A stretch of 64,000 nucleotides of DNA from Thiocapsa rosea. GTDB taxonomy: Bacteria > Pseudomonadota > Gammaproteobacteria > Chromatiales > Chromatiaceae. The notes under the pieces were generated by a model. That model ran no database searches. It had not been told where the DNA came from and was given only the letters and a program-made list of their open reading frames with translations. Of the stretch, positions 1 to 64,000 are shown piece after piece (positions within the stretch are counted from its first letter, which is position 1; every line of letters starts with the position of its first letter). The stretch is from contig NZ_RBXL01000001.1 of assembly GCF_003634315.1 (NCBI RefSeq), forward strand, positions 976,501-1,040,500. Direction: 5' to 3'. Both the position numbers and the translations under genes were made by a program.

Positions 1-1
1 C

Positions 2-814
2 TGGTGCGAGGACGGGATCTCGGCGACGGCGCTGCTGCGACTTCGCGATGCGCTCGTGGAGACGGGCCGAATCTCCGCCCTCGCGCTCAAGGGCTTGGCC
101 GAGGAGCGTAAGCCGGTCTTCGCCGGCGGTGTCGCCGTCCTGCGATCGGTCTTCGAGACGCTCGGGATCCAACATCTGCAGGTCTCGGAATACGCACTGC
201 GTGAAGGCTTGATCTACGAAACGATGGGGCGCAGCCAACACGTGGACGTCCGGGAACGCACCGTCGAGACCCTCGGCCGACACTTTCAGATCGATCAGGA
301 CCACGCCCAGCGCGTCCGGGCGACGGCCGTGGCCCTCTTGCGCCGACTCGCCGGGCCTTGGTCGCTGCAGGACCCCAACCACAGGCTCATGCTCGCGTGG
401 GCGGCACGACTCCACGAAATCGGCGTCATGGTCGCCCACAGCCAGCACCAGAAACACGGGGCCTATTTGCTGCGCAACGCCGATCTCGCCGGCTTCACGC
501 GACCGGAGCAAATGCTGCTCGCCGTCTTGGTGCTCGGACACAGAAGGAAGTTTCCCGTCCAAGAGCTCGCGGTCCTACCCCGCGAGACCGGGGAGGCGGC
601 GCGCAGGCTCTGCATGATCCTGCGGCTGGCCGTTCTGCTGCATCGCGGTCGCTCCTCGGAAAGCAAACCCAATCCGACGCTCACGACCGACGGGGACAAC
701 CTCGCCTTGAGCTTCCCGGACGATTGGCTCGCCGATCACCCCTTGACCCGGTTGGAGCTTGAAGAGGAGGCCGAGCGCCTGGCTTCCGCGGGGATTCGCC
801 TGGAATTCGGATGA
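2..814 (+). CDS. ppx: Exopolyphosphatase (Ppx/GppA family), 3' part only
   Basis: The reading frame is open from base 2, so the gene starts before the window. About 270 C-terminal residues are present. They contain the end of the Ppx/GppA ATPase-like fold (GGVAVLRSVFETLG, then VSEYALREGLIYE) followed by the all-helical C-terminal domain with the HD-like stretch RLHEIGVMVAHSQHQKHGAYLL, typical of long Ppx proteins. The family hydrolyses terminal phosphate from polyphosphate or the pppGpp 5' phosphate in the cytoplasm. Which of the two substrates applies cannot be settled from this part, but the long C-terminal domain favours Ppx. The phosphate-uptake operon lies 7 kb away on the other strand. 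The stop is TGA. Confidence 0.85.
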   Translation, partial: WCEDGISATALLRLRDALVETGRISALALKGLAEERKPVFAGGVAVLRSVFETLGIQHLQVSEYALREGLIYETMGRSQHVDVRERTVETLGRHFQIDQDHAQRVRATAVALLRRLAGPWSLQDPNHRLMLAWAARLHEIGVMVAHSQHQKHGAYLLRNADLAGFTRPEQMLLAVLVLGHRRKFPVQELAVLPRETGEAARRLCMILRLAVLLHRGRSSESKPNPTLTTDGDNLALSFPDDWLADHPLTRLELEEEAERLASAGIRLEFG

Positions 815-983
815 GCCTGTCGGGTCCGCCCGGATGGAACCACCTGCTCGCCCGTATCCTTTTCCCCTCATCCTGGTAAAATTACAAGTGAACCTGGGTT
901 CGCCACCGCAGACCCCGGAACGGAATTTTCCCGCCGCCGCGGTATCGCGCGCGGTTTCAACGCCGCTAAACTGGAGGACAACA

Positions 984-1403
984 ATGGCCGCACTTTTTTC
1001 AGCAGACTGGATGAACCATCTTAAGGACGCTTGGAACGGTGAGCCGGAGGTCACGGACAAGCTGGCCGAGATCGACTTCAACTCGGTGATCTATTGTGGA
1101 TTCAAAGACGAAGAGAATCCGCGCGGCGTCTTCGTCGTCGAAAAGGGCGTCTGCGTGCGGGCCGGCGCTTGGTCGGAGACGGATCCGCCCGCCAACTGGG
1201 ACATGCGCGCGGACCTCAAGGATTGGCTCAAGTGGGTCGAGAAGGGCATCGGTATGGCCGGCATGGGCACCGCCTTCATGACCGGCAAGCTCAAGTTCAA
1301 GGAAGGTGACTACAAGGCGATGCTGAAGGACCCGCGCATGGCCAATCCCTTCGTGAAGAGCTTCGGGCTCATGCAGCAGATTCCGACGGACGAACTCGGC
1401 TGA
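984..1403 (+). CDS. SCP2 sterol-binding-like domain protein
   Basis: A small soluble protein of 139 residues. The stretch NPRGVFVVEKGVCVRAG, the acidic/aromatic middle and GMAGMGTAFMTGKLKFKEGDYKAMLKDPRMANPFVKSF match the end of SCP2-like domains, where a helix is followed by the hydrophobic lipid-binding strand. In bacteria such single-domain proteins are of unknown role. The ATG at 984 is chosen because CTGGAGGAC lies just upstream; a longer reading upstream has no ribosome site and overlaps ppx. There is no signal peptide. A palindromic element starts 2 bp after the TGA stop. Family assignment is by eye. Confidence 0.65.
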   Translation: MAALFSADWMNHLKDAWNGEPEVTDKLAEIDFNSVIYCGFKDEENPRGVFVVEKGVCVRAGAWSETDPPANWDMRADLKDWLKWVEKGIGMAGMGTAFMTGKLKFKEGDYKAMLKDPRMANPFVKSFGLMQQIPTDELG

Positions 1404-1404
1404 A

Positions 1405-1491
1405 CCTGAACCGCGCCGGCAGTAACATCAATCGTTTCGAGGTGACTGCGAGGTCACCTCGGACAACCGACTCGGCGGGACGCGGTTCAGG
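1405..1491. repeat. Palindrome-ended element, variant ends (CCTGAACCGCG)
   Basis: 87 bp flanked by perfect inverted ends CCTGAACCGCG and CGCGGTTCAGG. Both ends carry the same change (GAACC/GGTTC instead of AAACC/GGTTT), so the ends co-vary. The interior holds its own hairpin GAGGTGAC-TGCGA-GGTCACCTC and does not resemble the other classes. Confidence 0.8.
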
Positions 1492-1547
1492 TTGATTGAA
1501 GATCTTCCCGCGCTTGGCGTCTTGGCCTAATAACAGCTCGTTTCGGA

Positions 1548-2318
1548 TTAGCCAAGCGCATACCCCGCGTCGACGTTGAGGCACGCACCGGTAATCCTGC
1601 GCGCATTCTCGGACGCAAGAAAGAGGACGGCACGGGCCACGTCGTTCGGCTCGACGGCCTCTTGGCGTAAGCGATGACGGCGCTTCACGGTCGAGGCGAT
1701 CAGATCGCTCGCCCCTCCCCACATCGGGGATTCCACCACGCCCGGAGCCACAGCGTTCACCCGAATGCCGCGTGACCCCAACGCCATCGCCAATCGCCGC
1801 GTCAACATCTCCAGACCCGCCTTGCTGGCGGAATAGCTGGTCGATGTGCAGGTCTCGAAGGGGTGCTGCGCGCAGGCCGACGACATGTTGATCACGACCG
1901 GAGCGGCGCTTTGCTCCAACACGCCGAGACAGGCTTGGGTCAGGGCAAAAGGCGCAATCAGGTTGACCTCCAGGGTCGTCCGCCAGGCATCGACCGTCTC
2001 GTCTATATCGCCTTGGCTCAAGATCACGCCGGCATTATTGACCAAGACGTCCAGTCGCCCGTCCGTATCCCGAATCTCGGCGACGAGACGCGCGCGGAAG
2101 TCCGCATGCGTCACGTCGCCCACGAGCAGACGTAAGCTCCCGCAGTCAACGGCCTGACCCCACGTCTGCGCGAGCGCGGCGACCTTCTCCGAATCCCGCC
2201 CGAAGGTCACGACCCGATCGCCGGCCTCGATGAAGGCGGCAACGAGCCCCGCGCCGATCCCGGATGTCCCGCCACTGATACAGACGATGCGCGGCGCCTT
2301 AGCGGTCATCGCGGTCAT
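1548..2318 (-). CDS. Short-chain dehydrogenase/reductase
   Basis: A 256-residue Rossmann-fold oxidoreductase with the dinucleotide motif GGTSGIGAG near the N-terminus, NNAG at about residue 90, the catalytic Ser of INMSSAC, and YSASK as the YxxxK pair. The C-terminal VAPGVVESPM and TGACLNVDAGYALG are typical of classical SDRs. The ATG at 2318 overlaps the stop of the upstream SDR by ATGA, and that gene overlaps the PTPS gene in the same way, so the three are translationally coupled. The context suggests a pterin reductase or a step in pteridine side-chain reduction. This is inference: the substrate cannot be read from the sequence. Confidence 0.8.
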   Translation of the reverse strand: MTAMTAKAPRIVCISGGTSGIGAGLVAAFIEAGDRVVTFGRDSEKVAALAQTWGQAVDCGSLRLLVGDVTHADFRARLVAEIRDTDGRLDVLVNNAGVILSQGDIDETVDAWRTTLEVNLIAPFALTQACLGVLEQSAAPVVINMSSACAQHPFETCTSTSYSASKAGLEMLTRRLAMALGSRGIRVNAVAPGVVESPMWGGASDLIASTVKRRHRLRQEAVEPNDVARAVLFLASENARRITGACLNVDAGYALG

Positions 2319-3016
2319 CGCTCGCGCTGCCCGAGGTTGGCGTGAATAAGTGCACCGTTCAGCACCGGGGCATGGGCAGCAAAGGCCACGGTGTCGGCGA
2401 TCTCTTCCGGCTCGATCAGCCGATCGAACGCCGACATCCCCGCCAAGGCGGCAAGCGTGTCCGGATCGCCGTCGATCATGGCACGGATCTGCTCGGTATC
2501 CGTAAAGCCGGGGCAGATCATGCAGGTGTGGATCCCGCGCCCGGCAAGATCCTGGCAGGTCGACCGCATCATCCCGGCCAGGGCATGCTTGGCGATCACG
2601 TAGCTCGCCACGCCGGGCACCGCCTTCTCCGCCAGGGTCGAGCCGATGTAGATGATGCTCGACCCGGCACTCATATGCGGCAGAACCAATTGATTCAGCG
2701 CGTTGGCGGCCACCAGATTGAGTTCGAGTACAGCGCGAAGCTCCTCGCTCGGCAAGGCGTCGATGGTGTCGCGACGCATAACCGAAGCGCTGTGGACCAG
2801 ACAGATGCGCTCGGCATCGGCCAACCAGACGGTCAGCCTGTCGGCGATCCGCTCGATCGCCTCCGGCTGGGCCAGGTCGCATGCCAGATTCTCCACCCCA
2901 CGTTCCGTGCAGGGACGGCGAGAGAGATTGACGACGACGCTGCCCTCCACCAGGAAGCGGGTCGCGATGGCACGGCCGATCCCCGCACTCGCGCCGGTGA
3001 CGACAAGTAGATTCAT
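2315..3016 (-). CDS. Short-chain dehydrogenase, sepiapterin-reductase-like
   Basis: A 233-residue SDR with the N-terminal motif VVTGASAGIGRAIA, a catalytic Ser in SSIIYIGSTLAE and YVIAKHAL as YxxxK. A Cys-rich CMICPGFTDTEQ follows, and the C-terminal PEEIADTVAF lobe resembles sepiapterin reductases and related carbonyl reductases. It starts at ATG 3016 inside the last codons of the PTPS homologue (ATGA overlap) and ends inside the next SDR. A PTPS homologue followed directly by an SDR is the classic pair for reducing 6-pyruvoyl-tetrahydropterin to a biopterin-type cofactor. The exact pterin product is unknown. Confidence 0.7.
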   Translation of the reverse strand: MNLLVVTGASAGIGRAIATRFLVEGSVVVNLSRRPCTERGVENLACDLAQPEAIERIADRLTVWLADAERICLVHSASVMRRDTIDALPSEELRAVLELNLVAANALNQLVLPHMSAGSSIIYIGSTLAEKAVPGVASYVIAKHALAGMMRSTCQDLAGRGIHTCMICPGFTDTEQIRAMIDGDPDTLAALAGMSAFDRLIEPEEIADTVAFAAHAPVLNGALIHANLGQRER

Positions 3017-3507
3017 GATGTCCTCCAAGACGAAAAGGCCCATTGCCCGGCACCCGAGGAGACACCCAGCTCGATGGCGCGCAGATCCCGACCCGCCAGC
3101 TCGGGTCGCGCGCGCAGCCGCGCAAGCAGCAGTTCGGCCAGCTCTTCGATCGTCACATTTCGAATGGGCAGGAGCAGCACGTCGCGCTCGAGGAAGGTCA
3201 GGCGCTCCTCGCCGAACCAAGCGATTACCATCCCGTCGCCACGCTCGACGCGCAGGTGCGGCGAGCACTCGGGCAGCAGAAGACGCTCGTCGAGCTCGTC
3301 GCAAAGCGCCTTGAGCACCCGCTTGAGCATGACGTAATCGAACGCCATCCCGTCCGCGCCGACCGACGCCGTGACATTGCAGCGAATCCGGAAATTATGG
3401 CCATGGAGATTCTCCCGCTCGGTCGCGGAGAAGATGGTGAAATGGCCGGCGCTGAAATTGAGATATTCCTTGCTGATCTCGATACGGGTCAGGATGTCGG
3501 TATCCAA
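3013..3507 (-). CDS. 6-pyruvoyl-tetrahydropterin synthase / QueD family protein
   Basis: A 164-residue T-fold enzyme. Zinc ligands are visible as FSAGHF and LHGHNF. The C-terminal Glu region is present as well (RNVTIEELAELLLARL). The TTG at 3507 is chosen because GGAG lies six bases upstream and no ATG or GTG fits the family start. The catalytic Cys that in QueD and PTPS sits four residues before HGH is Arg here (RENLHGH), while a Glu occupies the next position. Glu replacing or accompanying Cys is described for PTPS-III, which makes 6-hydroxymethyl-dihydropterin for folate. The SDR neighbours instead suggest a biopterin-like pathway. First gene of a three-gene overlapping operon. Confidence 0.8.
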   Translation of the reverse strand: MDTDILTRIEISKEYLNFSAGHFTIFSATERENLHGHNFRIRCNVTASVGADGMAFDYVMLKRVLKALCDELDERLLLPECSPHLRVERGDGMVIAWFGEERLTFLERDVLLLPIRNVTIEELAELLLARLRARPELAGRDLRAIELGVSSGAGQWAFSSWRTS

Positions 3508-3623
3508 GGTCGTCTCCGGTGCGGCTCGCGTGCCCCGGGACCGGAGCACCCGTCGGTGAAGGGCGCGATCGCTCGCACCTGTCCGACACTTGGGGGATGT
3601 GGGGGCACTCGACCGAATCCAAG

Positions 3624-3709
3624 CTGAACCGCGTCCGTGGTGCATGATGATGCTTGAGTCCACTCGCCCGTCCGAAGACACCAACGACGTTGGAGTCGAC
3701 GCGATTCAG
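3624..3709. repeat. Palindrome-ended element (unique interior)
   Basis: 86 bp with ends CTGAACCGCG and CGCGATTCAG, upstream of the pterin operon. It is separated by an 18 bp A-rich linker from the next copy, forming a doublet. The 303 bp between the TTG of the PTPS gene and the stop of the DUF3299 gene hold this doublet and no gene. Confidence 0.75.
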
Positions 3710-3727
3710 GGCAAAAAATCGAAAGAC

Positions 3728-3814
3728 TTAAACCGCGCCCGCTGCAAGGGCCATTGATTCCTGCGAGACCGATTCAAGGCAAAACGGTGCATACCGTGCG
3801 GAGGCGCGGTTTAA
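3728..3814. repeat. Palindrome-ended element; supplies stop codon of DUF3299 gene
   Basis: 87 bp, ends TTAAACCGCG and CGCGGTTTAA. The right part (GCATACCGTGCGG) resembles class 1. On the minus strand the TAA stop of the DUF3299 gene (3811-3813) is the first TAA of the element. Confidence 0.85.
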
Positions 3815-4392
3815 AGAGGCTCCACCTCGCCGTCGTAGGGCTCGATCTCGGTCACGTCGATCCGATAGCCTGCGTCGGCCAGGTCGCTGCTGCTGCGGAT
3901 CACCCGAAGCGTCCCCGTGACCCAGACGGTATCGAACAGCTCGCCGACATACTCGCGGCCCTCGGGCGCAACGACATGAATCGTCTGATTCGCGGGCGGC
4001 GGCGGAACATGGATGCAGGCGCCGTAATAAGGCACCAAAAGAAACTCGGACATCCTGCGCGCATCCAGCTCCAAGGGCACGACGAAGCCGGGAAGTCGGA
4101 CCCGCAGCCCGTCCAGCTCCTCCACCACCGGAGCATCGGCCCAGAGGGCCATGAGCTTGTCCATCAGCTCTAAGGCGCGCGGATCGTCGTCGTCCAGCTC
4201 ATCGAGCGCGTCGAGGTCGAAGTCTTCGAGCAGGGTTTCGGGCTGCCACTCGACCGGGATCAAGCGATCCCAGTCGATCTCCTCGACCGGCATCGCGCTT
4301 GAAGTCGCCGACTCGGGTCCAGCGGATTCTTCACCGCAACCCACGAGCCATAGGGCAAGAATAACCGGGAACAGACGCGCAAACAGTCTCAT
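3811..4392 (-). CDS. DUF3299 lipoprotein
   Basis: A 193-residue protein with an N-terminal lipoprotein signal (hydrophobic stretch then LVGC, lipidated Cys about residue 19) and an acidic linker (DLDALDELDDDD). The DUF3299 core follows: LPGFVVPLELD, then EFLLVPYYGACIHVPPPPANQ. This core occurs in proteobacterial envelope proteins encoded beside a LolD-like ATPase and a FtsX-type permease, possibly linked to metal handling; the function is not established. The permease lies upstream on the same strand, separated only by a repeat doublet, so the two were probably one operon. The stop codon belongs to a palindrome-ended element. Confidence 0.8.
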   Translation of the reverse strand: MRLFARLFPVILALWLVGCGEESAGPESATSSAMPVEEIDWDRLIPVEWQPETLLEDFDLDALDELDDDDPRALELMDKLMALWADAPVVEELDGLRVRLPGFVVPLELDARRMSEFLLVPYYGACIHVPPPPANQTIHVVAPEGREYVGELFDTVWVTGTLRVIRSSSDLADAGYRIDVTEIEPYDGEVEPL

Positions 4393-4410
4393 CGTTTGAG
4401 TTCTCAGGGA

Positions 4411-4506
4411 TTAAACCGCGTCCAGAGCGAGACGCGTCATTTTCACGTTGCGTTTGGCCTTGGAGGTATCCTCGATCTCGGTGAGACGCGGCGAGACGCG
4501 GTTTAA
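4411..4506. repeat. Palindrome-ended element, class 2
   Basis: 96 bp with ends TTAAACCGCG and CGCGGTTTAA. The interior starts GTCCAGAGCGAGACGCG and contains TTTTCACGTTGCGTTTGG. It is about 10 bp longer than its relatives because GAGACGCGGC is duplicated near the right end. First half of a composite module with the next element. Confidence 0.85.
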
Positions 4507-4527
4507 AATTTAATTTTCTTCAATAAC

Positions 4528-4615
4528 TTAAACCGCGCCACCTCCGACAGTTGTCGGAGCTGGCGCGGCCAAGCCAATCCAAAAAACGACGCCTATCGCA
4601 TCGGGCGCGGTTTAA
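4528..4615. repeat. Palindrome-ended element, class 1
   Basis: 88 bp with ends TTAAACCGCG and CGCGGTTTAA. The interior carries the class 1 hairpin (CTCCGACAGTTGTCGGAG) and the conserved right part CCAAGCCAATCC. It is joined to the preceding class 2 copy by a 21 bp AT-rich linker (4507-4527). Confidence 0.9.
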
Positions 4616-4619
4616 TCAC

Positions 4620-5879
4620 TCACACTCGAATCGACAGCCCGTCCGCCAGAGACATCCGATACGCGCGATAAGCGGGGATCAGGCCGACCAGGAATCCAGC
4701 GGCGAGGACCAGTGCCAGCAACATCATCTCATGAGCCGAGAGGGTTCCGACAGCGACGAAGACCCCCATCGCCGACAGGATCAACGGCTGGGCCACCAGC
4801 AGGCCCGCGTAGAGAAGCCCCAGGCCGAGAAGGATGCCGAGCAGGGTCAACGCGAGCGCCTCGCCCAGAATCAGCGCAAAGACATGGGCCGGGCGGGCGC
4901 CGACCGAGCGCAGGATCGCCATCTCGCGTCTTCGCTCGCCGAGACTCGTCAACAGCACCGTCAGGAGACCGAAGAGACCGACGACGACGACGAATCCCGA
5001 AACCAGCAGCAAGGCCCGCTCGCCGACTGCAATCAGGCCCCAGAGCTCGGCGAGTGCCACGCCGGGCAGGATGGCCATCAGCGGTTCCGCTCGGTAGTCG
5101 TTGACGAAGCGCTGCACCTGGAAGGTCGAGATCCGCGAGGTTAGACCCACCAAGGCCGCGGTAATGGCTTTGGGGGCAAGGTCCATCGCACGCGCAGCAT
5201 CTGCATCGACGACGCGGCCCGGCCGAGGTGCTCCGCCCTCCCAACCGACATGGACCGCCTCGATCCCCTCCAGGCTCACGTGGACCGTGCGGTCGACCGG
5301 GGTGCCGGTCGGCGCGAGGATCCCGGCAACCCGAAATGGATGGTCGTCGTGCCGCGCGAAGGCGACATCCGAGGCGCCGTGTGCAATCACGATGGAATCG
5401 CCCAAGCCGTAACCCAGCGCCTTCGCCACATCGGCCCCGAGCACCGCGTCGTAGAGGTCGGAGAAAATCGCACCCTCCGCCAGGAGGAGCGTGCGACCGC
5501 GACCGTATCGGTAATGCTCGAAGTAGGCCGAGTTGGTGCCGAGGACGGGGTATCCGCGGTGCGAGTCACCCAGAGAGATCGGGATGGACCAGGCGACGCG
5601 GGGGTGGGCCGCGATGTCCAGGTAGGAGTCCCAGGAGATGTTGTTGGTGGCGTGACCGATTCGGAAGACCGCATAAAGCAGCAGCTGAACCGGTCCGGTC
5701 CGCGCCCCGACGATCAGGTCGGTGCCCGAGATGGTGTTGGCGAAGCTCGCACGCGTCTCGGTTCGAAGACGCTCCACGCCGACAAGCAGCGCGACGCTCA
5801 GACCGATCGATATGACCGTCAGCAACGCCGTACCGCGACGATTGAGGAGGCTCTTCCAAGCCAGGCTCAGGATGGGCAC
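4620..5879 (-). CDS. FtsX-like ABC transporter permease
   Basis: A 419-residue MacB/LolC-type permease. It has one N-terminal membrane segment (TALLTVISIGLSVALLVG), a large periplasmic domain (about residues 45-260), then three C-terminal segments with the FtsX signature (GERRREMAILRSVGARPAHVF). The GTG at 5879 is chosen because GAGG lies just upstream and the residues after it (VPILSLAWKSLLNRRGTALL) match the usual start of this subfamily. Such permeases normally follow a LolD-like ATPase gene. Here an insertion sequence begins about 25 bp upstream and no ATPase gene is found, so the system looks incomplete at this locus. It may use a subunit encoded elsewhere or be out of service. Confidence 0.85.
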   Translation of the reverse strand: MPILSLAWKSLLNRRGTALLTVISIGLSVALLVGVERLRTETRASFANTISGTDLIVGARTGPVQLLLYAVFRIGHATNNISWDSYLDIAAHPRVAWSIPISLGDSHRGYPVLGTNSAYFEHYRYGRGRTLLLAEGAIFSDLYDAVLGADVAKALGYGLGDSIVIAHGASDVAFARHDDHPFRVAGILAPTGTPVDRTVHVSLEGIEAVHVGWEGGAPRPGRVVDADAARAMDLAPKAITAALVGLTSRISTFQVQRFVNDYRAEPLMAILPGVALAELWGLIAVGERALLLVSGFVVVVGLFGLLTVLLTSLGERRREMAILRSVGARPAHVFALILGEALALTLLGILLGLGLLYAGLLVAQPLILSAMGVFVAVGTLSAHEMMLLALVLAAGFLVGLIPAYRAYRMSLADGLSIRV

Positions 5880-5903
5880 GGATCCTCGGGGCCCTAAGGA
5901 GGT

Positions 5904-7204
5904 GTAAATTAATAAGTGGCCGATTTCCGGTGATCTGAGCGAGGCTTGATGAGGTAGTTCCAATCCATGCCATGAAATCTGGCAGGAACAAGATTCACGG
6001 CGCGAAACTCGTCGTCGCTCACGGAAATGCCGGTCGGATAGCCTGCCTCGTCGAGCTCGGCTCGGATCTCCAATCCTTTCGTCGTCGTGGTGTTTGCGAT
6101 GAGGTTGACGATGACTTCGTGATTGATGAGCGGTCGGCCCCGCCAGTTCTCGGTGATGTGACAGAACATGCGATGCTCGATTTTGTTCCACTTGCTGGTG
6201 CCGGGCGGAAAGTGGCGCACGTAGATGGCGAGTCCGAGCTCGTCGGCCAGTTTCTGCAACTCCACCTTCCAGAGCCGGTTGCGGCTGGCATTGCTGCCGC
6301 CCCCATCGGCGGTGATCAGCAGCGACTGCGCATGCGGGTAGCACTGGTGTCCCATCCGAGCCCACCAGCGACGAATCGAGGCCACGGCGAATTGGGCGGT
6401 ATCATGATCCACGCCGACGCTGACCCAGCCGCGATTGTCGGTGAGATCATAGATTCCATAGGGGCACACCTTGCCCAGCGCTTTGTCGGCGAAATCGTGC
6501 GTCCGGACGGGTTCCGGCTGTCCCTTCGGGCGATATTCCCGGCCCCGATTGGCAAAGGGACCAACCAGTTCCTTTTTCTTGGCGTCCACGGAGATCACCG
6601 GCTGACCGGCCCGTTGAAACACTCTCACACACCGATTGATATAGCGAAACTGCGCGTCCCGATCAGGATGCGAGTTCCCCTCGAGACATTTGCGCGTCCC
6701 TTGCAGGCGATAGTCCAGTTGCTTGAGCAACTGCGCTACTTTGCTGTGACTGACCCCATGACCTTGTCGCGCCAACGCTTCAGCGAGCTTGCGTGTGCTC
6801 TTGCAGGTCCAGCGCAAGGGGGACATGGGATCGCCCCGCGCACTCGGCTCCACCAAGGCTTCCAGTGCCTCGAGTAGTTTCGGATCCTGTGCCGTCACCG
6901 CATGCCGGCCTCCTCCGGAGCGCCGTATCCGACCCGCAGGCGATGGATCCGATGCCTCTTCACCGCGCATTTCCTCGCAACCACGCTGAATCGTGCGCTC
7001 GCCTAAACCGGTGGCTTGAGCGACGGCGCGGATGCCGCCGTGACCGAGCTCCAGTGCTTCACACGCCGCCCAGTGCCGACGCCCCCGCTCGTCCAGCACG
7101 CTTTGCAAGCGCTGGAACTTCCGCCTTACGCGCTCAATCAGTGCCGGTTCGACCATGCAGAAAACATGGCACAACATCACCAAATCGGCCAGTTATTTAT
7201 TTAC
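5904..7204 (-). mobile_element. Insertion sequence, ISAzo13-like, about 1.3 kb
   Basis: A complete single-gene element. Near-perfect terminal inverted repeats are visible: positions 5905-5926 read inwards TAAATTAATAAGTGGCCGAT.., and the right end 7182-7203 reads inwards TAAATAAATAACTGGCCGAT.. on the other strand, two mismatches in 22. An outer G/C pair extends each end by one base. No clear target duplication is seen beside either end. The element lies between a permease gene and the pterin-dehydratase gene, leaving only 5 bp before the stop of the latter. Confidence 0.85.
5909..7156 (-). CDS. ISAzo13-type transposase
   Basis: A 415-residue DDE transposase filling the insertion sequence. An N-terminal helix-turn-helix region (AVAQATGLGERTIQRGCEEM) is followed by the catalytic core: first Asp in VISVDAKKKELVG, second in LLITADGGGSNASR, and the Glu in GTSKWNKIEHRMF. 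The frame is intact, so the copy may be active. The ATG at 7156 is used; in-frame alternatives lie upstream, one of them inside the right inverted repeat. The TAA stop lies in the left inverted repeat. Confidence 0.85.
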   Translation of the reverse strand: MVEPALIERVRRKFQRLQSVLDERGRRHWAACEALELGHGGIRAVAQATGLGERTIQRGCEEMRGEEASDPSPAGRIRRSGGGRHAVTAQDPKLLEALEALVEPSARGDPMSPLRWTCKSTRKLAEALARQGHGVSHSKVAQLLKQLDYRLQGTRKCLEGNSHPDRDAQFRYINRCVRVFQRAGQPVISVDAKKKELVGPFANRGREYRPKGQPEPVRTHDFADKALGKVCPYGIYDLTDNRGWVSVGVDHDTAQFAVASIRRWWARMGHQCYPHAQSLLITADGGGSNASRNRLWKVELQKLADELGLAIYVRHFPPGTSKWNKIEHRMFCHITENWRGRPLINHEVIVNLIANTTTTKGLEIRAELDEAGYPTGISVSDDEFRAVNLVPARFHGMDWNYLIKPRSDHRKSATY

Positions 7205-7209
7205 GACGT

Positions 7210-7512
7210 CTAACAGCTCAAGCCTTCGATCCGGCTCGCCAGCGTGAAATCAAGCGCAGTAATCCCGCCCGCGTCGTGGGTCGCGAGATCGACAACAACG
7301 TGGTTGTAGACGTTGCGCCACTCCGGATGATGATCCATCGACTCGGCCACCAGCGCGACCCGACTCATAAAGCCAAACGCCTCGACGAAGTCCTTGAACC
7401 GGAATTCTTTGTGCAGCTTACCGTCGGCCAGATTCCACGGCGACGCGGCGGAGGCGTTGAGCTCCGAAAGCGCCCTCGCGATCGATTCGGCATCCAGCTT
7501 GGCACGGCTCAT
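7210..7512 (-). CDS. phhB: Pterin-4a-carbinolamine dehydratase
   Basis: A 100-residue cytoplasmic enzyme that dehydrates 4a-hydroxy-tetrahydrobiopterin to the quinonoid dihydropterin, recycling the cofactor of pterin-dependent monooxygenases. The family motif [19 protein letters not shown] and the C-terminal [17 protein letters not shown] are intact, and the length is normal. The ATG at 7512 is preferred; a longer start at 7536 would run through a palindromic element that ends 1 bp from this ATG. No phenylalanine hydroxylase gene is in the window. Its closeness to the PTPS/SDR operon (about 3.7 kb, same strand) suggests a shared pterin pathway, with the insertion sequence lying between them. 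Confidence 0.85.
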
Positions 7513-7513
7513 G

Positions 7514-7600
7514 TTGAACCGCGCCGGGCACGACATGGACTGCTTGAGGTTTTGTCAGGCTTCATAGGCACCCCCAGAGGTTTGAGCAGACGCGGTTCAA
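7514..7600. repeat. Palindrome-ended element, variant ends (TTGAACCGCG)
   Basis: 87 bp. The ends TTGAACCGCG and CGCGGTTCAA both carry the G/C variant found in the copy at 1405. The left end abuts the ATG of the pterin-dehydratase gene, leaving no room for a recognisable ribosome binding site. Confidence 0.8.
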
Positions 7601-7642
7601 GAAGTGGACAACATCCAAAAGGAAAATGTCTGCTCTTCTCAC

Positions 7643-7727
7643 CTAAACCGCGTATCAGCCAAGGTTTGTGGCCGCGCCAAAGGGGTGGATCACTCCGCCC
7701 CCGACAAGAACCCCGAACGCGGTTTAG
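7643..7727. repeat. Palindrome-ended element; supplies stop codon of ferritin gene
   Basis: 85 bp, ends CTAAACCGCG and CGCGGTTTAG, interior not shared with other copies. On the minus strand the TAA stop of the encapsulin-type ferritin gene (7724-7726) is part of the element. Confidence 0.85.
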
Positions 7728-8011
7728 TGATGGGCAATCTGTTTTTCGGTGAAGAGATAGTCCTTCAACTCTTTGTCGAAAGACGGATCCTTACGGCGGA
7801 TCCATTCGAGAACCATCGCTGCGTGTTCCTTTTCTTCGTCGCGATTGTGCGCCAGGATCGCCTTCAGGTCCTCGTCCTTGCAGACGTCGACCCGTTGGTT
7901 GTACCAGTCGACCGCTTCGAGCTCCTCCATCAGCGAGATGATGGCCCGGTGCATGTCCCGGGTCTCGTCGGACAATTCTTCGGTCGGCTCGTGGTAGCCC
8001 TCGTTCGCCAT
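7724..8011 (-). CDS. Encapsulated-ferritin-type iron oxidase (EncFtn), no cargo tail
   Basis: A 95-residue two-helix ferritin-like protein. MEELEAVDWYNQRVD and AILAHNRDEEKEHAAMVLEW supply the Glu and ExxH ligands of the interface ferroxidase centre of EncFtn, and it closely resembles the Rhodospirillum rubrum protein. Characterised EncFtn proteins continue after this domain into a linker and a short peptide that docks in the encapsulin shell. This one stops at LFTEKQIAHH, and the TAA stop is the first triplet of a palindromic element. No encapsulin gene is in the window. The ATG at 8011 has GGAGA seven bases upstream; the GTG two codons earlier is too close to it. It may act as a free iron oxidase or be a truncated cargo protein. 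Confidence 0.85.
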   Translation of the reverse strand: MANEGYHEPTEELSDETRDMHRAIISLMEELEAVDWYNQRVDVCKDEDLKAILAHNRDEEKEHAAMVLEWIRRKDPSFDKELKDYLFTEKQIAHH

Positions 8012-8104
8012 GGACACTTCTCCGAATCGTTTGGTTCACCGATCATGCGCATCGTCGGCGCTTCGCCGATTGTCGGACGTGCAGCGTCGAAACACAACCG
8101 CGGC

Positions 8105-8190
8105 CTAAACCGCGTCCAGAGCGACATGCGTCGTTTTCATGTTGCGTTTGGCTTCGGAGATGTCCTCGATCCCGGCGAGACGCGGTTTAG
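8105..8190. repeat. Palindrome-ended element, class 2
   Basis: 86 bp, ends CTAAACCGCG and CGCGGTTTAG, interior nearly identical to the copy at 9927 (GTCCAGAGC.., TTTTCATGTTGCG). It is linked by a 22 bp AT-rich spacer to a truncated class 1 copy. Confidence 0.9.
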
Positions 8191-8212
8191 AATTTGATAT
8201 TTTTTGAATACT

Positions 8213-8259
8213 TTAAACTGCGGCAACACATGACGCATACCGCACCGGTCGCGGTTTAG
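8213..8259. repeat. Truncated class 1 element; supplies stop codon of phoU
   Basis: Only 47 bp: both ends are kept (TTAAACTGCG and CGCGGTTTAG) but the hairpin half is deleted, leaving the class 1 right part (ATGACGCATACCGCACCGG). The phoU stop TAA (8256-8258) lies in the right end. Confidence 0.8.
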
Positions 8260-9020
8260 GATTGGCGGTCGCGGCGCAGGGTCTCGATCAGGATCTCGCG
8301 ATTGCGGTAGCGGATGTCCTTGCCCTCGGCCACGTAGATGACCTGCTCGGCGATGTTGGAGGCGTGATTGCCGATACGTTCCAGGGCATGGGCACTGGTC
8401 AAGAGACACACGATCTGGCGTGGCGTGAATCCTGCGAGGTCCTCTTTGCCGAGGAAGTCGCGTGCCTCGTCGGAGGCGTCGAAGAGTCGCGGCTCATCCT
8501 CGAAGACGCCGAGCGCAAGCTCGACGTCGAAGCCGGCGACGGCCTGGATGCTGCGCTCGAACATACAGCAGGCATGATCGTCGAGCTTACGGAGCAAGTC
8601 CTTGAGTGCATCAGACGGAATGCCGCCTTGGCCGATGCCGATTTCGCGCAGGACCAGGGATTGACGGGCAATGCGCACCGCCTTGTCCCCGGCACGCTCG
8701 ACGTCGCCGGCGATCCGGGAGAGTGCGAGCACGATGCGCAGATCCACGGCGGTCGGCTGACGACGGGCGATGACCCGGAAGATCTCCTCGTCCGCGTCCA
8801 GCGAGAGGTAGTCGATCTGGGGCTCGCGATCGAGCACTCGGTAGGCTTGGGTCTCCTCGCCGTCGACGACCGCGGCGACGGCGGCTTGAGTCTGCTCGAT
8901 CACCCGCTGACCCATGTCGAGGATGATCCCGCGCAGCTTCGCGAGCTCTTGGTCGTAACGGCGTACCGTGTGACCGCCCGCAAGGTCTGCCGCCGACGCG
9001 GCGTTGTTGTCGCCGACCAT
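8256..9020 (-). CDS. phoU: Phosphate transport regulator PhoU
   Basis: A 254-residue protein made of two three-helix PhoU repeats. Repeat 1 is about residues 20-110, with the metal-binding type motif LALSRIAGDVERAGDKA. Repeat 2 is about residues 130-230, with LTSAHALERIGNHASNIAE. PhoU couples the Pst transporter to the PhoR kinase and dampens the Pho response at high phosphate. The ATG at 9020 overlaps the pstB stop by one base (TGATG), so expression is coupled. Last gene of pstSCAB-phoU. Its TAA stop is contributed by a palindrome-ended element. Confidence 0.95.
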   Translation of the reverse strand: MVGDNNAASAADLAGGHTVRRYDQELAKLRGIILDMGQRVIEQTQAAVAAVVDGEETQAYRVLDREPQIDYLSLDADEEIFRVIARRQPTAVDLRIVLALSRIAGDVERAGDKAVRIARQSLVLREIGIGQGGIPSDALKDLLRKLDDHACCMFERSIQAVAGFDVELALGVFEDEPRLFDASDEARDFLGKEDLAGFTPRQIVCLLTSAHALERIGNHASNIAEQVIYVAEGKDIRYRNREILIETLRRDRQS

Positions 9021-9883
9021 CAGCCGAACCGCCCCGTGATGTAGTCCTCGGTCAACCTGTGCTTGGGGTTGGTGAAGATCTGATTGGTCTCGCCGACCTC
9101 GATCAGGTCCCCGAGATGGAAATAAGCCGTGCGTTGCGACACACGCGCGGCTTGCTGCATCGAGTGGGTGACGATGGCGATGCTGTAGTTGGCCCGCAGC
9201 TCGTCGATCAACTCCTCTATGATGGCCGTGGCGATCGGATCCAGCGCCGAGCAGGGCTCGTCCATCAGGATGACCTCGGGCGAGACCGCGATGGTCCTGG
9301 CGATGCAGAGACGTTGCTGCTGGCCTCCAGACAAACCCGTGCCGGGCTTGTCGAGTCGGTCTTTCACCTCGTTCCAGAGGCCGGCCTTTTGCAGGCTGCC
9401 CTCGATCACCTCGTCGAGCTCCGCCTTGGAGTTGGTAAGACCGTGGATGCGAGGCCCGTAGGCGACATTCTCGTAGATCGACTTGGGGAAGGGATTGGGT
9501 TTCTGGAACACCATCCCGACCTGCGCGCGCAACGGCACCGGATCAAGCCCCTTGTCGTAGATATCCTGGCCATCGAGCTGGATGGACCCGGTGACACGAC
9601 AGCCGTCGATGGTGTCGTTCATCCGGTTCAGGCAGCGCAGGAAGGTCGATTTCCCGCAGCCCGACGGGCCGATCATGGAAACGACCTCGTTCTTGCCGAT
9701 ATCCAGGCTCACGCCTTTGATCGCCTGCGTGCTCCCGTAGAACACATCCACATCGCGACAGACCATTCTCGGATTGGCGCACGTGACATCGCCGACCGTC
9801 GCCCGTGACTCGCGTCCACCCGCCAGCTCGGCCGAACTCATCGCGCCGGTGCGTCGACTCATTTCATCAACCGTGGTGCTCAT
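9020..9883 (-). CDS. pstB: Phosphate ABC transporter ATPase PstB
   Basis: A 287-residue ATPase with Walker [10 protein letters not shown], the PstB-specific [17 protein letters not shown] (Q-loop), signature [13 protein letters not shown], Walker B VILMDEP and H-loop IVTHSM. It energises high-affinity phosphate import through PstC and PstA at the inner membrane. The ATG at 9883 has GAGG six bases upstream; residues 1-40 are a longer than usual N-terminal extension. A class 2 palindromic element lies between pstA and pstB and could modulate readthrough within the operon. Confidence 0.97.
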
Positions 9884-9926
9884 AACTGACCTCAAGTGTA
9901 TACCCAACGTTCATGGACGTCGGTAC

Positions 9927-10012
9927 CTAATCCGCGTCCAGAGCAACATGCGTCGTTTTCATGTTGCGTTTGGCTTCGGAGATGTCCTCGACCCCGTTGA
10001 GACGCGGTTTAG
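9927..10012. repeat. Palindrome-ended element, class 2
   Basis: 86 bp inside the pst operon between pstA and pstB. The left end is CTAATCCGCG (one mismatch), the right end CGCGGTTTAG. The interior is almost identical to the copy at 8105. It is one of the few class 2 copies without a class 1 partner. Confidence 0.9.
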
Positions 10013-10032
10013 TCGTATTTTACGAGACGCAC

Positions 10033-11340
10033 TCACCAGCGCCGCTCGAACCGGCGCCGCAGCAGGACAGCGCCCAGATTCATCAGGATCAGGAAGGCAA
10101 GCAGCACCATGATCGCCGCCGAGGTGCGCTCGACGAAGGCACGCTCGGGGCTGTCGGCCCAGAGGAAGATCTGAACCGGCAGGACCGTGGACGGCGAGGT
10201 GAAGCCACTCGGAATGTCCACGATGAAGGCAATCATGCCGATCATCAGCAGCGGCGCCGTCTCGCCCAGGGCTTGGGCCATCCCGATGATGGTCCCGGTC
10301 AACATGCCGGGCATCGCCAGGGGCAACACATGGTGCATCTGCGTCTGCAACGGCGAGGCCCCGACCCCCAAGGCCGCCTCCCGGATCGACGGGGGAACCG
10401 ACTTCAGGGCCGCTCGACTGGCGATGATGATGGTCGGGAGGGTCATGAGCGACAACACCAGCGCCGCAACCAAAGGGGTTGAGCGCGGCACGCCGAACAA
10501 GGCGATAAAGACGGCGAGCCCGAGTAACCCGAAGACGATCGAAGGGACCGCCGCCAGGTTGTTGATGTTCACCTCGATCAGATCGGTCCAGCGATTCTTC
10601 GGCGCGAACTCCTCGAGATAGAGGGCTGCGCCGACACCGATCGGGAAGGAGATGAGGAGGGTCAACACCAGGGTGTAGAAGGAGCCCATCAACGCCCCCG
10701 CGATGCCGGCCAGCTCGGGCTCGCGCGATGTCCCGTTGGTGAAGAAGATGGTGTTGAAGCGCTTCTCGATGCGTCCCTGCGACTCGAGCTGCTCGACCCA
10801 GCCGACCGTCTGATCCTTAACGCGGCGCTCGCTCTCGGGAAGGTTCCGATCGATATGACCCTTCATCAGCATGTCGATGTCGTCATCGGCAAGCAGCCAG
10901 ACCTCTCGGGTGGTGCCGACCAGATCCGGATTCTTCAGGACCATGTCACGCAGGTGCGAGGGTGCCCCCACGCTGATTATGGACGCAAGCGCGCGGGTCG
11001 CGCGCCGCTCGGTGACCTCCGGGAACTCGTTGCGCAGCGCATCCCGAATGACAGCCTGATAATTGGCCCGCGCCAGGGTCTCGGGGTCGCGCGTCCCCAT
11101 GGGGTCAAGCGTCTCCGCGTCGAAGGTCACCGGGAGTTGGATGTAGGTCTGGACGAAGGCCGTATGACCTTTCGCGATGATGTCCGCGAACAGCAAACCC
11201 ACGAAGGTCAGCCCCAGGATCACCGCGGCGAGACCGACCAGACGGAATCGCCGCTCGCGGGCATAACGCCGCTTCAGGCTCGCGTTCACGATGTCGATGG
11301 TGCGTTTCGGCGGCGCACCGGCCGCGTGGCTCTTACTCAT
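10033..11340 (-). CDS. pstA: Phosphate ABC transporter permease PstA
   Basis: A 435-residue membrane protein. It has one N-terminal membrane segment (LVGLAAVILGLTFVGLLFADI), a periplasmic insertion of about 170 residues, then the five-segment PstA core with the EAA loop (REAALGVGASPLQTQMHHVLPLAMPGMLTG). The insertion makes it longer than the E. coli protein, which is usual for this subtype of proteobacterial Pst system. It forms the phosphate channel with PstC. The start codon overlaps the end of pstC by 8 bp. Confidence 0.95.
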   Translation of the reverse strand: MSKSHAAGAPPKRTIDIVNASLKRRYARERRFRLVGLAAVILGLTFVGLLFADIIAKGHTAFVQTYIQLPVTFDAETLDPMGTRDPETLARANYQAVIRDALRNEFPEVTERRATRALASIISVGAPSHLRDMVLKNPDLVGTTREVWLLADDDIDMLMKGHIDRNLPESERRVKDQTVGWVEQLESQGRIEKRFNTIFFTNGTSREPELAGIAGALMGSFYTLVLTLLISFPIGVGAALYLEEFAPKNRWTDLIEVNINNLAAVPSIVFGLLGLAVFIALFGVPRSTPLVAALVLSLMTLPTIIIASRAALKSVPPSIREAALGVGASPLQTQMHHVLPLAMPGMLTGTIIGMAQALGETAPLLMIGMIAFIVDIPSGFTSPSTVLPVQIFLWADSPERAFVERTSAAIMVLLAFLILMNLGAVLLRRRFERRW

Positions 11341-12724
11341 ACTGTTCTCGATACTTGCGCACGATGTGCAGCGCGATCACGTTGAGTGCCAAGGTCACCA
11401 CGAAAAGGGTCAGACCCAGGGCAAAGGCCGCCATGGTCTTGGCGCTGTCGAACTCCTGGTCGCCGGTGAGTAGGGTTACGATCTGAACGGTCACCGTGGT
11501 GACGCTGTCGAGCGGATTCGCGGTCAGGTTGGCTGCGAGCCCCGCCGCCATCACCACGATCATGGTCTCTCCGATCGCGCGGGAGACGGCCAAAAGGACG
11601 CCGCCGACGATCCCGGGCAAGGCGGCCGGGATCACCACCCGGCGAATCGTCTCCGACTGGGTCGCGCCGAGCGCGTAGGAGCCGTCCCGCATCGCCTGGG
11701 GAACCGCATTGATCACGTCCTCGGACAAGGACGAGACAAAGGGGATAATCATGACCCCCATGACGAGCCCGGCTGCCAGCGCACTCTCGGAGGCAACGTT
11801 CAGCCCCATGGACATGCCGAGCTCACGGATAAAGGGGGCAACGGTCAAGGCGGCGAAGAAACCGTAGACCACGGTCGGCACCCCGGCCAAGACCTCGAGT
11901 GTCGGCTTGGCCCACGAGCGCACGCGACGCGGCGCGTACTCCGAGAGATAGATCGCCGACATCAGGCCGATCGGGACCGCAACCAGCATGGCGATGGTCG
12001 ATACCATCAATGTGCCGGTGAAGAGGGGCACCGCCCCGAAGGCTCCCGAAGCACCGACTTGGTCGGCCCTCAGGGCCGTCTGCGGGCTCCACAGGGTGCC
12101 GAAGAAGAAGTCGAGCGGAGAGATCTCCTGGAAGAACCGCAAGGACTCGAACAAGACCGAAAGCACGATCCCCAGGGTGGTCAAGATGGCAATCGAGGAG
12201 AAGACCACCAGGATGACCATGAAGATGGATTCGACGCGGTTGCGTGCGCGCATCCGCGGGTTGGTCCGGAGCCAAGCGAACGCCATTCCGCCGACGGCAA
12301 GCGCCAACACGCCGAGCCACATCGCCCAGACCGCGATCTGGCTGAAGAGTGCGAAGCGATCCGCGGCGGCCTGCATCTCCGGGGTCGCCACACGCGACAC
12401 GATCGCACCCGAGGCCAGGTTCTTGATGTCGTTCACCAGGAGCCCGACGGCTCCGGGCGACAGCCCCTCGAGCATCGACCCCGGCAGCTCGGCCTTCACC
12501 AGCGCGACCAGGATCTCGTCTTGGAAGGCCGTCCAGAGCCCCATCAGCAGGATCGCCGGGATGCCGGCCCAAAGTGCGGCATACAGACCGTAGTAGGTCG
12601 GAAGCGAATGGAGTGTACTGATCCGCCCCGCGCCGCCGGCACTGACGATGGCGCGCTTACGCCCGAGATAGTAGGCCAGCGACATCAAGCCGAGCACGAT
12701 GATCAAAAGGGTCGATGAGTGCAT
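11333..12724 (-). CDS. pstC: Phosphate ABC transporter permease PstC
   Basis: A 463-residue membrane protein with N-terminal membrane segments (LLIIVLGLMSLAYYLG and the following helix) and a periplasmic stretch. The permease core carries VLAGVPTVVYGFFA and the EAA loop (RDGSYALGATQSETIRRVVIPAALPGIVGG). The ATG at 12724 starts a hydrophobic segment and is the only plausible start; no strong ribosome site is seen. It pairs with PstA, whose start it overlaps. The long N-terminal region matches the two-domain PstC variant that accompanies a long PstA. Confidence 0.94.
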   Translation of the reverse strand: MHSSTLLIIVLGLMSLAYYLGRKRAIVSAGGAGRISTLHSLPTYYGLYAALWAGIPAILLMGLWTAFQDEILVALVKAELPGSMLEGLSPGAVGLLVNDIKNLASGAIVSRVATPEMQAAADRFALFSQIAVWAMWLGVLALAVGGMAFAWLRTNPRMRARNRVESIFMVILVVFSSIAILTTLGIVLSVLFESLRFFQEISPLDFFFGTLWSPQTALRADQVGASGAFGAVPLFTGTLMVSTIAMLVAVPIGLMSAIYLSEYAPRRVRSWAKPTLEVLAGVPTVVYGFFAALTVAPFIRELGMSMGLNVASESALAAGLVMGVMIIPFVSSLSEDVINAVPQAMRDGSYALGATQSETIRRVVIPAALPGIVGGVLLAVSRAIGETMIVVMAAGLAANLTANPLDSVTTVTVQIVTLLTGDQEFDSAKTMAAFALGLTLFVVTLALNVIALHIVRKYREQYE

Positions 12725-12818
12725 AACCAGGACTGCGCAAAGTCGGAAAACAGACCAGCGACCCGGAGGGCCGCTGATCGATCGGGAAGGTCGGACCCGA
12801 GCAGGGGCCCTGGCGTCC

Positions 12819-13862
12819 CTACTTGGCCGGTGCGGCCATCGGCTTGAGCGCCTGAGCCTGCTCGGCCACGCTGGCGCGCATCTCGTCAGGCAGCGCAATC
12901 AGACCCTTGTCGGCCAGATAGCCCTCGGGGCCCCACGCCTTGTCGTTGGTGAACTCGGCCACGTATTCCTGGATGCCCGGAATGGTGCCGACATGGGCGT
13001 TCTTGACGTAGAAGTAGATCGAGCGCGAGACGGGATAGGAGCCGTCGCCGATCGTCTCGAAGGTCGGATCCACACCGGCGATCTTGGCGCCTTGCAGCGT
13101 GTCGGTGTTCTGATCAAGGAAGCTGAAGCCGAAGATGCCGACCGCATTCGGGTTGGCGATCAGCTTCTGGACGATCAGGTTGTCGTTCTCGCCGGCCTCG
13201 ATGAAGGCGCCGTCTTCGCGGATGCCGTGACAGACCGCCTTGTGCATGTCCTTGTCGGAATCCTTGAGCGCCTTCACGGAATCGAAGCTGTCGCAACCGC
13301 CTTCCATCGCCAACTCTACGAAGGCGTCGCGGGTGCCGGAGGTGGGCGGCGGGCCCAGAACCTCGATGGCGACGTCGGGCAGATCCTTGTTGATCTCGTT
13401 CCACTTCTTGTAGGGGTTCGCGACCAGCTTACCGTCCTCGTTCGGGACATCCTTGGCCAGGGCTAGCCAGAGCTCGCCGAGGCTCATATCGAGGGCCGGA
13501 CCGGACTTCGCATTCGCGATGGCGATGCCGTCGTAGCCGATCTTGACCTCGGTGATCTCGGTCACGCCGTTGGCCTGGCACTGCTCGAACTCGGACTTCT
13601 TGATCGCACGCGAGGCGTTACTGATGTCGGACTTGTCCACGCCAACGCCGGAGCAGAAGAGCTTGAAGCCGCCGCCGGTGCCGAGCGACTCGACCTTCGG
13701 CGTGGGGAAGGACGACTCGCGCCCGAAGGTCTCGGCGACCGCGGTGGAGAAGGGGAAAACGGTGGAGGAGCCGGCGATCCAGATGGAATCGCGGGCCATG
13801 GCTTGCGTCGAAAGCGAGGCCACGGCGAGCGTGACCGCGGTGGCAATGATCGTTTTGTTCAT
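12819..13862 (-). CDS. pstS: Periplasmic phosphate-binding protein PstS
   Basis: A 347-residue secreted protein with a Sec signal peptide (MNKTIIATAVTLAVASLSTQ, cleavage near AMA-RD). Phosphate ligands are visible in AGSSTVFPFS, SDISNASRAI and PTSGTRDAFVELA. It binds phosphate in the periplasm and delivers it to PstCA. It is the first gene of the operon and lies directly behind a Pho-box promoter, so it should be strongly induced by phosphate starvation through PhoB. A 94 bp gap separates it from pstC. Confidence 0.96.
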   Translation of the reverse strand: MNKTIIATAVTLAVASLSTQAMARDSIWIAGSSTVFPFSTAVAETFGRESSFPTPKVESLGTGGGFKLFCSGVGVDKSDISNASRAIKKSEFEQCQANGVTEITEVKIGYDGIAIANAKSGPALDMSLGELWLALAKDVPNEDGKLVANPYKKWNEINKDLPDVAIEVLGPPPTSGTRDAFVELAMEGGCDSFDSVKALKDSDKDMHKAVCHGIREDGAFIEAGENDNLIVQKLIANPNAVGIFGFSFLDQNTDTLQGAKIAGVDPTFETIGDGSYPVSRSIYFYVKNAHVGTIPGIQEYVAEFTNDKAWGPEGYLADKGLIALPDEMRASVAEQAQALKPMAAPAK

Positions 13863-13922
13863 GATGAGACCTCCGGGAGGGCGTTGATAAGCGAGCCCGA
13901 ATTGTGACCTTGCATCATGCCG

Positions 13923-13956
13923 ATTGTATGAAGTTCATGTGACAATTCGATGACAA
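13923..13956 (-). promoter_or_regulatory. Pho-box promoter of pstS
   Basis: On the minus strand positions 13956-13939 read TTGTCATCGAATTGTCAC, two TGTCA direct repeats eleven bases apart as in the PhoB consensus. Ten bases later follows a good -10 hexamer TACAAT (13928-13923). The box replaces the -35, the standard layout of PhoB-activated promoters. The pstS ATG lies about 60 bp downstream of the -10. Confidence 0.85.
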
Positions 13957-13986
13957 TGCCCGAACGCACCGAGCCGGCGCGCGCGA

Positions 13987-14385
13987 TCAATTCTTGTTCG
14001 GTTCGCCCAGCGACCGAACCAAACGCATGGCGGCGTTGAAGAAATCATCGTTCGGATGACGCTCGCAGTTGGCCCGAATACGGATCATGGCGGCATCGAG
14101 TTCGGCGCCCTTCAGCACATCGCGCCCGGTGGCGAGATTCAACCCGGTGACGAGGCCCGACAGCCACTCCTGGTAGCGGCGATAGCCCTCCCCGGCGATC
14201 GCCTGCGCGGTCGGGTCGGCCGGTGCGATGGCCAGAAAATCGGAGCATGGCTTCACGCCCGCACCCCAAAGCATGGGCGCCCCGGCAGCGAAGGCGCTAC
14301 CGAGCGGTCCGACGGTCAGTGCAGCACCGAAGAGCATCGAAATCATCGGTCCGCGAAGCGACCGCCGGCTCGAGAGATAAGTCAT
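13987..14385 (-). CDS. Small secreted protein of unknown function
   Basis: 132 residues with an N-terminal signal sequence (MISMLFGAALTVGPLGSAFA) and a mature part of about 95 residues. Two cysteines (KPCSDFL and ANCERHP) probably form a disulfide around the conserved-looking RYQEWLSGLVTGLNLATG. This layout recalls small periplasmic proteins such as the HdeA and Rap1a-like groups, but I do not recognise the family with confidence. It lies between pstS and the divergent glycosyltransferase gene. A role in phosphate stress is possible only by position. Confidence 0.6.
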   Translation of the reverse strand: MTYLSSRRSLRGPMISMLFGAALTVGPLGSAFAAGAPMLWGAGVKPCSDFLAIAPADPTAQAIAGEGYRRYQEWLSGLVTGLNLATGRDVLKGAELDAAMIRIRANCERHPNDDFFNAAMRLVRSLGEPNKN

Positions 14386-14469
14386 GTCATGAATCCTTCA
14401 TTGGATGGGCTTAGTGAACGACTGCGGGTATGATTCGCCGATTTGCCGACAGCCCGCAAGTCCATCGTC

Positions 14470-15696
14470 ATGCGCATCCTGATGATCTCCGACGTCTACT
14501 TCCCTCGCATTACGGGCGTATCGACGTCGATCCAGACGTTTGCGCGGGAGTTCGTCGAGAAAGGACATGAGGTCACCTTGATCGCGCCGGACTACTCGGC
14601 GGCCGGGGGCGAGTCCGCGCCCGAGCCCTTCGAGGTCCTGCGAATCCCGTCGCGCTATCTCATCATCGACCCCGAAGATCGCATGTTGCGTCCTCGCGAG
14701 ATCCGTCGCCACGATCGCATGCTGGCGAGCCGTGGGTTCGATCTGGTCCACATTCAGACGCCCTTCTTCGCGCACTATCTGGGCCTCGGGATCGCCAGGC
14801 GCCTGGATGTCCCGGTGGTGGAGAGCTACCATACCTTCTTCGAGCAGTACCTCCACCACTATGTCCCTTTTGTCCCGACCGCCTGGATGCAACGGCTCGC
14901 ACGCGACTTCTCGACCGCCCAATGCAACGATGTCGATGCGCTGGCGGTGCCCTCGCACGCCATGCTCGAGGTCCTGAAAGGCTACGGTGTGAAGACGCCC
15001 GCGACGGTGATCCCGACCGGGATCGAGCTGGTCCAATTCAGCCAAGGCGACGGCGCTCGCTTCCGAAACGCTCGGGGCATCCCGCCCACGCGCCCCGTTC
15101 TGGTCCATGTCAGCCGGCTCGCCTTCGAGAAGAACATCGACTTCGTCCTGAGGGTGCTCGCGCGCGTGAAGACGCAGGTCCCGGATGTGCTCTTGGTCAT
15201 CGCCGGCGAGGGTCCGGCACACCGTCGACTTCAAAACCTGGCGAACCATCTCGGGCTGACCGACAACACCCTGTTCACGGGCTATCTGGAGCGCGACGGC
15301 TCCCTCGAGGACTGCTACTGCGCAGGCACCGCCTTCGTCTTCGCCTCCAAGACCGAGACCCAAGGACTCGTGCTCCTGGAGGCGATGGCACTGGGCGTGC
15401 CGGTGGTCTCGACGGCGGTGATGGGCACCAAGGAGGTTCTGGCGGGCGGCGGCGGATCGCTGATCGCCGAGGACGACGAGGCCGATTTCGCGGACAAGAC
15501 GGTGCGGCTGCTCACGGATCCGGCACTGCGTGCACGTCTGGCCGTCGAGGCGGTCGAGCACGCACGATCCTGGTCGGCACCCGTTCTCGCGGAACGGATG
15601 CTGGATTTTTACGGGGAGGTGATCGAGCGGCGCAAACACGTTCGCGCGGCGGATCCGGCGGTCGATACAATCCCGAGGACCGACGACGTCAGCTAA
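14470..15696 (+). CDS. GT4-family glycosyltransferase
   Basis: A 408-residue GT-B enzyme. The N-terminal acceptor domain starts MRILMISDVYFPRITGVSTS. The C-terminal donor domain has HVSRLAFEKNIDFVL and the EX7E-type motif in FASKTETQGLVLLEAMALGVPVV. Proteins of this type transfer sugars from nucleotide donors to lipids such as diacylglycerol. The substrate is not readable here, and phosphate-free glycolipid synthesis next to pst is only a positional idea. The ATG at 14470 fits the family start; a TTG nine codons earlier is less likely. The TAA stop is the first triplet of a palindrome-ended element. Confidence 0.85.
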   Translation: MRILMISDVYFPRITGVSTSIQTFAREFVEKGHEVTLIAPDYSAAGGESAPEPFEVLRIPSRYLIIDPEDRMLRPREIRRHDRMLASRGFDLVHIQTPFFAHYLGLGIARRLDVPVVESYHTFFEQYLHHYVPFVPTAWMQRLARDFSTAQCNDVDALAVPSHAMLEVLKGYGVKTPATVIPTGIELVQFSQGDGARFRNARGIPPTRPVLVHVSRLAFEKNIDFVLRVLARVKTQVPDVLLVIAGEGPAHRRLQNLANHLGLTDNTLFTGYLERDGSLEDCYCAGTAFVFASKTETQGLVLLEAMALGVPVVSTAVMGTKEVLAGGGGSLIAEDDEADFADKTVRLLTDPALRARLAVEAVEHARSWSAPVLAERMLDFYGEVIERRKHVRAADPAVDTIPRTDDVS

Positions 15697-15778
15697 ACCG
15701 CGTCCCCGCTAAGGGCTGTGGAAGCACCACACGTCGAACTCACTCGAACGTCAGCATTTCGCTCCGAGCGCGGTTTAG
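15693..15778. repeat. Palindrome-ended element, class 3; supplies stop of glycosyltransferase gene
   Basis: 86 bp, ends CTAAACCGCG and CGCGGTTTAG. The class 3 interior contains CACGTCGAACTCACTCGAAC. It fills almost the whole convergent gap between the glycosyltransferase gene and dcd, and the dcd stop lies 7 bp beyond its right end. Confidence 0.9.
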
Positions 15779-15784
15779 CGGACA

Positions 15785-16351
15785 TCAAGACTTCGGCAAG
15801 GTCACCCCGCGTTGGCCTTGATATTTCCCGCCGCGGTCCTTGTACGAGGTCTCGCAGACCTCGTCGGATTCGAAGAAGAGGATCTGAGCCACGCCCTCGT
15901 TCGCGTAGATCTTCGCCGGCAACGGCGTGGTGTTGGAGAACTCCAGGGTCACATGACCCTCCCATTCAGGCTCCAATGGGGTGACATTCACGATAATGCC
16001 GCAGCGCGCGTATGTGCTCTTACCGAGACAGATCGTGAGGACGTTGCGCGGGATCCGAAGGTATTCGACGGTCCGGGCTAAGGCAAACGAGTTCGGAGGG
16101 ATGATGCAGACGTCGGACTTCAGATCAACGAAGCCGTTCGAGTCGAAGTTCTTGGGATCCACGATGGCCGAGTTGATGTTGGTGAAGATCTTGAACTCGT
16201 CGGCGCAACGCACGTCGTAGCCGTAGCTGGAAGTCCCGTAGGAGATGACCCGGCCATGCTCGCCCTCGCGGACCTGAATCGGCTCGAACGGATCGATCAT
16301 GCCGCCTTCTTCGGCCATTCGGCGGATCCAACGGTCGGACTTGATGGCCAT
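15785..16351 (-). CDS. dcd: dCTP deaminase
   Basis: 188 residues, the standard length. Motifs of the trimeric dUTPase-like fold are present: [51 protein letters not shown] with the catalytic Glu, and the C-terminal [12 protein letters not shown]. It deaminates dCTP to dUTP, the main route to dTMP in gammaproteobacteria. ATG 16351 is chosen as it gives the canonical start [14 protein letters not shown] palindromic element with altered ends lies upstream, between dcd and the Mrp gene. Confidence 0.96.
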
Positions 16352-16510
16352 CGCGAAATCTCGGTGTGCGCGCAAAGCTGGAAAGGCTACACCGCGCAGC
16401 CAAGCACAACAAGCCGGACCGGCAAGACGGCAAGATCGCCGGCGGCAGAGGATCGCGGAACGCCCGCGCCCCTCCAAAGCAGCTCCCGTCAGTCACGCGG
16501 TGACAAAGTC

Positions 16511-16596
16511 CTAAACTGCGCCCGGCACGACACTTAAAGGAGTCTGCGAGGCCGAAACAAACTCGGACCTCGCATACCCCAAATGGCGCAGTTTAG
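16511..16596. repeat. Palindrome-ended element with compensated ends (CTAAACTGCG); supplies stop of Mrp gene
   Basis: 86 bp. The left end CTAAACTGCG and right end CGCAGTTTAG differ from the consensus at the same paired position, so the inverted match is preserved. The interior has its own hairpin (CTGCGAGGCC..GGACCTCGCA). The Mrp TAA stop (16593-16595) lies in the right end. Confidence 0.85.
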
Positions 16597-17684
16597 TTGT
16601 TCTGAATGACGATCCGCGGGAATTTCGAAGCATAATCCTTGGCTTGCAACGACAGCTTCGCGGCGGTCTTGCGGGCGATCTCGCGATAGATCTCGGCGAC
16701 ACGCGAATCCGGCTGGGCGACCACGGTCGGTTTGCCGTTGTCGGTCTCTTCGCGGATGTGGCCGTTCAGCGGAAGCGAGCCGAGCAGATCGATCCCGTAC
16801 TGCTCGGACATCTTCTGTCCGCCGCCCTCGCCGAAGATGTGCTCTTCGTGACCGCAGGCCGAGCAGATGTGGGTGCTCATGTTCTCGACGATGCCGAGCA
16901 CCGGCACCTCGACCTTTTGGAACATCTTCAGACCCTTGCGCGCGTCGAGCAGGGCGATGTCCTGGGGTGTGGTGACGATCACGGCGCCCGAAACCGGCAC
17001 CTTTTGGGCGAGTGTCAACTGGGTGTCGCCCGTGCCCGGAGGCAGATCGATGACTAGATAGTCAAGATCCGACCAGTTGGTATCGTTGAGGAGTTGCTCG
17101 AGTGCCTGCGTGACCATCGGCCCACGCCAGATCATCGGCGTCTCTTCGTCGATGAGGAAGCCGATGGACATGGCTTGGAGATGGTAGGCACTCATCGGCT
17201 CAAGACTCTTACCGTCCTTGGATTCGGGCTTGCCCGAGATCCCGAGCATGCGCGGCTGAGACGGGCCGTAGATGTCGGCGTCCAGGATGCCGACACTCGC
17301 ACCCTCGGCCGACAGGGCCAGCGCAAGATTCACCGCCGTCGTGGACTTGCCCACACCGCCCTTGCCCGAGGCGACGGCGATGATGTTCTTGATATTGTCG
17401 ATCGGCTTGAGCGACTTCTGAACCGAGTGCGACTTGATCTCCCAGGTCACGTCGACCTGCACCATCTCGACGCCATCGACCTTCAGAACAGCCTCTTCGA
17501 GTGCCTTGGCGATGTCCGCGCAGATGGTCTTGGCCGGAAACCCCAGGACGACCTTGATGCGGACCTGACCGCCCTCGATATCGACGCCCTTGATCGAATG
17601 CGCCGCCACCAGATCGCGCCCGAGATGGGGTTCCTTGTAGCCCTTGATGGCGGCGTCAACGGCTTCTTTCGTGGGTTCGGACAT
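16593..17684 (-). CDS. apbC: Iron-sulfur cluster carrier ATPase Mrp/ApbC
   Basis: 363 residues. An N-terminal DUF59/MIP18 domain (about residues 5-80) precedes a Mrp-type P-loop ATPase with deviant Walker A AVASGKGGVGKST, Walker B-like LDYLVIDLPPGTGD and the CxxC cluster site ICSACGHEEHIFGEGGG. It binds and transfers Fe-S clusters in the cytoplasm. The ATG at 17684 gives MSEPTKEAVDAAIKG. It is divergent from metG, an arrangement common in gammaproteobacteria. Confidence 0.95.
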   Translation of the reverse strand: MSEPTKEAVDAAIKGYKEPHLGRDLVAAHSIKGVDIEGGQVRIKVVLGFPAKTICADIAKALEEAVLKVDGVEMVQVDVTWEIKSHSVQKSLKPIDNIKNIIAVASGKGGVGKSTTAVNLALALSAEGASVGILDADIYGPSQPRMLGISGKPESKDGKSLEPMSAYHLQAMSIGFLIDEETPMIWRGPMVTQALEQLLNDTNWSDLDYLVIDLPPGTGDTQLTLAQKVPVSGAVIVTTPQDIALLDARKGLKMFQKVEVPVLGIVENMSTHICSACGHEEHIFGEGGGQKMSEQYGIDLLGSLPLNGHIREETDNGKPTVVAQPDSRVAEIYREIARKTAAKLSLQAKDYASKFPRIVIQNN

Positions 17685-17929
17685 GAGGTACTCCAGGATA
17701 GATGGATGCGCCCGACGCTGCCGGGTCACGTACAACGAGTGCTTTTCGGTGGGCCGGCACGATGCGCCAGGGGCCGGAAAAGTTCCCCCGGACTTTTGGT
17801 GTGGAGATGCCGTAAATCAAGTCTCGACATGAAACCCGCCGGCCGGGGCCGCGCTGTCCGGACCGGGACGGGCCGTGAGATACTGGGGCATCGTTCGAAA
17901 CCCCAAAGCCGATGCACTAGAGCCCACCC

Positions 17930-20011
17930 ATGAGTCAAACCCGCGACATCCCGGGCGGCAGCCCCCGAGAGATTCTGGTGACCAGCGCACTGCCCTACGC
18001 CAATGGGCCGATCCACATCGGCCATTTGGTCGAATATATCCAGACCGATATCTGGGTGCGCTTCCAGAAGATGCGCGGGCACGCCTGCTGGTACGTGTGT
18101 GCGGACGACGCTCACGGCACGCCCGTCATGTTGCGCGCTCGCCAGGAAGGCATCACGCCCGAGGCGCTGATCGCACGGGTCGCCCAGGAGCATCAGTCCG
18201 ATTTCGCGGCCTTCCGGGTCGGCTTCGACAACTACCACTCGACCCACTCCGAGGAAAACCGCCACTTCGCAAACCTCATCTACTCCCGCAACCGCGATAA
18301 AGGCCACATCAGCCGGCGCACCATCACCCAAGCCTACGACCCGGTCGAGCAGATGTTCCTGCCCGACCGCTTCATCAAGGGCGAGTGTCCCAAGTGCGGC
18401 GCGCCGGACCAGTACGGCGACAACTGCGAGGCCTGCGGGGCGAGCTACTCGCCGAACGAGCTGAAGAATCCGCGCTCGGCGGTCTCGGGCGCCGTGCCCG
18501 AACAGCGCGAATCGGACCACTATTTCTTCCGCCTCGGTGACTTCGAGCCCATGCTGCGTGATTGGACCCGCGGCGGCGGCCTGCAGGCCCAGGTCGCGAA
18601 CAAGCTCGACGAGTGGTTCGATGCCGGCCTGCAGGAATGGGACATCTCGCGCGATGCGCCCTACTTCGGCTTCGAGATCCCGGACCATCCGGGCAAGTTC
18701 TTCTATGTCTGGCTCGACGCCCCGATCGGCTATATGGCCAGCTTCCAACACCTTTGCGACAGCCCCCGCGGGCGCGACGCCGGATTGGATTTCGATCGGT
18801 TCTGGGGCAAGGACTCCGCCGCCGAGCTGTATCACTTCATCGGCAAGGACATCATCTATTTCCATGCCTTGTTCTGGCCGGCGATGCTGCACGGCGCGGA
18901 TTTCCGCACGCCGAGTGCCGTCTTCGCCCACGGCTTCCTGACGGTGGACGGACAGAAGATGTCCAAGTCGCGCGGGACCTTCATCAAGGCCCGCACCTAT
19001 CTGGATCATCTCAATCCCGAATATCTGCGCTACTACTTCGCGGCCAAGCTGGGGCCGGGCGTCGACGACATTGATTTGAGCCTGCAGGACTTCACCGCAC
19101 GCGTGAACTCGGATCTGGTCGGCAAGGTCGTGAACATCGCCAGCCGCAGCGCCGGGTTCATCGCCAAGCGTTTCGCGGGCAGACTCTCGCCGACCCTGGC
19201 CAATCCGCAGCTCCATGCCGACTTCGTACAGGCCGGCGAATCCATCGCCGTTGCCTACGAACGGCGCGAGCTCAGCCGCGCCGTGCGCGAGATCATGGCG
19301 CTGGCCGACCGCGCCAACCAGTACATCGACGAGCAGGCGCCATGGGTCATCGCGAAGGACGCGGCCCGAGAGGCCGACCTTCACGCGGTCTGCTCGATGG
19401 GCATCAACCTCTTCCGGATCCTGATCGGCTATCTGCGCCCCATCCTGCCGGGTACGGCCGCCGACTCGGAAGCCTTTATGCAAATCGAGCCGCTGACCTG
19501 GGACGCGATCGTCGAGCCCTTGCTCGACCATGAAATCGCCCCCTTCAAACCGCTGATGACCCGTGTGGAGCCGGCCCAGATCGAGGCCATGCTGGAGGCA
19601 TCCAAGGAAGACCTGAGCACGACGGCACCGCCGCCGGCCACCCCGGATGAGTCGAGCAAGCACCTGAGCGGGCAGCCGATTGCCGAGACGATCGACATCG
19701 AGACCTTCGCCAAGCTCGATCTGCGCATCGCCCGGATCCGCTCCGCCGGTCTCGTCGAGGGCGCCGACAAGCTCCTGAGACTCGAGCTGGACCTCGGCGG
19801 CGAGACCCGCACCGTCTTCGCCGGGATCCGCTCGGCCTACAACCCGAGCGAGCTGGAAGGCCGGTTGACAGTCATGGTCGCCAACCTCGCCCCGCGCAAG
19901 ATGCGCTTCGGCGTCTCCGAGGGGATGGTGTTGGCCGCCGGTCCCGGCGGCAAGGATATCTTCATCCTGAGCCCGGATGCCGGGGCGCAGCCGGGGATGC
20001 GGGTGAAATAG
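17930..20011 (+). CDS. metG: Methionyl-tRNA synthetase
   Basis: 693 residues, class I synthetase. HIGH-type motif PIHIGHLVE near the N-terminus, zinc knuckle [18 protein letters not shown] (about residues 147-164), and KMSKSRG at about residue 345. The anticodon-binding helical domain follows, then a linker. A C-terminal EMAP-II-like tRNA-binding domain from [15 protein letters not shown] onwards provides dimerisation. Domain order and length are those of the E. coli type. Stop TAG, followed 2 bp later by a half copy of the palindromic element. Confidence 0.97.
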
Positions 20012-20013
20012 AG

Positions 20014-20023
20014 TTAAACCGCG
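20014..20023. repeat. Remnant left end of a palindrome-ended element
   Basis: TTAAACCGCG followed by GTCC starts right after the metG stop, but no matching right end is found. The element appears cut off by the GACTTCAGTC-type repeat that begins at 20081. The 458 bp between metG and rnfA contain this remnant, the palindrome block and a heptamer array, and no gene. Confidence 0.6.
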
Positions 20024-20080
20024 TCCACACGGTTGGCCTCGATCATCGTTTCGGCCATACCGGCAGTGTCCAGGTCTCCG

Positions 20081-20172
20081 CCCGGGTACGCCGACTTCAG
20101 TCGGCCCCTGGGGAGGCGGACTTCAGTCCGCAGCGCGGGCGCGCTCGGCCGACTAAAGTCGGCGTACCCGGG
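20081..20172. repeat. Palindrome block of GACTTCAGTC type
   Basis: Positions 20081-20106 (CCCGGGTACGCCGACTTCAG..) and 20147-20172 form inverted arms of 26 bp with one mismatch. Each arm contains its own small palindrome (CCGACT-TC-AGTCGG; the right arm reads CCGACTAAAGTCGG). Between them lies a third hairpin GCGGACTTCAGTCCGC at 20116-20131. The whole can fold into three adjacent hairpins or one long stem. This family is distinct from the TTAAACCGCG elements. Confidence 0.85.
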
Positions 20173-20250
20173 CGTGCGGTCGGGGTTTCGCGTCCGTTTG
20201 GGGAACCCGAGGGGCCTGGACGAAAGGATAACCAAGGGCCAAAGGCATCG

Positions 20251-20313
20251 AAGCTGGAGGCTGGAGGCTGGAGGCTGGAAGCTGGAGGCTGACGGCTGAC
20301 GGCTGACGGCTGG
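20251..20313. repeat. Heptanucleotide tandem array (GGAGGCT/GACGGCT)
   Basis: About nine 7-bp units, first GGAGGCT, then GACGGCT, with one GGAAGCT variant. On the other strand the unit is AGCCTCC, the same as the array after rnfE. Array and rnf operon together are thus bracketed by the same heptamer in opposite orientation. Confidence 0.85.
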
Positions 20314-20469
20314 CAGCCATCATCCCATAACCCTTCAGTCCCGGTGTTGTAGCAAGCAGCCCCCGAGGCGTATCCTTCGACGATTTCGCGCTTGCAGCAT
20401 TCCGCGGACTGTTTCGCGACTCGAAGGATCCAGCAAGCGCCCGTCGCACGCCCCGAAGCCAAAGAGAGC

Positions 20470-21051
20470 ATGACTGAATACGCGCTCATCCTGATCGGCA
20501 CCGTGTTGGTCAACAACTTCGTGCTGGTGAAATTTCTCGGACTCTGCCCCTTCATGGGCGTCTCGAAGAAGCTCGAGACCGCCGCGGGCATGGGTCTGGC
20601 GACGACCTTCGTGATGACGCTCTCCTCCGTGACCTCCTGGCTGGTGAACGAGTACATGCTGGTGCCGCTCGGCATCGAGTATCTGCGCATCATCGCCTTC
20701 ATCGTGGTGATCGCGGCCGTGGTGCAGTTCACCGAGACCATCATGCGCAAGACCAGCCCGCTGCTCTATCAGGTGCTCGGGATCTTCCTGCCGCTCATCA
20801 CCACCAACTGCGCCGTGCTCGGGGTTGCGCTGCTGAACCTTCAGGCCGAGCGCAGCCTGGTGGAGGCAACGCTGTACGGTTTCGGTGCCGCCGTGGGCTT
20901 CTCGCTCGTGCTCACGCTGTTCGCCGCGGTGCGCGAGCGCGTTGCGGTCGGCGATGTCCCGGAGCCTTTTCAGGGCAGCGCCATCGCCCTGATCACCGCG
21001 GGCCTGATGTCGCTGGCATTCATGGGCTTCGCCGGGCTCGTGTCGAGCTGA
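20470..21051 (+). CDS. rnfA: Rnf complex membrane subunit RnfA
   Basis: A 193-residue protein with six membrane segments. Typical RnfA signatures are [22 protein letters not shown], with the Cys that helps bind the intramembrane Fe-S cluster, and [13 protein letters not shown] with the second Cys. The Rnf complex couples ferredoxin and NAD redox reactions to ion movement across the inner membrane; in phototrophs it can supply low-potential electrons for nitrogenase. ATG 20470 gives the canonical MTEYALILI. First gene of rnfABCDGE. Confidence 0.95.
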
Positions 21052-21064
21052 GCGGAGGATTGCC

Positions 21065-21637
21065 ATGTTGATCGCCATCCTCGCCATGACCGGACTCTCC
21101 GCCGTCCTCGGACTGCTGCTCGGCTATTCCGCCATCCGCTTTCGGGTGGAAGGCAACCCGATCGCCGATCAGATCGATGCGCTCCTGCCGCAAACCCAGT
21201 GCGGCCAATGCGGCCATCCCGGATGCAGGCCCTATGCCGAGGCCCTGGCCCGCGGCGAGGACGAAATTAATAAGTGCATCCCCGGCGGGGAAGCAACCCT
21301 GCTCGCCTTGGCGGATCTGCTCGGCCGCGAGCCTGCAGCACTCGAGGTCGAGGAGAAGCCGCCATCGATCGCCGTGATCGACGCCGCGACCTGTATCGGC
21401 TGCACCCTGTGTCTGCAGGCCTGCCCGGTCGACGCCATCGTGGGCGCCGCCAAGCAGCTGCACGGCGTGATCGCCGCCGAATGCACGGGCTGCGAGCTCT
21501 GTCTGCCGCCCTGCCCGGTCGAGTGCATCCGGATGGTGCCGATCCCCACCGACATCCCCCATTGGCGCTGGCCCTATCCGTCCAGCGAGCCCACCCCACG
21601 CGCGGCATCGCCCGAGCGAGAGACCGAGGCAGCCTGA
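21065..21637 (+). CDS. rnfB: Rnf complex ferredoxin subunit RnfB
   Basis: 190 residues. An N-terminal membrane anchor ([20 protein letters not shown]) is followed by a 4Fe-4S site of the form [18 protein letters not shown]. Two ferredoxin motifs come next ([16 protein letters not shown] and [16 protein letters not shown]). It passes electrons between soluble ferredoxin and the membrane subunits. GGAGG lies just upstream of ATG 21065, 13 bp after rnfA. Confidence 0.95.
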
Positions 21638-21650
21638 CCGGAGCCCTGCC

Positions 21651-23249
21651 ATGGCATCCATCCTTTCACTCCTGCGCCGCGAGCGGCTGTGGACATTCCA
21701 CGGCGGAATCCATGTGCCCGACGAAAAGGCGCTCTCGAACGGCCGCGCGGTCGAGACCATGCCGCTGCCAAAACGCCTCGTGATCCCGCTGCAGCAACAT
21801 ATCGGGGCAACGGCGCGGCCGGTGGTCAAGGTCGGCGAACGCGTCCTCAAGGGTCAGCTGTTGGCGCAGGCCGAAGGCTATGTCAGCGCCTGCATCCATG
21901 CCTCGAGCTCGGGAACCCTGGTCGCGATCGAGCCGCGTCCGGTGCCGCACCCATCGGGACTCTCCGCGCTCTGCGCCGTCATCGAGACCGACGGCGAGGA
22001 CACCTGGGCCGAGCTGCCGGAGCCGATGACGCGTTACGCACAGCTCGACACGTCCGAGATTCGCGAACGCATTCGCTGGGCCGGCGTGGTCGGACTCGGT
22101 GGCGCCTCGTTTCCGACCAGCGTCAAGCTCAACCCCGGCCCGGATCAACGTATCCGCACACTGATCATCAACGGGGCCGAGTGCGAGCCCTATATCACCT
22201 GCGATGATCTACTCATGCGCGAGCGTGCCGGAGATATCCTGGCAGGCGCGCGGATCATGCATCATCTGCTCGGCGATCCCCGGATCCTGATCGGGATCGA
22301 GGACAACAAGCCCGAGGCATTCGAGGCCATGCGCTTCGCCCTCGCCGAAACGGACATGCGCGGCTATACCGAGATCCGCTCCATCCCGACGCTCTACCCG
22401 AGCGGCGGGGAGAAGCAGCTGATCCGCATCCTCACCGGCGCGGAGGTTCCGACCCACGCCATCCCGGCTCGGATCGGCATCGTCTGCCAGAATGTCGGGT
22501 CTGCCGCGGCCGTCGCCGATGCGGTCCTGGAGGGGCGCCCGCTGATCTCGCGCATCGTCACCGTGACCGGACGGGCGATCGACGAGCCGCGCAACCTCGA
22601 GGTGCGTATAGGCACACCCGTGTCGGACCTGATCGCGCACTGCGGTGGCTATCGCGAGCGCCCGCGCAAGCTCGTCTGCGGCGGGCCCATGATGGGCTTC
22701 GAGATCGCCCATCCCACGATCCCGGTCACCAAACCGGCCAACTGCGTACTGGCCTTGACCGAGGTGGAGGCACCCGATCCCGGCCCCGCACTCGCCTGCA
22801 TCCGCTGCGGGCGCTGTGCCGAGGTCTGCCCGGCCAAGCTCCTGCCGCAACAGCTCTACTGGCATGCGCGCGCGAAGGATCTCGACCGAGTCCAGGACTA
22901 CAACCTCTTCGACTGCATCGAGTGCGGATGCTGCGCGCAGGTCTGTCCGAGCCACATCCCGCTGGTTCAATACTACCGCTACGCGAAGAACGAGGTCTGG
23001 GCACGCGAAGAAGACAAGCGCAAGGCCGAGCTGGCACGCATGCGCCACGAGTCCAAGCAAGCGCGGCTCGAGCGCCAGGAGCGCGAGCGCAAGGCCCGAC
23101 TTCGCCAGAAGAAGGAGTCGCTCGAGGCGGGACCCGGAAAGAGTCAAACCGACCAAGACGCGAAGAAGGCCGCAATCGAAGCGGCCAAGCAACGCGCCGC
23201 AGCCAAGAAGGCCGCAGCCGCCAAGGCGGAGGAAACCGATGACGCCTAA
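21651..23249 (+). CDS. rnfC: Rnf complex NADH-binding subunit RnfC
   Basis: 532 residues. An N-terminal barrel region (VPLPKRLVIPLQQHIGATARPVV-type, residues about 38-90) precedes the Rossmann-like FMN/NADH domain (GVVGLGGASFPTSVKL; INGAECEPYITCDD) and the SLBB region. Two 4Fe-4S motifs follow (CIRCGRCAEVCPAKL and CIECGCCAQVCPSHI). The last 90 residues are Lys/Ala/Glu-rich and probably helical, a tail of variable length in this family. It is the NAD(H)-side subunit of Rnf. Confidence 0.95.
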   Translation: MASILSLLRRERLWTFHGGIHVPDEKALSNGRAVETMPLPKRLVIPLQQHIGATARPVVKVGERVLKGQLLAQAEGYVSACIHASSSGTLVAIEPRPVPHPSGLSALCAVIETDGEDTWAELPEPMTRYAQLDTSEIRERIRWAGVVGLGGASFPTSVKLNPGPDQRIRTLIINGAECEPYITCDDLLMRERAGDILAGARIMHHLLGDPRILIGIEDNKPEAFEAMRFALAETDMRGYTEIRSIPTLYPSGGEKQLIRILTGAEVPTHAIPARIGIVCQNVGSAAAVADAVLEGRPLISRIVTVTGRAIDEPRNLEVRIGTPVSDLIAHCGGYRERPRKLVCGGPMMGFEIAHPTIPVTKPANCVLALTEVEAPDPGPALACIRCGRCAEVCPAKLLPQQLYWHARAKDLDRVQDYNLFDCIECGCCAQVCPSHIPLVQYYRYAKNEVWAREEDKRKAELARMRHESKQARLERQERERKARLRQKKESLEAGPGKSQTDQDAKKAAIEAAKQRAAAKKAAAAKAEETDDA

Positions 23250-23360
23250 GACACGCCGCCGGACCAGACGCCGGACCACGCCCGAAGCGCAGCGGCCTGA
23301 CTTCACCGCAGGGTCGGCGATGCACTCGGCCTACGCTGCAACGGCGCGGCAGGTACAGGC

Positions 23361-24407
23361 ATGAGCGCCACGCTCGTCTGCTCGCCTCACGGGTCTCGAC
23401 CGAACCGGGTCGACCGAGTCATGCAGGAGGTCCTGCTCGCCCTGGTGCCCGGTGTCCTGGCGATGATCTGGTTCTTCGGCTGGGGCGTGCTCATCAACAT
23501 CATGCTCGCCGTCGCCGTAGCCGTGGCCGCCGAGGCGGCGGTCATGCTGGTGCGCAGACGCCCGATCGGGCCGGCCATCGGCGACTACAGCGCTGTCGTT
23601 ACGGCCGTGCTCTTCGCCATCTCGGTCCCGCCGACCTTGCCTTGGTGGATGACCCTGCTCGGCATGCTGTTCGCCATCGTCCTGGTCAAACAGTTGTACG
23701 GAGGCATCGGCTACAACCCCTTCAACCCGGCGATGGCCGCTTACGTCTTTCTGCTCGTGTCCTACCCGGTCGCCATGACAACCTGGTTGGCGCCCGACAT
23801 GCTCGCCGAGCACGCGGTCTCCTTCACGGAGTCGCTGCGCCTGATCTTCGCGGGCGCCTTGCCGAGCGGTGTCGAATGGGACGCCATCTCCGCGGCGACG
23901 CCGCTCGACGAGATGCGCGGCAAGCTCGATCAAGGCATGTCCATCGCGGAGATTCGACTCAGTCCGCTGTGGGGCGACTTCGGCGGACGCGGTTGGGAAT
24001 GGGTTGCGAACGGGTTCCTGCTCGGGGGTGTCTATCTCCTGTGGCGGCGCATCATCACCTGGCACATCCCGGTCTCCATGCTGGCGGCACTGGCAGTCGC
24101 TGCGGGCGCCTTCTGGCTGCTCGACCCGACGACCCACCCTGTCCCTGCCTTCCATCTGTTCAGCGGGGCGGCCATCGTGGGGGCCTTTTTCATCGCGACG
24201 GATCCGGTCAGCGCCTGTACGACCAAGACCGGTCAGATCATCTTCGGGGCCTCGATCGGGCTGGTGGTGTTCGTGATCCGCACCTGGGGCGGCTACCCGG
24301 ACGCCGTGGCCTTCGCGGTCTTGTTGATGAACATCGCCGCCCCGACGATCGATCATTACACGCAGCCCAGGGTCTTCGGGCACACCGGAAACCGAGCCAA
24401 ACCATGA
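23361..24407 (+). CDS. rnfD: Rnf complex membrane subunit RnfD
   Basis: 348 residues with about nine membrane segments. Conserved stretches are QEVLLALVPGVLAMIWFFGWG near the N-terminus, GIGYNPFNPAMAAYVFLL, and IATDPVSACTTKTGQIIFG, the region that binds flavin covalently in the RnfD/NqrB family. The ATG at 23361 leaves a 111 bp gap after rnfC with no other gene. The gene ends in an ATGA overlap with rnfG. Confidence 0.94.
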   Translation: MSATLVCSPHGSRPNRVDRVMQEVLLALVPGVLAMIWFFGWGVLINIMLAVAVAVAAEAAVMLVRRRPIGPAIGDYSAVVTAVLFAISVPPTLPWWMTLLGMLFAIVLVKQLYGGIGYNPFNPAMAAYVFLLVSYPVAMTTWLAPDMLAEHAVSFTESLRLIFAGALPSGVEWDAISAATPLDEMRGKLDQGMSIAEIRLSPLWGDFGGRGWEWVANGFLLGGVYLLWRRIITWHIPVSMLAALAVAAGAFWLLDPTTHPVPAFHLFSGAAIVGAFFIATDPVSACTTKTGQIIFGASIGLVVFVIRTWGGYPDAVAFAVLLMNIAAPTIDHYTQPRVFGHTGNRAKP

Positions 24408-25051
24408 AGAAAGCACCGATCATTCTGGCCGCCGTCGTGCTGAGCGCCTTCTCCGTCACCGGGGTCGCGCTCGTCGCCGTCACCCATCATCTGATGGACG
24501 GGCGCATCGCCGAGAACCAACGGGTCGCGATGCTGAGCAAGCTCGAGTCCATTATCCCGGACGGACAGTACGACAACGCACCGCTCGAGGATTTGATCCA
24601 GGTGAGTGCGCGCGAACTCCTCGGCGCGCAGAACACGCGGGTCTACCGTGTCCGCAAGTCCGGAGAACCCACTGCGGTCATTCTGGATCCGGTCGTTCCG
24701 GACGGGTATGCCGGTCCGATCCAGCTCCTGGTCTCGGTCCTGCGCGACGGCAGCGTCGGCGGGGTGCGCGTCTTGTTCCACCACGAGACACCCGGTCTCG
24801 GCGACAAGATCGAGGAGCGTAAATCCGACTGGGTGTTGAGCTTCGACGGCAAATCACTCTCCAACCCGACGCCCGATGGCTGGGCGGTGAAACGCGACGG
24901 CGGAGAATTCGATCAGTTCACCGGGGCGACCATTACACCTCGTGCGATCGTCCAGGCGGTCAAGAACACGCTCATTTACGTTAAGCAACAGGGCGATGCC
25001 CTCTTCGAGCCCCTCGAAGGCACCACGACCGCAGCCAAGGGAGCGGGTTGA
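24404..25051 (+). CDS. rnfG: Rnf complex flavoprotein subunit RnfG
   Basis: 215 residues. A single N-terminal membrane anchor ([21 protein letters not shown]) precedes a periplasmic FMN-binding domain with [13 protein letters not shown] and the covalent FMN attachment motif [12 protein letters not shown] (Thr of GATIT). It is joined to rnfD by ATGA overlap and to rnfE by TGATG overlap, so the operon is translationally coupled here. Confidence 0.95.
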
Positions 25052-25773
25052 TGGCGGCACCTCAACCCTACGGCAGCATCATCGGCGACGGGTTCTGGAA
25101 CAACAACCAGGCGCTCGTCGCCTTGTTGGGGCTCTGCCCCTTGCTGGCGACCACCACGAGCGCGACCAACGGCTTGGGCATGGGCCTAGCCACGACGGCC
25201 GTGCTCGTCCTTTCCAATGTGACCGTCTCCCTGATCCGCGACCTGGTGCGACCCGAGGTCCGCTTGCCGGTCTTCGTGCTGGTGATCGCCTCCTTCGTCA
25301 CCGCGGTCGAGCTCACTGTCCAAGCCTATTTCTACGAGCTCTACCTGGTATTGGGACTCTTTATCCCGCTGATCGTGACCAACTGCGCCATCATCGGCCG
25401 GGCCGAGGCGTTCGCATCCAAGAACCGCGTCGACCGTGCCCTGCTCGACGGGATCGCGATGGGGATCGGCTTTACGCTGGTGTTGGTCGTGCTGGGCGGA
25501 ATGCGTGAATTCATCGGCCAAGGCACCCTCTTCTACCAGGCCAACCTTCTGCTCGGCGAGGCCGCAACCGGCCTCAGTCTCAGCCTGGGCGAAGGATTCC
25601 AGGGTGCGCTGATCGCCATTCTCCCGCCCGGTGCCTTCATCGGGCTCGGCCTCTTGATCGCGCTCAAAAACGTGATCGACAAGCGCGTCAAACGGCGCGC
25701 GACCGTGCGAGCGGCCAAGACCGCCCCCGCTCAGACATCCTCAGGCGGCGCGGTGGCACCGGCGGCGGGCTGA
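25051..25773 (+). CDS. rnfE: Rnf complex membrane subunit RnfE
   Basis: 240 residues, six membrane segments, homologous to Rnf[30 protein letters not shown] and [18 protein letters not shown] carry the two Cys that ligate the shared intramembrane cluster. The start is the ATG overlapping the rnfG stop. Last gene of the operon; a heptanucleotide array starts 6 bp after its stop. No nth gene follows, unlike in E. coli. Confidence 0.95.
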
Positions 25774-25779
25774 GGAACC

Positions 25780-25863
25780 AGCCTCCAGCCTCCAGCCTCC
25801 AGCCTCCAGCCTCCAGCCTCCAGCCTCCAGCCTCCAGCCTCCAGCCTCCAGCCTCCAGCCTCA
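25780..25863. repeat. Heptanucleotide tandem array (AGCCTCC)11 plus one degenerate unit
   Basis: Eleven perfect AGCCTCC units (25780-25856) and a last AGCCTCA. The array fills the whole convergent space between rnfE and the histidine kinase gene; the kinase TGA stop is formed by the degenerate last unit. Perfect identity of the units suggests recent expansion and likely strain-to-strain length variation. Confidence 0.95.
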
Positions 25864-28017
25864 GGATCGATGACCGGCGTTGGCGCCGTCAAATCGATCG
25901 GCCGGTGGCTGGACGCTGGTGGCCGGAAGCTCCTGGAGCGCCGCTTCAAGCGCCCTCCGCAGCTCTTCCGGCTTGACCGGTTTCGACAGAAAGTCATCCA
26001 TGCCTGCCGATAAGCAATCTCGCTTGACGTCCTCGGAAGCGTTCGCAGTCAATGCAACGATCGGGATCGGTCGATCCGGCACCTGCTCGCGGTAGCGCCG
26101 GGCGAAGCCGATCCCGTCGAGCTTGGGCATCCGCAGGTCGACGATCACGATTCCGTAGTCACCGCTCAGCGCTTCGGCCAAGGCCGCCTCCCCGTCCGCC
26201 ACGCGGGTGAGCTCGAAGCCCATCTTGGCCAAAAAGCGCGTGATCACCTTGGCGGCGATCTCGTTGTCCTCGGCGACCAAGACCCGCATCCGCGCCGCAT
26301 CCGCGATGGGCTCCAGACCGAGTGACGGCGCGGACCGCCCGGCTTGCGCTCCATCCGCCGGGATGGCGTTGCGCCCCAAGCGCGACTCGGCTGCGGCGAT
26401 CAAGTCCTCCCGCAGATAGGGCTTCGTCAGACAGGTGTCCTTCGGCTCCTCGAGCGCGGGACGCCGTCCGGGGTAAACCAGAAAGAGGCAGGGTATCGCC
26501 TTGCCGAGGGCCGTTTCGACCTGCGCCCGCACCCCATTCAGATCCCGACCCTGAGGATGGTCGGCGATGACGAGGAGATCGAAACGCTGACCCCGGATCT
26601 GCGCCGAGCCGACATCGGCAGGCTTGGCGGGCGTCTCGCAGACTGCGCCCTCGCGGCCGAAGGCGGCACACGCCAGCGCACGGCAGGTCGCGTTCGGCTC
26701 CAGCATGAGGATCCTCAAACCATGGAGCCGACCGTCCGGCACGCTCGGCACCGCCGCGACATCCTCGATCAAGGGCAGACGAATCCAGAAGCGACTCCCG
26801 CGCCCTTCCTCGCTCTGCACGCCGATCGCCCCGCCCATCAACAGGGTCAGCTCGCGCGAGATGGTTGTCCCGAGACCGGTTCCGCCGAAGCGTCGCGTGG
26901 TCGACTCATCGGCTTGGCGAAAACGCTCGAAGAGTCGCGGGAGCTTGTCCGGCGGAATGCCGATTCCGGTGTCGACGACCTCGAAGAGCAGGTGGGGGCG
27001 GTTCTGCTCGGCCTCGGGCGGGCGGACGCTCAGACTGACCCTGACCTCGCCCGTCGGCGTAAATTTCACGGCGTTCCCCATCAGGTTGAAAAGGATCTGA
27101 CGCAACCGAAGCGGATCACCGACCAACCGGATCGGGACGTCGGGATCCACGTCGCAGATAAGCTCGAGGCCCGCCGAATGCGCACGCATCGCGAGTGCCT
27201 CCGAGACGTCGTGTACCAGACTGCGCGGATCGAAGGGGATATGCTCGAGGACGACCCGACGCGCATCGATCTTCGACAGGTCCAGAATGTCGCCGATCAG
27301 CGCGCCGAGAATATCCGCCGAGTTGGCGATGGCCTGGACACAATCGCGCTGCTCGTCATCCAGTCGTGTCCCGCGCAGAAGTTCGGTCATGCCGACGACG
27401 CCGGTCAAAGGGGTGCGCAGCTCGTGTGTCATGAAGGCGAGAAAATCACCTCTCGCTTGATTGGCCCTTTCGGCCTCGGCACGCGCATCCTGGAGCTTAC
27501 GCAGCAAGGAGTACTGATACAAAGGCAGCAGCACCAGGAGCGCCAGGAAGAAGGTCGCCTCGAAGGTGTGAAGACGCCATTCGTCGAGCGCGATCAGCAC
27601 GATGTTGTAGCCGAAGACGGCGGCCAACGAGGCCACGACGAGATGGCGCTTGCCGAATCGCATCCCGGCGGAGATGAAGACGAGGATATAGAGCAGGTAG
27701 AAGGGACTGATCGCCTCGCGGGTGATGAAGATCGCCAAACTGATGGCGAGGACATCAAGGCAGATCCCGAGATACACCCGTGCCGGCCACGTGGGACGCA
27801 CGGCGATACTGATCAGAAACCAGACGTTCGAGACCAGATAGATCGCAAAGAGCGCGAGATAGTAGGGGACATCGACCCGGTAATACTGCGTCAGGGCGCC
27901 GACGGCGATGTAGAGCGCACCCAGAAGACAGGTGGTAATGCGCACCAAGGCCGATTGAAACTCGGGGTTTCCCGTCAGTTCCTCCTTCACACCGAAACGC
28001 CTGAACACTCCATTCAT
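25861..28017 (-). CDS. Hybrid histidine kinase with membrane-embedded sensor (RpfC-like layout)
   Basis: 718 residues. Five or six membrane segments (about residues 25-190) have little periplasmic loop, as in RpfC-type sensors. Next come a HisKA domain (FLAFMTHELRTPLTGVVGM, phospho-His) and HATPase (LVGDPLRLRQILFNLMGNAVKFT; DTGIGIPPDKL; GTGLG). A degenerate receiver of about 110 residues (ILMLEPNATCRAL.., LLVIADHPQ, LTKPYLREDL) lacks the acidic pair. An intact C-terminal receiver follows (VLVAEDNEIAAK; IVIVDLRMPKLDG; ALTANAS; SKPVKPEEL). No HPt domain is present. ATG 28017 has GGAGGGAAGGGA upstream. The signal is unknown. It is convergent with rnfE and divergent from prk. Confidence 0.9.
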   Translation of the reverse strand: MNGVFRRFGVKEELTGNPEFQSALVRITTCLLGALYIAVGALTQYYRVDVPYYLALFAIYLVSNVWFLISIAVRPTWPARVYLGICLDVLAISLAIFITREAISPFYLLYILVFISAGMRFGKRHLVVASLAAVFGYNIVLIALDEWRLHTFEATFFLALLVLLPLYQYSLLRKLQDARAEAERANQARGDFLAFMTHELRTPLTGVVGMTELLRGTRLDDEQRDCVQAIANSADILGALIGDILDLSKIDARRVVLEHIPFDPRSLVHDVSEALAMRAHSAGLELICDVDPDVPIRLVGDPLRLRQILFNLMGNAVKFTPTGEVRVSLSVRPPEAEQNRPHLLFEVVDTGIGIPPDKLPRLFERFRQADESTTRRFGGTGLGTTISRELTLLMGGAIGVQSEEGRGSRFWIRLPLIEDVAAVPSVPDGRLHGLRILMLEPNATCRALACAAFGREGAVCETPAKPADVGSAQIRGQRFDLLVIADHPQGRDLNGVRAQVETALGKAIPCLFLVYPGRRPALEEPKDTCLTKPYLREDLIAAAESRLGRNAIPADGAQAGRSAPSLGLEPIADAARMRVLVAEDNEIAAKVITRFLAKMGFELTRVADGEAALAEALSGDYGIVIVDLRMPKLDGIGFARRYREQVPDRPIPIVALTANASEDVKRDCLSAGMDDFLSKPVKPEELRRALEAALQELPATSVQPPADRFDGANAGHRS

Positions 28018-28292
28018 TCCCTTCCCTCCGAGCCTGCGTTTGAACGCCCGAGTTTGAGCGCCCGAGCCGCATTTGCGCGATCGCTGCCGCGCAGATCGAT
28101 CATGGTATATTAGCGAATCGTTTCGCGCATTTCGGCACGTCGCCCATCCCGAGCCGCGAGACGAGATTGACCGGCCCGCGCGCATCCATTCCGATTCCGG
28201 GCTCGATCCCCGGACCGATCGCAGGCCCGATCGCAGCCCGATGAAACCCGGGCGCGACGAGGCCCTCAGCTCAAGAGAACGAGGAGAAGACT

Positions 28293-29183
28293 ATGTCCAA
28301 GAAGCATCCGATCGTTGCGGTAACCGGTTCCTCGGGTGCCGGTACGACCACCGTCAAGCGCGCCTTCGAGCACATCTTTTATCGCGACGGGATCAAGGCC
28401 GCCGTGATCGAGGGCGACAGCTTCCACCGCTACGACCGCATCGAGATGAAGGCAGAGATGGCGCGTGCCGCCGAGACCCACCGCAACCTCAGCCATTTCG
28501 GTCCCGAGGCCAATCGCTTCGATCTGCTCGAGGAGCTCTTTCGCAATTACGGCGAGAGCGGCACCGGTAAGCAGCGTTATTACATCCATAGCGACTCGGA
28601 GGCCGATCACCACAACGCACGCCTCGGCGCGCAACTGAAGGCCGGCCAGTTCACGCCGTGGGAGGATCTTCCCGAGGGCACCGACGTGCTCTTCTACGAA
28701 GGGCTCCACGGACTGGTCGTGACCGAGGAGGACAATGTCGCCCAGCACGTCGATCTCGGCGTCGGCGTGGTCCCGATCATCAACCTGGAGTGGATTCAGA
28801 AGATCTTCCGCGACAACGCCGAGCGGGGCTATTCAGCCGAGGCGATCGTCGACACCATCATGCGCCGCATGCCGGACTATATCCGCCACGTCACGCCCCA
28901 GTTCTCGCTGACCGACATCAACTTCCAGCGCGTGGCGACGGTCGACACCTCCAATCCCTTCATCGCCCGCGACATTCCGACGCCGGACGAGAGCTTCGTC
29001 ATCATCCGGTTCAGGGATCCGGAGCGGCTCCAGATCGATTTCCCGTATCTCCTGGCGATGATCAACGACTCCTTCATGTCGCGGCGCAACACCATGGTCG
29101 TGCCGGGCGGCAAGATGGGGATGGCGATGGAGGTCATCCTGCAGCCCATCATCGAGCGCATGATGGACGCGCGCAAGGTCTGA
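28293..29183 (+). CDS. prk: Phosphoribulokinase
   Basis: 296 residues, class I (bacterial, non-redox-regulated) enzyme. P-loop VAVTGSSGAGTTTVKRAFEHI, the substrate-binding FHRYDRIEMK, and the Walker-B-like LFYEGLHGLV followed by LGVGVVPIINLEWIQKI. It makes ribulose-1,5-bisphosphate for the Calvin cycle, fitting an autotrophic phototroph. GAGGAGAAG lies upstream of ATG 28293. It stands alone here, away from any RuBisCO genes, followed by a strong hairpin. Confidence 0.96.
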   Translation: MSKKHPIVAVTGSSGAGTTTVKRAFEHIFYRDGIKAAVIEGDSFHRYDRIEMKAEMARAAETHRNLSHFGPEANRFDLLEELFRNYGESGTGKQRYYIHSDSEADHHNARLGAQLKAGQFTPWEDLPEGTDVLFYEGLHGLVVTEEDNVAQHVDLGVGVVPIINLEWIQKIFRDNAERGYSAEAIVDTIMRRMPDYIRHVTPQFSLTDINFQRVATVDTSNPFIARDIPTPDESFVIIRFRDPERLQIDFPYLLAMINDSFMSRRNTMVVPGGKMGMAMEVILQPIIERMMDARKV

Positions 29184-29200
29184 GCGCGCACCATCCAAGG

Positions 29201-29228
29201 GCCTCGCGGGTAGACTCGCCCGCGAGGC
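29201..29228 (+). terminator. GC-rich hairpin after prk
   Basis: A perfect 10-bp stem GCCTCGCGGG / CCCGCGAGGC around an 8-base loop, 17 bp after the prk stop. No T-run follows, so it may stabilise the 3' end or pause transcription rather than act as a classical terminator. Confidence 0.6.
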
Positions 29229-29331
29229 GGTTCGTCGGCGCTCCGCGTGGGCGCCTCGTTCAGGGTATACCGGACGCGCTTTCGTTTGCGATCGCCGCAT
29301 CGATGTCGATGGGTCCGAGAGGAGCAGCGGC

Positions 29332-30180
29332 CTGTTAAGCTACCTTCACGGCTTCCATGCCGGCAATCACGCGGATGTCTTCAAGCATGCGGTTCTCACC
29401 CTCGTGCTCGAGGCACTCCTGACCAAACCCAAACCGCTGGTCTACGTCGAATCGCATGCCGGGGCCGGTCGGTACGACCTCGAGGCCGAGCAGGCGGTCA
29501 AGACTGCGGAGTATCGGCTCGGGATCGAGCGGCTCTGGGAGCGGCGTGACGCCTTTCCGCGGCTCTCTGCCTATCTGGGAGTCATCTCCGCGCTGAATCC
29601 CGACGGCGGATTTTCGCGCTATCCGGGCTCACCCGACCTCGCGGCGCATCTGCTGCGCCCCGAGGATCGACTGATCCTGATGGAGCTTCATCCGACCGAA
29701 TCGCAGACGCTGCGTCGTCATCTCGGCGGGGACCCGCGGATCGGCATCCACCGTCGCGACGGTCTCGAAGGATTGACCGCGCTCTTGCCGCCGAAGCCCG
29801 CCCGCGGATTGGTTCTGATCGACCCGCCCTACGAGCAGGGCTCCGAGTACAGGCGCGTTGCAGACGCACTCATCGCCGCGCATGCCCGCTGGCCGACCGG
29901 GGTATATGCACTCTGGTTCCCGCGTTTGGGGCTTCAACGCGATCGCTCCGCAGATCTGATCGGGCGAATCCGGGGATCCGTCCCGAACGGGCTTCTGTGC
30001 GAATTGACGGTGCGGCGACAGGTCGAGGATTTCGGGATGCACGGCTCCGGGATGCTGATCCTCAACCCGCCTTGGCGCCTGGAAGAGCAGCTCGCGGACC
30101 TGTTGCCGCCACTCGCCGAGGTGCTCGCGATCGAGGCGACGGGCCGGTCGGTCCCGGCATGGACGATCAGTCGACTCTAA
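29332..30180 (+). CDS. rlmJ: 23S rRNA (adenine-2030-N6)-methyltransferase, CTG start
   Basis: 282 residues. The conserved N-terminus (LSYLHGFHAGNHADVFKHAVL) can only be kept if translation starts at the CTG at 29332, which has GAGAGGAG seven bases upstream; no ATG, GTG or TTG occurs in frame between here and prk. The next standard start, GTG 29404, would delete this conserved segment. The SAM-binding region (YVESHAGAGRYDL), the catalytic motif LIDPPYEQGSEY and C-terminal GSGMLILNPPW are intact. It methylates A2030 of 23S rRNA. The TAA stop is the first triplet of a palindromic element. Confidence 0.88.
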   Translation: MLSYLHGFHAGNHADVFKHAVLTLVLEALLTKPKPLVYVESHAGAGRYDLEAEQAVKTAEYRLGIERLWERRDAFPRLSAYLGVISALNPDGGFSRYPGSPDLAAHLLRPEDRLILMELHPTESQTLRRHLGGDPRIGIHRRDGLEGLTALLPPKPARGLVLIDPPYEQGSEYRRVADALIAAHARWPTGVYALWFPRLGLQRDRSADLIGRIRGSVPNGLLCELTVRRQVEDFGMHGSGMLILNPPWRLEEQLADLLPPLAEVLAIEATGRSVPAWTISRL

Positions 30181-30262
30181 ACCGCGCCCAGCGCAGTATG
30201 CGGTGTTTTTGGATGGATCGGCCCGGGCAGACTTGACAAGCATTGGAGAGTGCGCGGTTTAA
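30177..30262. repeat. Palindrome-ended element, diverged class 1 inverted; supplies stop of rlmJ
   Basis: 86 bp, ends CTAAACCGCG and CGCGGTTTAA. The interior (GCGCAGTATGCGGTG..) is a diverged class 1 copy read backwards. The rlmJ TAA (30178-30180) lies in the left end. It is linked by 21 bp of AT-rich DNA to the class 3 copy that follows. Confidence 0.85.
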
Positions 30263-30283
30263 TCTATTAAAAAATATATCATT

Positions 30284-30369
30284 TCAAATCGCGTCCGCGC
30301 TGAGGGTCGTGGATACACCAAACGTCGAACTCACACGAACATCAGCATCTCGCTCTGGACGCGGTTTAG
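30284..30369. repeat. Palindrome-ended element, class 3
   Basis: 86 bp. Left end TCAAATCGCG (degenerate), right end CGCGGTTTAG, interior with ACGTCGAACTCACACGAAC. Second half of a composite module. The 276 bp between rlmJ and the RNase T2 gene hold this module and a short TTACGACAACGACAACGAC-like stretch, no gene. Confidence 0.85.
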
Positions 30370-30456
30370 GAGCCATGTCGTTCTCGATGACGAGAACGAT
30401 TACGACAACGACAACGACATCGATTCAGTGCTCAACGTATTCCCGACAGGTGACGA

Positions 30457-31485
30457 TCAGCGCGGGCGTGCTCCCTGGATGCCTACTTGATCGACCCATC
30501 CACCGCGGCAGTCGGGGCTACGCTTGGGCGCGGCAAGGATCAGTTCACCAAGCTCGGCGGTGTCGTCGACGACGCCCTTCAGACCGATCCGCAGCTCCTC
30601 GATCAGCTCCTCGGAACAGCTCAGGCGGACCCGATCGCCGGCCCCTTTGCCGAAGGCATCGTCGAACGCGGCCCGCACCCGGGTCGCATTTAGGCGCTTG
30701 CCGATGTTCTCCTCGAACAGTGCGCGCACGGAGGAGGCGTTGAGCTGCTCGAGCAGCGCCATGGAGTGACGGAAATAGGTGTCCGCATCCGTGCCGTAGC
30801 AGGTTCCGTGCTTGACCCACTGGTGACGCTGCAGATCTGATCGGGTTCCCGGCATCAATGCGTCCAGACGCGCGCGGGTCGTCGCATCCAGATCGAGCGC
30901 CGGCAAGAGGCGCCACCGGCCCGATTTGGAGAGAGCTCGCTCCCGCTCGCCGACACCGCAATAACTGTTGCCGATGGGCTGAGGCCAGAGACCGTGGAGC
31001 GAGAAGCGCCGCGCATCCGCCCGCTCCGGCGTCTGGTCCCGGCATTCCGGACGCGTCGCGCGCAACTCGCAGAAGGCGGGCTGCCAACTGGCCGCCAGCA
31101 CGAACTGGCTCTCCATCGAGCCCGCACGCGATGGCGGCGGGGGCGATTGCAGCGCATCCGTCGTCTCCGTCGTCGCCATCGTCACCGGGGTGTCGACAAG
31201 TCGACCGCATCGGATCTCGACCCAGCGCTCCTTCGGGTTTGCGCCCTCGAACCTGAGTCGATAGTGGCTCGGATCCGCTCGATTGGTCCCGACGACCACA
31301 TAGTCTTGGCCGGGAACGAGCTGGATCGAACCGGGGTTGTCCGGTCGCTTAGTCGAGACCGTCGCCGGGCACGCTTCCTCGGCGATGAGAACGGCGTCGA
31401 GGCGCTCGGCGAAGGGTGCAGACGACCACAACAGCACGCACACCGACAGCACGCATCTGCGCAGGCGCGGGGGTTTTTGTACCAT
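30457..31485 (-). CDS. Secreted RNase T2 family ribonuclease
   Basis: 342 residues. An N-terminal signal peptide ([16 protein letters not shown]) precedes about 110 residues of unassigned sequence with paired Cys, then an RNase T2 domain. Both catalytic motifs are present: [14 protein letters not shown] and [15 protein letters not shown]. Further Cys support disulfides in the periplasm or outside. T2 enzymes cleave RNA unspecifically through 2',3'-cyclic phosphates, and a role in scavenging phosphate or nucleosides is plausible. The ATG at 31485 has AGGA just upstream, placed at the edge of a heptamer array. Confidence 0.9.
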
Positions 31486-31506
31486 TGGTTCCTGCCTCTT
31501 CGGTTC

Positions 31507-31618
31507 TGCCTTCTGCCTTCTGCCTTCTGCCTTCTGCCTTCTGCCTTCTGCCTTCTGCCTCCTGCCTCCCGCCTCCCGCCTCCTGCCTCCTGCCTCCTGC
31601 CGTCAGCCGTCTGCCGTC
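31507..31618. repeat. Heptanucleotide tandem array (TGCCTTC, TGCCTCC and variants)
   Basis: About 16 units of 7 bp. A block of TGCCTTC is followed by TGCCTCC/CGCCTCC and ends with TGCCGTC/AGCCGTC variants. It fills the gap between the corC stop and the RNase T2 ribosome binding site. The shared core NGCCTCC connects it with the arrays at 20251 and 25780. Confidence 0.92.
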
Positions 31619-31622
31619 AGCT

Positions 31623-32513
31623 TCAGGATGGACGCGCGGCATCCTCGGAGGCATCGGGTAGACTCTCGGCGGCATCCAACGCCTCCACGCTTACGAGGTG
31701 GACACGCCGGCTGTCGGCACGCATCACGGTGAAGCGGAACCGACCGAGTTCGACGGACTCGCCTTTCTTGGGCAGGTGACCCAATGCGTTCACGACCAGT
31801 CCGCCGATGGTGTCGAACTCCTCGTCCGAGAAGTCGCTGCCGAAATAGGCGTTGAAATCTTCGATGGTCGTACGCGCCTTGGCGCTGAACGCGTTCTTGC
31901 CGCGCCGGAAGATCCCGGGGCCTTCGTCGTAGTCGTGCTCGTCGTCGATCTCGCCGACGATCTGCTCGAGCACGTCTTCGATGGTCACGAGTCCGCCGGC
32001 GCTGCCGTACTCGTCGATCACGATCGCCATATGGTTGCGGCTGGACCGAAACTCCTTGAGCAGGACGTTGAGGCGTTTGCTCTCGGGCACGAAGACTGCG
32101 GAACGCAACAGATCGCGGATGTTGAAGGCGCGCTTGCCGTGGTCTCGGCAGAAGGAGAGCAGGTCCTTGGCCAGCAGGATGCCGACGACCTCTCCTTTGT
32201 CGTCGCCCGTCACGGGGAAACGCGAATGCGCCGATTTAACGGCGATCTCGAGGATTTTTTCAAGCGGGTCGTCGCGCCGGAGATACACCATCTCGGCACG
32301 TGGGATCATGATATCGCGTACGCGCAGATCGGAAACCTGCAGGACGCCTTCGATCATGCTCAAGGCGTCGGTATCGAGCAGCTCGCGCTCCTTCGCATCC
32401 TTGAGTACCTCCAGGAGCTGCTCCTTGTCTTGTGGCTCGCCCCCGAGCATCTGGCCGATCCGTTCGAACCAGTTACGTGAACGCGAGCCCTCGCTAGATC
32501 GGTCGCTGGCCAT
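31623..32513 (-). CDS. corC: CorC/HlyC-type CBS-domain protein (YbeX)
   Basis: 296 residues without membrane segments. A paired CBS domain (Bateman module) begins about residue 70 ([23 protein letters not shown]; second [21 protein letters not shown] and [19 protein letters not shown]). A CorC_HlyC transporter-associated domain follows, with a degenerate tail. In the conserved order miaB-phoH-ybeY-corC it is linked to ribosome and RNA metabolism, and historically to magnesium or cobalt efflux. ATG 32513 lies 20 bp inside the end of ybeY. Confidence 0.93.
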
Positions 32514-33057
32514 CGTGTGCTGTTTGATCCTCGTAAGGTGAAGGAAATCCCAAAGCGCCGAGGATACCCGATTCCAGGGTTTCCATCTCCTCGGCATCGC
32601 TCTCGGTAAGATGATCGTAATCAAGCAGATGCAGGACGCCGTGCACCACCATGTGGGCCCAGTGGGCCTGGGCCGTCTTGCACTGTTCGCGTGCCTCGCA
32701 CTGCACCACGTCGGCACAAATCACGAGATCGCCAAGCAGATCGGCGATCGAATCCTGCGGGTCGAGACCGAGCTCCAGCTCGGGCGGAAGATCGAACGGA
32801 AAGGAGAGGACATTGGTCGGCCCTTCACGCCCGCGATAGGTTCCGTTCAGGGCAGCACTCTCCCCGGTATCCACGAGGCGAATGGTCAGGGCCGCACGCC
32901 TGCGTCGACCGGCCAGGGAGGCCGCTGCCCAGCGCTCGAAGTCGGTCGGGGTCGGAAGATCCGCCGCATCGCAGGCAATCTGGAGATCCAGCTCCAGATC
33001 CAGATCCAGATCCAGATCCAGATCCAGATCCAGCGTAACGGGTCCATCGCCGTTCAT
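32494..33057 (-). CDS. ybeY: Endoribonuclease/rRNA maturation factor YbeY with Leu-Asp repeat
   Basis: 187 residues. The zinc site [15 protein letters not shown] is complete and [13 protein letters not shown] is typical of UPF0054. YbeY acts in 16S rRNA 3' maturation and ribosome quality control. The N-terminus is unusual: residues 9-25 are alternating Leu-Asp (one Glu), encoded by a hexanucleotide tandem array. ATG 33057 overlaps the phoH stop (ATGA), so the repeat sits just after the coupled start and a change in unit number would keep the frame. Confidence 0.92.
32995..33030. repeat. Hexanucleotide array (CAGATC)6 inside ybeY
   Basis: Six perfect 6-bp units, with two imperfect ones before them (GAGATC CAGCTC). 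On the coding strand they give alternating Leu-Asp codons. The unit length is a multiple of three, so slippage changes protein length but not frame. Confidence 0.95.
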
Positions 33058-34070
33058 GCCTTCGAATCCCGCCCTCGCAGCGGAACCGGCTGCTCGAAGG
33101 CATCGTAGGCATTGACGATGCGCTGAACCAGTGCATGGCGCACCACGTCGCGGGCGTTGAAGAAGGTGAAGCTGATGCCCTCGACGTCCTTGAGGATCTC
33201 GACCGCTTGGCGCAGACCGGAAGGCTGCCCGCGCGGCAGATCGACCTGGGTCACGTCGCCCGTAATCACCGCAGTCGAGCCAAAGCCGATGCGCGTTAAA
33301 AACATCTTCATCTGTTCGGGCGTCGTGTTTTGGGCCTCGTCCAGGATGATGAAGGAGTCGTTGAGCGTGCGCCCACGCATGTAGGCCAGCGGGGCGACCT
33401 CGATGACGTTGCGCTCGAGCAGCTTGGTCACCTTCTCGAAACCGAGCATCTCGAAGAGCGCATCGTAGAGCGGACGCAGATAGGGATCGATCTTTTGGGC
33501 CAGATCGCCGGGCAGGAATCCCAAGCGCTCGCCGGCCTCCACCGCCGGGCGAACCAACAAGAGCCGGCGCACGCTGTCGGATTCGAGTGCCTCGACCGCG
33601 CAGGCCACCGCAAGATAGGTCTTGCCCGTCCCGGCAGGGCCGACGCCGAAGTTGATGTCGTGCTTCAGCATGGCGTGGAGATAGCTCTGCTGATTCGGTC
33701 CACGCGCACGGATCAGACCGCGCTTGGTCTTGATGACGACATCGGGCAAACGATCCTCGGCCGACTCCAAAAGCGCATCGGCCCCGGACTCCTGGAGCCA
33801 AAGATGAATCGTCTCGGGTGTCAGCACCTCGGCTGCGGTCTCGGCATAGAGATCCCGGAGCAGCTGCTCGCAGAGGCGGACCCCTTCGGGATCGCCGATG
33901 AGCCGGAAGTTGACGCCGCGATTGCTGATCTCGATGCCCAGTCGACGCTCAAGCTGGCGCAGGTGCTGATCGAGCTGGCCGCAAAGGTTGGCGAGCCGCA
34001 CGTTGTCGGCAGGCTCAAGTTCCAAATCCAGGGTTTGCGGTTGAGTGGACACGCCGCTGGCCGAGTTCAA
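33054..34070 (-). CDS. phoH: PhoH-family ATPase (YbeZ)
   Basis: 338 residues. An N-terminal KH-like region precedes a P-loop ATPase: Walker [33 protein letters not shown], Walker [22 protein letters not shown] and [12 protein letters not shown]. It is an NTPase that partners YbeY in RNA metabolism. The start is a TTG whose last two bases are the first two of the miaB stop TGA, so the genes are coupled; no better start lies before the conserved region. Confidence 0.93.
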
Positions 34071-35452
34071 GCGCCGATTCCGCTCATCGCAATGCGCGCC
34101 GGCGCGGCGGTAACGAGACGACCACGCAGCGAGTTGGGGAGCGCTTCGGTGATCTCGATGTCCACGAAATCACCGATCAGCGCGGGCGCACCGGTGAAGT
34201 TGACCACGCGGTTGTTCTCGGTCCGACCGGCAAGCTGGAACGGGTCCTTGCGCGACGGCCGCTCGACCAATATCCGCTGAAGGGTGCCGACCATCGCCTG
34301 GCTGTAGTGACGGGCATTGTCGTTGATGCGGGCCTGAAGCCGTTCCAGACGTGCTTTTTTCTCGGCAAGCGGCACCTCGTCGGGATAGTCGGCCGCGGGT
34401 GTGCCGGGGCGCCGGCTGTAGATGAAGCTGAAGCTCTGATCGAACCCGACCTCCTCGATCAGATCCATGGTCGCGGCAAAGTCGCTCTCGGTCTCGCCCG
34501 GAAAGCCGACGATAAAATCGCTGGAGATGCCGATCCCCGGCCGAGCCTGCCGGAGCCGTCGGATCTTGGAGCGAAACTCCAGCGCCGTGTGCCCGCGCTT
34601 CATGGCGGCGAGGATGCGATCCGAGCCGGACTGCACCGGCAAGTGCACGAAGCCCACGAGCTCGGGCACATCCGCATAGACATCGATCAAACTATCCGAG
34701 AACTCCACCGGGTGGCTGGTGGTGAAGCGTATGCGGTCGATCCCGTCGATCGCGGCGACATAGCGGATCAGCAGGGCAAGATCCGCGGCGTCGTCCTCGC
34801 CGGACGCGTCGGCCAAAGCGCCGCGATAGGCATTGACGTTTTGCCCCAGCAGGGTGACCTCGCGCACGCCTTGCTCGGCCAAGGCGGCGACCTCCGCGAT
34901 CACGTCGTCGAACGGCCGGCTGATCTCCTCGCCGCGCGTATAGGGTACGACGCAGTAGGTACAGTATTTGGAGCAGCCTTCCATCACGGACACGAAGGCG
35001 GTCGGCCCCTCGGCACGCGGTGCCGGAAGGCAATCGAATTTCTCGATCTCAGGGAAGGAGACATCGACCTGCGGCGCTTGGCGCTCACCGAGGTTCTTGA
35101 GCATCTCGGGCAACCGGTGCAGTGTCTGGGGCCCGAACACGATGTCGACATAGGGCGCACGGGCGCGGATGGCCTCGCCTTCCTGGCTCGCCACGCAGCC
35201 ACCCACACCGATTACCAGGTCAGGATTCTCAAGCTTCAGCGCCCGCCAACGCCCGAGCTGCGAGAAGACCTTCTCCTGCGCCTTCTCGCGGATCGAGCAG
35301 GTGTTGAGCAGCAGGACATCGGCGTCCTCCGCCCGCTTCGTCAACTCCAGACCCGAAGACGCGTTCAGGACGTCCGCCATGCGCGCGGAGTCGTACTCGT
35401 TCATCTGGCAGCCGTGGGTCTCGATAAAAAGCTTGCGGGGCATGGAGGGCAT
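34067..35452 (-). CDS. miaB: tRNA-2-methylthio-N6-dimethylallyladenosine synthase
   Basis: 461 residues. The N-terminal UPF0004 domain carries three Cys ([36 protein letters not shown]). The radical SAM domain has [15 protein letters not shown] (CxxxCxxC). The C-terminal TRAM domain lies in about the last 70 residues. It adds the methylthio group to i6A37 of tRNAs reading UNN codons. First gene of the miaB-phoH-ybeY-corC string, all overlapping. The 297 bp upstream to soxY hold no gene and no clear signal. Confidence 0.96.
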
Positions 35453-35749
35453 GAGAGCGAAGAGGAGGGGCGCGACTGCGCGATTGAACGGTGATGGGGT
35501 GAGGAGAAGCGATCCACAACCCGCGGCCGTCTAGGGATAAGCCGCACAAGGCTGCATCGTCCGGCTTCGGTGCCCGGGTGTCAAGTTGGTCGAGCAGGAC
35601 TTGGCTCGGAACAAATCCCTTCAAACGACGATCTTAATATCCGTGTGAAATAGTCGGCATTCCGCCCTTGCGGATTGGCGAATCGCCGACAACAATCTAA
35701 GGAAAAGACGATCGGTAGGGTCACGGCTTCGAATCGCGAGGACGACGTC

Positions 35750-36214
35750 ATGAGACGACGATGCTTGCTGAGCGCGGGTCTTGCAACCGGTTCCCTTGCC
35801 ATTGCGGCACAGGCCGGGTTGCTCTGGCCGGTGACGGTGTTGGCCTCGGACTGGCCGGCGGATGGCTTCTACGCCACGCGCCTCGAGGATGCGATGGCCA
35901 TCCTGTTCGGAGGGGAACCGGTCGAGCCGAGCGACCATGTTCAACTCCAGGCAAATGCGATTGCGGAGAACGGGGCCAGCGTCCCGATCGCGATCCGCAC
36001 GGACTTGGCCGGCCCGCTCCTACTGACCTTGTTCTCCGTGAGTAACCCGACACCGGCCGTCGGTCGCTTCGAGCTGGCTCCGCAACTGGGTGGTCAGCTC
36101 GACACGCGGGTCAAGATGGCGAACTCCGGAGACCTCATCGCCGTGGTCACGGCCGACGGCAAACACTTCAGCGCCAGGCGGCACATCCAGGTTGCCGCCG
36201 GGGGCTGTGGTTGA
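35750..36214 (+). CDS. soxY: Sulfur carrier protein SoxY
   Basis: 154 residues with a twin-arginine-like signal (MRRRCLLSAGLATGSLAIAAQ), as expected for SoxY export with SoxZ. The mature domain carries LTLFSVSNPTPAVGRFELAPQLG. The C-terminus is AAGGCG, the swinging arm with the Cys that carries sulfane intermediates, one Gly shorter than the common GGCGG. Periplasmic, it receives thiosulfate from SoxXA. GAGG lies eight bases before ATG 35750. No soxA, soxX or soxB is in the window, typical of purple sulfur bacteria with split sox loci. Confidence 0.93.
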   Translation: MRRRCLLSAGLATGSLAIAAQAGLLWPVTVLASDWPADGFYATRLEDAMAILFGGEPVEPSDHVQLQANAIAENGASVPIAIRTDLAGPLLLTLFSVSNPTPAVGRFELAPQLGGQLDTRVKMANSGDLIAVVTADGKHFSARRHIQVAAGGCG

Positions 36215-36251
36215 TTCATCACGAGGCTGCGAATCCAGTCGAGGTGATGCG

Positions 36252-36575
36252 ATGGCGCGACAGCAGGCAGAGCACAAAATGGCGGCTCGGATGAAGGACG
36301 GCGCCGCCGAGGTCAAACTCCTCTTGTCCCATCCGATGGAGACAGGCAATCGAACCGATCCGACGACGGGACTCAAGGTTCCTCGCCACTTCATCCGCGA
36401 GTTGGTCTGCGATCTCAACGGGGAAACCCTGTTACGGGCTCAGTGGAGCTGGGGCATGGCCCGGAATCCATACCTGGCGATTCGCCTCCCCGAGGCGCGC
36501 CCGGGGGACCGCGTGCGCTGCAGGTGGAGCGATGAACGCGGGGTCGAGGACGCCATGGAGGTCGTCGTCACCTAA
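36252..36575 (+). CDS. soxZ: Sulfur carrier partner SoxZ
   Basis: 107 residues, one immunoglobulin-like domain: KLLLSHPMETGNRTDPTTGL, HFIRELVCDLNGE and LRAQWSWGMARNPYLAIRL. It has no signal peptide, since it is exported bound to SoxY. GAGG lies seven bases before ATG 36252, 37 bp after soxY. The TAA stop is the first triplet of a palindromic element that separates soxYZ from the permease gene. Confidence 0.94.
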   Translation: MARQQAEHKMAARMKDGAAEVKLLLSHPMETGNRTDPTTGLKVPRHFIRELVCDLNGETLLRAQWSWGMARNPYLAIRLPEARPGDRVRCRWSDERGVEDAMEVVVT

Positions 36576-36657
36576 ACCGCGTCCAGAGCGAGATGCAGAT
36601 TTTCGAGTGAGTTCGACGTTTGGCGCATCCACGGCACTTAGCGGGGACGCGGCTTAA
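36572..36657. repeat. Palindrome-ended element, class 3 inverted; supplies stop of soxZ
   Basis: 86 bp, ends CTAAACCGCG and CGCGGCTTAA. The interior contains GAGTGAGTTCGACGTTTGG, the class 3 core read backwards. The soxZ TAA (36573-36575) is in the left end. First half of a composite module with a 21 bp AT-rich linker. Confidence 0.88.
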
Positions 36658-36678
36658 AATCATATCTTTTTTAATCTC

Positions 36679-36765
36679 TTAAACCGCGCCGGCTCCAGCG
36701 GTCGTCACGTCTGCCGGGGCCGATCCCATCCAAAAACATCGCAGACCGCGTGTGGCGCGGTTTAA
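36679..36765. repeat. Palindrome-ended element, class 1
   Basis: 87 bp, ends TTAAACCGCG and CGCGGTTTAA, interior hairpin degenerate (CTCCAGCGGTCGTCACG). It ends right before the GAGGG ribosome binding site of the following permease gene. Confidence 0.88.
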
Positions 36766-36778
36766 GAGGGCGCTCGCC

Positions 36779-37807
36779 ATGTGGGATCAGATCAACCCTT
36801 GGCTGGCCGGCGGCGGACTGGCGATCGGCTTCGCCTTCGGTGTCGTGGCCCAGCGATCGCGCTTCTGCGTGGTGTCTGCCCTGAGCAACTTCGTGATCAT
36901 GCGCGACTATCGCCAAGCGCATGCCTATCTCGCCGCACTCGGGGTGGCTGTACTCGGGACATTCGCACTCGAGTGGTGGCACTTGGTGGCCATCGCGGAT
37001 TCCGGTTATCGCCGCCCCGCCTTCAATTGGCTCGGCGCGCTCGGCGGCGGCCTGATCTTCGGCTTCGGGGCGATGCTTGCGGGAGGCTGCGCGTCCCGCA
37101 CCCTCGTGCGCACCGCCGAGGGAAATCTCGGCGCCCTGCTGACACTGCTGACGTTCGCCTTGGTCGCCATGGCCACCATGTTCGGCGCCCTAGGTCCGGT
37201 GCAAGCCTGGGTGATGGCTCGCGCACTGCCGATCGGTGCGGGCGACGCCTCTCTTTCCGTCATCCTGCATTGGCCGATCTGGGTGGCACCGTTCGCGGTC
37301 GGTCTGGCCTGCCTTTACGCAATCTTGGCCTTCGGCCGGTGGCGGGATCATCCCGGCAGCATCGTCGCGGGCCTGCTGATCGGGCTCTTGGTGGTCGCCG
37401 GCTGGTGGGTGACCGGTGTGCCGGGCGTCGATGAGTTCGATCCCCAGCCGCCGGCGTCGATCACCTTGGCGGCGCCCTTGGCACGAACCGCCACCTGGCT
37501 CGCGATGGGTCAGCACACGGGGAGCGCCTTCGCCCTGCTCCTGGTGCCGGGCACCCTGATCGGCGCAGGTCTCGCGGCGCTGGTTGCCGGTGAGTTTCGC
37601 TGGGTGGCGCCGGCGAGCGAACGCGTCTCCGCTTATCTGTCGGGCGGCGCGCTCATGGGATTCGGAGCCCTCCTGGCCGGAGGATGCAACATCGGCCAGG
37701 GGTTGACGGGCGCGGCCACCCTATCGGTGTCCTCTCTGTTGGCAGTCACGGGGATCGTCGGCGGGATGACGCTCGGGATGCACTGGGTCAGCCGAACCGC
37801 GGCCTGA
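36779..37807 (+). CDS. YeeE/YedE (TsuA-like) thiosulfate permease
   Basis: 342 residues with about ten membrane segments. The two hallmark cysteine loops are present (MLAGGCASRTLVR at about residue 110 and LLAGGCNIGQGLTG at about residue 305), plus VVAQRSRFCVVSAL near the N-terminus. TsuA proteins move thiosulfate into cells through relayed Cys contacts. The neighbouring soxYZ supports a thiosulfate or sulfur-intermediate substrate. GAGGG eight bases before ATG 36779 starts directly after a palindromic element; an in-frame GTG inside that element is a less likely start. Confidence 0.88.
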   Translation: MWDQINPWLAGGGLAIGFAFGVVAQRSRFCVVSALSNFVIMRDYRQAHAYLAALGVAVLGTFALEWWHLVAIADSGYRRPAFNWLGALGGGLIFGFGAMLAGGCASRTLVRTAEGNLGALLTLLTFALVAMATMFGALGPVQAWVMARALPIGAGDASLSVILHWPIWVAPFAVGLACLYAILAFGRWRDHPGSIVAGLLIGLLVVAGWWVTGVPGVDEFDPQPPASITLAAPLARTATWLAMGQHTGSAFALLLVPGTLIGAGLAALVAGEFRWVAPASERVSAYLSGGALMGFGALLAGGCNIGQGLTGAATLSVSSLLAVTGIVGGMTLGMHWVSRTAA

Positions 37808-37973
37808 GCAACGGCCCTCGTCCGGCAGGAGATGGGCACCTCGAGGGAATGAGCTTCGGGCGACGAAACGGAGCGGCGGGCCCGACGCCGCGTCACGAGC
37901 TGCAACAGAATACCGGCGCAGACCGCCTCTGGATCGGGGCGGCAGCGCCCACCACCACGGGAGAAAACGACAC

Positions 37974-38507
37974 ATGAAGACGAGCTTGAGAACTTCCCTG
38001 AAGGGATCGCTGAGCCTGATGCTCGCCACCCTGCTGTCCACCGCGGCCCTGGCCGACGATGTCCAGCGCCACGGTGAATCCTACGTCATCTATCTGCCTG
38101 CCACGCTGCAATACAGCGAAGTGGTCGATCGGGTGCAGACCGAGATCCTGGCCCAGAACTGGGATGTGGTGAATGTCCAGGATGTCGGTCTCGGTTTGCG
38201 CAAACTCGGGGTCTGGACCGACAACACCATCATCCAGGCCTGCCAGTCACAGTATCTGAAACAGGCCGTGCGTAAAGACCCTTTCATCAGCCTGATCATT
38301 CCCTGCCGCTTCACCGTGTTCCGCGAGCACGTCGCAACGGGGCCGGGCGGGGATTACGAGGCAAAACCGGCCCGCATCGTCGTCGGGTTCGCCGACCCCG
38401 TCAGCGAGGCAAAAGCACTCGGCATCGCGCAGGTCGATGAGGCCCAAGCGGCAGCGGAGGAGTTGAGGGAGGTCCTTGTCCGCGTCGCGGACTTCTATAA
38501 GCCCTAA
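37974..38507 (+). CDS. Secreted DUF302 protein
   Basis: 177 residues. A signal peptide (SLSLMLATLLSTAALA-DD) is followed by a DUF302 domain (QYSEVVDRVQTEILAQNWDVVNVQDVGLGLRKLG; FISLIIPCRFTVFREH). DUF302 proteins are periplasmic, often encoded near sulfur-oxidation genes in purple sulfur bacteria, and may bind a redox cofactor; no biochemical role is established. The 166 bp before it show no gene. The TAA stop belongs to a palindrome-ended element. Confidence 0.8.
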   Translation: MKTSLRTSLKGSLSLMLATLLSTAALADDVQRHGESYVIYLPATLQYSEVVDRVQTEILAQNWDVVNVQDVGLGLRKLGVWTDNTIIQACQSQYLKQAVRKDPFISLIIPCRFTVFREHVATGPGGDYEAKPARIVVGFADPVSEAKALGIAQVDEAQAAAEELREVLVRVADFYKP

Positions 38508-38591
38508 ACCGCGCCCGGTGCAGTATGCGTCGTTTGTTGGCATGGCTTGGCCGCGCCAGCTCCGACGACTGTCGGAGCTGGCGCGGTTTAG
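38504..38591. repeat. Palindrome-ended element, class 1 inverted; supplies stop of DUF302 gene
   Basis: 88 bp, ends CTAAACCGCG and CGCGGTTTAG. It is a full class 1 copy read backwards, with hairpin AGCTCCGAC-GACT-GTCGGAGCT. The DUF302 TAA (38505-38507) is in the left end. Confidence 0.92.
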
Positions 38592-38722
38592 GCGGTCATC
38601 AACGCCAGGACCGGCGCGGCGCCCGTCAGGCATCACCGGCGGTGCCGGAGCCGGTACCGAGCAAGCCCGGCGCAAGTGCGCGGCCGGAGTCTCCCGGAGC
38701 GCAACCGGAGAATGCATCCGGG

Positions 38723-38736
38723 TTGACCCCGATCAA
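38723..38736. promoter_or_regulatory. FNR/Anr-like box upstream of nrdD
   Basis: TTGACCCCGATCAA matches the FNR consensus TTGAT-N4-ATCAA at nine of ten positions. It lies about 90 bp before the nrdD ATG, a normal distance for activation. This fits an oxygen-sensitive class III ribonucleotide reductase made only without oxygen. Confidence 0.7.
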
Positions 38737-38823
38737 CTTCCCATCAAACTCTCCAACACAGCATCTAGTTGGCGTTATAGTCCGCACCACAAGATATAGT
38801 GGCAACGGACAAGAGACGCCTCC

Positions 38824-41811
38824 ATGGGACACCAGCAGAACACCCTGTCGACCCTGCCCTTGCGGGTCCGCAAGCGCGACGGTGTCGAGGTGCGTTTCGA
38901 TGCGGCCAAGATCGAGTCTGCGATCCGTCGCGCCGGACAGGCGAGCGGCGAGTTCGGTACGCCCGAGGCGAGTCTGCTGACCGCGCAGGTGGTCAAGGTG
39001 CTGGCACATCGTTACGGGGCCGAGCGCCTGCCCGACATCGAAGGCATCCAGGATGTCGTCGAGCAGACGCTGATCAGCGCCAACCACTTCGAGACCGCCC
39101 GCAGCTACATCGTCTATCGCGAGCAGCATAAGAAGCTGCGCGACGAGCATCGCACGCTGGTCGATGTCGGCGGCTCCATCAACGAATATCTCGACCGCTC
39201 GGACTGGCGGGTCGCGGCCAATGCCAACCAGGGTTACTCCCTCGGCGGCCTGATCCTCAACACCTCGGGCAAGATGATCGCCAACTACTGGCTGAGCCAC
39301 GTCTACCCGCCCGAGATCGGCCAGGCCCATCGCGACGGCGACATCCATATCCACGATCTGGACATGCTCTCCGGCTACTGCGCCGGTTGGTCGCTGCGCA
39401 CCCTGCTCAACGAGGGGCTGAACGGGGTCCCGGGCAAGGTCGAGGCGGGTCCACCCAAGCACATGTCCTCGGCGATCGGGCAGATCGTCAACTTTCTCGG
39501 CACGCTTCAGAACGAGTGGGCCGGTGCACAGGCGTTTTCGAGCTTCGATACCTACATGGCGCCTTTCGTGCGCGTCGACGGGCTGGATTACCCTCATGTC
39601 AAACAGGCGATCCAGGAGCTGATCTACAACCTGAATGTGCCCTCGCGTTGGGGTTGCCAGTGTGTCGACGACGAGACCGAGTGTCTGACCGAGAACGGCT
39701 GGAAGCGACACGACCAAATCGCCCTGGGCGAGAAGATCGCCACACTCGACTGGCGCACTAATCAGCTCGAATATCTGGAACCGCTGGCGATCACCGCCTA
39801 CGACTTCGACGGCGACATGTACGTGCTGCGCAACCGCACGCAGGAGCAATGGGTCACGCCACGGCACAAGATCCTGCGCAAGGTCTTCAACAGCGATGAC
39901 CGCTGGGTACTGGAAGACATCGAGACCGTCGCGCAGCTGAAGTCCCCGGTGATCATACCCAATGCCTGGGAGACCACCTCGACGCTCGAGGTCGACGATA
40001 AGCTGGTCATGCTGATGGCCTGGGTGGTCGCCGAGGGCAATTTCGACTTCAGCAACGGTCGCCGCCGGGTTGCTCTCTATCAGTCGACGGGAAATCCGGA
40101 AAACGCCGCCGAAATCGAATGGCTGCTGCACGAGCTCGATCTGAGCTGGCATCGCTACGAGCACACCGGGACCTACGCCAATTTCCCCGTCTGCCGCTAT
40201 CGCCTGAACCGGGACGCGAGCGACTTCGTGCTCGGGTATCTCGAGCGCAAGTGTGTCCCCGGATTCATCCGCACCCTGTCGGTCCGGCAGATCCGACTCT
40301 TCCTCGACACCTACGTGAAGGGCGACGGCAGCGTCGAGGAGAGCGGACGCGTCCGGATCTACACCAATGACAGAGAGAATCTCGATGCCCTGCAGGAGTT
40401 GTGCGCATTGGCCGGCTACGGCAGCACGGTCTACACGCGCAAGGACTCCGGCGTGCACGTGCTCAACATCATCCGCAACCGCGACACCTACATCCAGCTC
40501 ATCGAGCGCAAGCCTTACAAGGGTCTGGTCTGGTGCCCGACCACACGCAACGGCACCTTTGTCGCACGCCGTCGCGGCAAGACCTTTGTCACCGGCAACA
40601 CGCCCTTTACGAATCTGACCTTCGACTGGGTCTGCCCCGAGGATCTGCGCGAGCAGGTGCCGGTGATCGCGGGCGTGGAGCAACCTTTTACCTACGGCGA
40701 TCTCCAGACCGAGATGGACCTGATCAATCGGGCCTATATCGAGGTGATGACCGAGGGCGACGCCAAGGGCCGGATCTTCACCTTCCCGATCCCGACCTAC
40801 AACATCACCTCCGACTTCCCGTGGGACAGCGAGAACGCGGAGCATCTGTTCGAGATGACGGCGAAGTACGGCCTGCCTTACTTCCAGAATTTCCTGAACT
40901 CCGAGCTGACGCCGAACATGGTACGGTCCATGTGCTGCCGGCTGCAGCTGGACCTGCGCGAGCTTCTGAAGCGCGGCAACGGGCTCTTCGGCTCGGCCGA
41001 GCAGACCGGCTCGCTCGGCGTCGTGACCATCAACTGTGCGCGGTTGGGCTTCACCCATCGGGGCGACGAGGCCGGACTGCTGGCACGGCTCGACAGGCTC
41101 TTGGACCTCTCGCGCAACAGTCTCGAGATCAAGCGCAAGGTCATCCAGCGCCACATGGATGCCGGGCTCTTCCCTTATACCAAGCGGTATCTAGGCACGC
41201 TGCGCAACCATTTCTCGACCATCGGCGTGAACGGGATCAACGAACTGATCCGCAACTTCACCAATGACTCCGATGACATCACGACGGCATGGGGCCACGC
41301 CATGGCCTGCCGGATCCTGGATCATGTCCGCGCTCGGATGGTCGAGTTTCAGGAATCGACCGGCAGCATGTACAACCTGGAGGCCACGCCCGCGGAGGGC
41401 ACGACCTATCGCTTCGCACGCGAGGACAAGAAGCGCTTCCCGGACATCCTCCAGGCCGGCACGTCCGAGACGCCCTATTACACCAACAGCTCGCAGCTGC
41501 CGGTGGGCTATACGGACGACCCCTTCGAGGCGCTCGCCATGCAGGAGGCGCTGCAGACCAAGTACACGGGCGGCACGGTGCTGCACCTCTACATGAACGA
41601 GCAGATCTCGACGACCGACGCCTGCAAGCGGTTGGTCCGGCGGGCACTGGAAAACTTCCGTCAGCCCTACATCACGGTGACGCCGGTGTTCTCGATCTGC
41701 CCCAAACACGGCTACATCGCGGGCGAGCACGAGTTCTGCCCGGTCTGCGACCGCGAGCTGATCGCACGCAAGACCGCGGCGCTCGACGCGACACTCGCGT
41801 CGGTCGGATGA
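38824..41811 (+). CDS. nrdD: Anaerobic ribonucleoside-triphosphate reductase NrdD, intein-containing, without glycyl-radical domain
   Basis: 995 residues as translated. An ATP-cone (about residues 12-105: LRVRKRDGVEVRFDAAKIES) precedes the NrdD barrel. At residue 279 the conserved SRWGCQ is interrupted by a 313-residue intein, and TPFTNLTFDW continues after it, so the spliced protein is 682 residues. The C-terminus has the zinc-binding ICPKHGYIAGEHEFCPVC and then stops. The glycyl-radical segment (RVxGY) that normally follows is absent and is encoded by the next small gene. Class III enzymes reduce NTPs to dNTPs under anoxia after NrdG activation. Only a weak ribosome site precedes ATG 38824. 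Confidence 0.93.
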   Translation: MGHQQNTLSTLPLRVRKRDGVEVRFDAAKIESAIRRAGQASGEFGTPEASLLTAQVVKVLAHRYGAERLPDIEGIQDVVEQTLISANHFETARSYIVYREQHKKLRDEHRTLVDVGGSINEYLDRSDWRVAANANQGYSLGGLILNTSGKMIANYWLSHVYPPEIGQAHRDGDIHIHDLDMLSGYCAGWSLRTLLNEGLNGVPGKVEAGPPKHMSSAIGQIVNFLGTLQNEWAGAQAFSSFDTYMAPFVRVDGLDYPHVKQAIQELIYNLNVPSRWGCQCVDDETECLTENGWKRHDQIALGEKIATLDWRTNQLEYLEPLAITAYDFDGDMYVLRNRTQEQWVTPRHKILRKVFNSDDRWVLEDIETVAQLKSPVIIPNAWETTSTLEVDDKLVMLMAWVVAEGNFDFSNGRRRVALYQSTGNPENAAEIEWLLHELDLSWHRYEHTGTYANFPVCRYRLNRDASDFVLGYLERKCVPGFIRTLSVRQIRLFLDTYVKGDGSVEESGRVRIYTNDRENLDALQELCALAGYGSTVYTRKDSGVHVLNIIRNRDTYIQLIERKPYKGLVWCPTTRNGTFVARRRGKTFVTGNTPFTNLTFDWVCPEDLREQVPVIAGVEQPFTYGDLQTEMDLINRAYIEVMTEGDAKGRIFTFPIPTYNITSDFPWDSENAEHLFEMTAKYGLPYFQNFLNSELTPNMVRSMCCRLQLDLRELLKRGNGLFGSAEQTGSLGVVTINCARLGFTHRGDEAGLLARLDRLLDLSRNSLEIKRKVIQRHMDAGLFPYTKRYLGTLRNHFSTIGVNGINELIRNFTNDSDDITTAWGHAMACRILDHVRARMVEFQESTGSMYNLEATPAEGTTYRFAREDKKRFPDILQAGTSETPYYTNSSQLPVGYTDDPFEALAMQEALQTKYTGGTVLHLYMNEQISTTDACKRLVRRALENFRQPYITVTPVFSICPKHGYIAGEHEFCPVCDRELIARKTAALDATLASVG
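39661..40599 (+). other. Intein with LAGLIDADG-type homing endonuclease in NrdD
   Basis: 313 residues (NrdD residues 280-592). Block A starts with Cys (CVDDETECLTENGW). Block B has the TxxH motif VTPRHKIL (Thr345, His348). Endonuclease blocks are MLMAWVVAEGNF and FLDTYVKGDGSVE, with VPGFI between. Blocks F/G end TFVTGN followed by extein Thr593. The usual His before the terminal Asn is Gly. Splicing restores SRWGCQ-TPFTN, a conserved NrdD segment. The frame is intact and both acidic residues of the endonuclease motifs are present, so homing activity is possible. Confidence 0.92.
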
Positions 41812-41864
41812 GCGATTGCGTCACCCGACAAACAACATCATCAACTGAAATCAGGAGCACGACC

Positions 41865-42056
41865 TTGACCCACCAAACCATCGAGCTGAAGACCGAAGAG
41901 CGCACCCGTTGCGAGGTCTGGACGCGCGTCATGGGCTATCACCGCCCGGTTTCGGCCTTCAACGCAGGCAAGCGTGCGGAGCACGCCGAGCGCTGCTACT
42001 TCACCGAGGCACCCAACGGATCCGCAATCCGTGACGAGCGCCGCGCCGCCGCCTAG
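41865..42056 (+). CDS. Stand-alone glycyl-radical domain of class III ribonucleotide reductase
   Basis: A 63-residue protein. CEVWTRVMGYHRPVSAFNAGKRAEHAERCYF is the glycyl-radical segment that in other NrdD proteins follows the zinc site; the Gly of RVMGY would hold the radical. The TTG at 41865 is chosen because GGAG lies seven bases upstream. An in-frame ATG at 41808, overlapping the nrdD stop by ATGA, would add 19 residues of low-complexity sequence. It must associate with NrdD in trans and be activated by NrdG, the next gene. Comparable in logic to the spare-part protein YfiD/GrcA of pyruvate formate-lyase. Confidence 0.88.
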   Translation: MTHQTIELKTEERTRCEVWTRVMGYHRPVSAFNAGKRAEHAERCYFTEAPNGSAIRDERRAAA

Positions 42057-42095
42057 GTCTTCGCGCCGCATCGAGCCGATCGCTGCGCTGTTCCC

Positions 42096-42848
42096 ATGTC
42101 TCGACAAACGCCCTGCCCGAGCGACGCCGATGGGCCGAGCGCTGCTGTCTCGGCGGAGGCGAAGCGCTTGCGTATCGGCGGCTTCGTCCCGTTGACAACG
42201 ATCGACTACCCCGGCGAACTCGCCGCGGTCGTCTTCTGTCAAGGTTGTCCTTGGCGCTGTGGCTACTGCCACAACAGCGCCCTGATCGATCCGAGCGCGG
42301 CCCCGATCATCGCCTGGCCGGAGGTTCACGCATTCCTCGAGCGTCGCCGCGGGCTGCTCGACGCCGTCGTCTTCAGCGGCGGCGAGCCGACCCTCCAATC
42401 CGCACTGGCCGCAGCCATGACCGAGGTCCGGGGGCTCGGGTTCAAGGTCGGCTTGCACACCGCCGGCCCCGCGCCGGAACGCTTGGCACGGCTGTTACAC
42501 CTTCTGGACTGGGTCGCTCTCGACATCAAGGCGCTGCCTGAAGACTATCCCGCGATCACGGGTGTCCCCCGATCAGGGGATGCAGCCTGGGAGAGTTTGG
42601 CGTTGATCCAAGCGTCCGGCGTTACGCTGGAGGTCCGAACAACGGCCATGCCGGACTGGACCGCGCGCGATCTCGCGGCGCTTGCCGCCGCGCTCGCTCA
42701 GAAGGGCGTGCGGCGATATGCCGTTCAAGCCTGCGACACTCGGCACGCCCTGGATCCTCGCCTTGCGCCGCCGAGAATCCCGCTCGCGCAGCTCGCGGCC
42801 GCCATCGATCCCGCATCCTTCGACCGATTCCTCTTGCGTGGTCACTGA
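42096..42848 (+). CDS. nrdG: Anaerobic ribonucleotide reductase activase NrdG
   Basis: 250 residues, radical SAM. The cluster motif is CQGCPWRCGYCHN (CxxxCxxC), followed by VVFSGGEPTLQ and WVALDIKALPEDY. Length and motifs fit the longer NrdG2-type activases rather than the 155-residue E. coli NrdG. It uses S-adenosylmethionine to generate the glycyl radical, here probably on the separate 63-residue protein encoded 40 bp upstream. The first 25 residues are non-conserved. Confidence 0.9.
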   Translation: MSRQTPCPSDADGPSAAVSAEAKRLRIGGFVPLTTIDYPGELAAVVFCQGCPWRCGYCHNSALIDPSAAPIIAWPEVHAFLERRRGLLDAVVFSGGEPTLQSALAAAMTEVRGLGFKVGLHTAGPAPERLARLLHLLDWVALDIKALPEDYPAITGVPRSGDAAWESLALIQASGVTLEVRTTAMPDWTARDLAALAAALAQKGVRRYAVQACDTRHALDPRLAPPRIPLAQLAAAIDPASFDRFLLRGH

Positions 42849-43006
42849 CGCGTCGGGGGAGAACTGCGCGCCCTCGGTGCTCAGGATCGCGTCACCGCGC
42901 CGTTCCGACCCGTCAGCGACCCCATGATGCAGACGCAAGATCCCGGGACACAGCGCGCCGCATCGTTCGGAACGGCAGCGACTCCATGTACGCGGGGAAT
43001 AAAACA

Positions 43007-43031
43007 GGAGTGAGGAGACTGCCCTCACTCC
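43007..43031 (-). terminator. Rho-independent terminator reading leftwards
   Basis: A perfect 9-bp stem GGAGTGAGG / CCTCACTCC with a 7-base loop. On the minus strand it is followed by TGTTTTATT, a fair T-run. It would end leftward transcription from the antenna operon about 400 bp beyond the last pucA. Confidence 0.65.
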
Positions 43032-43359
43032 AATCCGCTCGGCTGGTATTGTCCGAACGAAATCGCTACCGTCGATGACAACACCGCAAAACAGCAAGCG
43101 GCATTGCTCAAGAAAAAGGAGAGAGTCAGAATCAGGGATCGATTAGGAGGACGTACAGATGCGCCCGGGACGCAATTTCGATATAGGCAGCCGAACACCG
43201 TCAGCGCCATCCGAGGGGGCATCCCTGCCCCGCCAAAACCCAGGATACAGCATATCTTACAGTAGGTTAAATGCCATCAAGAGCATCCGGACGTGGTTCA
43301 CTCAACCTTGAGAATCCGCCGTCCGCTGCAATCCTCGGTAGGGTACTTCCGGTCAGCAG

Positions 43360-43392
43360 GACGAGAGGAGACGAAACGCCGTCCCTCTCGTC
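43360..43392 (-). terminator. Stable hairpin directly after the last antenna gene
   Basis: Arms GACGAGAGG and CCTCTCGTC (9 bp) with inner GACG/CGTC pairing, 11 bp after the pucA stop. No T-run follows. Such hairpins protect antenna mRNAs from 3' decay, so stabilisation is more likely than termination. Confidence 0.55.
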
Positions 43393-43403
43393 AAACCGCT
43401 TGG

Positions 43404-43559
43404 CTAGAAGCCATATCCCAGAGAGATCACATAGCTGTGCACGACCAGCGCAACGATCAGGACAGCGAACAGGATCGGCATCAACCAAACCGCAGGATTA
43501 ACGACCAACCAGACCTTCCAATCGTCTTCCGGGTTTTTGGGTTTGTTGACTTCACTCAT
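43404..43559 (-). CDS. pucA: Light-harvesting antenna alpha subunit (LH2 type), second copy
   Basis: 51 residues. A polar N-terminus (MSEVNKPKNPEDDWKVWLVV) is followed by one membrane helix starting NPAVWLMPILFAVL. The bacteriochlorophyll-ligating His lies in VALVVHSYVISLGYGF. The short C-terminus without an extension and the WKVWLVVNPAVWLMP start match purple sulfur LH2 alpha chains. AAGGTG lies upstream of ATG 43559. It pairs with the beta gene 29 bp upstream. Confidence 0.88.
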   Translation of the reverse strand: MSEVNKPKNPEDDWKVWLVVNPAVWLMPILFAVLIVALVVHSYVISLGYGF

Positions 43560-43588
43560 CACAATCACCTTTTCGTGTCAAAAACGGA

Positions 43589-43729
43589 TTAGAACCAAGG
43601 ATTGGCTGCGAGGACGAACAGATGCACCACCGCGGCGATACCGACAAATGCCGTATAGGTGATTTTCCACTGCTCGTGAAATTCCTTCGCTTGCTGCTCG
43701 GTCAAACCCGACAAGGATTGCTCAGCCAT
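43589..43729 (-). CDS. pucB: Light-harvesting antenna beta subunit, second copy
   Basis: 46 residues. The amphipathic N-terminus LSGLTEEQ-type (LSGLTEQQAKEFHEQWK) carries the His of the EFH segment, followed by one membrane helix with the bacteriochlorophyll ligand His in GIAAVVHLFVLAANPWF. The C-terminal NPWF replaces the WRPW seen in most beta chains. GGAG lies upstream of ATG 43729. Confidence 0.88.
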   Translation of the reverse strand: MAEQSLSGLTEQQAKEFHEQWKITYTAFVGIAAVVHLFVLAANPWF

Positions 43730-43818
43730 CGTTTATCTCCAACAGGAATGATTGAAAAAACCCGTTTATCCTGGATCGCCGGTGACCCGTTCGGTCAGAG
43801 GCGCTACCGAGATCTCGA

Positions 43819-44037
43819 TTATTCAGCGACCGCGGCCGGTGCTGCCTCGACTGCCGCGGGTGCTTCGGCAACCGCCTCGACTGGACTGAAGCCGATGCCG
43901 AGCGACCAAGCGTAGGCATGGACAACCAACGCCACTGCCAGGACCGCGAACAGGATGGGCATCAACCACACCGCCGGATTCAACACCAGCCAAATCCGAT
44001 AGTCCTTCTCAAGCGGCTTGTAGTCGAATACGTTCAT
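43819..44037 (-). CDS. pucA: Light-harvesting antenna alpha subunit (LH2 type), first copy
   Basis: 72 residues. DYRIWLVLNPAVWLMPILFAVL and ALVVHAYAWSLGIGF give the single membrane helix and the ligand His. Unlike the second copy it has an Ala/Pro/Glu-rich C-terminal extension of about 22 residues (SPVEAVAEAPAAVEAAP..). The N-terminus also differs (MNVFDYKPLEKDY), so the two pairs may give antenna rings with different spectra. GAGGAG precedes ATG 44037; the gene lies 20 bp after its beta partner. Confidence 0.9.
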   Translation of the reverse strand: MNVFDYKPLEKDYRIWLVLNPAVWLMPILFAVLAVALVVHAYAWSLGIGFSPVEAVAEAPAAVEAAPAAVAE

Positions 44038-44057
44038 GGATGTCTCCTCTTAAGACC

Positions 44058-44201
44058 CTAAAACCAAGGATTGGCCGCGAGCACGAACAAATGCACGAGT
44101 ACCGCAATGCCGACGAACGCGCTATAGGTGATCTTGAACTGCTCGTGAAACTCTTTCGCCTGTTGCTCGGTTAAACCGGAAAGGCTTGCCTGTTCAGCCA
44201 T
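44058..44201 (-). CDS. pucB: Light-harvesting antenna beta subunit, first copy
   Basis: 47 residues, highly similar to the second beta: SLSGLTEQQAKEFHEQFKI then ITYSAFVGIAVLVHLFVLAAN and the same NPWF end. The ligand His is in VLVHLF. GGAGG lies seven bases before ATG 44201. First gene of the pucBA-pucBA operon, about 180 nt downstream of the predicted transcription start. Confidence 0.88.
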   Translation of the reverse strand: MAEQASLSGLTEQQAKEFHEQFKITYSAFVGIAVLVHLFVLAANPWF

Positions 44202-44320
44202 GGATCGGCCTCCAACCTGTGGATAGTGCCGGACCTCGTGGGTTCGGCGGCTGCTCTCTCGCGGCGCTCATCGTCGCGAGAACCCGTTGCCCTGTCATTC
44301 GGGGCAGGATCACCTAGGAC

Positions 44321-44353
44321 TAGCAAGCTATAATACAGTGCCTAGCAAGCTAT
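44321..44353. repeat. Direct repeat TAGCAAGCTAT in antenna leader
   Basis: Two perfect 11-bp copies (44321-44331 and 44343-44353), 22 bp apart, about two helical turns. They lie downstream of the predicted puc promoter, within the untranslated leader. Two nearby CCTAG motifs occur. They may be regulator sites or parts of an RNA structure. Confidence 0.6.
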
Positions 44354-44381
44354 CTTTCGCGTTGTCCCTAGTAATCTTACG

Positions 44382-44417
44382 TGTCATCTTAGCTTGACAC
44401 AGAGACTTGTCAAGCTC
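44382..44417 (-). promoter_or_regulatory. Antenna operon promoter with PpsR/CrtJ-type operator
   Basis: On the minus strand a -35 TTGACA (44414-44409), a 17-bp spacer and a -10 TAAGAT (44391-44386). The sequence TGTCAAGCTAAGATGACA (44399-44382) is a TGT-N12-ACA palindrome, the PpsR/CrtJ target, and covers the -10. The promoter -35 is part of a second inverted repeat AGCTTGACA-N9-TGTCAAGCT (44391-44417). Repression of antenna genes by oxygen or light is the expected outcome. Confidence 0.75.
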
Positions 44418-44485
44418 GTCTTACATCTTTTTTTAGGATCTCTTTCATGAGCCGGCGTCGGGCGACCGTCGGATCGCGAACAGGC

Positions 44486-44573
44486 TCAAACCGCGCCCGG
44501 TTCGATATGCATCATGTGTTGGAATGGATTGGCCAGGCCAACCCCGACAGCCGCCGGATCTGGCGCGACTTAA
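44486..44573. repeat. Palindrome-ended element, class 1 inverted
   Basis: 88 bp, ends TCAAACCGCG and CGCGACTTAA, both slightly degenerate. The interior (CCCGGTTCGATATGCATC.., ..CCGACAGCCGCCGG) is class 1 read backwards. First half of a composite module lying between the puc promoter and kaiC. Confidence 0.8.
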
Positions 44574-44595
44574 AATGCTGAAAAATATTTAATCT

Positions 44596-44682
44596 TTAAC
44601 CGCGTCTCGCCGAGATCGAGGGTATCCCCGGAGCCAAGCACAACGTGAAAATGGCGCATTTCCCTCTGGACGCGGTTTAAGA
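44596..44682. repeat. Palindrome-ended element, class 2 inverted
   Basis: 87 bp, left end TTAACCGCG (one A lost), right end CGCGGTTTAA. The interior (CAACGTGAAAATGGCGC.. CTCTGGAC) is class 2 read backwards. It is linked to the class 1 copy by 22 bp of AT-rich DNA. The 609 bp between pucB and kaiC hold the puc promoter, this module and about 130 bp without visible features. Confidence 0.85.
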
Positions 44683-44810
44683 TGAAAGACAGTCGCCGGT
44701 GTGCTCTATGACGGCTCACCGACGATGGGCATTGGCGCGGCCCACGCCGAACCGGCGCGGCGACTGCGGTCCCGAGGAGCAAGACGCGTGCGTTGGAGCA
44801 GACGACATCC

Positions 44811-46520
44811 ATGCAGACTGAATTCGCAAACGTGACCGGACAGACCGGACTCGCAAAATGCCGGACCGGCATTCGTGGTCTCGACGAGATCACCGGCGGA
44901 GGCTTGCCTCGCGGGCGACCGACCCTGATCGGCGGCGCAGCAGGTTGCGGAAAGACCCTCCTGGCGATGGAGTTTCTCGTGCGGGGAGCGCGCGAGTTCG
45001 ACGAGCCGGGCGTGTTCATGGCCTTCGAGGAAAGCGAGGACGAATTGATCGTCAACGTGGAGTCACTCGGCTTCGCACTCGGCACGCTGGTGGAACAGAA
45101 TCGCATCCTGCTCGACAGCGTGCGGATCGAGCGCGGCGAGATCGAAGAAACGGGTGAGTACGATCTGGATGGCCTGTTCGTGCGCCTCGGCAGCGCGATC
45201 GCCGAGGTCGGGGCAAGGCGCGTGGCGTTGGACGGAATCGACGCACTGTTCGCCGCCCTGGCCAACGAGGCGATCGTGCGTGCCGAGCTGCGGCGTCTGT
45301 TCCGCTGGCTCAAGGATCAGGGCGTCACGGCGGTGATCACTGGCGAGCAAGGCGAGAAGACCCTCACACGACATGGCTTGGAGGAATACGTCAGCGACTG
45401 CGTCATCTTCCTGGACCACCGCATGACCAACCAGGTCGCCACCCGCCGCCTACGCATCGTGAAGTATCGCGGCTCCCGCCACGGGACCAACGAATACCCG
45501 ACGCTGATCGATCAAGAGGGTTTCAGTGTCCTGCCGATCAGCTCGGTGAGTCTGAGCCACCGGGTCTCTCGCGAGTACGTGTCCACCGGGATCCCGAGAC
45601 TGGACACCATGCTCGGCGGCGGGGGCTATTTCAAAGGCAGCAGTGTCCTGCTCTCCGGCGCCTCGGGTGCGGGCAAGAGCAGCATCGCGACAGCGTTTGC
45701 CGACGGCATCTGCAGGCGGGGGGAACGCTGTCTCTTTTGGTCCTCGGAGGAGTCACCCGACCAGATCCTGCGCAACATGGCCTCGATCGGATTCGACCTG
45801 CAGCCGCACATCGACCGGGGGCTGTTGGTCTGTCACGCCGTCCGTCCGACCCTTTACGGACTCGAGAATCATCTGGTCAGCCTGCACAGGCTGGTCGAGT
45901 CAATCCGTCCCGCTGCAGTGATCCTTGACCCGATCACGAACTTCGCCGCGGTCGGCGACACCGCGGAGGTCAAGACGATGCTCACCCGGATCATCGACTT
46001 CCTGAAAGGTGCCGGGATCACCGCGCTCTTCACCAGCTTGACGCAGGGGTCCGAATCCACACATTCGGAACGGACCGACGAGGGCGTGAGCTCACTGATC
46101 GACACCTGGCTGATGCTGCAGATGGTGCAATCCTTCGGCGAGCGCAACCGACTCCTCTATGTCCTGAAAAGCCGCGGCATGGCCCACTCCAATCAGGTCC
46201 GAGAGCTCGTGCTGGACAACGAGGGACTCCATCTGTCCGATGTCTACACCCGGGCCGGCGAGGTCCTCACCGGAGGGGCGCGAATCGCGCAGGAAACCCG
46301 TGATCAGGCCGACCACCTCGCGGTTCGGCAGGCACATGAGCGTGAGCAACGTGCCAGGGAGCTGCAGCGCCGAAATCTCATGGCCCGAATTCAGTCGCTG
46401 GAGGCACAGCTCGTCGGGATCGATGTAGATGCAGCGATTGCGAAGACCGAAGAGGCCCAACGTGTCGCGAATGCCGCGCACGATGAGGCCGCGGTGTTTC
46501 ACGCCAGGGGCGCTGACTGA
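44811..46520 (+). CDS. kaiC: KaiC-like clock ATPase
   Basis: 569 residues, two RecA-like domains. CI has Walker A GAAGCGKT (residues 42-49) with catalytic EE in [11 protein letters not shown] has GASGAGKSS at about residue 283 and [10 protein letters not shown]. The phosphorylation segment aligns as T422 and S427-S428 ([13 protein letters not shown]), a Ser-Ser pair where Synechococcus has Ser-Thr. A charged, coiled C-terminal tail of about 70 residues replaces the KaiA-binding tail. No kaiA is nearby. ATG 44811 is used; a TTG six codons earlier is possible. It is followed by two kaiB genes, a kinase and a regulator. Confidence 0.93.
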
Positions 46521-46537
46521 CGCAGAGGCAATCGACG

Positions 46538-46855
46538 ATGAATCAGACCGAAACAACCCTGTATGATCCGGAACAGGAAGCGGAAGGCTGGTGCTTGCGC
46601 CTCTACGTCGCCGGTCAGAGCCCGCGCTCGCTTCGGGCCTTCGAAAACCTCAAGGCCCTGTGCGAGACCCATCTGGCCGGACGTTACGACATCGAGATCG
46701 TCGATCTGCTCGAAAACCCGCGACTCGCCCGCGGCGACCAGATCGTCGCCGTGCCGACCCTGGTGCGCAAGCTCCCCGAGCCGGTGCGCAAGATCATCGG
46801 CGACCTTTCAAATACGGAGCGGGTGTTGGTCGGCCTCGACCTGCGCCCCCGGTAA
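46538..46855 (+). CDS. kaiB: KaiB-like protein, first copy
   Basis: 105 residues with a thioredoxin-like KaiB fold: [55 protein letters not shown] (cis-Pro in VPTL) and VLVGLDLRP. KaiB binds the KaiC CI ring and, in clock systems, switches fold. It lies 17 bp after kaiC. It may serve as the canonical KaiB, with the following gene as a second, diverged version. Confidence 0.92.
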
Positions 46856-46886
46856 AGGACCTCAACCCGTCGAGCAGAGGATCGCC

Positions 46887-47276
46887 ATGACCGCAACACG
46901 TCTCCCGGCCTGCGGGCTCGATTCCGCAGGCGCGATGTCCACCCAACCGGACTTGCCGCGTGTCGATGCCGCAGCGCAGCCGAAGGCAAGCGGCGGGCAC
47001 GTTCTGACGCTGTACGTCGCGAGCCTCACGCCACGCTCCGTTGCAGCGATCCGCTCGGTCAAAGACGTCTGCGAGAAACATCTGCGCGGCCGCTACGATC
47101 TGGAGGTCATCGATATCTACGAGCACCCGAGCTTAGCCAAGAGCGAGCAGATCGTGGCCGCCCCGACCCTGATCAAGAAGCTTCCACTGCCGCTGCGCCG
47201 CCTGATCGGCGATATGGCCGACGAGCATCGCGTGCTGGTGGGCCTTGATCTGCGGCCCAGGGACAAGGCGGACTGA
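46887..47276 (+). CDS. kaiB: KaiB-like protein, second copy with N-terminal extension
   Basis: 129 residues. A KaiB domain ([69 protein letters not shown]) follows about 37 residues of extra sequence at the N-terminus. AGAGG lies six bases before ATG 46887; an ATG 16 codons later would shorten the extension. The two tandem copies differ throughout, so the duplication is not recent. Confidence 0.9.
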   Translation: MTATRLPACGLDSAGAMSTQPDLPRVDAAAQPKASGGHVLTLYVASLTPRSVAAIRSVKDVCEKHLRGRYDLEVIDIYEHPSLAKSEQIVAAPTLIKKLPLPLRRLIGDMADEHRVLVGLDLRPRDKAD

Positions 47277-47329
47277 AACCCGACCCTGGTCGTGATCGAA
47301 TGCCGCCCCATCGGACCGAGGTTTGCGAG

Positions 47330-49426
47330 ATGACCCCGAACGCGGTTATCGACCGGCTCACGGCGGAAAACCTCGAGCTGCAAGCCCGCCTCGAAGAGGC
47401 TGAAGACGCCTTGCGTGCCATTCGCGAGGGCGAGGTCGATGCCGTCATCGTAAGCGGCAGTCAGGGCGACCGGGTGTTCTCCCTCATGGAGACCGAAAAC
47501 CTCCACCGACTCATGGTCGAGACCATGAACGAGGCGGGCCTGGCGATCTCCCCGGATGGACTCCTGCTCTACGCCAACGACCGGGCGAGCGCGCTGCTGA
47601 AACGCGGACGCAGCCACCTCCTGGGCCACCCGATCCTCGAGCTTGCCGCCCCGCACGACAGCGAGCGCTTGCGACACCTCTTGGAGGCATCCGGACAGGG
47701 CATCGCCGATGATCGCGTGGTCTTTCTTGCCGCGGACGGCGCGGCCGTCCCCATGCATCTTTGGGCGAGCCGGCTCGACCGCCCGGCGGGTGCGATCATC
47801 TGCCTGGTCGGCACCGATCTCAGCCGCCTGGAGGCCGATCGCGCGCTCGTCACCCAGCTCGAGGAGCAGCAGCAGGCCCTCAGCGCGTCGCGCGCCGAGG
47901 CACTCGACCTGATGGCCCAAGCCTTGGCCGCGCGCGAGCAGGCGGCACAGGCGGCCCGTGAGCTGCGCGAGAGCGATCGTCGCAAGGACGCCTTTCTCGC
48001 GGTCCTGTCCCACGAGCTGCGCAACCCGCTTGCGCCGATCCGCAACGCCCTCGAAATCCTCTGCTCGAGACATGTCTCGGCCCCGGCCGCCGAGGAAGCT
48101 CGGACGATGATGGCGCGTCAACTCGCCCATCTCGAGCGACTGGTCGACGACCTCCTCGAGGTATCGCGCATCACCCATGGCAAGATCGAGCTGCGCAAGG
48201 AGCCGGTCGCGCTGGCAAGCGTCATCGACAGCGCCGTGGAGACCGTCAGGCCGCTGATCGACGCCGCCGGCCAAGGTCTCGTCATCAACCTTCCGGCAGA
48301 GCCGCTCTGGCTGGAGGGGGATCCGACCCGCCTGTCGCAGATCTTCGGCAACCTATTGAACAACGCCACGAAATACTCGGATGCCGGGCAGGACATCCGG
48401 GTTGAGGCAAGAGCGGTCGACGGCGGTGTTTTGGTTTCGGTGCAGGATACCGGGGTCGGCATCCCTGCCGAGCTTCTGCCCCGAGTCTTCGACATGTTCT
48501 CCCGAGGCCACCCGACACCGTCGATTGGCCGGAGCGGCCTGGGGATCGGTCTGTCGCTGGTGCAGAAGCTCGTCGAGCTGCACGGCGGTCGCGTCGAGGC
48601 ACGCAGCGCCGGACCCGGCCAGGGTAGCGAGTTGAGGGTGTTTCTGCCCTTGCTCGCCCGAGAGGGTGCGGCTGCACCGGACGAGCATCGCCTCGTCGCC
48701 GCTTCGGCACCGGCGGCCGAGACCTACCGCATCCTTGTCGTCGACGACAACCGGGACGCCGCGAAGAGTCTGGCGATGCTGCTCGAGCTCAAAGGCGCCG
48801 AGATTCACGTCAGCTACGACGGACCCTCGGCCTTGGCGGCCTTGGAGCAGCACCCCGTAGACGCCGTCATCCTCGACATCGGCATGCCCGGCATGAACGG
48901 GCTGGAGGTGGCCCGCCGGATCCGCGCCCGCCCCGAGTATCGCCGAATCGCGTTGATCGCGATGACGGGATTGGGCGAGCAGGCGGATCGACAACGCTCG
49001 CTCGATGCCGGTTTCGATCGGCACTTGGTGAAGCCGATCTCCTTCGACGGACTCGATGCCGTCTTGCGTGATCTGCGCGATCGCGACCGGCCAGCGCATC
49101 CTCTGTACCCGGATCCAGCAACGATCGAGGCGCGCGCCGCGCCCCTTCTCCACGACCTGGCCCAGCCGTTGAGTTCCGCCGGGTGCTATGCCTTGGCGGC
49201 GCGAGCCCTCGCCGCAGCATCGGGCGCGGATTCGGCTCGCTTACGCGACGCACTGAGCGGAATCGACCAGCAGATCAGGCTTGCATGCACCATCATGGAA
49301 CGCCTTCGCGAGGCGCTTCGCAGCAGCGCGAGCCCGGCGATCGACAACCCGAGCACGGGGGGTGATTTCGAGCGGCCCGGGGAACGCAGCAAAGGCGAGG
49401 CACTGCCGGCTTCAGACCCGGTATAA
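47330..49426 (+). CDS. PAS-type hybrid histidine kinase of the kai cluster
   Basis: 698 residues, soluble. An N-terminal coiled coil (LTAENLELQARLEEAEDALRA and IREGEVDAVIVSG) is typical of KaiBC-associated kinases. It is followed by a PAS domain (about 45-150), a coiled linker, HisKA (FLAVLSHELRNPLAPIRNAL), HATPase (NLLNNATKYSDA; DTGVGIPAELL; GLGIGLSLVQKLV) and a receiver (ILVVDDNRDAAK; VILDIGMPGMNG; HLVKPISFD). About 110 C-terminal residues contain HDLAQPLSSAGCYALAARAL, a second His-containing helix that might be a phosphotransfer site. GAGG precedes ATG 47330. Probable output or input kinase of the KaiBC timer. Confidence 0.9.
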   Translation: MTPNAVIDRLTAENLELQARLEEAEDALRAIREGEVDAVIVSGSQGDRVFSLMETENLHRLMVETMNEAGLAISPDGLLLYANDRASALLKRGRSHLLGHPILELAAPHDSERLRHLLEASGQGIADDRVVFLAADGAAVPMHLWASRLDRPAGAIICLVGTDLSRLEADRALVTQLEEQQQALSASRAEALDLMAQALAAREQAAQAARELRESDRRKDAFLAVLSHELRNPLAPIRNALEILCSRHVSAPAAEEARTMMARQLAHLERLVDDLLEVSRITHGKIELRKEPVALASVIDSAVETVRPLIDAAGQGLVINLPAEPLWLEGDPTRLSQIFGNLLNNATKYSDAGQDIRVEARAVDGGVLVSVQDTGVGIPAELLPRVFDMFSRGHPTPSIGRSGLGIGLSLVQKLVELHGGRVEARSAGPGQGSELRVFLPLLAREGAAAPDEHRLVAASAPAAETYRILVVDDNRDAAKSLAMLLELKGAEIHVSYDGPSALAALEQHPVDAVILDIGMPGMNGLEVARRIRARPEYRRIALIAMTGLGEQADRQRSLDAGFDRHLVKPISFDGLDAVLRDLRDRDRPAHPLYPDPATIEARAAPLLHDLAQPLSSAGCYALAARALAAASGADSARLRDALSGIDQQIRLACTIMERLREALRSSASPAIDNPSTGGDFERPGERSKGEALPASDPV

Positions 49427-49581
49427 TCGCGGAACCGACACGCGTCCGCGTCGTGCTTCAACCAATCAATCACGACCTTGACGATCGCGTTCATCCGACG
49501 GCTCACTATCGAGGCGAAGGCCGCTTCGCAATCCGAGCCCACCCGAAATCGACGACGGAGGTGTCCGACCCGAGGATATCC

Positions 49582-50226
49582 ATGAGCAATGAGCCGATCG
49601 CCTACATCGTCGACGACGATCCCGCGTTGCGCGATGCGGTGTGCACGCTGCTGGAGTCGGTAGCGATCCGCTCGAGGGCATTCGCCGATGCCGAAGCGCT
49701 TCTGCAATCCGGCGTGCTCGCGCGGCCCGGACCCGCCTGTCTGCTCGCAGACGTGCGGATGCCCGGCATCAGCGGAATGACATTGCTGGAACGCATGCGC
49801 GATGCGGGGATCGAGATCCCGACGATCGTCATCACGGGCTACGGGGATATCCCGATGGCGGTGCGCGCCATGAAGCTCGGCGCTGTGGACTTCATCACCA
49901 AGCCATTGAACGCTCAAGCGTTCCTGGAGCTGGTACAGAACACCCTGCACAAGGCCGGCACTGGGCTCGGACCGGACGCCGACGTGGATGCGACGCTGCA
50001 GCGCTATCGCGCATTGACGCCGCGCGAGCAGCAGGTCTTTCAAGCACTCACCGCAGGGCAAACGAATCGGATGATCGCCGATGCGCTCGGCATCAGCGTG
50101 CGGACCGCGGAGTTTCACCGCGCGAGCCTCATGAAGAAGATGCAGGCCAAGAACCTTGCCGATCTGACACTCGCACGCGTGACCATTCAAGATCGCCTTC
50201 CGAAGGAACCGACGCGCGCGCCCTAA
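49582..50226 (+). CDS. FixJ-family response regulator
   Basis: 214 residues. An N-terminal receiver (AYIVDDDPALRDAV; ACLLADVRMPGISGMTLLERM with phospho-Asp; TGYGDIPMAVRAMKLGAVDFITKP) is followed by a LuxR-type helix-turn-helix (LTPREQQVFQALTAGQTNRMIADALGISVRTAEFHRASLMKKM). It likely takes phosphate from the preceding kinase and acts as the transcriptional output of the kai cluster. GAGG lies before ATG 49582. Confidence 0.9.
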   Translation: MSNEPIAYIVDDDPALRDAVCTLLESVAIRSRAFADAEALLQSGVLARPGPACLLADVRMPGISGMTLLERMRDAGIEIPTIVITGYGDIPMAVRAMKLGAVDFITKPLNAQAFLELVQNTLHKAGTGLGPDADVDATLQRYRALTPREQQVFQALTAGQTNRMIADALGISVRTAEFHRASLMKKMQAKNLADLTLARVTIQDRLPKEPTRAP

Positions 50227-50425
50227 CCCCGGCCTCGGGCGCGCTCGGCCCTTATCGGTCTTCGCGAGTCGCTCCGAAACGGCGCAGCGCAGATCTCGGC
50301 ATCCTTGGCGGCAAGGATGCGGTCGTCGGCGCCGACGCTGCGCGCGCCCGCGCAATTGCGTGGACGCCTCAACTACCCCACCTCTGGCCTAACGGGATTC
50401 GGATCCCATCGGACACGAGGATAAC

Positions 50426-51289
50426 GTGCGCGACATCCTACTGATCGACAACGGCTCCAAGAGAGCCGATGCCACGCTGAGCCTGAGACGGATCGCGAGC
50501 GGTCTCGCCGAGCGTCTCGGCGAGACCGTTCACCCCGTTTCCCTGCTGCACTCGGACCGCATCGCCCCGAACGAGCTGCACGGACACGCCGCCGACACCT
50601 TCGAGCCTTTTCTGCGTCGTCGCCTAAGCGAGAACATTCGGCGTTTCGTGATCCTCCCGCTCTTCTTCGGCCCGAGCCGGGCCATCAGCGATTATGTCCC
50701 GGAGCGCATCGCGACCCTGCAAGGCGATTTCGGCCCTTTCGATGTTCGGATCGCGCGAGCGCTCTGCCCTCTGCCGGAGGGCGAACCCGAGCTGGTCGAG
50801 ATCCTTTTGGATCGGATTCACGGCGCAGCCTCCGAGCAGCGCATCGCGCCGCATCGGGTCCTGCTGGTCGACCACGGCTCGCCGATCCCCGCCGTGACCG
50901 AGGTGCGGCGTTGGCTCGCTCGGCGGCTGACGGCAAAACTCGCCGAGGTGCCCGGTCCTCGCGTCGAGCTCGGCGAGGCGGTCATGGAACGACGCTCCGG
51001 TGCGGAGTACGACTTCAACGGGGAGCTGCTGGAAGATCGTCTGCGCGCGCTCGCCGCGGAGGACGTCTCGACCCCGGTCATCCTCTGCATGTTGTTTCTC
51101 TCGCCCGGACGCCATGCCGGCCCGGGCGGCGATATCACCGAGATCTGCGCGTCGGTGGAACGCGACCATCCGGGCTTTCGTGTCCACCCCTCCGCACTGG
51201 TCGGCGGTCATCCCCGGCTGCTCGACATCCTCGAAACGCGGGCCGCGGAGATGGATGCGGCATCCGTCGTCAAGACCGAAAGTGCGTGA
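50426..51289 (+). CDS. CbiX/SirB-like chelatase family protein
   Basis: 287 residues with two CbiX-like halves: N-terminal MRDILLIDNGSKRADATLSL and VILPLFFGPSRAISDYVP; C-terminal HRVLLVDHGSPIPAVTEVRRWL and PVILCMLFLSPGRHAGPGGDI. The family inserts Co or Fe into sirohydrochlorin. The first His of the usual LLVGHGS motif is Asn in the N-terminal half (DNGS) but kept in the second (DHGS). The start is GTG 50426 with GAGG five bases upstream. It sits between the kai and nos clusters with no obvious link to either. The 199 bp before it show nothing notable. Confidence 0.8.
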   Translation: MRDILLIDNGSKRADATLSLRRIASGLAERLGETVHPVSLLHSDRIAPNELHGHAADTFEPFLRRRLSENIRRFVILPLFFGPSRAISDYVPERIATLQGDFGPFDVRIARALCPLPEGEPELVEILLDRIHGAASEQRIAPHRVLLVDHGSPIPAVTEVRRWLARRLTAKLAEVPGPRVELGEAVMERRSGAEYDFNGELLEDRLRALAAEDVSTPVILCMLFLSPGRHAGPGGDITEICASVERDHPGFRVHPSALVGGHPRLLDILETRAAEMDAASVVKTESA

Positions 51290-51328
51290 AATCACACACC
51301 ACCGGCGGGATTTGAACCCTTTTATTCT

Positions 51329-51416
51329 TTAAACCGCGCCAGCTCCGACAGTCGTCGGAGCTGGCGCGGCCACGCCATTCCAAAAAATGACGCATACCGC
51401 GCCGGGCGCGGTTTAA
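51329..51416. repeat. Palindrome-ended element, class 1
   Basis: 88 bp, ends TTAAACCGCG and CGCGGTTTAA, with a perfect interior hairpin (CAGCTCCGAC-AGTC-GTCGGAGCTG). Just before it, GATTTGAACCCTTTTATTCT looks like the worn right end and linker of a lost class 2 partner. Its right end overlaps a putative FNR-type box. Confidence 0.92.
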
Positions 51417-51426
51417 CATAGATCAA
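51413..51426. promoter_or_regulatory. FNR/Dnr-like box upstream of nosZ, partly formed by a repeat
   Basis: TTAACATAGATCAA matches TTGAT-N4-ATCAA at eight of ten positions, about 90 bp before the nosZ ATG. The left half-site is the last bases of the palindromic element. Anaerobic or NO-responsive control of nos genes by FNR/Dnr proteins is common, but the left half is weak. Confidence 0.45.
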
Positions 51427-51509
51427 GTTCTTCCCCGATGCCTTTTGCTAGCTTGAACCTGTCGAGTGACCGGTTCGAGATCTCGTTCAATGGCGCCGGA
51501 GGAGGACAC

Positions 51510-53822
51510 ATGATTAAAAGAGCGCAACGTTTGACGACCCTCGCCACGGGAGTCGTTATCGGCCTCGGGGCCACGGCAGCCGCGTGGTCCAGCGAGAACC
51601 TAAAGGAGGTGATGGACCGTCGCGGCCTCACCGAAAAGGATCTCCTGGCCGCAGCCAAGACCTATGTTCCGACCGGCGGACGCGACGAGTTCGTCGTCTT
51701 CAGCTCCGGCGGCCAATCCGGGCAGGTCATCGTCTACGGCATCCCCTCGATGCGCCTGCTCAAATACATCGGTGTCTTCACACCCGAGCCCTGGCAGGGC
51801 TACGGCTTCGACGACGAGTCCAAGGCGGTCCTCGCCCAAGGGCGCACCCGCGACAAGGACATCGTCTACGGCGACACCCACCACCCGGCCCTCTCGGAGA
51901 CCGACGGCGACTACGACGCCAAATATCTCTTCATCAACGACAAGGCCAACCCGCGCATCGCAGTGATCGATCTGCACGACTTCGAGACCAAGCAGATCGT
52001 CGTCAATCCCTTCTTCAAGTCATCGCACGGCGGCGCCTTCGTCACGCCCAACACCGAGTATGTGATGGAGGCCGCGCAATACGCAGCACCCTTGCTCGAA
52101 GACGGCTACGTGCCCTTGGAGGAGTTCAACGAGAAGTACCGCGGCGGCCTGACCTACTGGAGCTTCAACAAGGAGAAAGGCCGCATTGATCCAGAAGGCT
52201 CCTTCACGCTGGAGCTCGGACCCTACAGCCAGGATCTCTCCGACGCCGGCAAGAAGGACAGCTATGGCTGGGGCTTCACCAATTCATTCTGTACCGAGCG
52301 CTATGTCGGCGGGATCGAGCGCGGGCGTCCGCCTTTCGAGGCCGGTTGCTCCTCCAAGGATACCGATTATCTGCATGTGACCAACTGGAAGAAGGCCGAG
52401 GAGCTCATCAAGGCCGGCAAGGTCACGAAAGAGAAGGGAATGTTCTTCATCCCCATGGAGCAGGCGATCGCCGAGGGCCTGCTCTACCTGGTGCCCGAGC
52501 CCAAAAGTCCACACGGCGTCGATGTCACCCCGGACGGCAAGTTCATCATCGTCTCGGGCAAGCTCGACAGCCATGTCTCCGTCTTCAGCTTCGAGAAGAT
52601 CAAGAAGGCGATCGAGGACGGCAATTTCGAGGGAACCGACCCCTATGGCGTGCCGATCATCCCGATGCAGGCCGCGCTCCATACCCAGGTCAACCTCGGG
52701 CTGGGTCCCTTGCACACGCAATTCGACTCCAAACCCTGCGTTGCCTATACCTCGCTCTATGTGGATTCGCAGGTGGCCAAGTACGACTACTGCGAGGGCA
52801 AGGTCCTCGACAAGCTGTCCATCCATTACAACATCGGCCACCTGATGACCATGGAGGGCGATACGGTCAACCCGCAAGGTCGGTATCTGGTGGCCTTGAA
52901 CAAGCTCGCGATCGATCGTCATCAGCCCGTCGGCCCGCTGCATCCGCAGAACCATCAGTTGATCGACATCAGCGGCGAGAAGATGCAGCTCCTCTACGAC
53001 ATGCCCTTGCCGCTGGGCGAGCCGCACTATGCCGCGGCGATCCGTGCCGAGAAGCTGCAGCCGGCGGTGCGCTACAAATCAGGCTGGAACAGTCGGACCG
53101 ATGAACTGCATCCGAATCGGACCCGTGCCGGCCGCGAGACGACCGAGCGCACCTGCGATGCCGACGGCCATTGCACGACCCGTGTGATGGGTACCGTGAT
53201 CCGCTCGCACATCACGCCCGAGATCATCGAGGCGGAGGTCGGAGACCAGGTCCATCTGCATTTTACCAATCTCGAACGCGCCCAGGACCAGGTGCATGGT
53301 TTCGCGCTCTACGGACAGAACGTCAACCTCTCGATCGAACCCGGCAAGACCGCCTCCTTCAGCTTCGTCGCCGATCAGGAAGGCGTCTTCCCCTACTACT
53401 GCACGGAGTTCTGCTCCGCGCTGCACCTGGAGATGCAGGGATACCTGCTGGTCCGCCCCAAGGGCTATCAGGCAACGACGGTGGCGATGGTCGAGGGGAC
53501 CCTCTATTCGCAATCCGACTACGACACCCAAGTCAAGACCAACCTCGAGACCCAGGCCGTGATCGATCAGGTGGTCGCCTATATCACGGCCCGCAACTTC
53601 CAGGACTTCCCGATCGCGGTCGCACTCGTGGAGGACGCCACCGATCAGCTCGGATTTGCGCAGGAGTCCAAGAAGAAATCAGAGGAGGCTGCAGCCAAGG
53701 CGGATTGGCAGAACGCCATGCTCTGGGCCAATCAGTGGTGGCAGTATCAGGTGAAGGCCGCCGATCTGGGCCTGCGTGCGAAGAACCTCCTCGACGAGGA
53801 GGGTGCGACGGTCAACCAGTGA
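51510..53822 (+). CDS. nosZ: Nitrous oxide reductase, clade II (Sec-dependent)
   Basis: 770 residues. The signal peptide (LATGVVIGLGATAAAWS) lacks the twin-arginine motif, which marks clade II. The seven-bladed propeller carries the CuZ histidines (GDTHHPALSETDGDYDAKYLF; SSHGGAFVTPN; ESPHGVD-type KSPHGVDVTPDG; LHTQF; HYNIGHL). The C-terminal cupredoxin has the CuA site YYCTEFCSALHLEM (C631, C635, H639, M642). It reduces N2O to N2 in the periplasm. GGAGGAGG lies directly upstream of ATG 51510. It heads a nos cluster with cytochromes c, nosB-like, nosD, nosG, nosH, nosF, nosL and nosY. Confidence 0.97.
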   Translation: MIKRAQRLTTLATGVVIGLGATAAAWSSENLKEVMDRRGLTEKDLLAAAKTYVPTGGRDEFVVFSSGGQSGQVIVYGIPSMRLLKYIGVFTPEPWQGYGFDDESKAVLAQGRTRDKDIVYGDTHHPALSETDGDYDAKYLFINDKANPRIAVIDLHDFETKQIVVNPFFKSSHGGAFVTPNTEYVMEAAQYAAPLLEDGYVPLEEFNEKYRGGLTYWSFNKEKGRIDPEGSFTLELGPYSQDLSDAGKKDSYGWGFTNSFCTERYVGGIERGRPPFEAGCSSKDTDYLHVTNWKKAEELIKAGKVTKEKGMFFIPMEQAIAEGLLYLVPEPKSPHGVDVTPDGKFIIVSGKLDSHVSVFSFEKIKKAIEDGNFEGTDPYGVPIIPMQAALHTQVNLGLGPLHTQFDSKPCVAYTSLYVDSQVAKYDYCEGKVLDKLSIHYNIGHLMTMEGDTVNPQGRYLVALNKLAIDRHQPVGPLHPQNHQLIDISGEKMQLLYDMPLPLGEPHYAAAIRAEKLQPAVRYKSGWNSRTDELHPNRTRAGRETTERTCDADGHCTTRVMGTVIRSHITPEIIEAEVGDQVHLHFTNLERAQDQVHGFALYGQNVNLSIEPGKTASFSFVADQEGVFPYYCTEFCSALHLEMQGYLLVRPKGYQATTVAMVEGTLYSQSDYDTQVKTNLETQAVIDQVVAYITARNFQDFPIAVALVEDATDQLGFAQESKKKSEEAAAKADWQNAMLWANQWWQYQVKAADLGLRAKNLLDEEGATVNQ

Positions 53823-53888
53823 AGTCGCCTCGTTGAGCGGGATCCCGATCCCGGTCAACGACAGCCTCTCGACATTCGCAATCGGCTA

Positions 53889-53976
53889 TTAAACCGCGCC
53901 GGCTCCGGCGGTCGTCGGAACCGGCGCGGCCAAGCCAATCCAACAAACGACGCATACCGCACTGAACGCGGTTTAG
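53889..53976. repeat. Palindrome-ended element, class 1
   Basis: 88 bp, ends TTAAACCGCG and CGCGGTTTAG. The hairpin arms differ from other class 1 copies (CCGGCTCC..GGAACCGG instead of CCAGCTCC..GGAGCTGG) but still largely pair. It ends 4 bp before the GGAGAG ribosome site of the cytochrome gene. Confidence 0.92.
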
Positions 53977-53987
53977 CCGGAGAGTCC

Positions 53988-54314
53988 ATGATGAACGCCT
54001 TGAAGTCCGTTCTTCTGTCGATCCCGATCGCCGCAGCGACAATGACACCCTTGCCCCTTCTCGCGATGGACGGCGCCGAGCTGTATGTGACCAAGACCTG
54101 TGTCGCCTGTCACGGCAAGGACGCCGACACACCCATCCTACCCATCTATCCGAAGCTCGCGGGACAAAGCCCGGATTACGCCTACAACCAAATGGTCGAC
54201 ATCAAAAGCGGCGCCCGCGACAACGGCATGACCGCGGCGATGCGCGGCGTCATGCATCTCGTTACAGAAGAGGAGATGCGAGTCATTGCCGATTGGCTCG
54301 CCACCTTGAAGTAA
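53988..54314 (+). CDS. Monoheme cytochrome c, nos cluster (NosC-type)
   Basis: 108 residues. A signal peptide ending near PLLA-MDG precedes a small class I cytochrome with haem site CVACH and a C-terminal YNQMVDIKSGARDNGMTAAM segment containing the Met ligand, as in c553/c5-type proteins. Clade II nos clusters carry one or two such cytochromes that pass electrons from the quinol-side proteins to NosZ. The first of two adjacent ATGs is used. Confidence 0.88.
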   Translation: MMNALKSVLLSIPIAAATMTPLPLLAMDGAELYVTKTCVACHGKDADTPILPIYPKLAGQSPDYAYNQMVDIKSGARDNGMTAAMRGVMHLVTEEEMRVIADWLATLK

Positions 54315-54344
54315 GACGTGGCCTCTTTGCGAGCCATTCGCGTA

Positions 54345-54430
54345 CTAAACCGCGTCCAGAGCCAAATGCGTCATTTTCACGTTGTGTTTAGCGTGGGGGG
54401 CTTCCTCGATCTTGGCGAGACGCGGTTTGA
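54345..54430. repeat. Palindrome-ended element, class 2
   Basis: 86 bp, ends CTAAACCGCG and CGCGGTTTGA. Class 2 interior (GTCCAGAGCCAAATGCGTC). First half of a composite module between the two cytochrome genes. Confidence 0.9.
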
Positions 54431-54450
54431 AAGCTAATCTTTTTAATAAC

Positions 54451-54538
54451 TTAAACCGCGCCAGCTCCGACAGTCGTCGGAGCTGGCGCGGCCAAGCCAT
54501 TCCAACGAATGACGCATACCGCACTGGGCGCGGTTTAA
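54451..54538. repeat. Palindrome-ended element, class 1
   Basis: 88 bp, ends TTAAACCGCG and CGCGGTTTAA, perfect hairpin (AGCTCCGAC-AGTC-GTCGGAGCT). A 20 bp linker with TCTTTTTAATAAC joins it to the class 2 copy. The GGAGG of the diheme cytochrome gene starts 2 bp after its end. Confidence 0.92.
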
Positions 54539-54549
54539 TGGAGGTTGAG

Positions 54550-55311
54550 ATGTTTCAGCGTGAAATCTTGAAGACCGCAATCCTGACGGCGACCGTTGTG
54601 GTCAGCGCGAGTGCCTGGGCTGCAGATCCGAGCGACACCGCGGGAGTCCATCCCGGAGATCCGGCAGCCTGGAACATCGGGGGCGGCGAGCAGGATGAAG
54701 CCTTGCATTTGACCCCCGACCTCGAGAACGGCATGGACGTCTATGAGGTCTGTGCCGCCTGCCATCTTCCGGAGGGCTGGGGGACACCGGACGGGACCTT
54801 CCCCCAACTGGCCGGCCAACATCGAGGGGTGTTGGTCAAGCAGATGGCCGACATCCGCGCGGGCAACCGTGACAATCCGACCATGTATCCATTCACCCTT
54901 CCGCAGGCAATCGGCGATGCGCAGGCACTGGCCGATGTGGTCGCCTATATCGAAAGCCTGCCGATGAATCCGGAATGGGGCAAAGGGCCCTGGGGTCCCG
55001 GGACGGAGGAGTATACGCTGGGCGAGCAGCTCTATAAGGACAACTGCGTGAGATGTCACGGTGAGTTGGGGATGGGCGACGTGGAGAAGTTCTATCCGCG
55101 CATCAACGGCCAGCATTACGCCTATATGGTGCGTCAGTTCGAATGGATTCGCGACCACAAGCGGCGTAATGCGAATCCGGAGATGGTCGAGCAAATCAAG
55201 AATTTCTCCGACAAGGACATGCAGGCGGTCAACAGCTATGTCTCATGGCAACCGGTACCCGAGGAGCAGTTGGCCGACTCGGTTGATTGGAAGAACCCGG
55301 ACTTCGAGTAA
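54550..55311 (+). CDS. Diheme cytochrome c, nos cluster (NosC-type)
   Basis: 253 residues. A signal peptide (ILTATVVVSASAWA-AD) precedes two class I haem domains with sites CAACH (about residue 75) and CVRCH (about residue 170). GWGTPDGTFPQLAGQH and GMGDVEKFYPRINGQHYAYMVRQ are the paired distal segments. It is likely an electron donor or relay to NosZ in the periplasm. ATG 54550 is chosen because GGAGG lies five bases before; an ATG four codons earlier sits at the repeat boundary and lacks a site. Confidence 0.9.
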   Translation: MFQREILKTAILTATVVVSASAWAADPSDTAGVHPGDPAAWNIGGGEQDEALHLTPDLENGMDVYEVCAACHLPEGWGTPDGTFPQLAGQHRGVLVKQMADIRAGNRDNPTMYPFTLPQAIGDAQALADVVAYIESLPMNPEWGKGPWGPGTEEYTLGEQLYKDNCVRCHGELGMGDVEKFYPRINGQHYAYMVRQFEWIRDHKRRNANPEMVEQIKNFSDKDMQAVNSYVSWQPVPEEQLADSVDWKNPDFE

Positions 55312-55522
55312 CCCCGGACAGGATGCCGATTCGGATCCGGTGGTCGGCCTGCGCAATCGCTAGGCCGCGTTCCAGATCGTGCGATCCGAAGCTCGACACT
55401 GATGTCGCGACCCCGCGGCAGCGGTGTTGCGCATCGGCTCGGCGCTCCGCATGGCAGCTTCCGCCGGCCGGATCGATGCCGAAGGCTCCTCACCGCAACG
55501 CACGCGCATGGCTGTATTCATC

Positions 55523-56725
55523 ATGAGCCACACACCCGAAGCCTCCTTCTCGGATCGGCGTACATCACTTATTTTCGGCCTGAGCCTGATCGGACTGATC
55601 CTGCTCGGCGTCATCTACTTCGTTCCCATCTGGTGGGTCTCGCTGACCGCGCCCAACTACCCGCCGGAGTCCTTCCCGGACGGTGTGCGCATCCATTTTC
55701 ATATGAACGGCGTTTTCAATGGCTGCAAAATGGTGGAGAAGTCGGAGATCACGGAGGACGAGGCGCTCAATTGTGTCCACGAGATGGATACCATCAATCA
55801 CTATGTCGGCATGTATCCCATCTCGGCCGGCGGCGTGGTCGAGAGGGCCTTTGCGCCGTTCCTGCTGTCGATGCTCGGCGTCATGGTCGTCGGATTCGCG
55901 ATCCCCGGATCCAAGACCCGCTTGGCGGTGATGGGCGCCGGGTTTGCGTTGATCGTCGGCTGGATGGCAATGACCTTCTACACGGCCGACGGGCTGAAGC
56001 TCAATAGCCGGGGCTATTTGAGCGCCTTGGCGCTCGCACTCGACCAAGAGACCGCAACACCCGAAGCCGAAAAGCGCCTTTCACCGGCCGAGGCGCTGAT
56101 TGCCCAAATGAAGGCATCGCTGGAGGGGGATGCGGAACCGAAGGTCGCCCCGGGTGCTCCGGATATCGGCGGCGTCGCCGATCCGGACAAGGCAGCACTC
56201 GCCGCAAGCCTGCGCGGGGCCTTCGAGCGCGATCAGGCAAAGCAGCCTTCGGGCGAACGCCGACCCTGGACCGGGAGCGGACACCAGGTGCTCGCCTGGC
56301 ACTACGGCAAGAGCCTCGGGCGCTATTTCAATAACCCCGAAGAGATCCAACCCATGGTCGGCATCATGAGCACGGCGGCGCATGTCGTCTTCTGGAGCAT
56401 CATCGGGGCCATGCTGGTCCTGCTCTGGGGTGCCCGACGCAGCGAGGGAACGCTCTATTGGCTCTTGATCCTGGCACCGATGGCCCTGCCGCTGCTCTTC
56501 ATCCTGGACTATTCCGCCTGGCTGTGGTGGTACGGCCACAACATGAACGCGATGGGTGCCTTCACGGTGAAGCCCTTCATGCCGACCGTCTTCGGCGACG
56601 GCAAGGTCGCCCAGTTCGGAACCCATTCCTATCCCTACTGGGGCTTCGGACTCATGCTGCTGCTCTCGGCCGTGCTGGCGGCGGCGAGCCTGCTGCGCCG
56701 CAAACAGCTCAAGTCGTCGCCATGA
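55523..56725 (+). CDS. NosB-like membrane protein
   Basis: About 400 residues. One N-terminal membrane segment (LIFGLSLIGLILLGVIYFVPIWWVSL), a periplasmic part with IHFHMNGVFNGCKMVEK, two segments near residues 110-150, a soluble linker, then three C-terminal segments (HVVFWSIIGAMLVLLWGA; LLILAPMALPLLFILDY; YWGFGLMLLLSAVLAAASLL). A multi-span protein called NosB occurs at this place in clade II nos clusters and is needed for N2O reduction by an unclear mechanism. The start is uncertain: ATG 55523 has no ribosome site, and upstream in-frame ATGs at 55508 and 55451 are possible. Confidence 0.65.
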   Translation: MSHTPEASFSDRRTSLIFGLSLIGLILLGVIYFVPIWWVSLTAPNYPPESFPDGVRIHFHMNGVFNGCKMVEKSEITEDEALNCVHEMDTINHYVGMYPISAGGVVERAFAPFLLSMLGVMVVGFAIPGSKTRLAVMGAGFALIVGWMAMTFYTADGLKLNSRGYLSALALALDQETATPEAEKRLSPAEALIAQMKASLEGDAEPKVAPGAPDIGGVADPDKAALAASLRGAFERDQAKQPSGERRPWTGSGHQVLAWHYGKSLGRYFNNPEEIQPMVGIMSTAAHVVFWSIIGAMLVLLWGARRSEGTLYWLLILAPMALPLLFILDYSAWLWWYGHNMNAMGAFTVKPFMPTVFGDGKVAQFGTHSYPYWGFGLMLLLSAVLAAASLLRRKQLKSSP

Positions 56726-58233
56726 GCGCAAGCTCAACCGGATGGGTAGAGCGCAGCGAAACCCATCCTCCAAACCGCTGCGTTTCCGGGTTTCTGTCCG
56801 ATGCCCTTGGCGCGGGGTGGATGGGTTTCGCTGTCGCTCTACCCATCCTAGGGTTGGGATCCGGCCGGCTTGGATGGGCTGCGTTGCTCTTGATCCCGGC
56901 GCTGGCTCAAGCGATCTACCCGGCGTTGCAGCCTCTGGTGGATGCCGCCGAGGCGGGCTCGGTGCTGACGCCCGAGCCCGGCATCTACGCCGGGCCGGTG
57001 CGCGTCGACAAGCCATTGACCATAGACGGTCGCGATCGCGTGACGATCGACGGGGGCGGCAAGGGAACCGTGGTGCTGCTCGAGACCGACGGCGCGACGC
57101 TTCGGAACCTGCATCTCACCAACTCGGGCAGCTCGCACAACGACCTGGATTCGGGCGTGCAGGTCCGGGGCAAGTTCAACGTGATCAGCGACAACCGCAT
57201 CGACAACGCCCTGTTCGGCGTCGACCTGCAGCAGTCCGAGAACAACATCGTGCGGCGCAACCACATCTCCTCCAAGCCGGTCGATCTCGGTGTGCGGGGC
57301 GATGCGATTCGGCTTTGGTACAGCTTCGACAACCAGGTCACGGACAACATCATCCGCGATGCGCGCGACACCGTCGTCTGGTACTCGCGCGACAATCTCA
57401 TCGCTCGCAACGACGCCCGCGGCGGGCGCTATTCGCTGCATTTCATGTACTCCCAAACCAATCGGGTCGAGGGCAACCATTACGAGAACAACACGGTCGG
57501 GATCTTCCTGATGTACAGCGACGGCATCATCGTGCGCAACAACCTGATCGCCAATGCAACCGGGACAACCGGCATCGGGATCGGCTTCAAGGAGACCTCG
57601 GACGTCGTCATCGAGGGCAACCGCATCCTCTATTGCGCCGAGGGCCTGTACCTGGACGTCTCGCCCTACCAGCCGGGCAGCATCAATCATTTTCGCAACA
57701 ACCTGATCGCCTACAACGGCATCGGGATCCGCTTCATCAACGACTGGCAGGGCAACGTCCTGACCGGAAATCGGTTCAAGGGCAACACCACGCAAGTCGT
57801 CGTGGAGGGCGGCAAGACCGCCAACCGCAACACCTGGGACGGCAATTACTGGGACGACTACGAGGGGTTCGACCGAGACGGCGACGGCCTGGGCGATTCA
57901 CCGCATGTCATTCACGCCTTCGCCGATCGACTTTGGATGGACGTGCCCCCGGCGCAGTTCTTCAAGGGTTCCCCGATGCTCGAGGTCATCGATTTCCTCG
58001 AGCGGCTCGCGCCCTTCACGACTCCGGATCTTCTGGTGCGCGACGAGCGACCGCTCTGGAACGCAGACACCGAGGTCGTGCTCGCCGTGCCGCAAGCCGG
58101 ATTGGCGAGCGAGGACAGCGCATCGGATTGGGCGCTGGATCCGGACGCCGAGCCCGAGACGTCCGCCCCGGACGCCGAGCCCGGCGGCTATGACGCCTAC
58201 GAGGCGCTGCGCCGTTCGCTCGGACGGGATTGA
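56722..58233 (+). CDS. nosD: NosD copper-cluster assembly protein
   Basis: 503 residues from the ATG overlapping the previous stop. A signal sequence (LGWAALLLIPALAQAIYPAL) lies unusually deep, after about 50 residues. A right-handed beta-helix follows: LTIDGRDRVTIDGGGKGTVV, NVISDNRIDNALFGVDLQQS, GDAIRLWYSFDNQ, YSLHFMYSQTNRVEGNHY, GIGIGFKETSD, then WMDVPPAQFFKGSPMLEVIDFLERLAPF and an acidic tail. NosD helps build the CuZ site in the periplasm together with NosF and NosY. The long N-terminus comes from an in-frame repeat pair; an ATG at 56820 would bypass most of it. Confidence 0.93.
   Translation: MSASSTGWVERSETHPPNRCVSGFLSDALGAGWMGFAVALPILGLGSGRLGWAALLLIPALAQAIYPALQPLVDAAEAGSVLTPEPGIYAGPVRVDKPLTIDGRDRVTIDGGGKGTVVLLETDGATLRNLHLTNSGSSHNDLDSGVQVRGKFNVISDNRIDNALFGVDLQQSENNIVRRNHISSKPVDLGVRGDAIRLWYSFDNQVTDNIIRDARDTVVWYSRDNLIARNDARGGRYSLHFMYSQTNRVEGNHYENNTVGIFLMYSDGIIVRNNLIANATGTTGIGIGFKETSDVVIEGNRILYCAEGLYLDVSPYQPGSINHFRNNLIAYNGIGIRFINDWQGNVLTGNRFKGNTTQVVVEGGKTANRNTWDGNYWDDYEGFDRDGDGLGDSPHVIHAFADRLWMDVPPAQFFKGSPMLEVIDFLERLAPFTTPDLLVRDERPLWNADTEVVLAVPQAGLASEDSASDWALDPDAEPETSAPDAEPGGYDAYEALRRSLGRD
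56740..56848. repeat. Paired GGATGGGT/ACCCATCC hairpins inside the 5' end of nosD
   Basis: Two hairpins, 56740-56768 (GGATGGGT..ACCCATCC) and 56819-56848 (same arms), are inverted relative to each other, so the 109 bp block is itself an inverted repeat. A single copy of the same hairpin occurs at 61671. The block lies between the ATG and the signal peptide of nosD and is read through in frame. Confidence 0.85.
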
Positions 58234-58247
58234 GAGGTCGACCCACG

Positions 58248-59099
58248 ATGAAAGAAACACCCACCGGCCGGCCGACACCGACGCCGAAACCGCGGCGCAA
58301 GACCAAGAAGCTGCGCGACCAAGGACGACGCGAGTTTCTGCGCAGCGCCGCCCTGCTCGTCGGGATGGTCGGGGCCTCGCTCGCCGGACTTATCCCGCTC
58401 ATCGGTCGGGCCAACGCGCGTCTGCGCCCGCCGGGCGCGCTCAAGGATCGGCTCGACGAGCAGGAGTTTCTCTCCGCCTGCATCAAGTGTGGCCAATGCG
58501 TGCAGGTTTGTCCGGTCGAAGCGATCAAATTGGCCGACATCGACGACGGTGTCGGTCTCGGCGTGCCCTACATCCAGGCGCGCGACCAATCCTGTGACTT
58601 CTCCTGCGACGGACTGCAATGCGTTCTGGCCTGTCCGACCGGCGCACTGACACACGACATCGACTATCCGGCGGAGACCCGCATGGGCTTCGCCCGGCTC
58701 GCCCGACCGGGAGGCTGTCTCGCCGTGCGTGGGCTACCCCTCAAAGGCGAGGCCCGAGGCCCGGATCACCCCGCCTTGCTGCGTTTCGAGTCTGTCGACC
58801 GCTGGACCCCGATCCGGCTCGCCGAGCATCCGTTCGACCTGCCCCTCTGCGATCTCTGTGTCCGACTCTGCCCGATCGAGATCCGCATCACCCAATGCGA
58901 GGCCGGAACGCCGCCCTCGGGCGATCCCAACCAGTGCCCGCCGCTCCATGCCATCCGGCTGGAGCCGAAACCCGACGGCCTCTCCGCGACCCCGGTCGTT
59001 CTGGATGGCTGTGTCGGGTGCGGGGTCTGCGAGATGGTCTGTCCCGCCGAGCCCGCCGCCATCGTCGTGGACATCCATCGGAGCGCCGACTTCCAATGA
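58248..59099 (+). CDS. nosG: NosG, NapG-like polyferredoxin
   Basis: 283 residues. A basic N-terminus is followed by a Tat-like signal (RREFLRSAALLVGMVGASLAG), then four 4Fe-4S motifs: CIKCGQCVQVCP, CDGLQCVLACP, CDLCVRLCP and CVGCGVCEMVCP. With NosH it forms a quinol-oxidising electron branch to NosZ, as NapGH does for nitrate reductase. It is followed by nosH with an ATGA overlap. Start ATG 58248; GAGAGG is 10 bases upstream. Confidence 0.9.
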   Translation: MKETPTGRPTPTPKPRRKTKKLRDQGRREFLRSAALLVGMVGASLAGLIPLIGRANARLRPPGALKDRLDEQEFLSACIKCGQCVQVCPVEAIKLADIDDGVGLGVPYIQARDQSCDFSCDGLQCVLACPTGALTHDIDYPAETRMGFARLARPGGCLAVRGLPLKGEARGPDHPALLRFESVDRWTPIRLAEHPFDLPLCDLCVRLCPIEIRITQCEAGTPPSGDPNQCPPLHAIRLEPKPDGLSATPVVLDGCVGCGVCEMVCPAEPAAIVVDIHRSADFQ

Positions 59100-60073
59100 G
59101 CTATTTCGTCGACTCGCTGCGCCAGCTCGCGGGGCTCAAGCCGGTCAAGCCCACGCCCGAGCAGATCCCGATCCCGATCCAGTTGATCTATAAGGAGAAG
59201 CGCAAAACGCCGCTGACACGCGATGCGCTGCAAGCCGTCGAGGCCGGTCACGCACGCAGCCCGAACCGCCACAAATGGCGCAATCGCCGCTGGATCACCT
59301 TAATTGTCGTGAACCTGCTGTTCGTCGTCTCCTATGTGCTCGACGTCCAACTCGTCGAGGGCGCGTTGACCGCCTCGCGCGTCATCGGCTTTCACCTGGC
59401 CGATCTCAATTCGGCGCTGCAGGTCACGCTGGCCTACAAGCACGTCGTCATCAACCTCTTGATCGGCACCCTGACCGTCGTGGTGCTCTGGATCCTGCTC
59501 GGCGGGCGCACCTTCTGCTCTTGGGTCTGTCCCTATCATTTGGTCGCCGAATGGGCCGAGTCGCTGCATCTATGGCTCGCCAAGCACGGCTGGGCGATCG
59601 ATATCCAGTTCCATCGCACCGTGCGGGCGGTCTTCTACGTCATCTTCGCCTTGCTTGCATTGCTGACCGGCTACACCGTCTTCGAGACCATCTCGCCGAC
59701 CGGGATCCTCAGCCGCGCGCTCATCTACGGCCCCGGTCTCGCGCTGCTTTGGATCCTCGCCCTGCTGGCCGTCGAGGTGCTGCTCTCGCGTCGGGCCTGG
59801 TGTCGCTATGTCTGCCCGATCGGGATCACCTACGGTCTCGTCGGTGTCTTCTCGCCGCTGCGCGTGCAGTACAAGATGCAGAGCTGCCACCACGAGGGTG
59901 ACTGTCGCAGTGTCTGCTTGGTGCCCCATGTGCTCGATGTCACCATTCGCGGCCGAGCGCGGGGACTCGCCACCGACATCGGTGCGGACTGTACCCGCTG
60001 CGGTCTCTGCGTGGATATCTGTCCGACCAGCTCGCTGAGCTTCACCTACAAGGGGCTGGAGAAGGTCCTATGA
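59096..60073 (+). CDS. nosH: NosH, NapH-like membrane ferredoxin
   Basis: 325 residues. A cytoplasmic N-terminal stretch precedes about four membrane segments (LIVVNLLFVVSYVLDVQLV; VVINLLIGTLTVVVLWILL; VFYVIFALLALLTGYTVF; LALLWILALLAVEVLL). CSWVCP and CRYVCPIG motifs near the membrane face and two C-terminal cluster sites (CRSVCLVP, CTRCGLCVDICP) are visible. It is the membrane quinol-side partner of NosG. It is overlapped by ATGA with genes on both sides. Confidence 0.9.
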   Translation: MSYFVDSLRQLAGLKPVKPTPEQIPIPIQLIYKEKRKTPLTRDALQAVEAGHARSPNRHKWRNRRWITLIVVNLLFVVSYVLDVQLVEGALTASRVIGFHLADLNSALQVTLAYKHVVINLLIGTLTVVVLWILLGGRTFCSWVCPYHLVAEWAESLHLWLAKHGWAIDIQFHRTVRAVFYVIFALLALLTGYTVFETISPTGILSRALIYGPGLALLWILALLAVEVLLSRRAWCRYVCPIGITYGLVGVFSPLRVQYKMQSCHHEGDCRSVCLVPHVLDVTIRGRARGLATDIGADCTRCGLCVDICPTSSLSFTYKGLEKVL

Positions 60074-60954
60074 TCCGTTTCGAGCAGGTCACCAAACGGT
60101 TTCGTCGTCAGACCGTCCTGAAGGGGGTCGATCTCGTCATCGCGCGCGGACACCGGGTCGCCTTGGTCGGCTCCAACGGGGCCGGCAAGACCACGCTGAT
60201 CCGCTGTTTGCTCGGCGAGTATGTCTGTCAGGGCAAGGTCCGTGTCGATGATCTGGACCCGCGCGCGCACCGGCGCGAGGTGCTCGGCAAGATCGGCTTC
60301 GTGCCGCAGCTGCCGCCGCCGCTGAAGATGCCGGTCGGGCAGTTGATCCAGTTCGCTTCCGGGGTCTGCGGCGCGGATCCGCGCCGTATGGAGGCGGTCG
60401 CGACGCGGCTCGGGCTGGATGCGAAGGCGTTTCGGCACCAGCCCTTCGTCAAGCTCTCTGGCGGGCAGAAACAAAAGCTGCTGATCAGCATCGCCCTGGG
60501 TCGGGATACCGAGCTGCTGGTCATGGACGAGCCCGCCGCCAACCTGGACCCCGACGCGCGGCACATCTTCTTCGAACTCCTCGCCGAGCGTCAGGGGCAG
60601 GTCGCCATGCTGATCTCCAGTCACCGTCTCGACGAGGTCGCCGCGCTCGTGAACCGGGTCATCGAGATGGACCAGGGTCTGGTCGTGCTCGACGACCGCG
60701 TCGCGGACCTGGTCGATCTCACCAGCCGTCTACGCTGCCGTCTGGTCCTGAGGCGGGCCGACGACGCCTTTGCGCGCGCAGTCACCCCATGGGGTCTACG
60801 CAGTCTCGATCTGGGCATCACCTGGGAAGGCTGGGTCGCCGGGGCGGACCGGCTGAGGTTCCTCGGGCTGTTGTCGCGTTATGCGGGGCTGCTTGAGTCG
60901 ATCCGATTGGACGCGGCGAGCGAGCCGGGGCTGGCCGAGGTGCGGTATGCGTAA
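60070..60954 (+). CDS. nosF: NosF, ABC transporter ATPase
   Basis: 294 residues. Walker A VGSNGAGKTTLIR, Q-loop FVPQLPPPLK, signature KLSGGQKQKLLISIAL, Walker B LLVMDEPAANLDP and switch His ISSHRLDE. With NosD and NosY it powers CuZ assembly, probably by moving a sulfur species. Its ATG overlaps the nosH stop. The TAA stop is the first triplet of a palindrome-ended element that separates it from nosL. Confidence 0.94.
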   Translation: MIRFEQVTKRFRRQTVLKGVDLVIARGHRVALVGSNGAGKTTLIRCLLGEYVCQGKVRVDDLDPRAHRREVLGKIGFVPQLPPPLKMPVGQLIQFASGVCGADPRRMEAVATRLGLDAKAFRHQPFVKLSGGQKQKLLISIALGRDTELLVMDEPAANLDPDARHIFFELLAERQGQVAMLISSHRLDEVAALVNRVIEMDQGLVVLDDRVADLVDLTSRLRCRLVLRRADDAFARAVTPWGLRSLDLGITWEGWVAGADRLRFLGLLSRYAGLLESIRLDAASEPGLAEVRYA

Positions 60955-61038
60955 ACCGCGTCCCGTGGGGTATGAATCGGTTCAGGACGAGCGCTTGGTC
61001 CGCGGCGATCAACAGGCGTCGCAGTGGACGCGGTTTAG
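60951..61038. repeat. Palindrome-ended element; supplies stop of nosF
   Basis: 88 bp, left end GTAAACCGCG, right end CGCGGTTTAG, interior not clearly assignable to a class. The nosF stop TAA (60952-60954) is in the left end. Confidence 0.85.
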
Positions 61039-61114
61039 TGATTTAGTTCTTTGTGCTCGAAGGCATGTCCGACGCAAATCGCTTCGGGTGAGCCGACAAG
61101 CGAGTGTGCCGACG

Positions 61115-61642
61115 ATGGATCCGTCTTTCTGCGCCGACGGCAGACGACTCTACGCCGGTATTCTGGTGGCCATGCTCACGTTCGTCCTCCCCGCCTGCGG
61201 CGGCGATCCTGGACAAGGACCTGTCGAGGTGAAATGGGACCGCGATGCCTGCGAGCGCTGCCGCATGGTCCTCTCGGACCGATTGCACTCCGCACAGGTG
61301 CGTGTCCCGACGCCGGACGGGCGCTCGCGCGTTTATCGCTTCGACGACATCGGATGCGCCCTGATCTGGCTCGAAGACCGCGCCGAGCGCGACGACTCCG
61401 CCACCGAAATCTGGGTGAACGACTGGCGCACCGGCGACTGGATCGACGCACGCACCGCGACCTATCTGCGAGGCCAGGTGACGCCGATGGAATACGGCCT
61501 CGGCGCCCAACCCGAGCCCGCGCCGGACGGGCTCGACTTCACGCACGCCAAGGCGCACATCTTCGATGTCGAAGCGCGCTTCAATGTCCACGGCGGACAC
61601 CTCCACCCCCCGGGAACCCTGAGACGGGCAGAGCACAAATGA
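61115..61642 (+). CDS. nosL: NosL-like copper chaperone lipoprotein
   Basis: 175 residues. A lipoprotein signal (LYAGILVAMLTFVLPACGG, lipid on the Cys) precedes a NosL domain with the Cu(I) site DRDACERCRMVLSDRLHSAQV, then YRFDDIGCALIWLED and DARTATYLRGQVTPMEYGLGA. It delivers copper to NosZ. The start ATG 61115 is the first that gives a proper signal peptide; the frame is open further upstream but without good sites. Confidence 0.9.
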   Translation: MDPSFCADGRRLYAGILVAMLTFVLPACGGDPGQGPVEVKWDRDACERCRMVLSDRLHSAQVRVPTPDGRSRVYRFDDIGCALIWLEDRAERDDSATEIWVNDWRTGDWIDARTATYLRGQVTPMEYGLGAQPEPAPDGLDFTHAKAHIFDVEARFNVHGGHLHPPGTLRRAEHK

Positions 61643-61670
61643 CGGGCTTCGTTGAACGCTGCCCACGATC

Positions 61671-61697
61671 GATGGGTTTCGCTTCGCTCTACCCATC
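61671..61697. repeat. GATGGGT/ACCCATC hairpin, single copy
   Basis: GATGGGT-TTCGCTTCGCTCT-ACCCATC, followed by CTACGATG. Same family as the pair in nosD. It lies 28 bp after the nosL stop. Confidence 0.8.
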
Positions 61698-61719
61698 CTA
61701 CGATGCTGTCTTTTCGAGG

Positions 61720-61807
61720 TTAAACCGCGCCGGCTCCGACGGTTTTCGGAGCCGGCGCGGCCAAGCCAATCCAACAAACGACGCATATCGCGTTGGGCGC
61801 GGTTTAA
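61720..61807. repeat. Palindrome-ended element, class 1
   Basis: 88 bp, ends TTAAACCGCG and CGCGGTTTAA. The hairpin arms CCGGCTCCGA / TCGGAGCCGG are fully paired although they differ from the AGCTCC..GGAGCT type, a compensated change. It ends just before CGGAG of the nosY leader. Confidence 0.92.
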
Positions 61808-61822
61808 CGGAGTCCCGAGACC

Positions 61823-62650
61823 ATGCGTGAATTCTGGCTGACCGCCCAAACCGATCTCCTCGAGTCGTTTCGGGCCAAGTGGTTCGTCGCCTACACGCTC
61901 GTCTTCGGCGGGCTGGTGGTCCTGCTGTTCGCCTTCGGGCTGACCGAGTCGCGGATCATGGGCTTTACCGGGCTGTCCCGCCTGATGGTGACCTATATCC
62001 AGCTCGCCATGGCCATCCTGCCGGTCTTCGTGCTCATCACGACCGTCCGCTCGGTGGCCGGAGATCGCGAGGCCGGCGTCTACGAATACCTACTCTCGCT
62101 GCCCATCGGTCTGGCGCCGTGGTACTGGGGCAAGCTCGCGGGGCGTTTCCTGGTTGTCTTCCTGCCCGTGTTCCTCGCGATGGTCGGCGCCATCGTCTGG
62201 GGCTCGGTGAAAGGGGCCGCCGTGCCCTGGGTGCTCTTCATCTGGTACACGGCGCTGCTGATGGCGCTGGCCTGGTGTTTCCTGGGCATCGGCATGCTGC
62301 TCTCGACCCTCAGCCGCTCGGCCGATGTGGCCCAGGCGTCCGCCTTCGTCGTTTGGCTGACGCTCCTGCTGTTCCTGGATCTCATCCTGCTCGGCACCCT
62401 GATCCGCAATCAGATCCCGCCCGAGACGGTCGTCGGCATCGCCCTGGCCAACCCCATGCAGGTCTTCCGTACCGCAGCGATGCTCCTGCTCGATTCGCAG
62501 CTGGTCATGCTCGGCCCCTCCGCCTACGTCATCCTCGACAACTTCGGGCAGGCCGGGTACATGGCCTACGCCATTGTCTACCCGATGCTGGTCGGCACCG
62601 CGTGTGCATTCGGCGGTTATCTGCTTTTCCGTCGCGGCGACCTGCCGTAA
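61823..62650 (+). CDS. nosY: NosY, ABC transporter permease
   Basis: 275 residues with six membrane segments (first WFVAYTLVFGGLVVLLFAFGL; last YAIVYPMLVGTACAFGGYLLF). RSVAGDREAGVYEYLLSLPI, with the conserved coupling region, and ANPMQVFRTAAMLLLD are typical of NosY. It is the membrane part of the NosDFY system for CuZ maturation. Its separation from nosF by nosL and two repeats is unusual, since clade II clusters often keep nosFY adjacent. Start ATG 61823. Confidence 0.93.
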   Translation: MREFWLTAQTDLLESFRAKWFVAYTLVFGGLVVLLFAFGLTESRIMGFTGLSRLMVTYIQLAMAILPVFVLITTVRSVAGDREAGVYEYLLSLPIGLAPWYWGKLAGRFLVVFLPVFLAMVGAIVWGSVKGAAVPWVLFIWYTALLMALAWCFLGIGMLLSTLSRSADVAQASAFVVWLTLLLFLDLILLGTLIRNQIPPETVVGIALANPMQVFRTAAMLLLDSQLVMLGPSAYVILDNFGQAGYMAYAIVYPMLVGTACAFGGYLLFRRGDLP

Positions 62651-62716
62651 GACCCCGTCGTGCACGGGGCTGGAGCGGGGCGGCGGTATGTCGTCCCGAC
62701 ACCCGCCGAGCGCACG

Positions 62717-63139
62717 TCAATTCACCGAGGCGAACTGCAAGGGCGCACCCGAGCGATCGAAGGCCAGATAGGTGCCGACCTGCCCGATCCGCACGGACTC
62801 GACCATCCGATCGAGCGCCTCCTCGACCGCGAGCGGCGTCGGCTCGCGATTGGCGACCCCGGGCAGGGCGGCCACGAAGAACACGGCCCAATCCTCGATA
62901 TTCCCGTCGGCCTCCTCGACAAAGGTCGAAAACCCCCCGATCTCGTACGGCGCCTTGTCCACGCAAACCACCGGCGCCAGATGCCCGCCTTGGCCGGCCT
63001 TATAGCGCTCCGCTTGCTCGGGCGTGTGCCCATCCGGAAGCTCGTTGCGCGTGAACACGAACAGCAATTGCTGGGGCTCGGGCTGCCGCCGCGCCAGGTG
63101 CAGAAAATCGTCGAAGGATGTCAGCTCGATCGGTTTCAT
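62717..63139 (-). CDS. Conserved protein of unknown function
   Basis: 140 residues, soluble, no signal peptide. FDDFLHLARRQPEPQQLLFVFTRNELPDGHTPEQAERY, GHLAPVVCVDKAPYEIGGFSTFVEEAD, DWAVFFVAALPG and a final YLAFDRSGAPLQFASVN. I recall related short proteins from proteobacteria that databases label 'ribonucleotide reductase subunit alpha', a label that does not fit their size or sequence. The function is unknown. ATG 63139 is used; GAGG lies 10 bases upstream. It is convergent with nosY. Confidence 0.7.
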   Translation of the reverse strand: MKPIELTSFDDFLHLARRQPEPQQLLFVFTRNELPDGHTPEQAERYKAGQGGHLAPVVCVDKAPYEIGGFSTFVEEADGNIEDWAVFFVAALPGVANREPTPLAVEEALDRMVESVRIGQVGTYLAFDRSGAPLQFASVN

Positions 63140-63300
63140 GGCTGTGATGACCTCGCCTCTTTGGTGGTGTTTGATTCGGTGCTGTCGACCGGCCATCCGG
63201 CGACTGACTCACGCCAGAGACTCGGCGTTCATCAGTCTCTTACGCACGAATAACCAACCGCAGAAGTCAGAGTATCGACCTCACGACCAACAGCGTCAAT

Positions 63301-63954
63301 TCACCCCACAGGCCGATCGCGATCCGACACCGTCACGAGATAGTTGTATCTCCCCGGACCACAGCGACGCTCCAGCTGCTTGACGATGCGCCGCTGCATC
63401 GCCGTCGTATCGTTCGGCCCGTTGATATAGAAGGGCTTGCCGTCCTTCCCGAAGGTGAAGGACACCGGGCAGGCGCCGGCATCGATATCCCCGAAAATCA
63501 ACCGGGCAATCCGGTAGTCTGCGTGCGGCTCGAAGCCGAGGTCCTTGGCGTAGGCCAAGGCGTCCTCGACCAGCTTGCGCGCATAGCTCGGATCCCGGGC
63601 CTCGAACGACTCCGTCGGATTCCCTTGGATGCGGGCCAGGACGGTCGGATACTCGGCCGCGTCGACAATCTTGTACAAGGCGTTCTTGATGCCCAAACAA
63701 AAAACATCCACCACCATCCCGACGACGGCATAGCGCCCATCCGGCAGACTCCGGCTCACCCAGACCGTGCCGATGCCCAGCTCGAAGATATTCGACGGGA
63801 CAAAGACGTCCGCGATCGGCGCCCGGCCCACGTTGGCCCATACGCGCGCCTGGGATAAGGCTCCCGGCAGCTCCGAAGCCGCCGGCTTGGTCTGCCGGCG
63901 TTTCAGCTCACGCTTGGCCCGCTTCTTCTGCAATGCCTTTTGATCGAGCGCCAT
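63301..63954 (-). CDS. Conserved protein of unknown function
   Basis: 217 residues, soluble. A very basic N-terminus (QKKRAKRELKRRQTKP) that could bind nucleic acid precedes an unassigned domain with WVSRSLPDGRYAVVGMVVDVFCLGIKNALYKI, YARKLVEDALAYAKDLGFEPHADYRIARLIFGDIDAG and FTFGKDGKPFYINGPNDTTAMQRRIVKQLE. The last stretch resembles a glycine-turn module seen in some uncharacterised proteobacterial proteins. I do not recognise a family. The start codon is ATG 63954; the last 46 bp of the window hold its leader. Confidence 0.7.
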   Translation of the reverse strand: MALDQKALQKKRAKRELKRRQTKPAASELPGALSQARVWANVGRAPIADVFVPSNIFELGIGTVWVSRSLPDGRYAVVGMVVDVFCLGIKNALYKIVDAAEYPTVLARIQGNPTESFEARDPSYARKLVEDALAYAKDLGFEPHADYRIARLIFGDIDAGACPVSFTFGKDGKPFYINGPNDTTAMQRRIVKQLERRCGPGRYNYLVTVSDRDRPVG

Positions 63955-64000
63955 AGAGAGTCCTCGTGGTTTTTCGTTGAAGGATCGTTATCCGGATCTT

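Follow-up and report, generated by a model that had tools for sequence, protein, structure and literature searches.

Gene organization of the nrdD locus

The window, a stretch of 64,000 nucleotides of Thiocapsa rosea analysed as a whole, carries nrdD, a small gene and nrdG consecutively on its + strand. The features assigned at this locus were as follows:

38824-41811 (+): nrdD, large subunit, 995 aa with its intein and 682 aa without; PF03477, PF13597, NF006126
39661-40599 (+): intein of 313 aa, LAGLIDADG_3, inside nrdD between SRWGCQ and TPFTNLTF; PF14528, 4.5e-10
41698-41748 (+): zinc-ribbon motif CPKHGYIAGEHEFCPVC, the final conserved element in NrdD; role assigned by comparison with T. 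maritima
41853-41857 (+): ribosome-binding site AGGAG of the small gene, 7 nt before its TTG start
41865-42056 (+): putative gene for the small radical subunit, 63 aa from a TTG start; its product aligns with the end of NRDD
41910-41912 (+): Cys16, ahead of E-V-W, identified by residue comparison among virus and fused copies
41934-41936 (+): Gly24 in RVMGY, expected radical site from its place in the NRDD profile
42096-42848 (+): nrdG, encoding an NrdG2-type radical SAM activase; follows on the same strand; TIGR02495, 204 bits

The large chain belongs to the class III ribonucleotide reductases (RNRs) by its NRDD catalytic domain (PF13597, 6.1e-166 in a Pfam search; NF006126, 1109 bits), not to class II (NrdJab), and includes an ATP cone (PF03477), the barrel and a zinc ribbon, while the NrdG-type radical SAM activase typical of class III enzymes is encoded by nrdG. 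The glycyl-radical segment is absent from this chain: its match to the 562-position NRDD profile covers up to position 529, the NF006126 match ends at 659 of 684, and the protein terminates 20 residues past CPKHGYIAGEHEFCPVC. RVxGY with N.GK, which would be expected at the C-terminus of the same chain, sits on the small chain, whose match spans positions 532-562; as judged from this profile coverage, the two proteins complement each other. Both parts of the original prediction, that NrdD ends right after the zinc motif without a radical segment and that this segment is supplied by the next small gene with its own ribosome-binding site and TTG start, followed by nrdG, were thus borne out. The zinc motif of T. 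maritima NrdD is given as CxxxHx6CxxC, and in solved NrdD structures the zinc ribbon is described as following the last barrel strand and preceding the C-terminal loop that holds the radical glycine (PMC4493059), which places the cut after the ribbon and ahead of the radical loop. By homology to Gly621/Gly580 of NrdD, Gly24 of the small protein would be the radical site. A phmmer search of the small protein against the PDB, up to E 10, gave no match.

The nrdD intein, whose boundaries we placed at the extein motifs SRWGCQ and TPFTNLTF, had gone unmentioned in the original prediction. Longer, two-piece NrdD frames of similar look occur in some relatives (e.g. L079, L080, L082, L091), most of the listed loci being without them, and elsewhere in the same genome (G000:C1:2885750-2888494) a 1423-aa frame encodes an RNR large subunit of PF02867 type with two spaced hits, as if separated by another intein. 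Judged by eye, short ORFs after nrdG (43404-44201, -) have the look of light-harvesting alpha/beta polypeptides in two pairs, and a frame at 44793-46520 (+) has that of a KaiC-type double ATPase.

Distribution and conservation of the split

The small protein was found in 93 of 146 genomes of the same family and, counting one locus per genome, 91 of these are split and two are fused (L203, L242), with frame relations 0/1/2 of 26/38/27 among the split loci. One of the two fused loci, L203 (G144:C4), appears to have re-fused naturally, nrdD and the small gene being joined by a linker that retains the split-type LKDEERTRCEVW. The separation of NrdD from its radical segment is therefore firmly established: 91 of the 93 family loci share it and each of the three relative frames is represented, which settles the concern, voiced in the original prediction, that a frameshift had created it. 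The accompanying caution that the arrangement could be common in relatives proved justified, as it extends to many Pseudomonadota, to Sulfuricurvum and to some Omnitrophota metagenome-assembled genomes (MAGs).

Among the named loci, i.e. the best 80 of 576 relatives from genome contigs, 76 are split pairs and four are stand-alone small genes; the split ones are distributed over frames 0/1/2 as 22/29/25, with a distance from nrdD stop to small-gene start of -26 to 549 nt (median 40, n=75; overlaps in 8/75). Shine–Dalgarno-like sequences also precede the small genes at other loci listed. In the class sample, a small-protein match, split or fused, was obtained in 33 of 369 genomes, and 28 further loci (L034-L061) comprise 25 split, one fused and two solo cases, one of the latter (L061) at a contig end. 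NF006126 likewise exceeded its cut-off in 33 of the 369 class-sample genomes (28 split, four fused, one cut by a contig end), where the split or fused call is our own reading of the model range, a stop at 649-673 being taken as split and one at 682-683 as fused. The phylum sample gave matches in 21 of 398 genomes, and 17 further loci there include eight split, five fused, one solo and three without a scored domain. Carriers among the matches listed include Thiocapsa, Allochromatium, Stutzerimonas, Pseudomonas, Halomonas, Thiobacillus and Cupriavidus, plasmid-borne cases in Bradyrhizobium, Paracoccus and Sulfuricurvum (Campylobacterota), and some Omnitrophota MAGs. Fused forms of the same NrdD subfamily occur in Actinomyces and Acidithiobacillus.

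The core of the small gene is under purifying selection, with a pN/pS of 0.21-0.25 in three sets, the virus set being near saturation at synonymous sites. In an NrdD tree of 98 rows, built by a quick method and carrying long-branch warnings, a starred branch separates all 89 split rows and six of nine fused rows from the remaining three fused rows, which served as the chosen outgroup. Because the split and fused labels need seven changes on this tree and only two are forced by starred branches, a single split with later re-fusions is not distinguishable from several splits. Labels for the small gene in the PLSDB gene table are nrdD, anaerobic ribonucleoside-triphosphate reductase, hypothetical, or none, and a description of the split between NrdD and its radical segment was not found in the open-licence literature.

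Individual loci show further peculiarities. A short two-hairpin insert lies inside the start of the small gene at L046 and L355 (same genome) and at L241, across two genera; in L241 it duplicates EERTRCE, and an Rfam search of L046 and L241 returned no match. At L243 (G136:C71), the frame of the small gene changes near its end, through error or decay. At L264, on plasmid pAZI09 of Azospira sp. I09, split nrdD, the small gene and nrdG lie within a class I RNR cluster that adjoins genes for an integrase and Tn3 transposase; the whole may be an RNR package that is mobile.

Indications that the split enzyme is functional

Several lines of published data bear on loci of this type. The locus on plasmid pHG1 of Cupriavidus necator H16 encodes an NrdD of 676 aa, a small protein of 66 aa and an NrdG of 239 aa, and complete denitrification is said to require nrdDG of pHG1, in a second-hand account that concerns the whole locus and a strain lacking the plasmid (PMC2864759); it is thus very likely that the split locus functions in vivo. 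The same source gives C. metallidurans nrdDG as Rmet_5137 and Rmet_5139; the nrdD locus of this species is split, and the number skipped between the two would correspond to the small gene. In P. stutzeri, a 51-aa protein annotated as an 'oxygen-sensitive reductase' is reported from direct experiments (113 spectra) as seen only under O2 limitation (PMC10433244). One S. stutzeri small gene is 51 aa long when read from ATG, and the detected protein is likely the small radical protein, to judge by length and annotation rather than by the sequence of the accession. Overall, we regard the split enzyme as almost certainly functional.

A structural model had also been envisaged in the original prediction. 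Joining the NrdD and small chain of a relative as one protein gave an AF2 model with a pLDDT of 67.6 and a pTM of 0.65, for which Foldseek ranks 1-36 are all class III RNRs. The overall fold was thereby recovered, whereas the loop is of low confidence and docking is not visible.

Unlinked genes and additional copies in genomes with a single NrdD

In three genomes, the two genes lie apart, neither a small gene nor NrdG having been found within 1.5 kb of NrdD. In G803, NrdD lies at C4:22520-24508 (-) and the only small-protein match, beside NrdG, at C4:33658-33783 (-), about 9 kb away. In G889 and G890, both Holosporaceae MAGs and thus weaker evidence, NrdD is on one contig and the small gene adjoins NrdG on another.

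Other genomes hold more small genes than large ones. Small-protein matches number two to four each in G027, G057, G132, G140, G124, G073 and G142, and two each in G410 and G891. Leaving aside L169 (one of four in G027), which was too weak to be counted, we obtained 14 extra stand-alone copies, one or two per genome, in single-NrdD genomes; L178 (G124:C1:94038, one of three in G124) is degenerate, its radical glycine being replaced by aspartate (VMDY). An NrdD search of 14 genomes was positive in 13, with one gene each, four of which give hits in two pieces of one frame, as an intein would produce; NrdD was not found in G892, a Cyanobium MAG with one stand-alone piece.

Phage genes lie next to seven of the extra copies, namely those for a Mu-type portal (L172, L173, L174), MuF (L172, L174), capsid E (L171), tail proteins (L149, L168) and RecT (L182). 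The neighbours of L167 have no Pfam match, and an identical protein is present on an IMG/VR contig (L271). Two more copies are plasmid-borne, on pALVIN01 of A. vinosum and pAt1 of A. tepidum (equated with L177 and L179). Overall, ten of the 14 extra copies are in prophages or on plasmids, L175, L176, L178 and L180 being without placement.

Virus-borne copies

Scanning IMG/VR with an alignment of the small protein yielded 190 relatives, and in the best 80 of these, all 80 small genes stand alone in the stretch examined. The best 80 of 169 relatives from a second scan added 76 new loci, 75 of them stand-alone and one (L430) a split pair with NrdD and NrdG. By contig name, the best rows of the two scans represent 108 contigs, 107 of which have the small gene alone in the stretch examined; less than 600 nt lie upstream of the small gene in 13 of the 108 virus loci (11 in the first scan, two in the second), and records may be fragments. 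In tblastn searches of the virus loci from the first scan, NrdD and NrdG were each found in 0/80, against 76/80 and 78/80 of bacterial loci with the same queries. A search of whole records for 50 of the first 80, many of them fragments, likewise gave 0/50 for NrdD and 0/50 for NrdG; the NrdD query used there matched 13 of 14 genomes, and the positive control for NrdG comes only from tblastn on the loci. Conversely, two less sensitive scans for NrdD of this type found five virus contigs, and NrdD ends after the zinc ribbon in all five, with the small gene just behind in two, 713 nt behind in one and not found in two.

Neighbour proteins matched PHROGs in 17 of 20 cases (terminase, tail fibre, tape measure, head protease, baseplate and DNA polymerase among them), the other three matching nothing, and in 6 of 10 cases in another set. 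At L325, the small gene is flanked by the genes for DNA polymerase and clamp loader. Bare proteins of 44-70 aa account for many of the virus copies, and one family (eight aligned) has an added N-terminal part with four invariant cysteines. The first 80 include 59 different cores, with a pN/pS of 0.246. The scan patterns contained WTRVMGY and FNxGK, so conservation at these motifs is partly due to selection of the sequences; outside the patterns, the column of Cys16 holds cysteine in 97% of the 80 virus copies, and three Cys, five Thr and two Ile in 10 fused forms. All five small proteins tried also match phrog_4132 (179 positions, function listed as unknown) at positions 117-159.

Among isolated phages in INPHARED, the small protein of the window had no match at E 0.01. 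With two other small proteins and a cut-off of E 1, five and eight records matched weakly (E 3e-4 to 0.7); eight of the weakly matched features are annotated as NrdD, and the match in MT835493 lies within an 810-codon open frame that looks fused. Since these INPHARED searches found no stand-alone piece, the case for virus carriage rests on IMG/VR contigs and prophages.

A proposed two-part enzyme with an exchangeable radical subunit

Taken together, these observations are best explained by a class III RNR made of two polypeptides, in which the radical subunit acts in trans, can be exchanged and can be supplied by phages, a reading to which we assign a probability of about 0.7. NrdD would provide the ATP cone, the catalytic barrel and the zinc ribbon, and the 63-residue protein would form the loop that dips into the barrel and bears the radical glycine. 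NrdG would generate the glycyl radical on the small protein, either free or docked, and the charged protein, once in the barrel, would pass the radical to the active-site cysteine. As a separate chain, the small protein could act in trans and be exchanged; if cut by oxygen, it alone would be lost, and could be replaced without remaking NrdD. Phages or plasmids may add copies of their own.

The suggestion in the original prediction of a detachable, replaceable subunit gains indirect support here, because unlinked genes in three genomes, extra copies alongside a single NrdD and lone virus-borne pieces all point to trans action and replaceability; functional repair after oxygen exposure is, as in that prediction, an inference. 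These three situations are also what is new in the present data. Exchange in trans we consider probable, three times in four by our reckoning. The wider picture, in which the radical segment is a mobile subunit that serves bacteria as a replaceable carrier and is borne alone by diverse phages and plasmids to keep the host reductase active, or to reactivate it once oxygen has damaged it, while they replicate their DNA, stands at even odds. Much the same can be said of the narrower claim that phage copies serve dNTP supply, which may equally hold or fail.

The split could instead reflect plain gene fission into a permanent complex, with neither exchange nor repair, the phage copies being selfish or carried over incidentally. 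The close pairing of nrdD and the small gene in 76 of the best 80 of 576 relatives, eight of 75 pairs overlapping, and the position of nrdG as the next gene in annotated plasmid loci are as expected for co-made subunits of a stable complex. A permanent complex accounts poorly, however, for the unlinked genes of G803, G889 and G890, for surplus copies beside one NrdD, and for a small gene that is alone on 107 of 108 virus contigs and evolves at a pN/pS of about 0.25 in the first 80, and we therefore consider it unlikely. Less likely still is that the phage and prophage proteins act against the host, as decoys for NrdG or dead-end plugs of NrdD. Free copies could indeed compete for NrdG, and the family with the four-cysteine N-terminal part might be suited to such a role, but virus copies retain the glycine and the residues around it (partly by selection, as the patterns held WTRVMGY), and at L325 the gene sits between replication genes, where dNTP supply would help.

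Two further readings question the split itself. In the window, nrdD and the small gene are in different frames with a TGA between them, and the small-gene frame is open upstream as far as 41289; this open stretch would fit a frameshift or readthrough yielding a fused enzyme, but as a general mechanism such fusion was rejected on the spread of frames and spacings (22/29/25 over the 76 split loci among the best 80 of 576, gaps of up to 549 nt), and with the Shine–Dalgarno-like sites and the 9 kb between the genes in G803 it is very improbable. Sequencing error or gene decay, to which a few broken members might point (L178 without its glycine, L243 shifted near its end), can be dismissed, since the core is under purifying selection and the arrangement is shared by 91 of 93 family loci and by 76 of the best 80 of 576 relatives, isolates and complete genomes included.

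Relation to known systems and significance

The present enzyme shares with the class III NrdDs of the PRK08270/NF006126 subfamily the ATP cone, NRDD domain, zinc-ribbon motif, radical-loop sequence and NrdG partner, and differs from them in that the radical loop is a separate product without a covalent link to the zinc ribbon. NrdJa/NrdJb of Pseudomonas aeruginosa is a class II RNR, B12-dependent and without a glycyl radical. It resembles the present case in being encoded by two genes with the C-terminal domains on the second chain (PMC9669993, PMC4009431). Aeromonas phage phiAS4 also has nrdD in several coding pieces; these are presented as three broken regions in one phage, and the relevant passages of that report do not describe the arrangement as conserved (PMC3653736).

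The closest functional parallel is offered by YfiD (GrcA) of E. coli and Y06I of T4, small free proteins with a radical-type glycine that, like the small chain, are both bacterial and phage-coded. They restore oxygen-cut pyruvate formate-lyase, a role that is conceivable for the partner of split NrdD; PMC8683613 (2021) presents these two as the only spare parts so far validated, pyruvate formate-lyase being the enzyme served by each, and raises the question of whether such parts exist for other glycyl radical enzymes. Membership of the GrcA/YfiD family was rejected for the small protein, which has no PFL-type match and, among glycyl-radical families, matches only NRDD (Pfam, E up to 1). The small chain is also shorter (mostly about 44-90 aa, against about 14 kDa) and serves a different enzyme family, in which NrdD has no built-in radical segment; for that reason, it would primarily be a required subunit and only secondarily a possible spare.

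We know of no earlier spare part for a glycyl radical enzyme besides pyruvate formate-lyase. The split radical segment provides a concrete and widespread candidate for RNR, in tractable bacteria such as Cupriavidus necator, with fused, re-fused, split, unlinked and virus-borne forms at hand as natural variants. The spare-part question thereby becomes directly testable, as charging and exchange could be followed on a polypeptide of about 60 residues, away from the rest of the enzyme. The same data suggest a function for the phage family phrog_4132, and indicate that NrdD searches requiring the radical motif may overlook split enzymes. If the proposed exchange is true, the small protein would be the first such spare part known to us outside pyruvate formate-lyase, and would serve ribonucleotide reductase.
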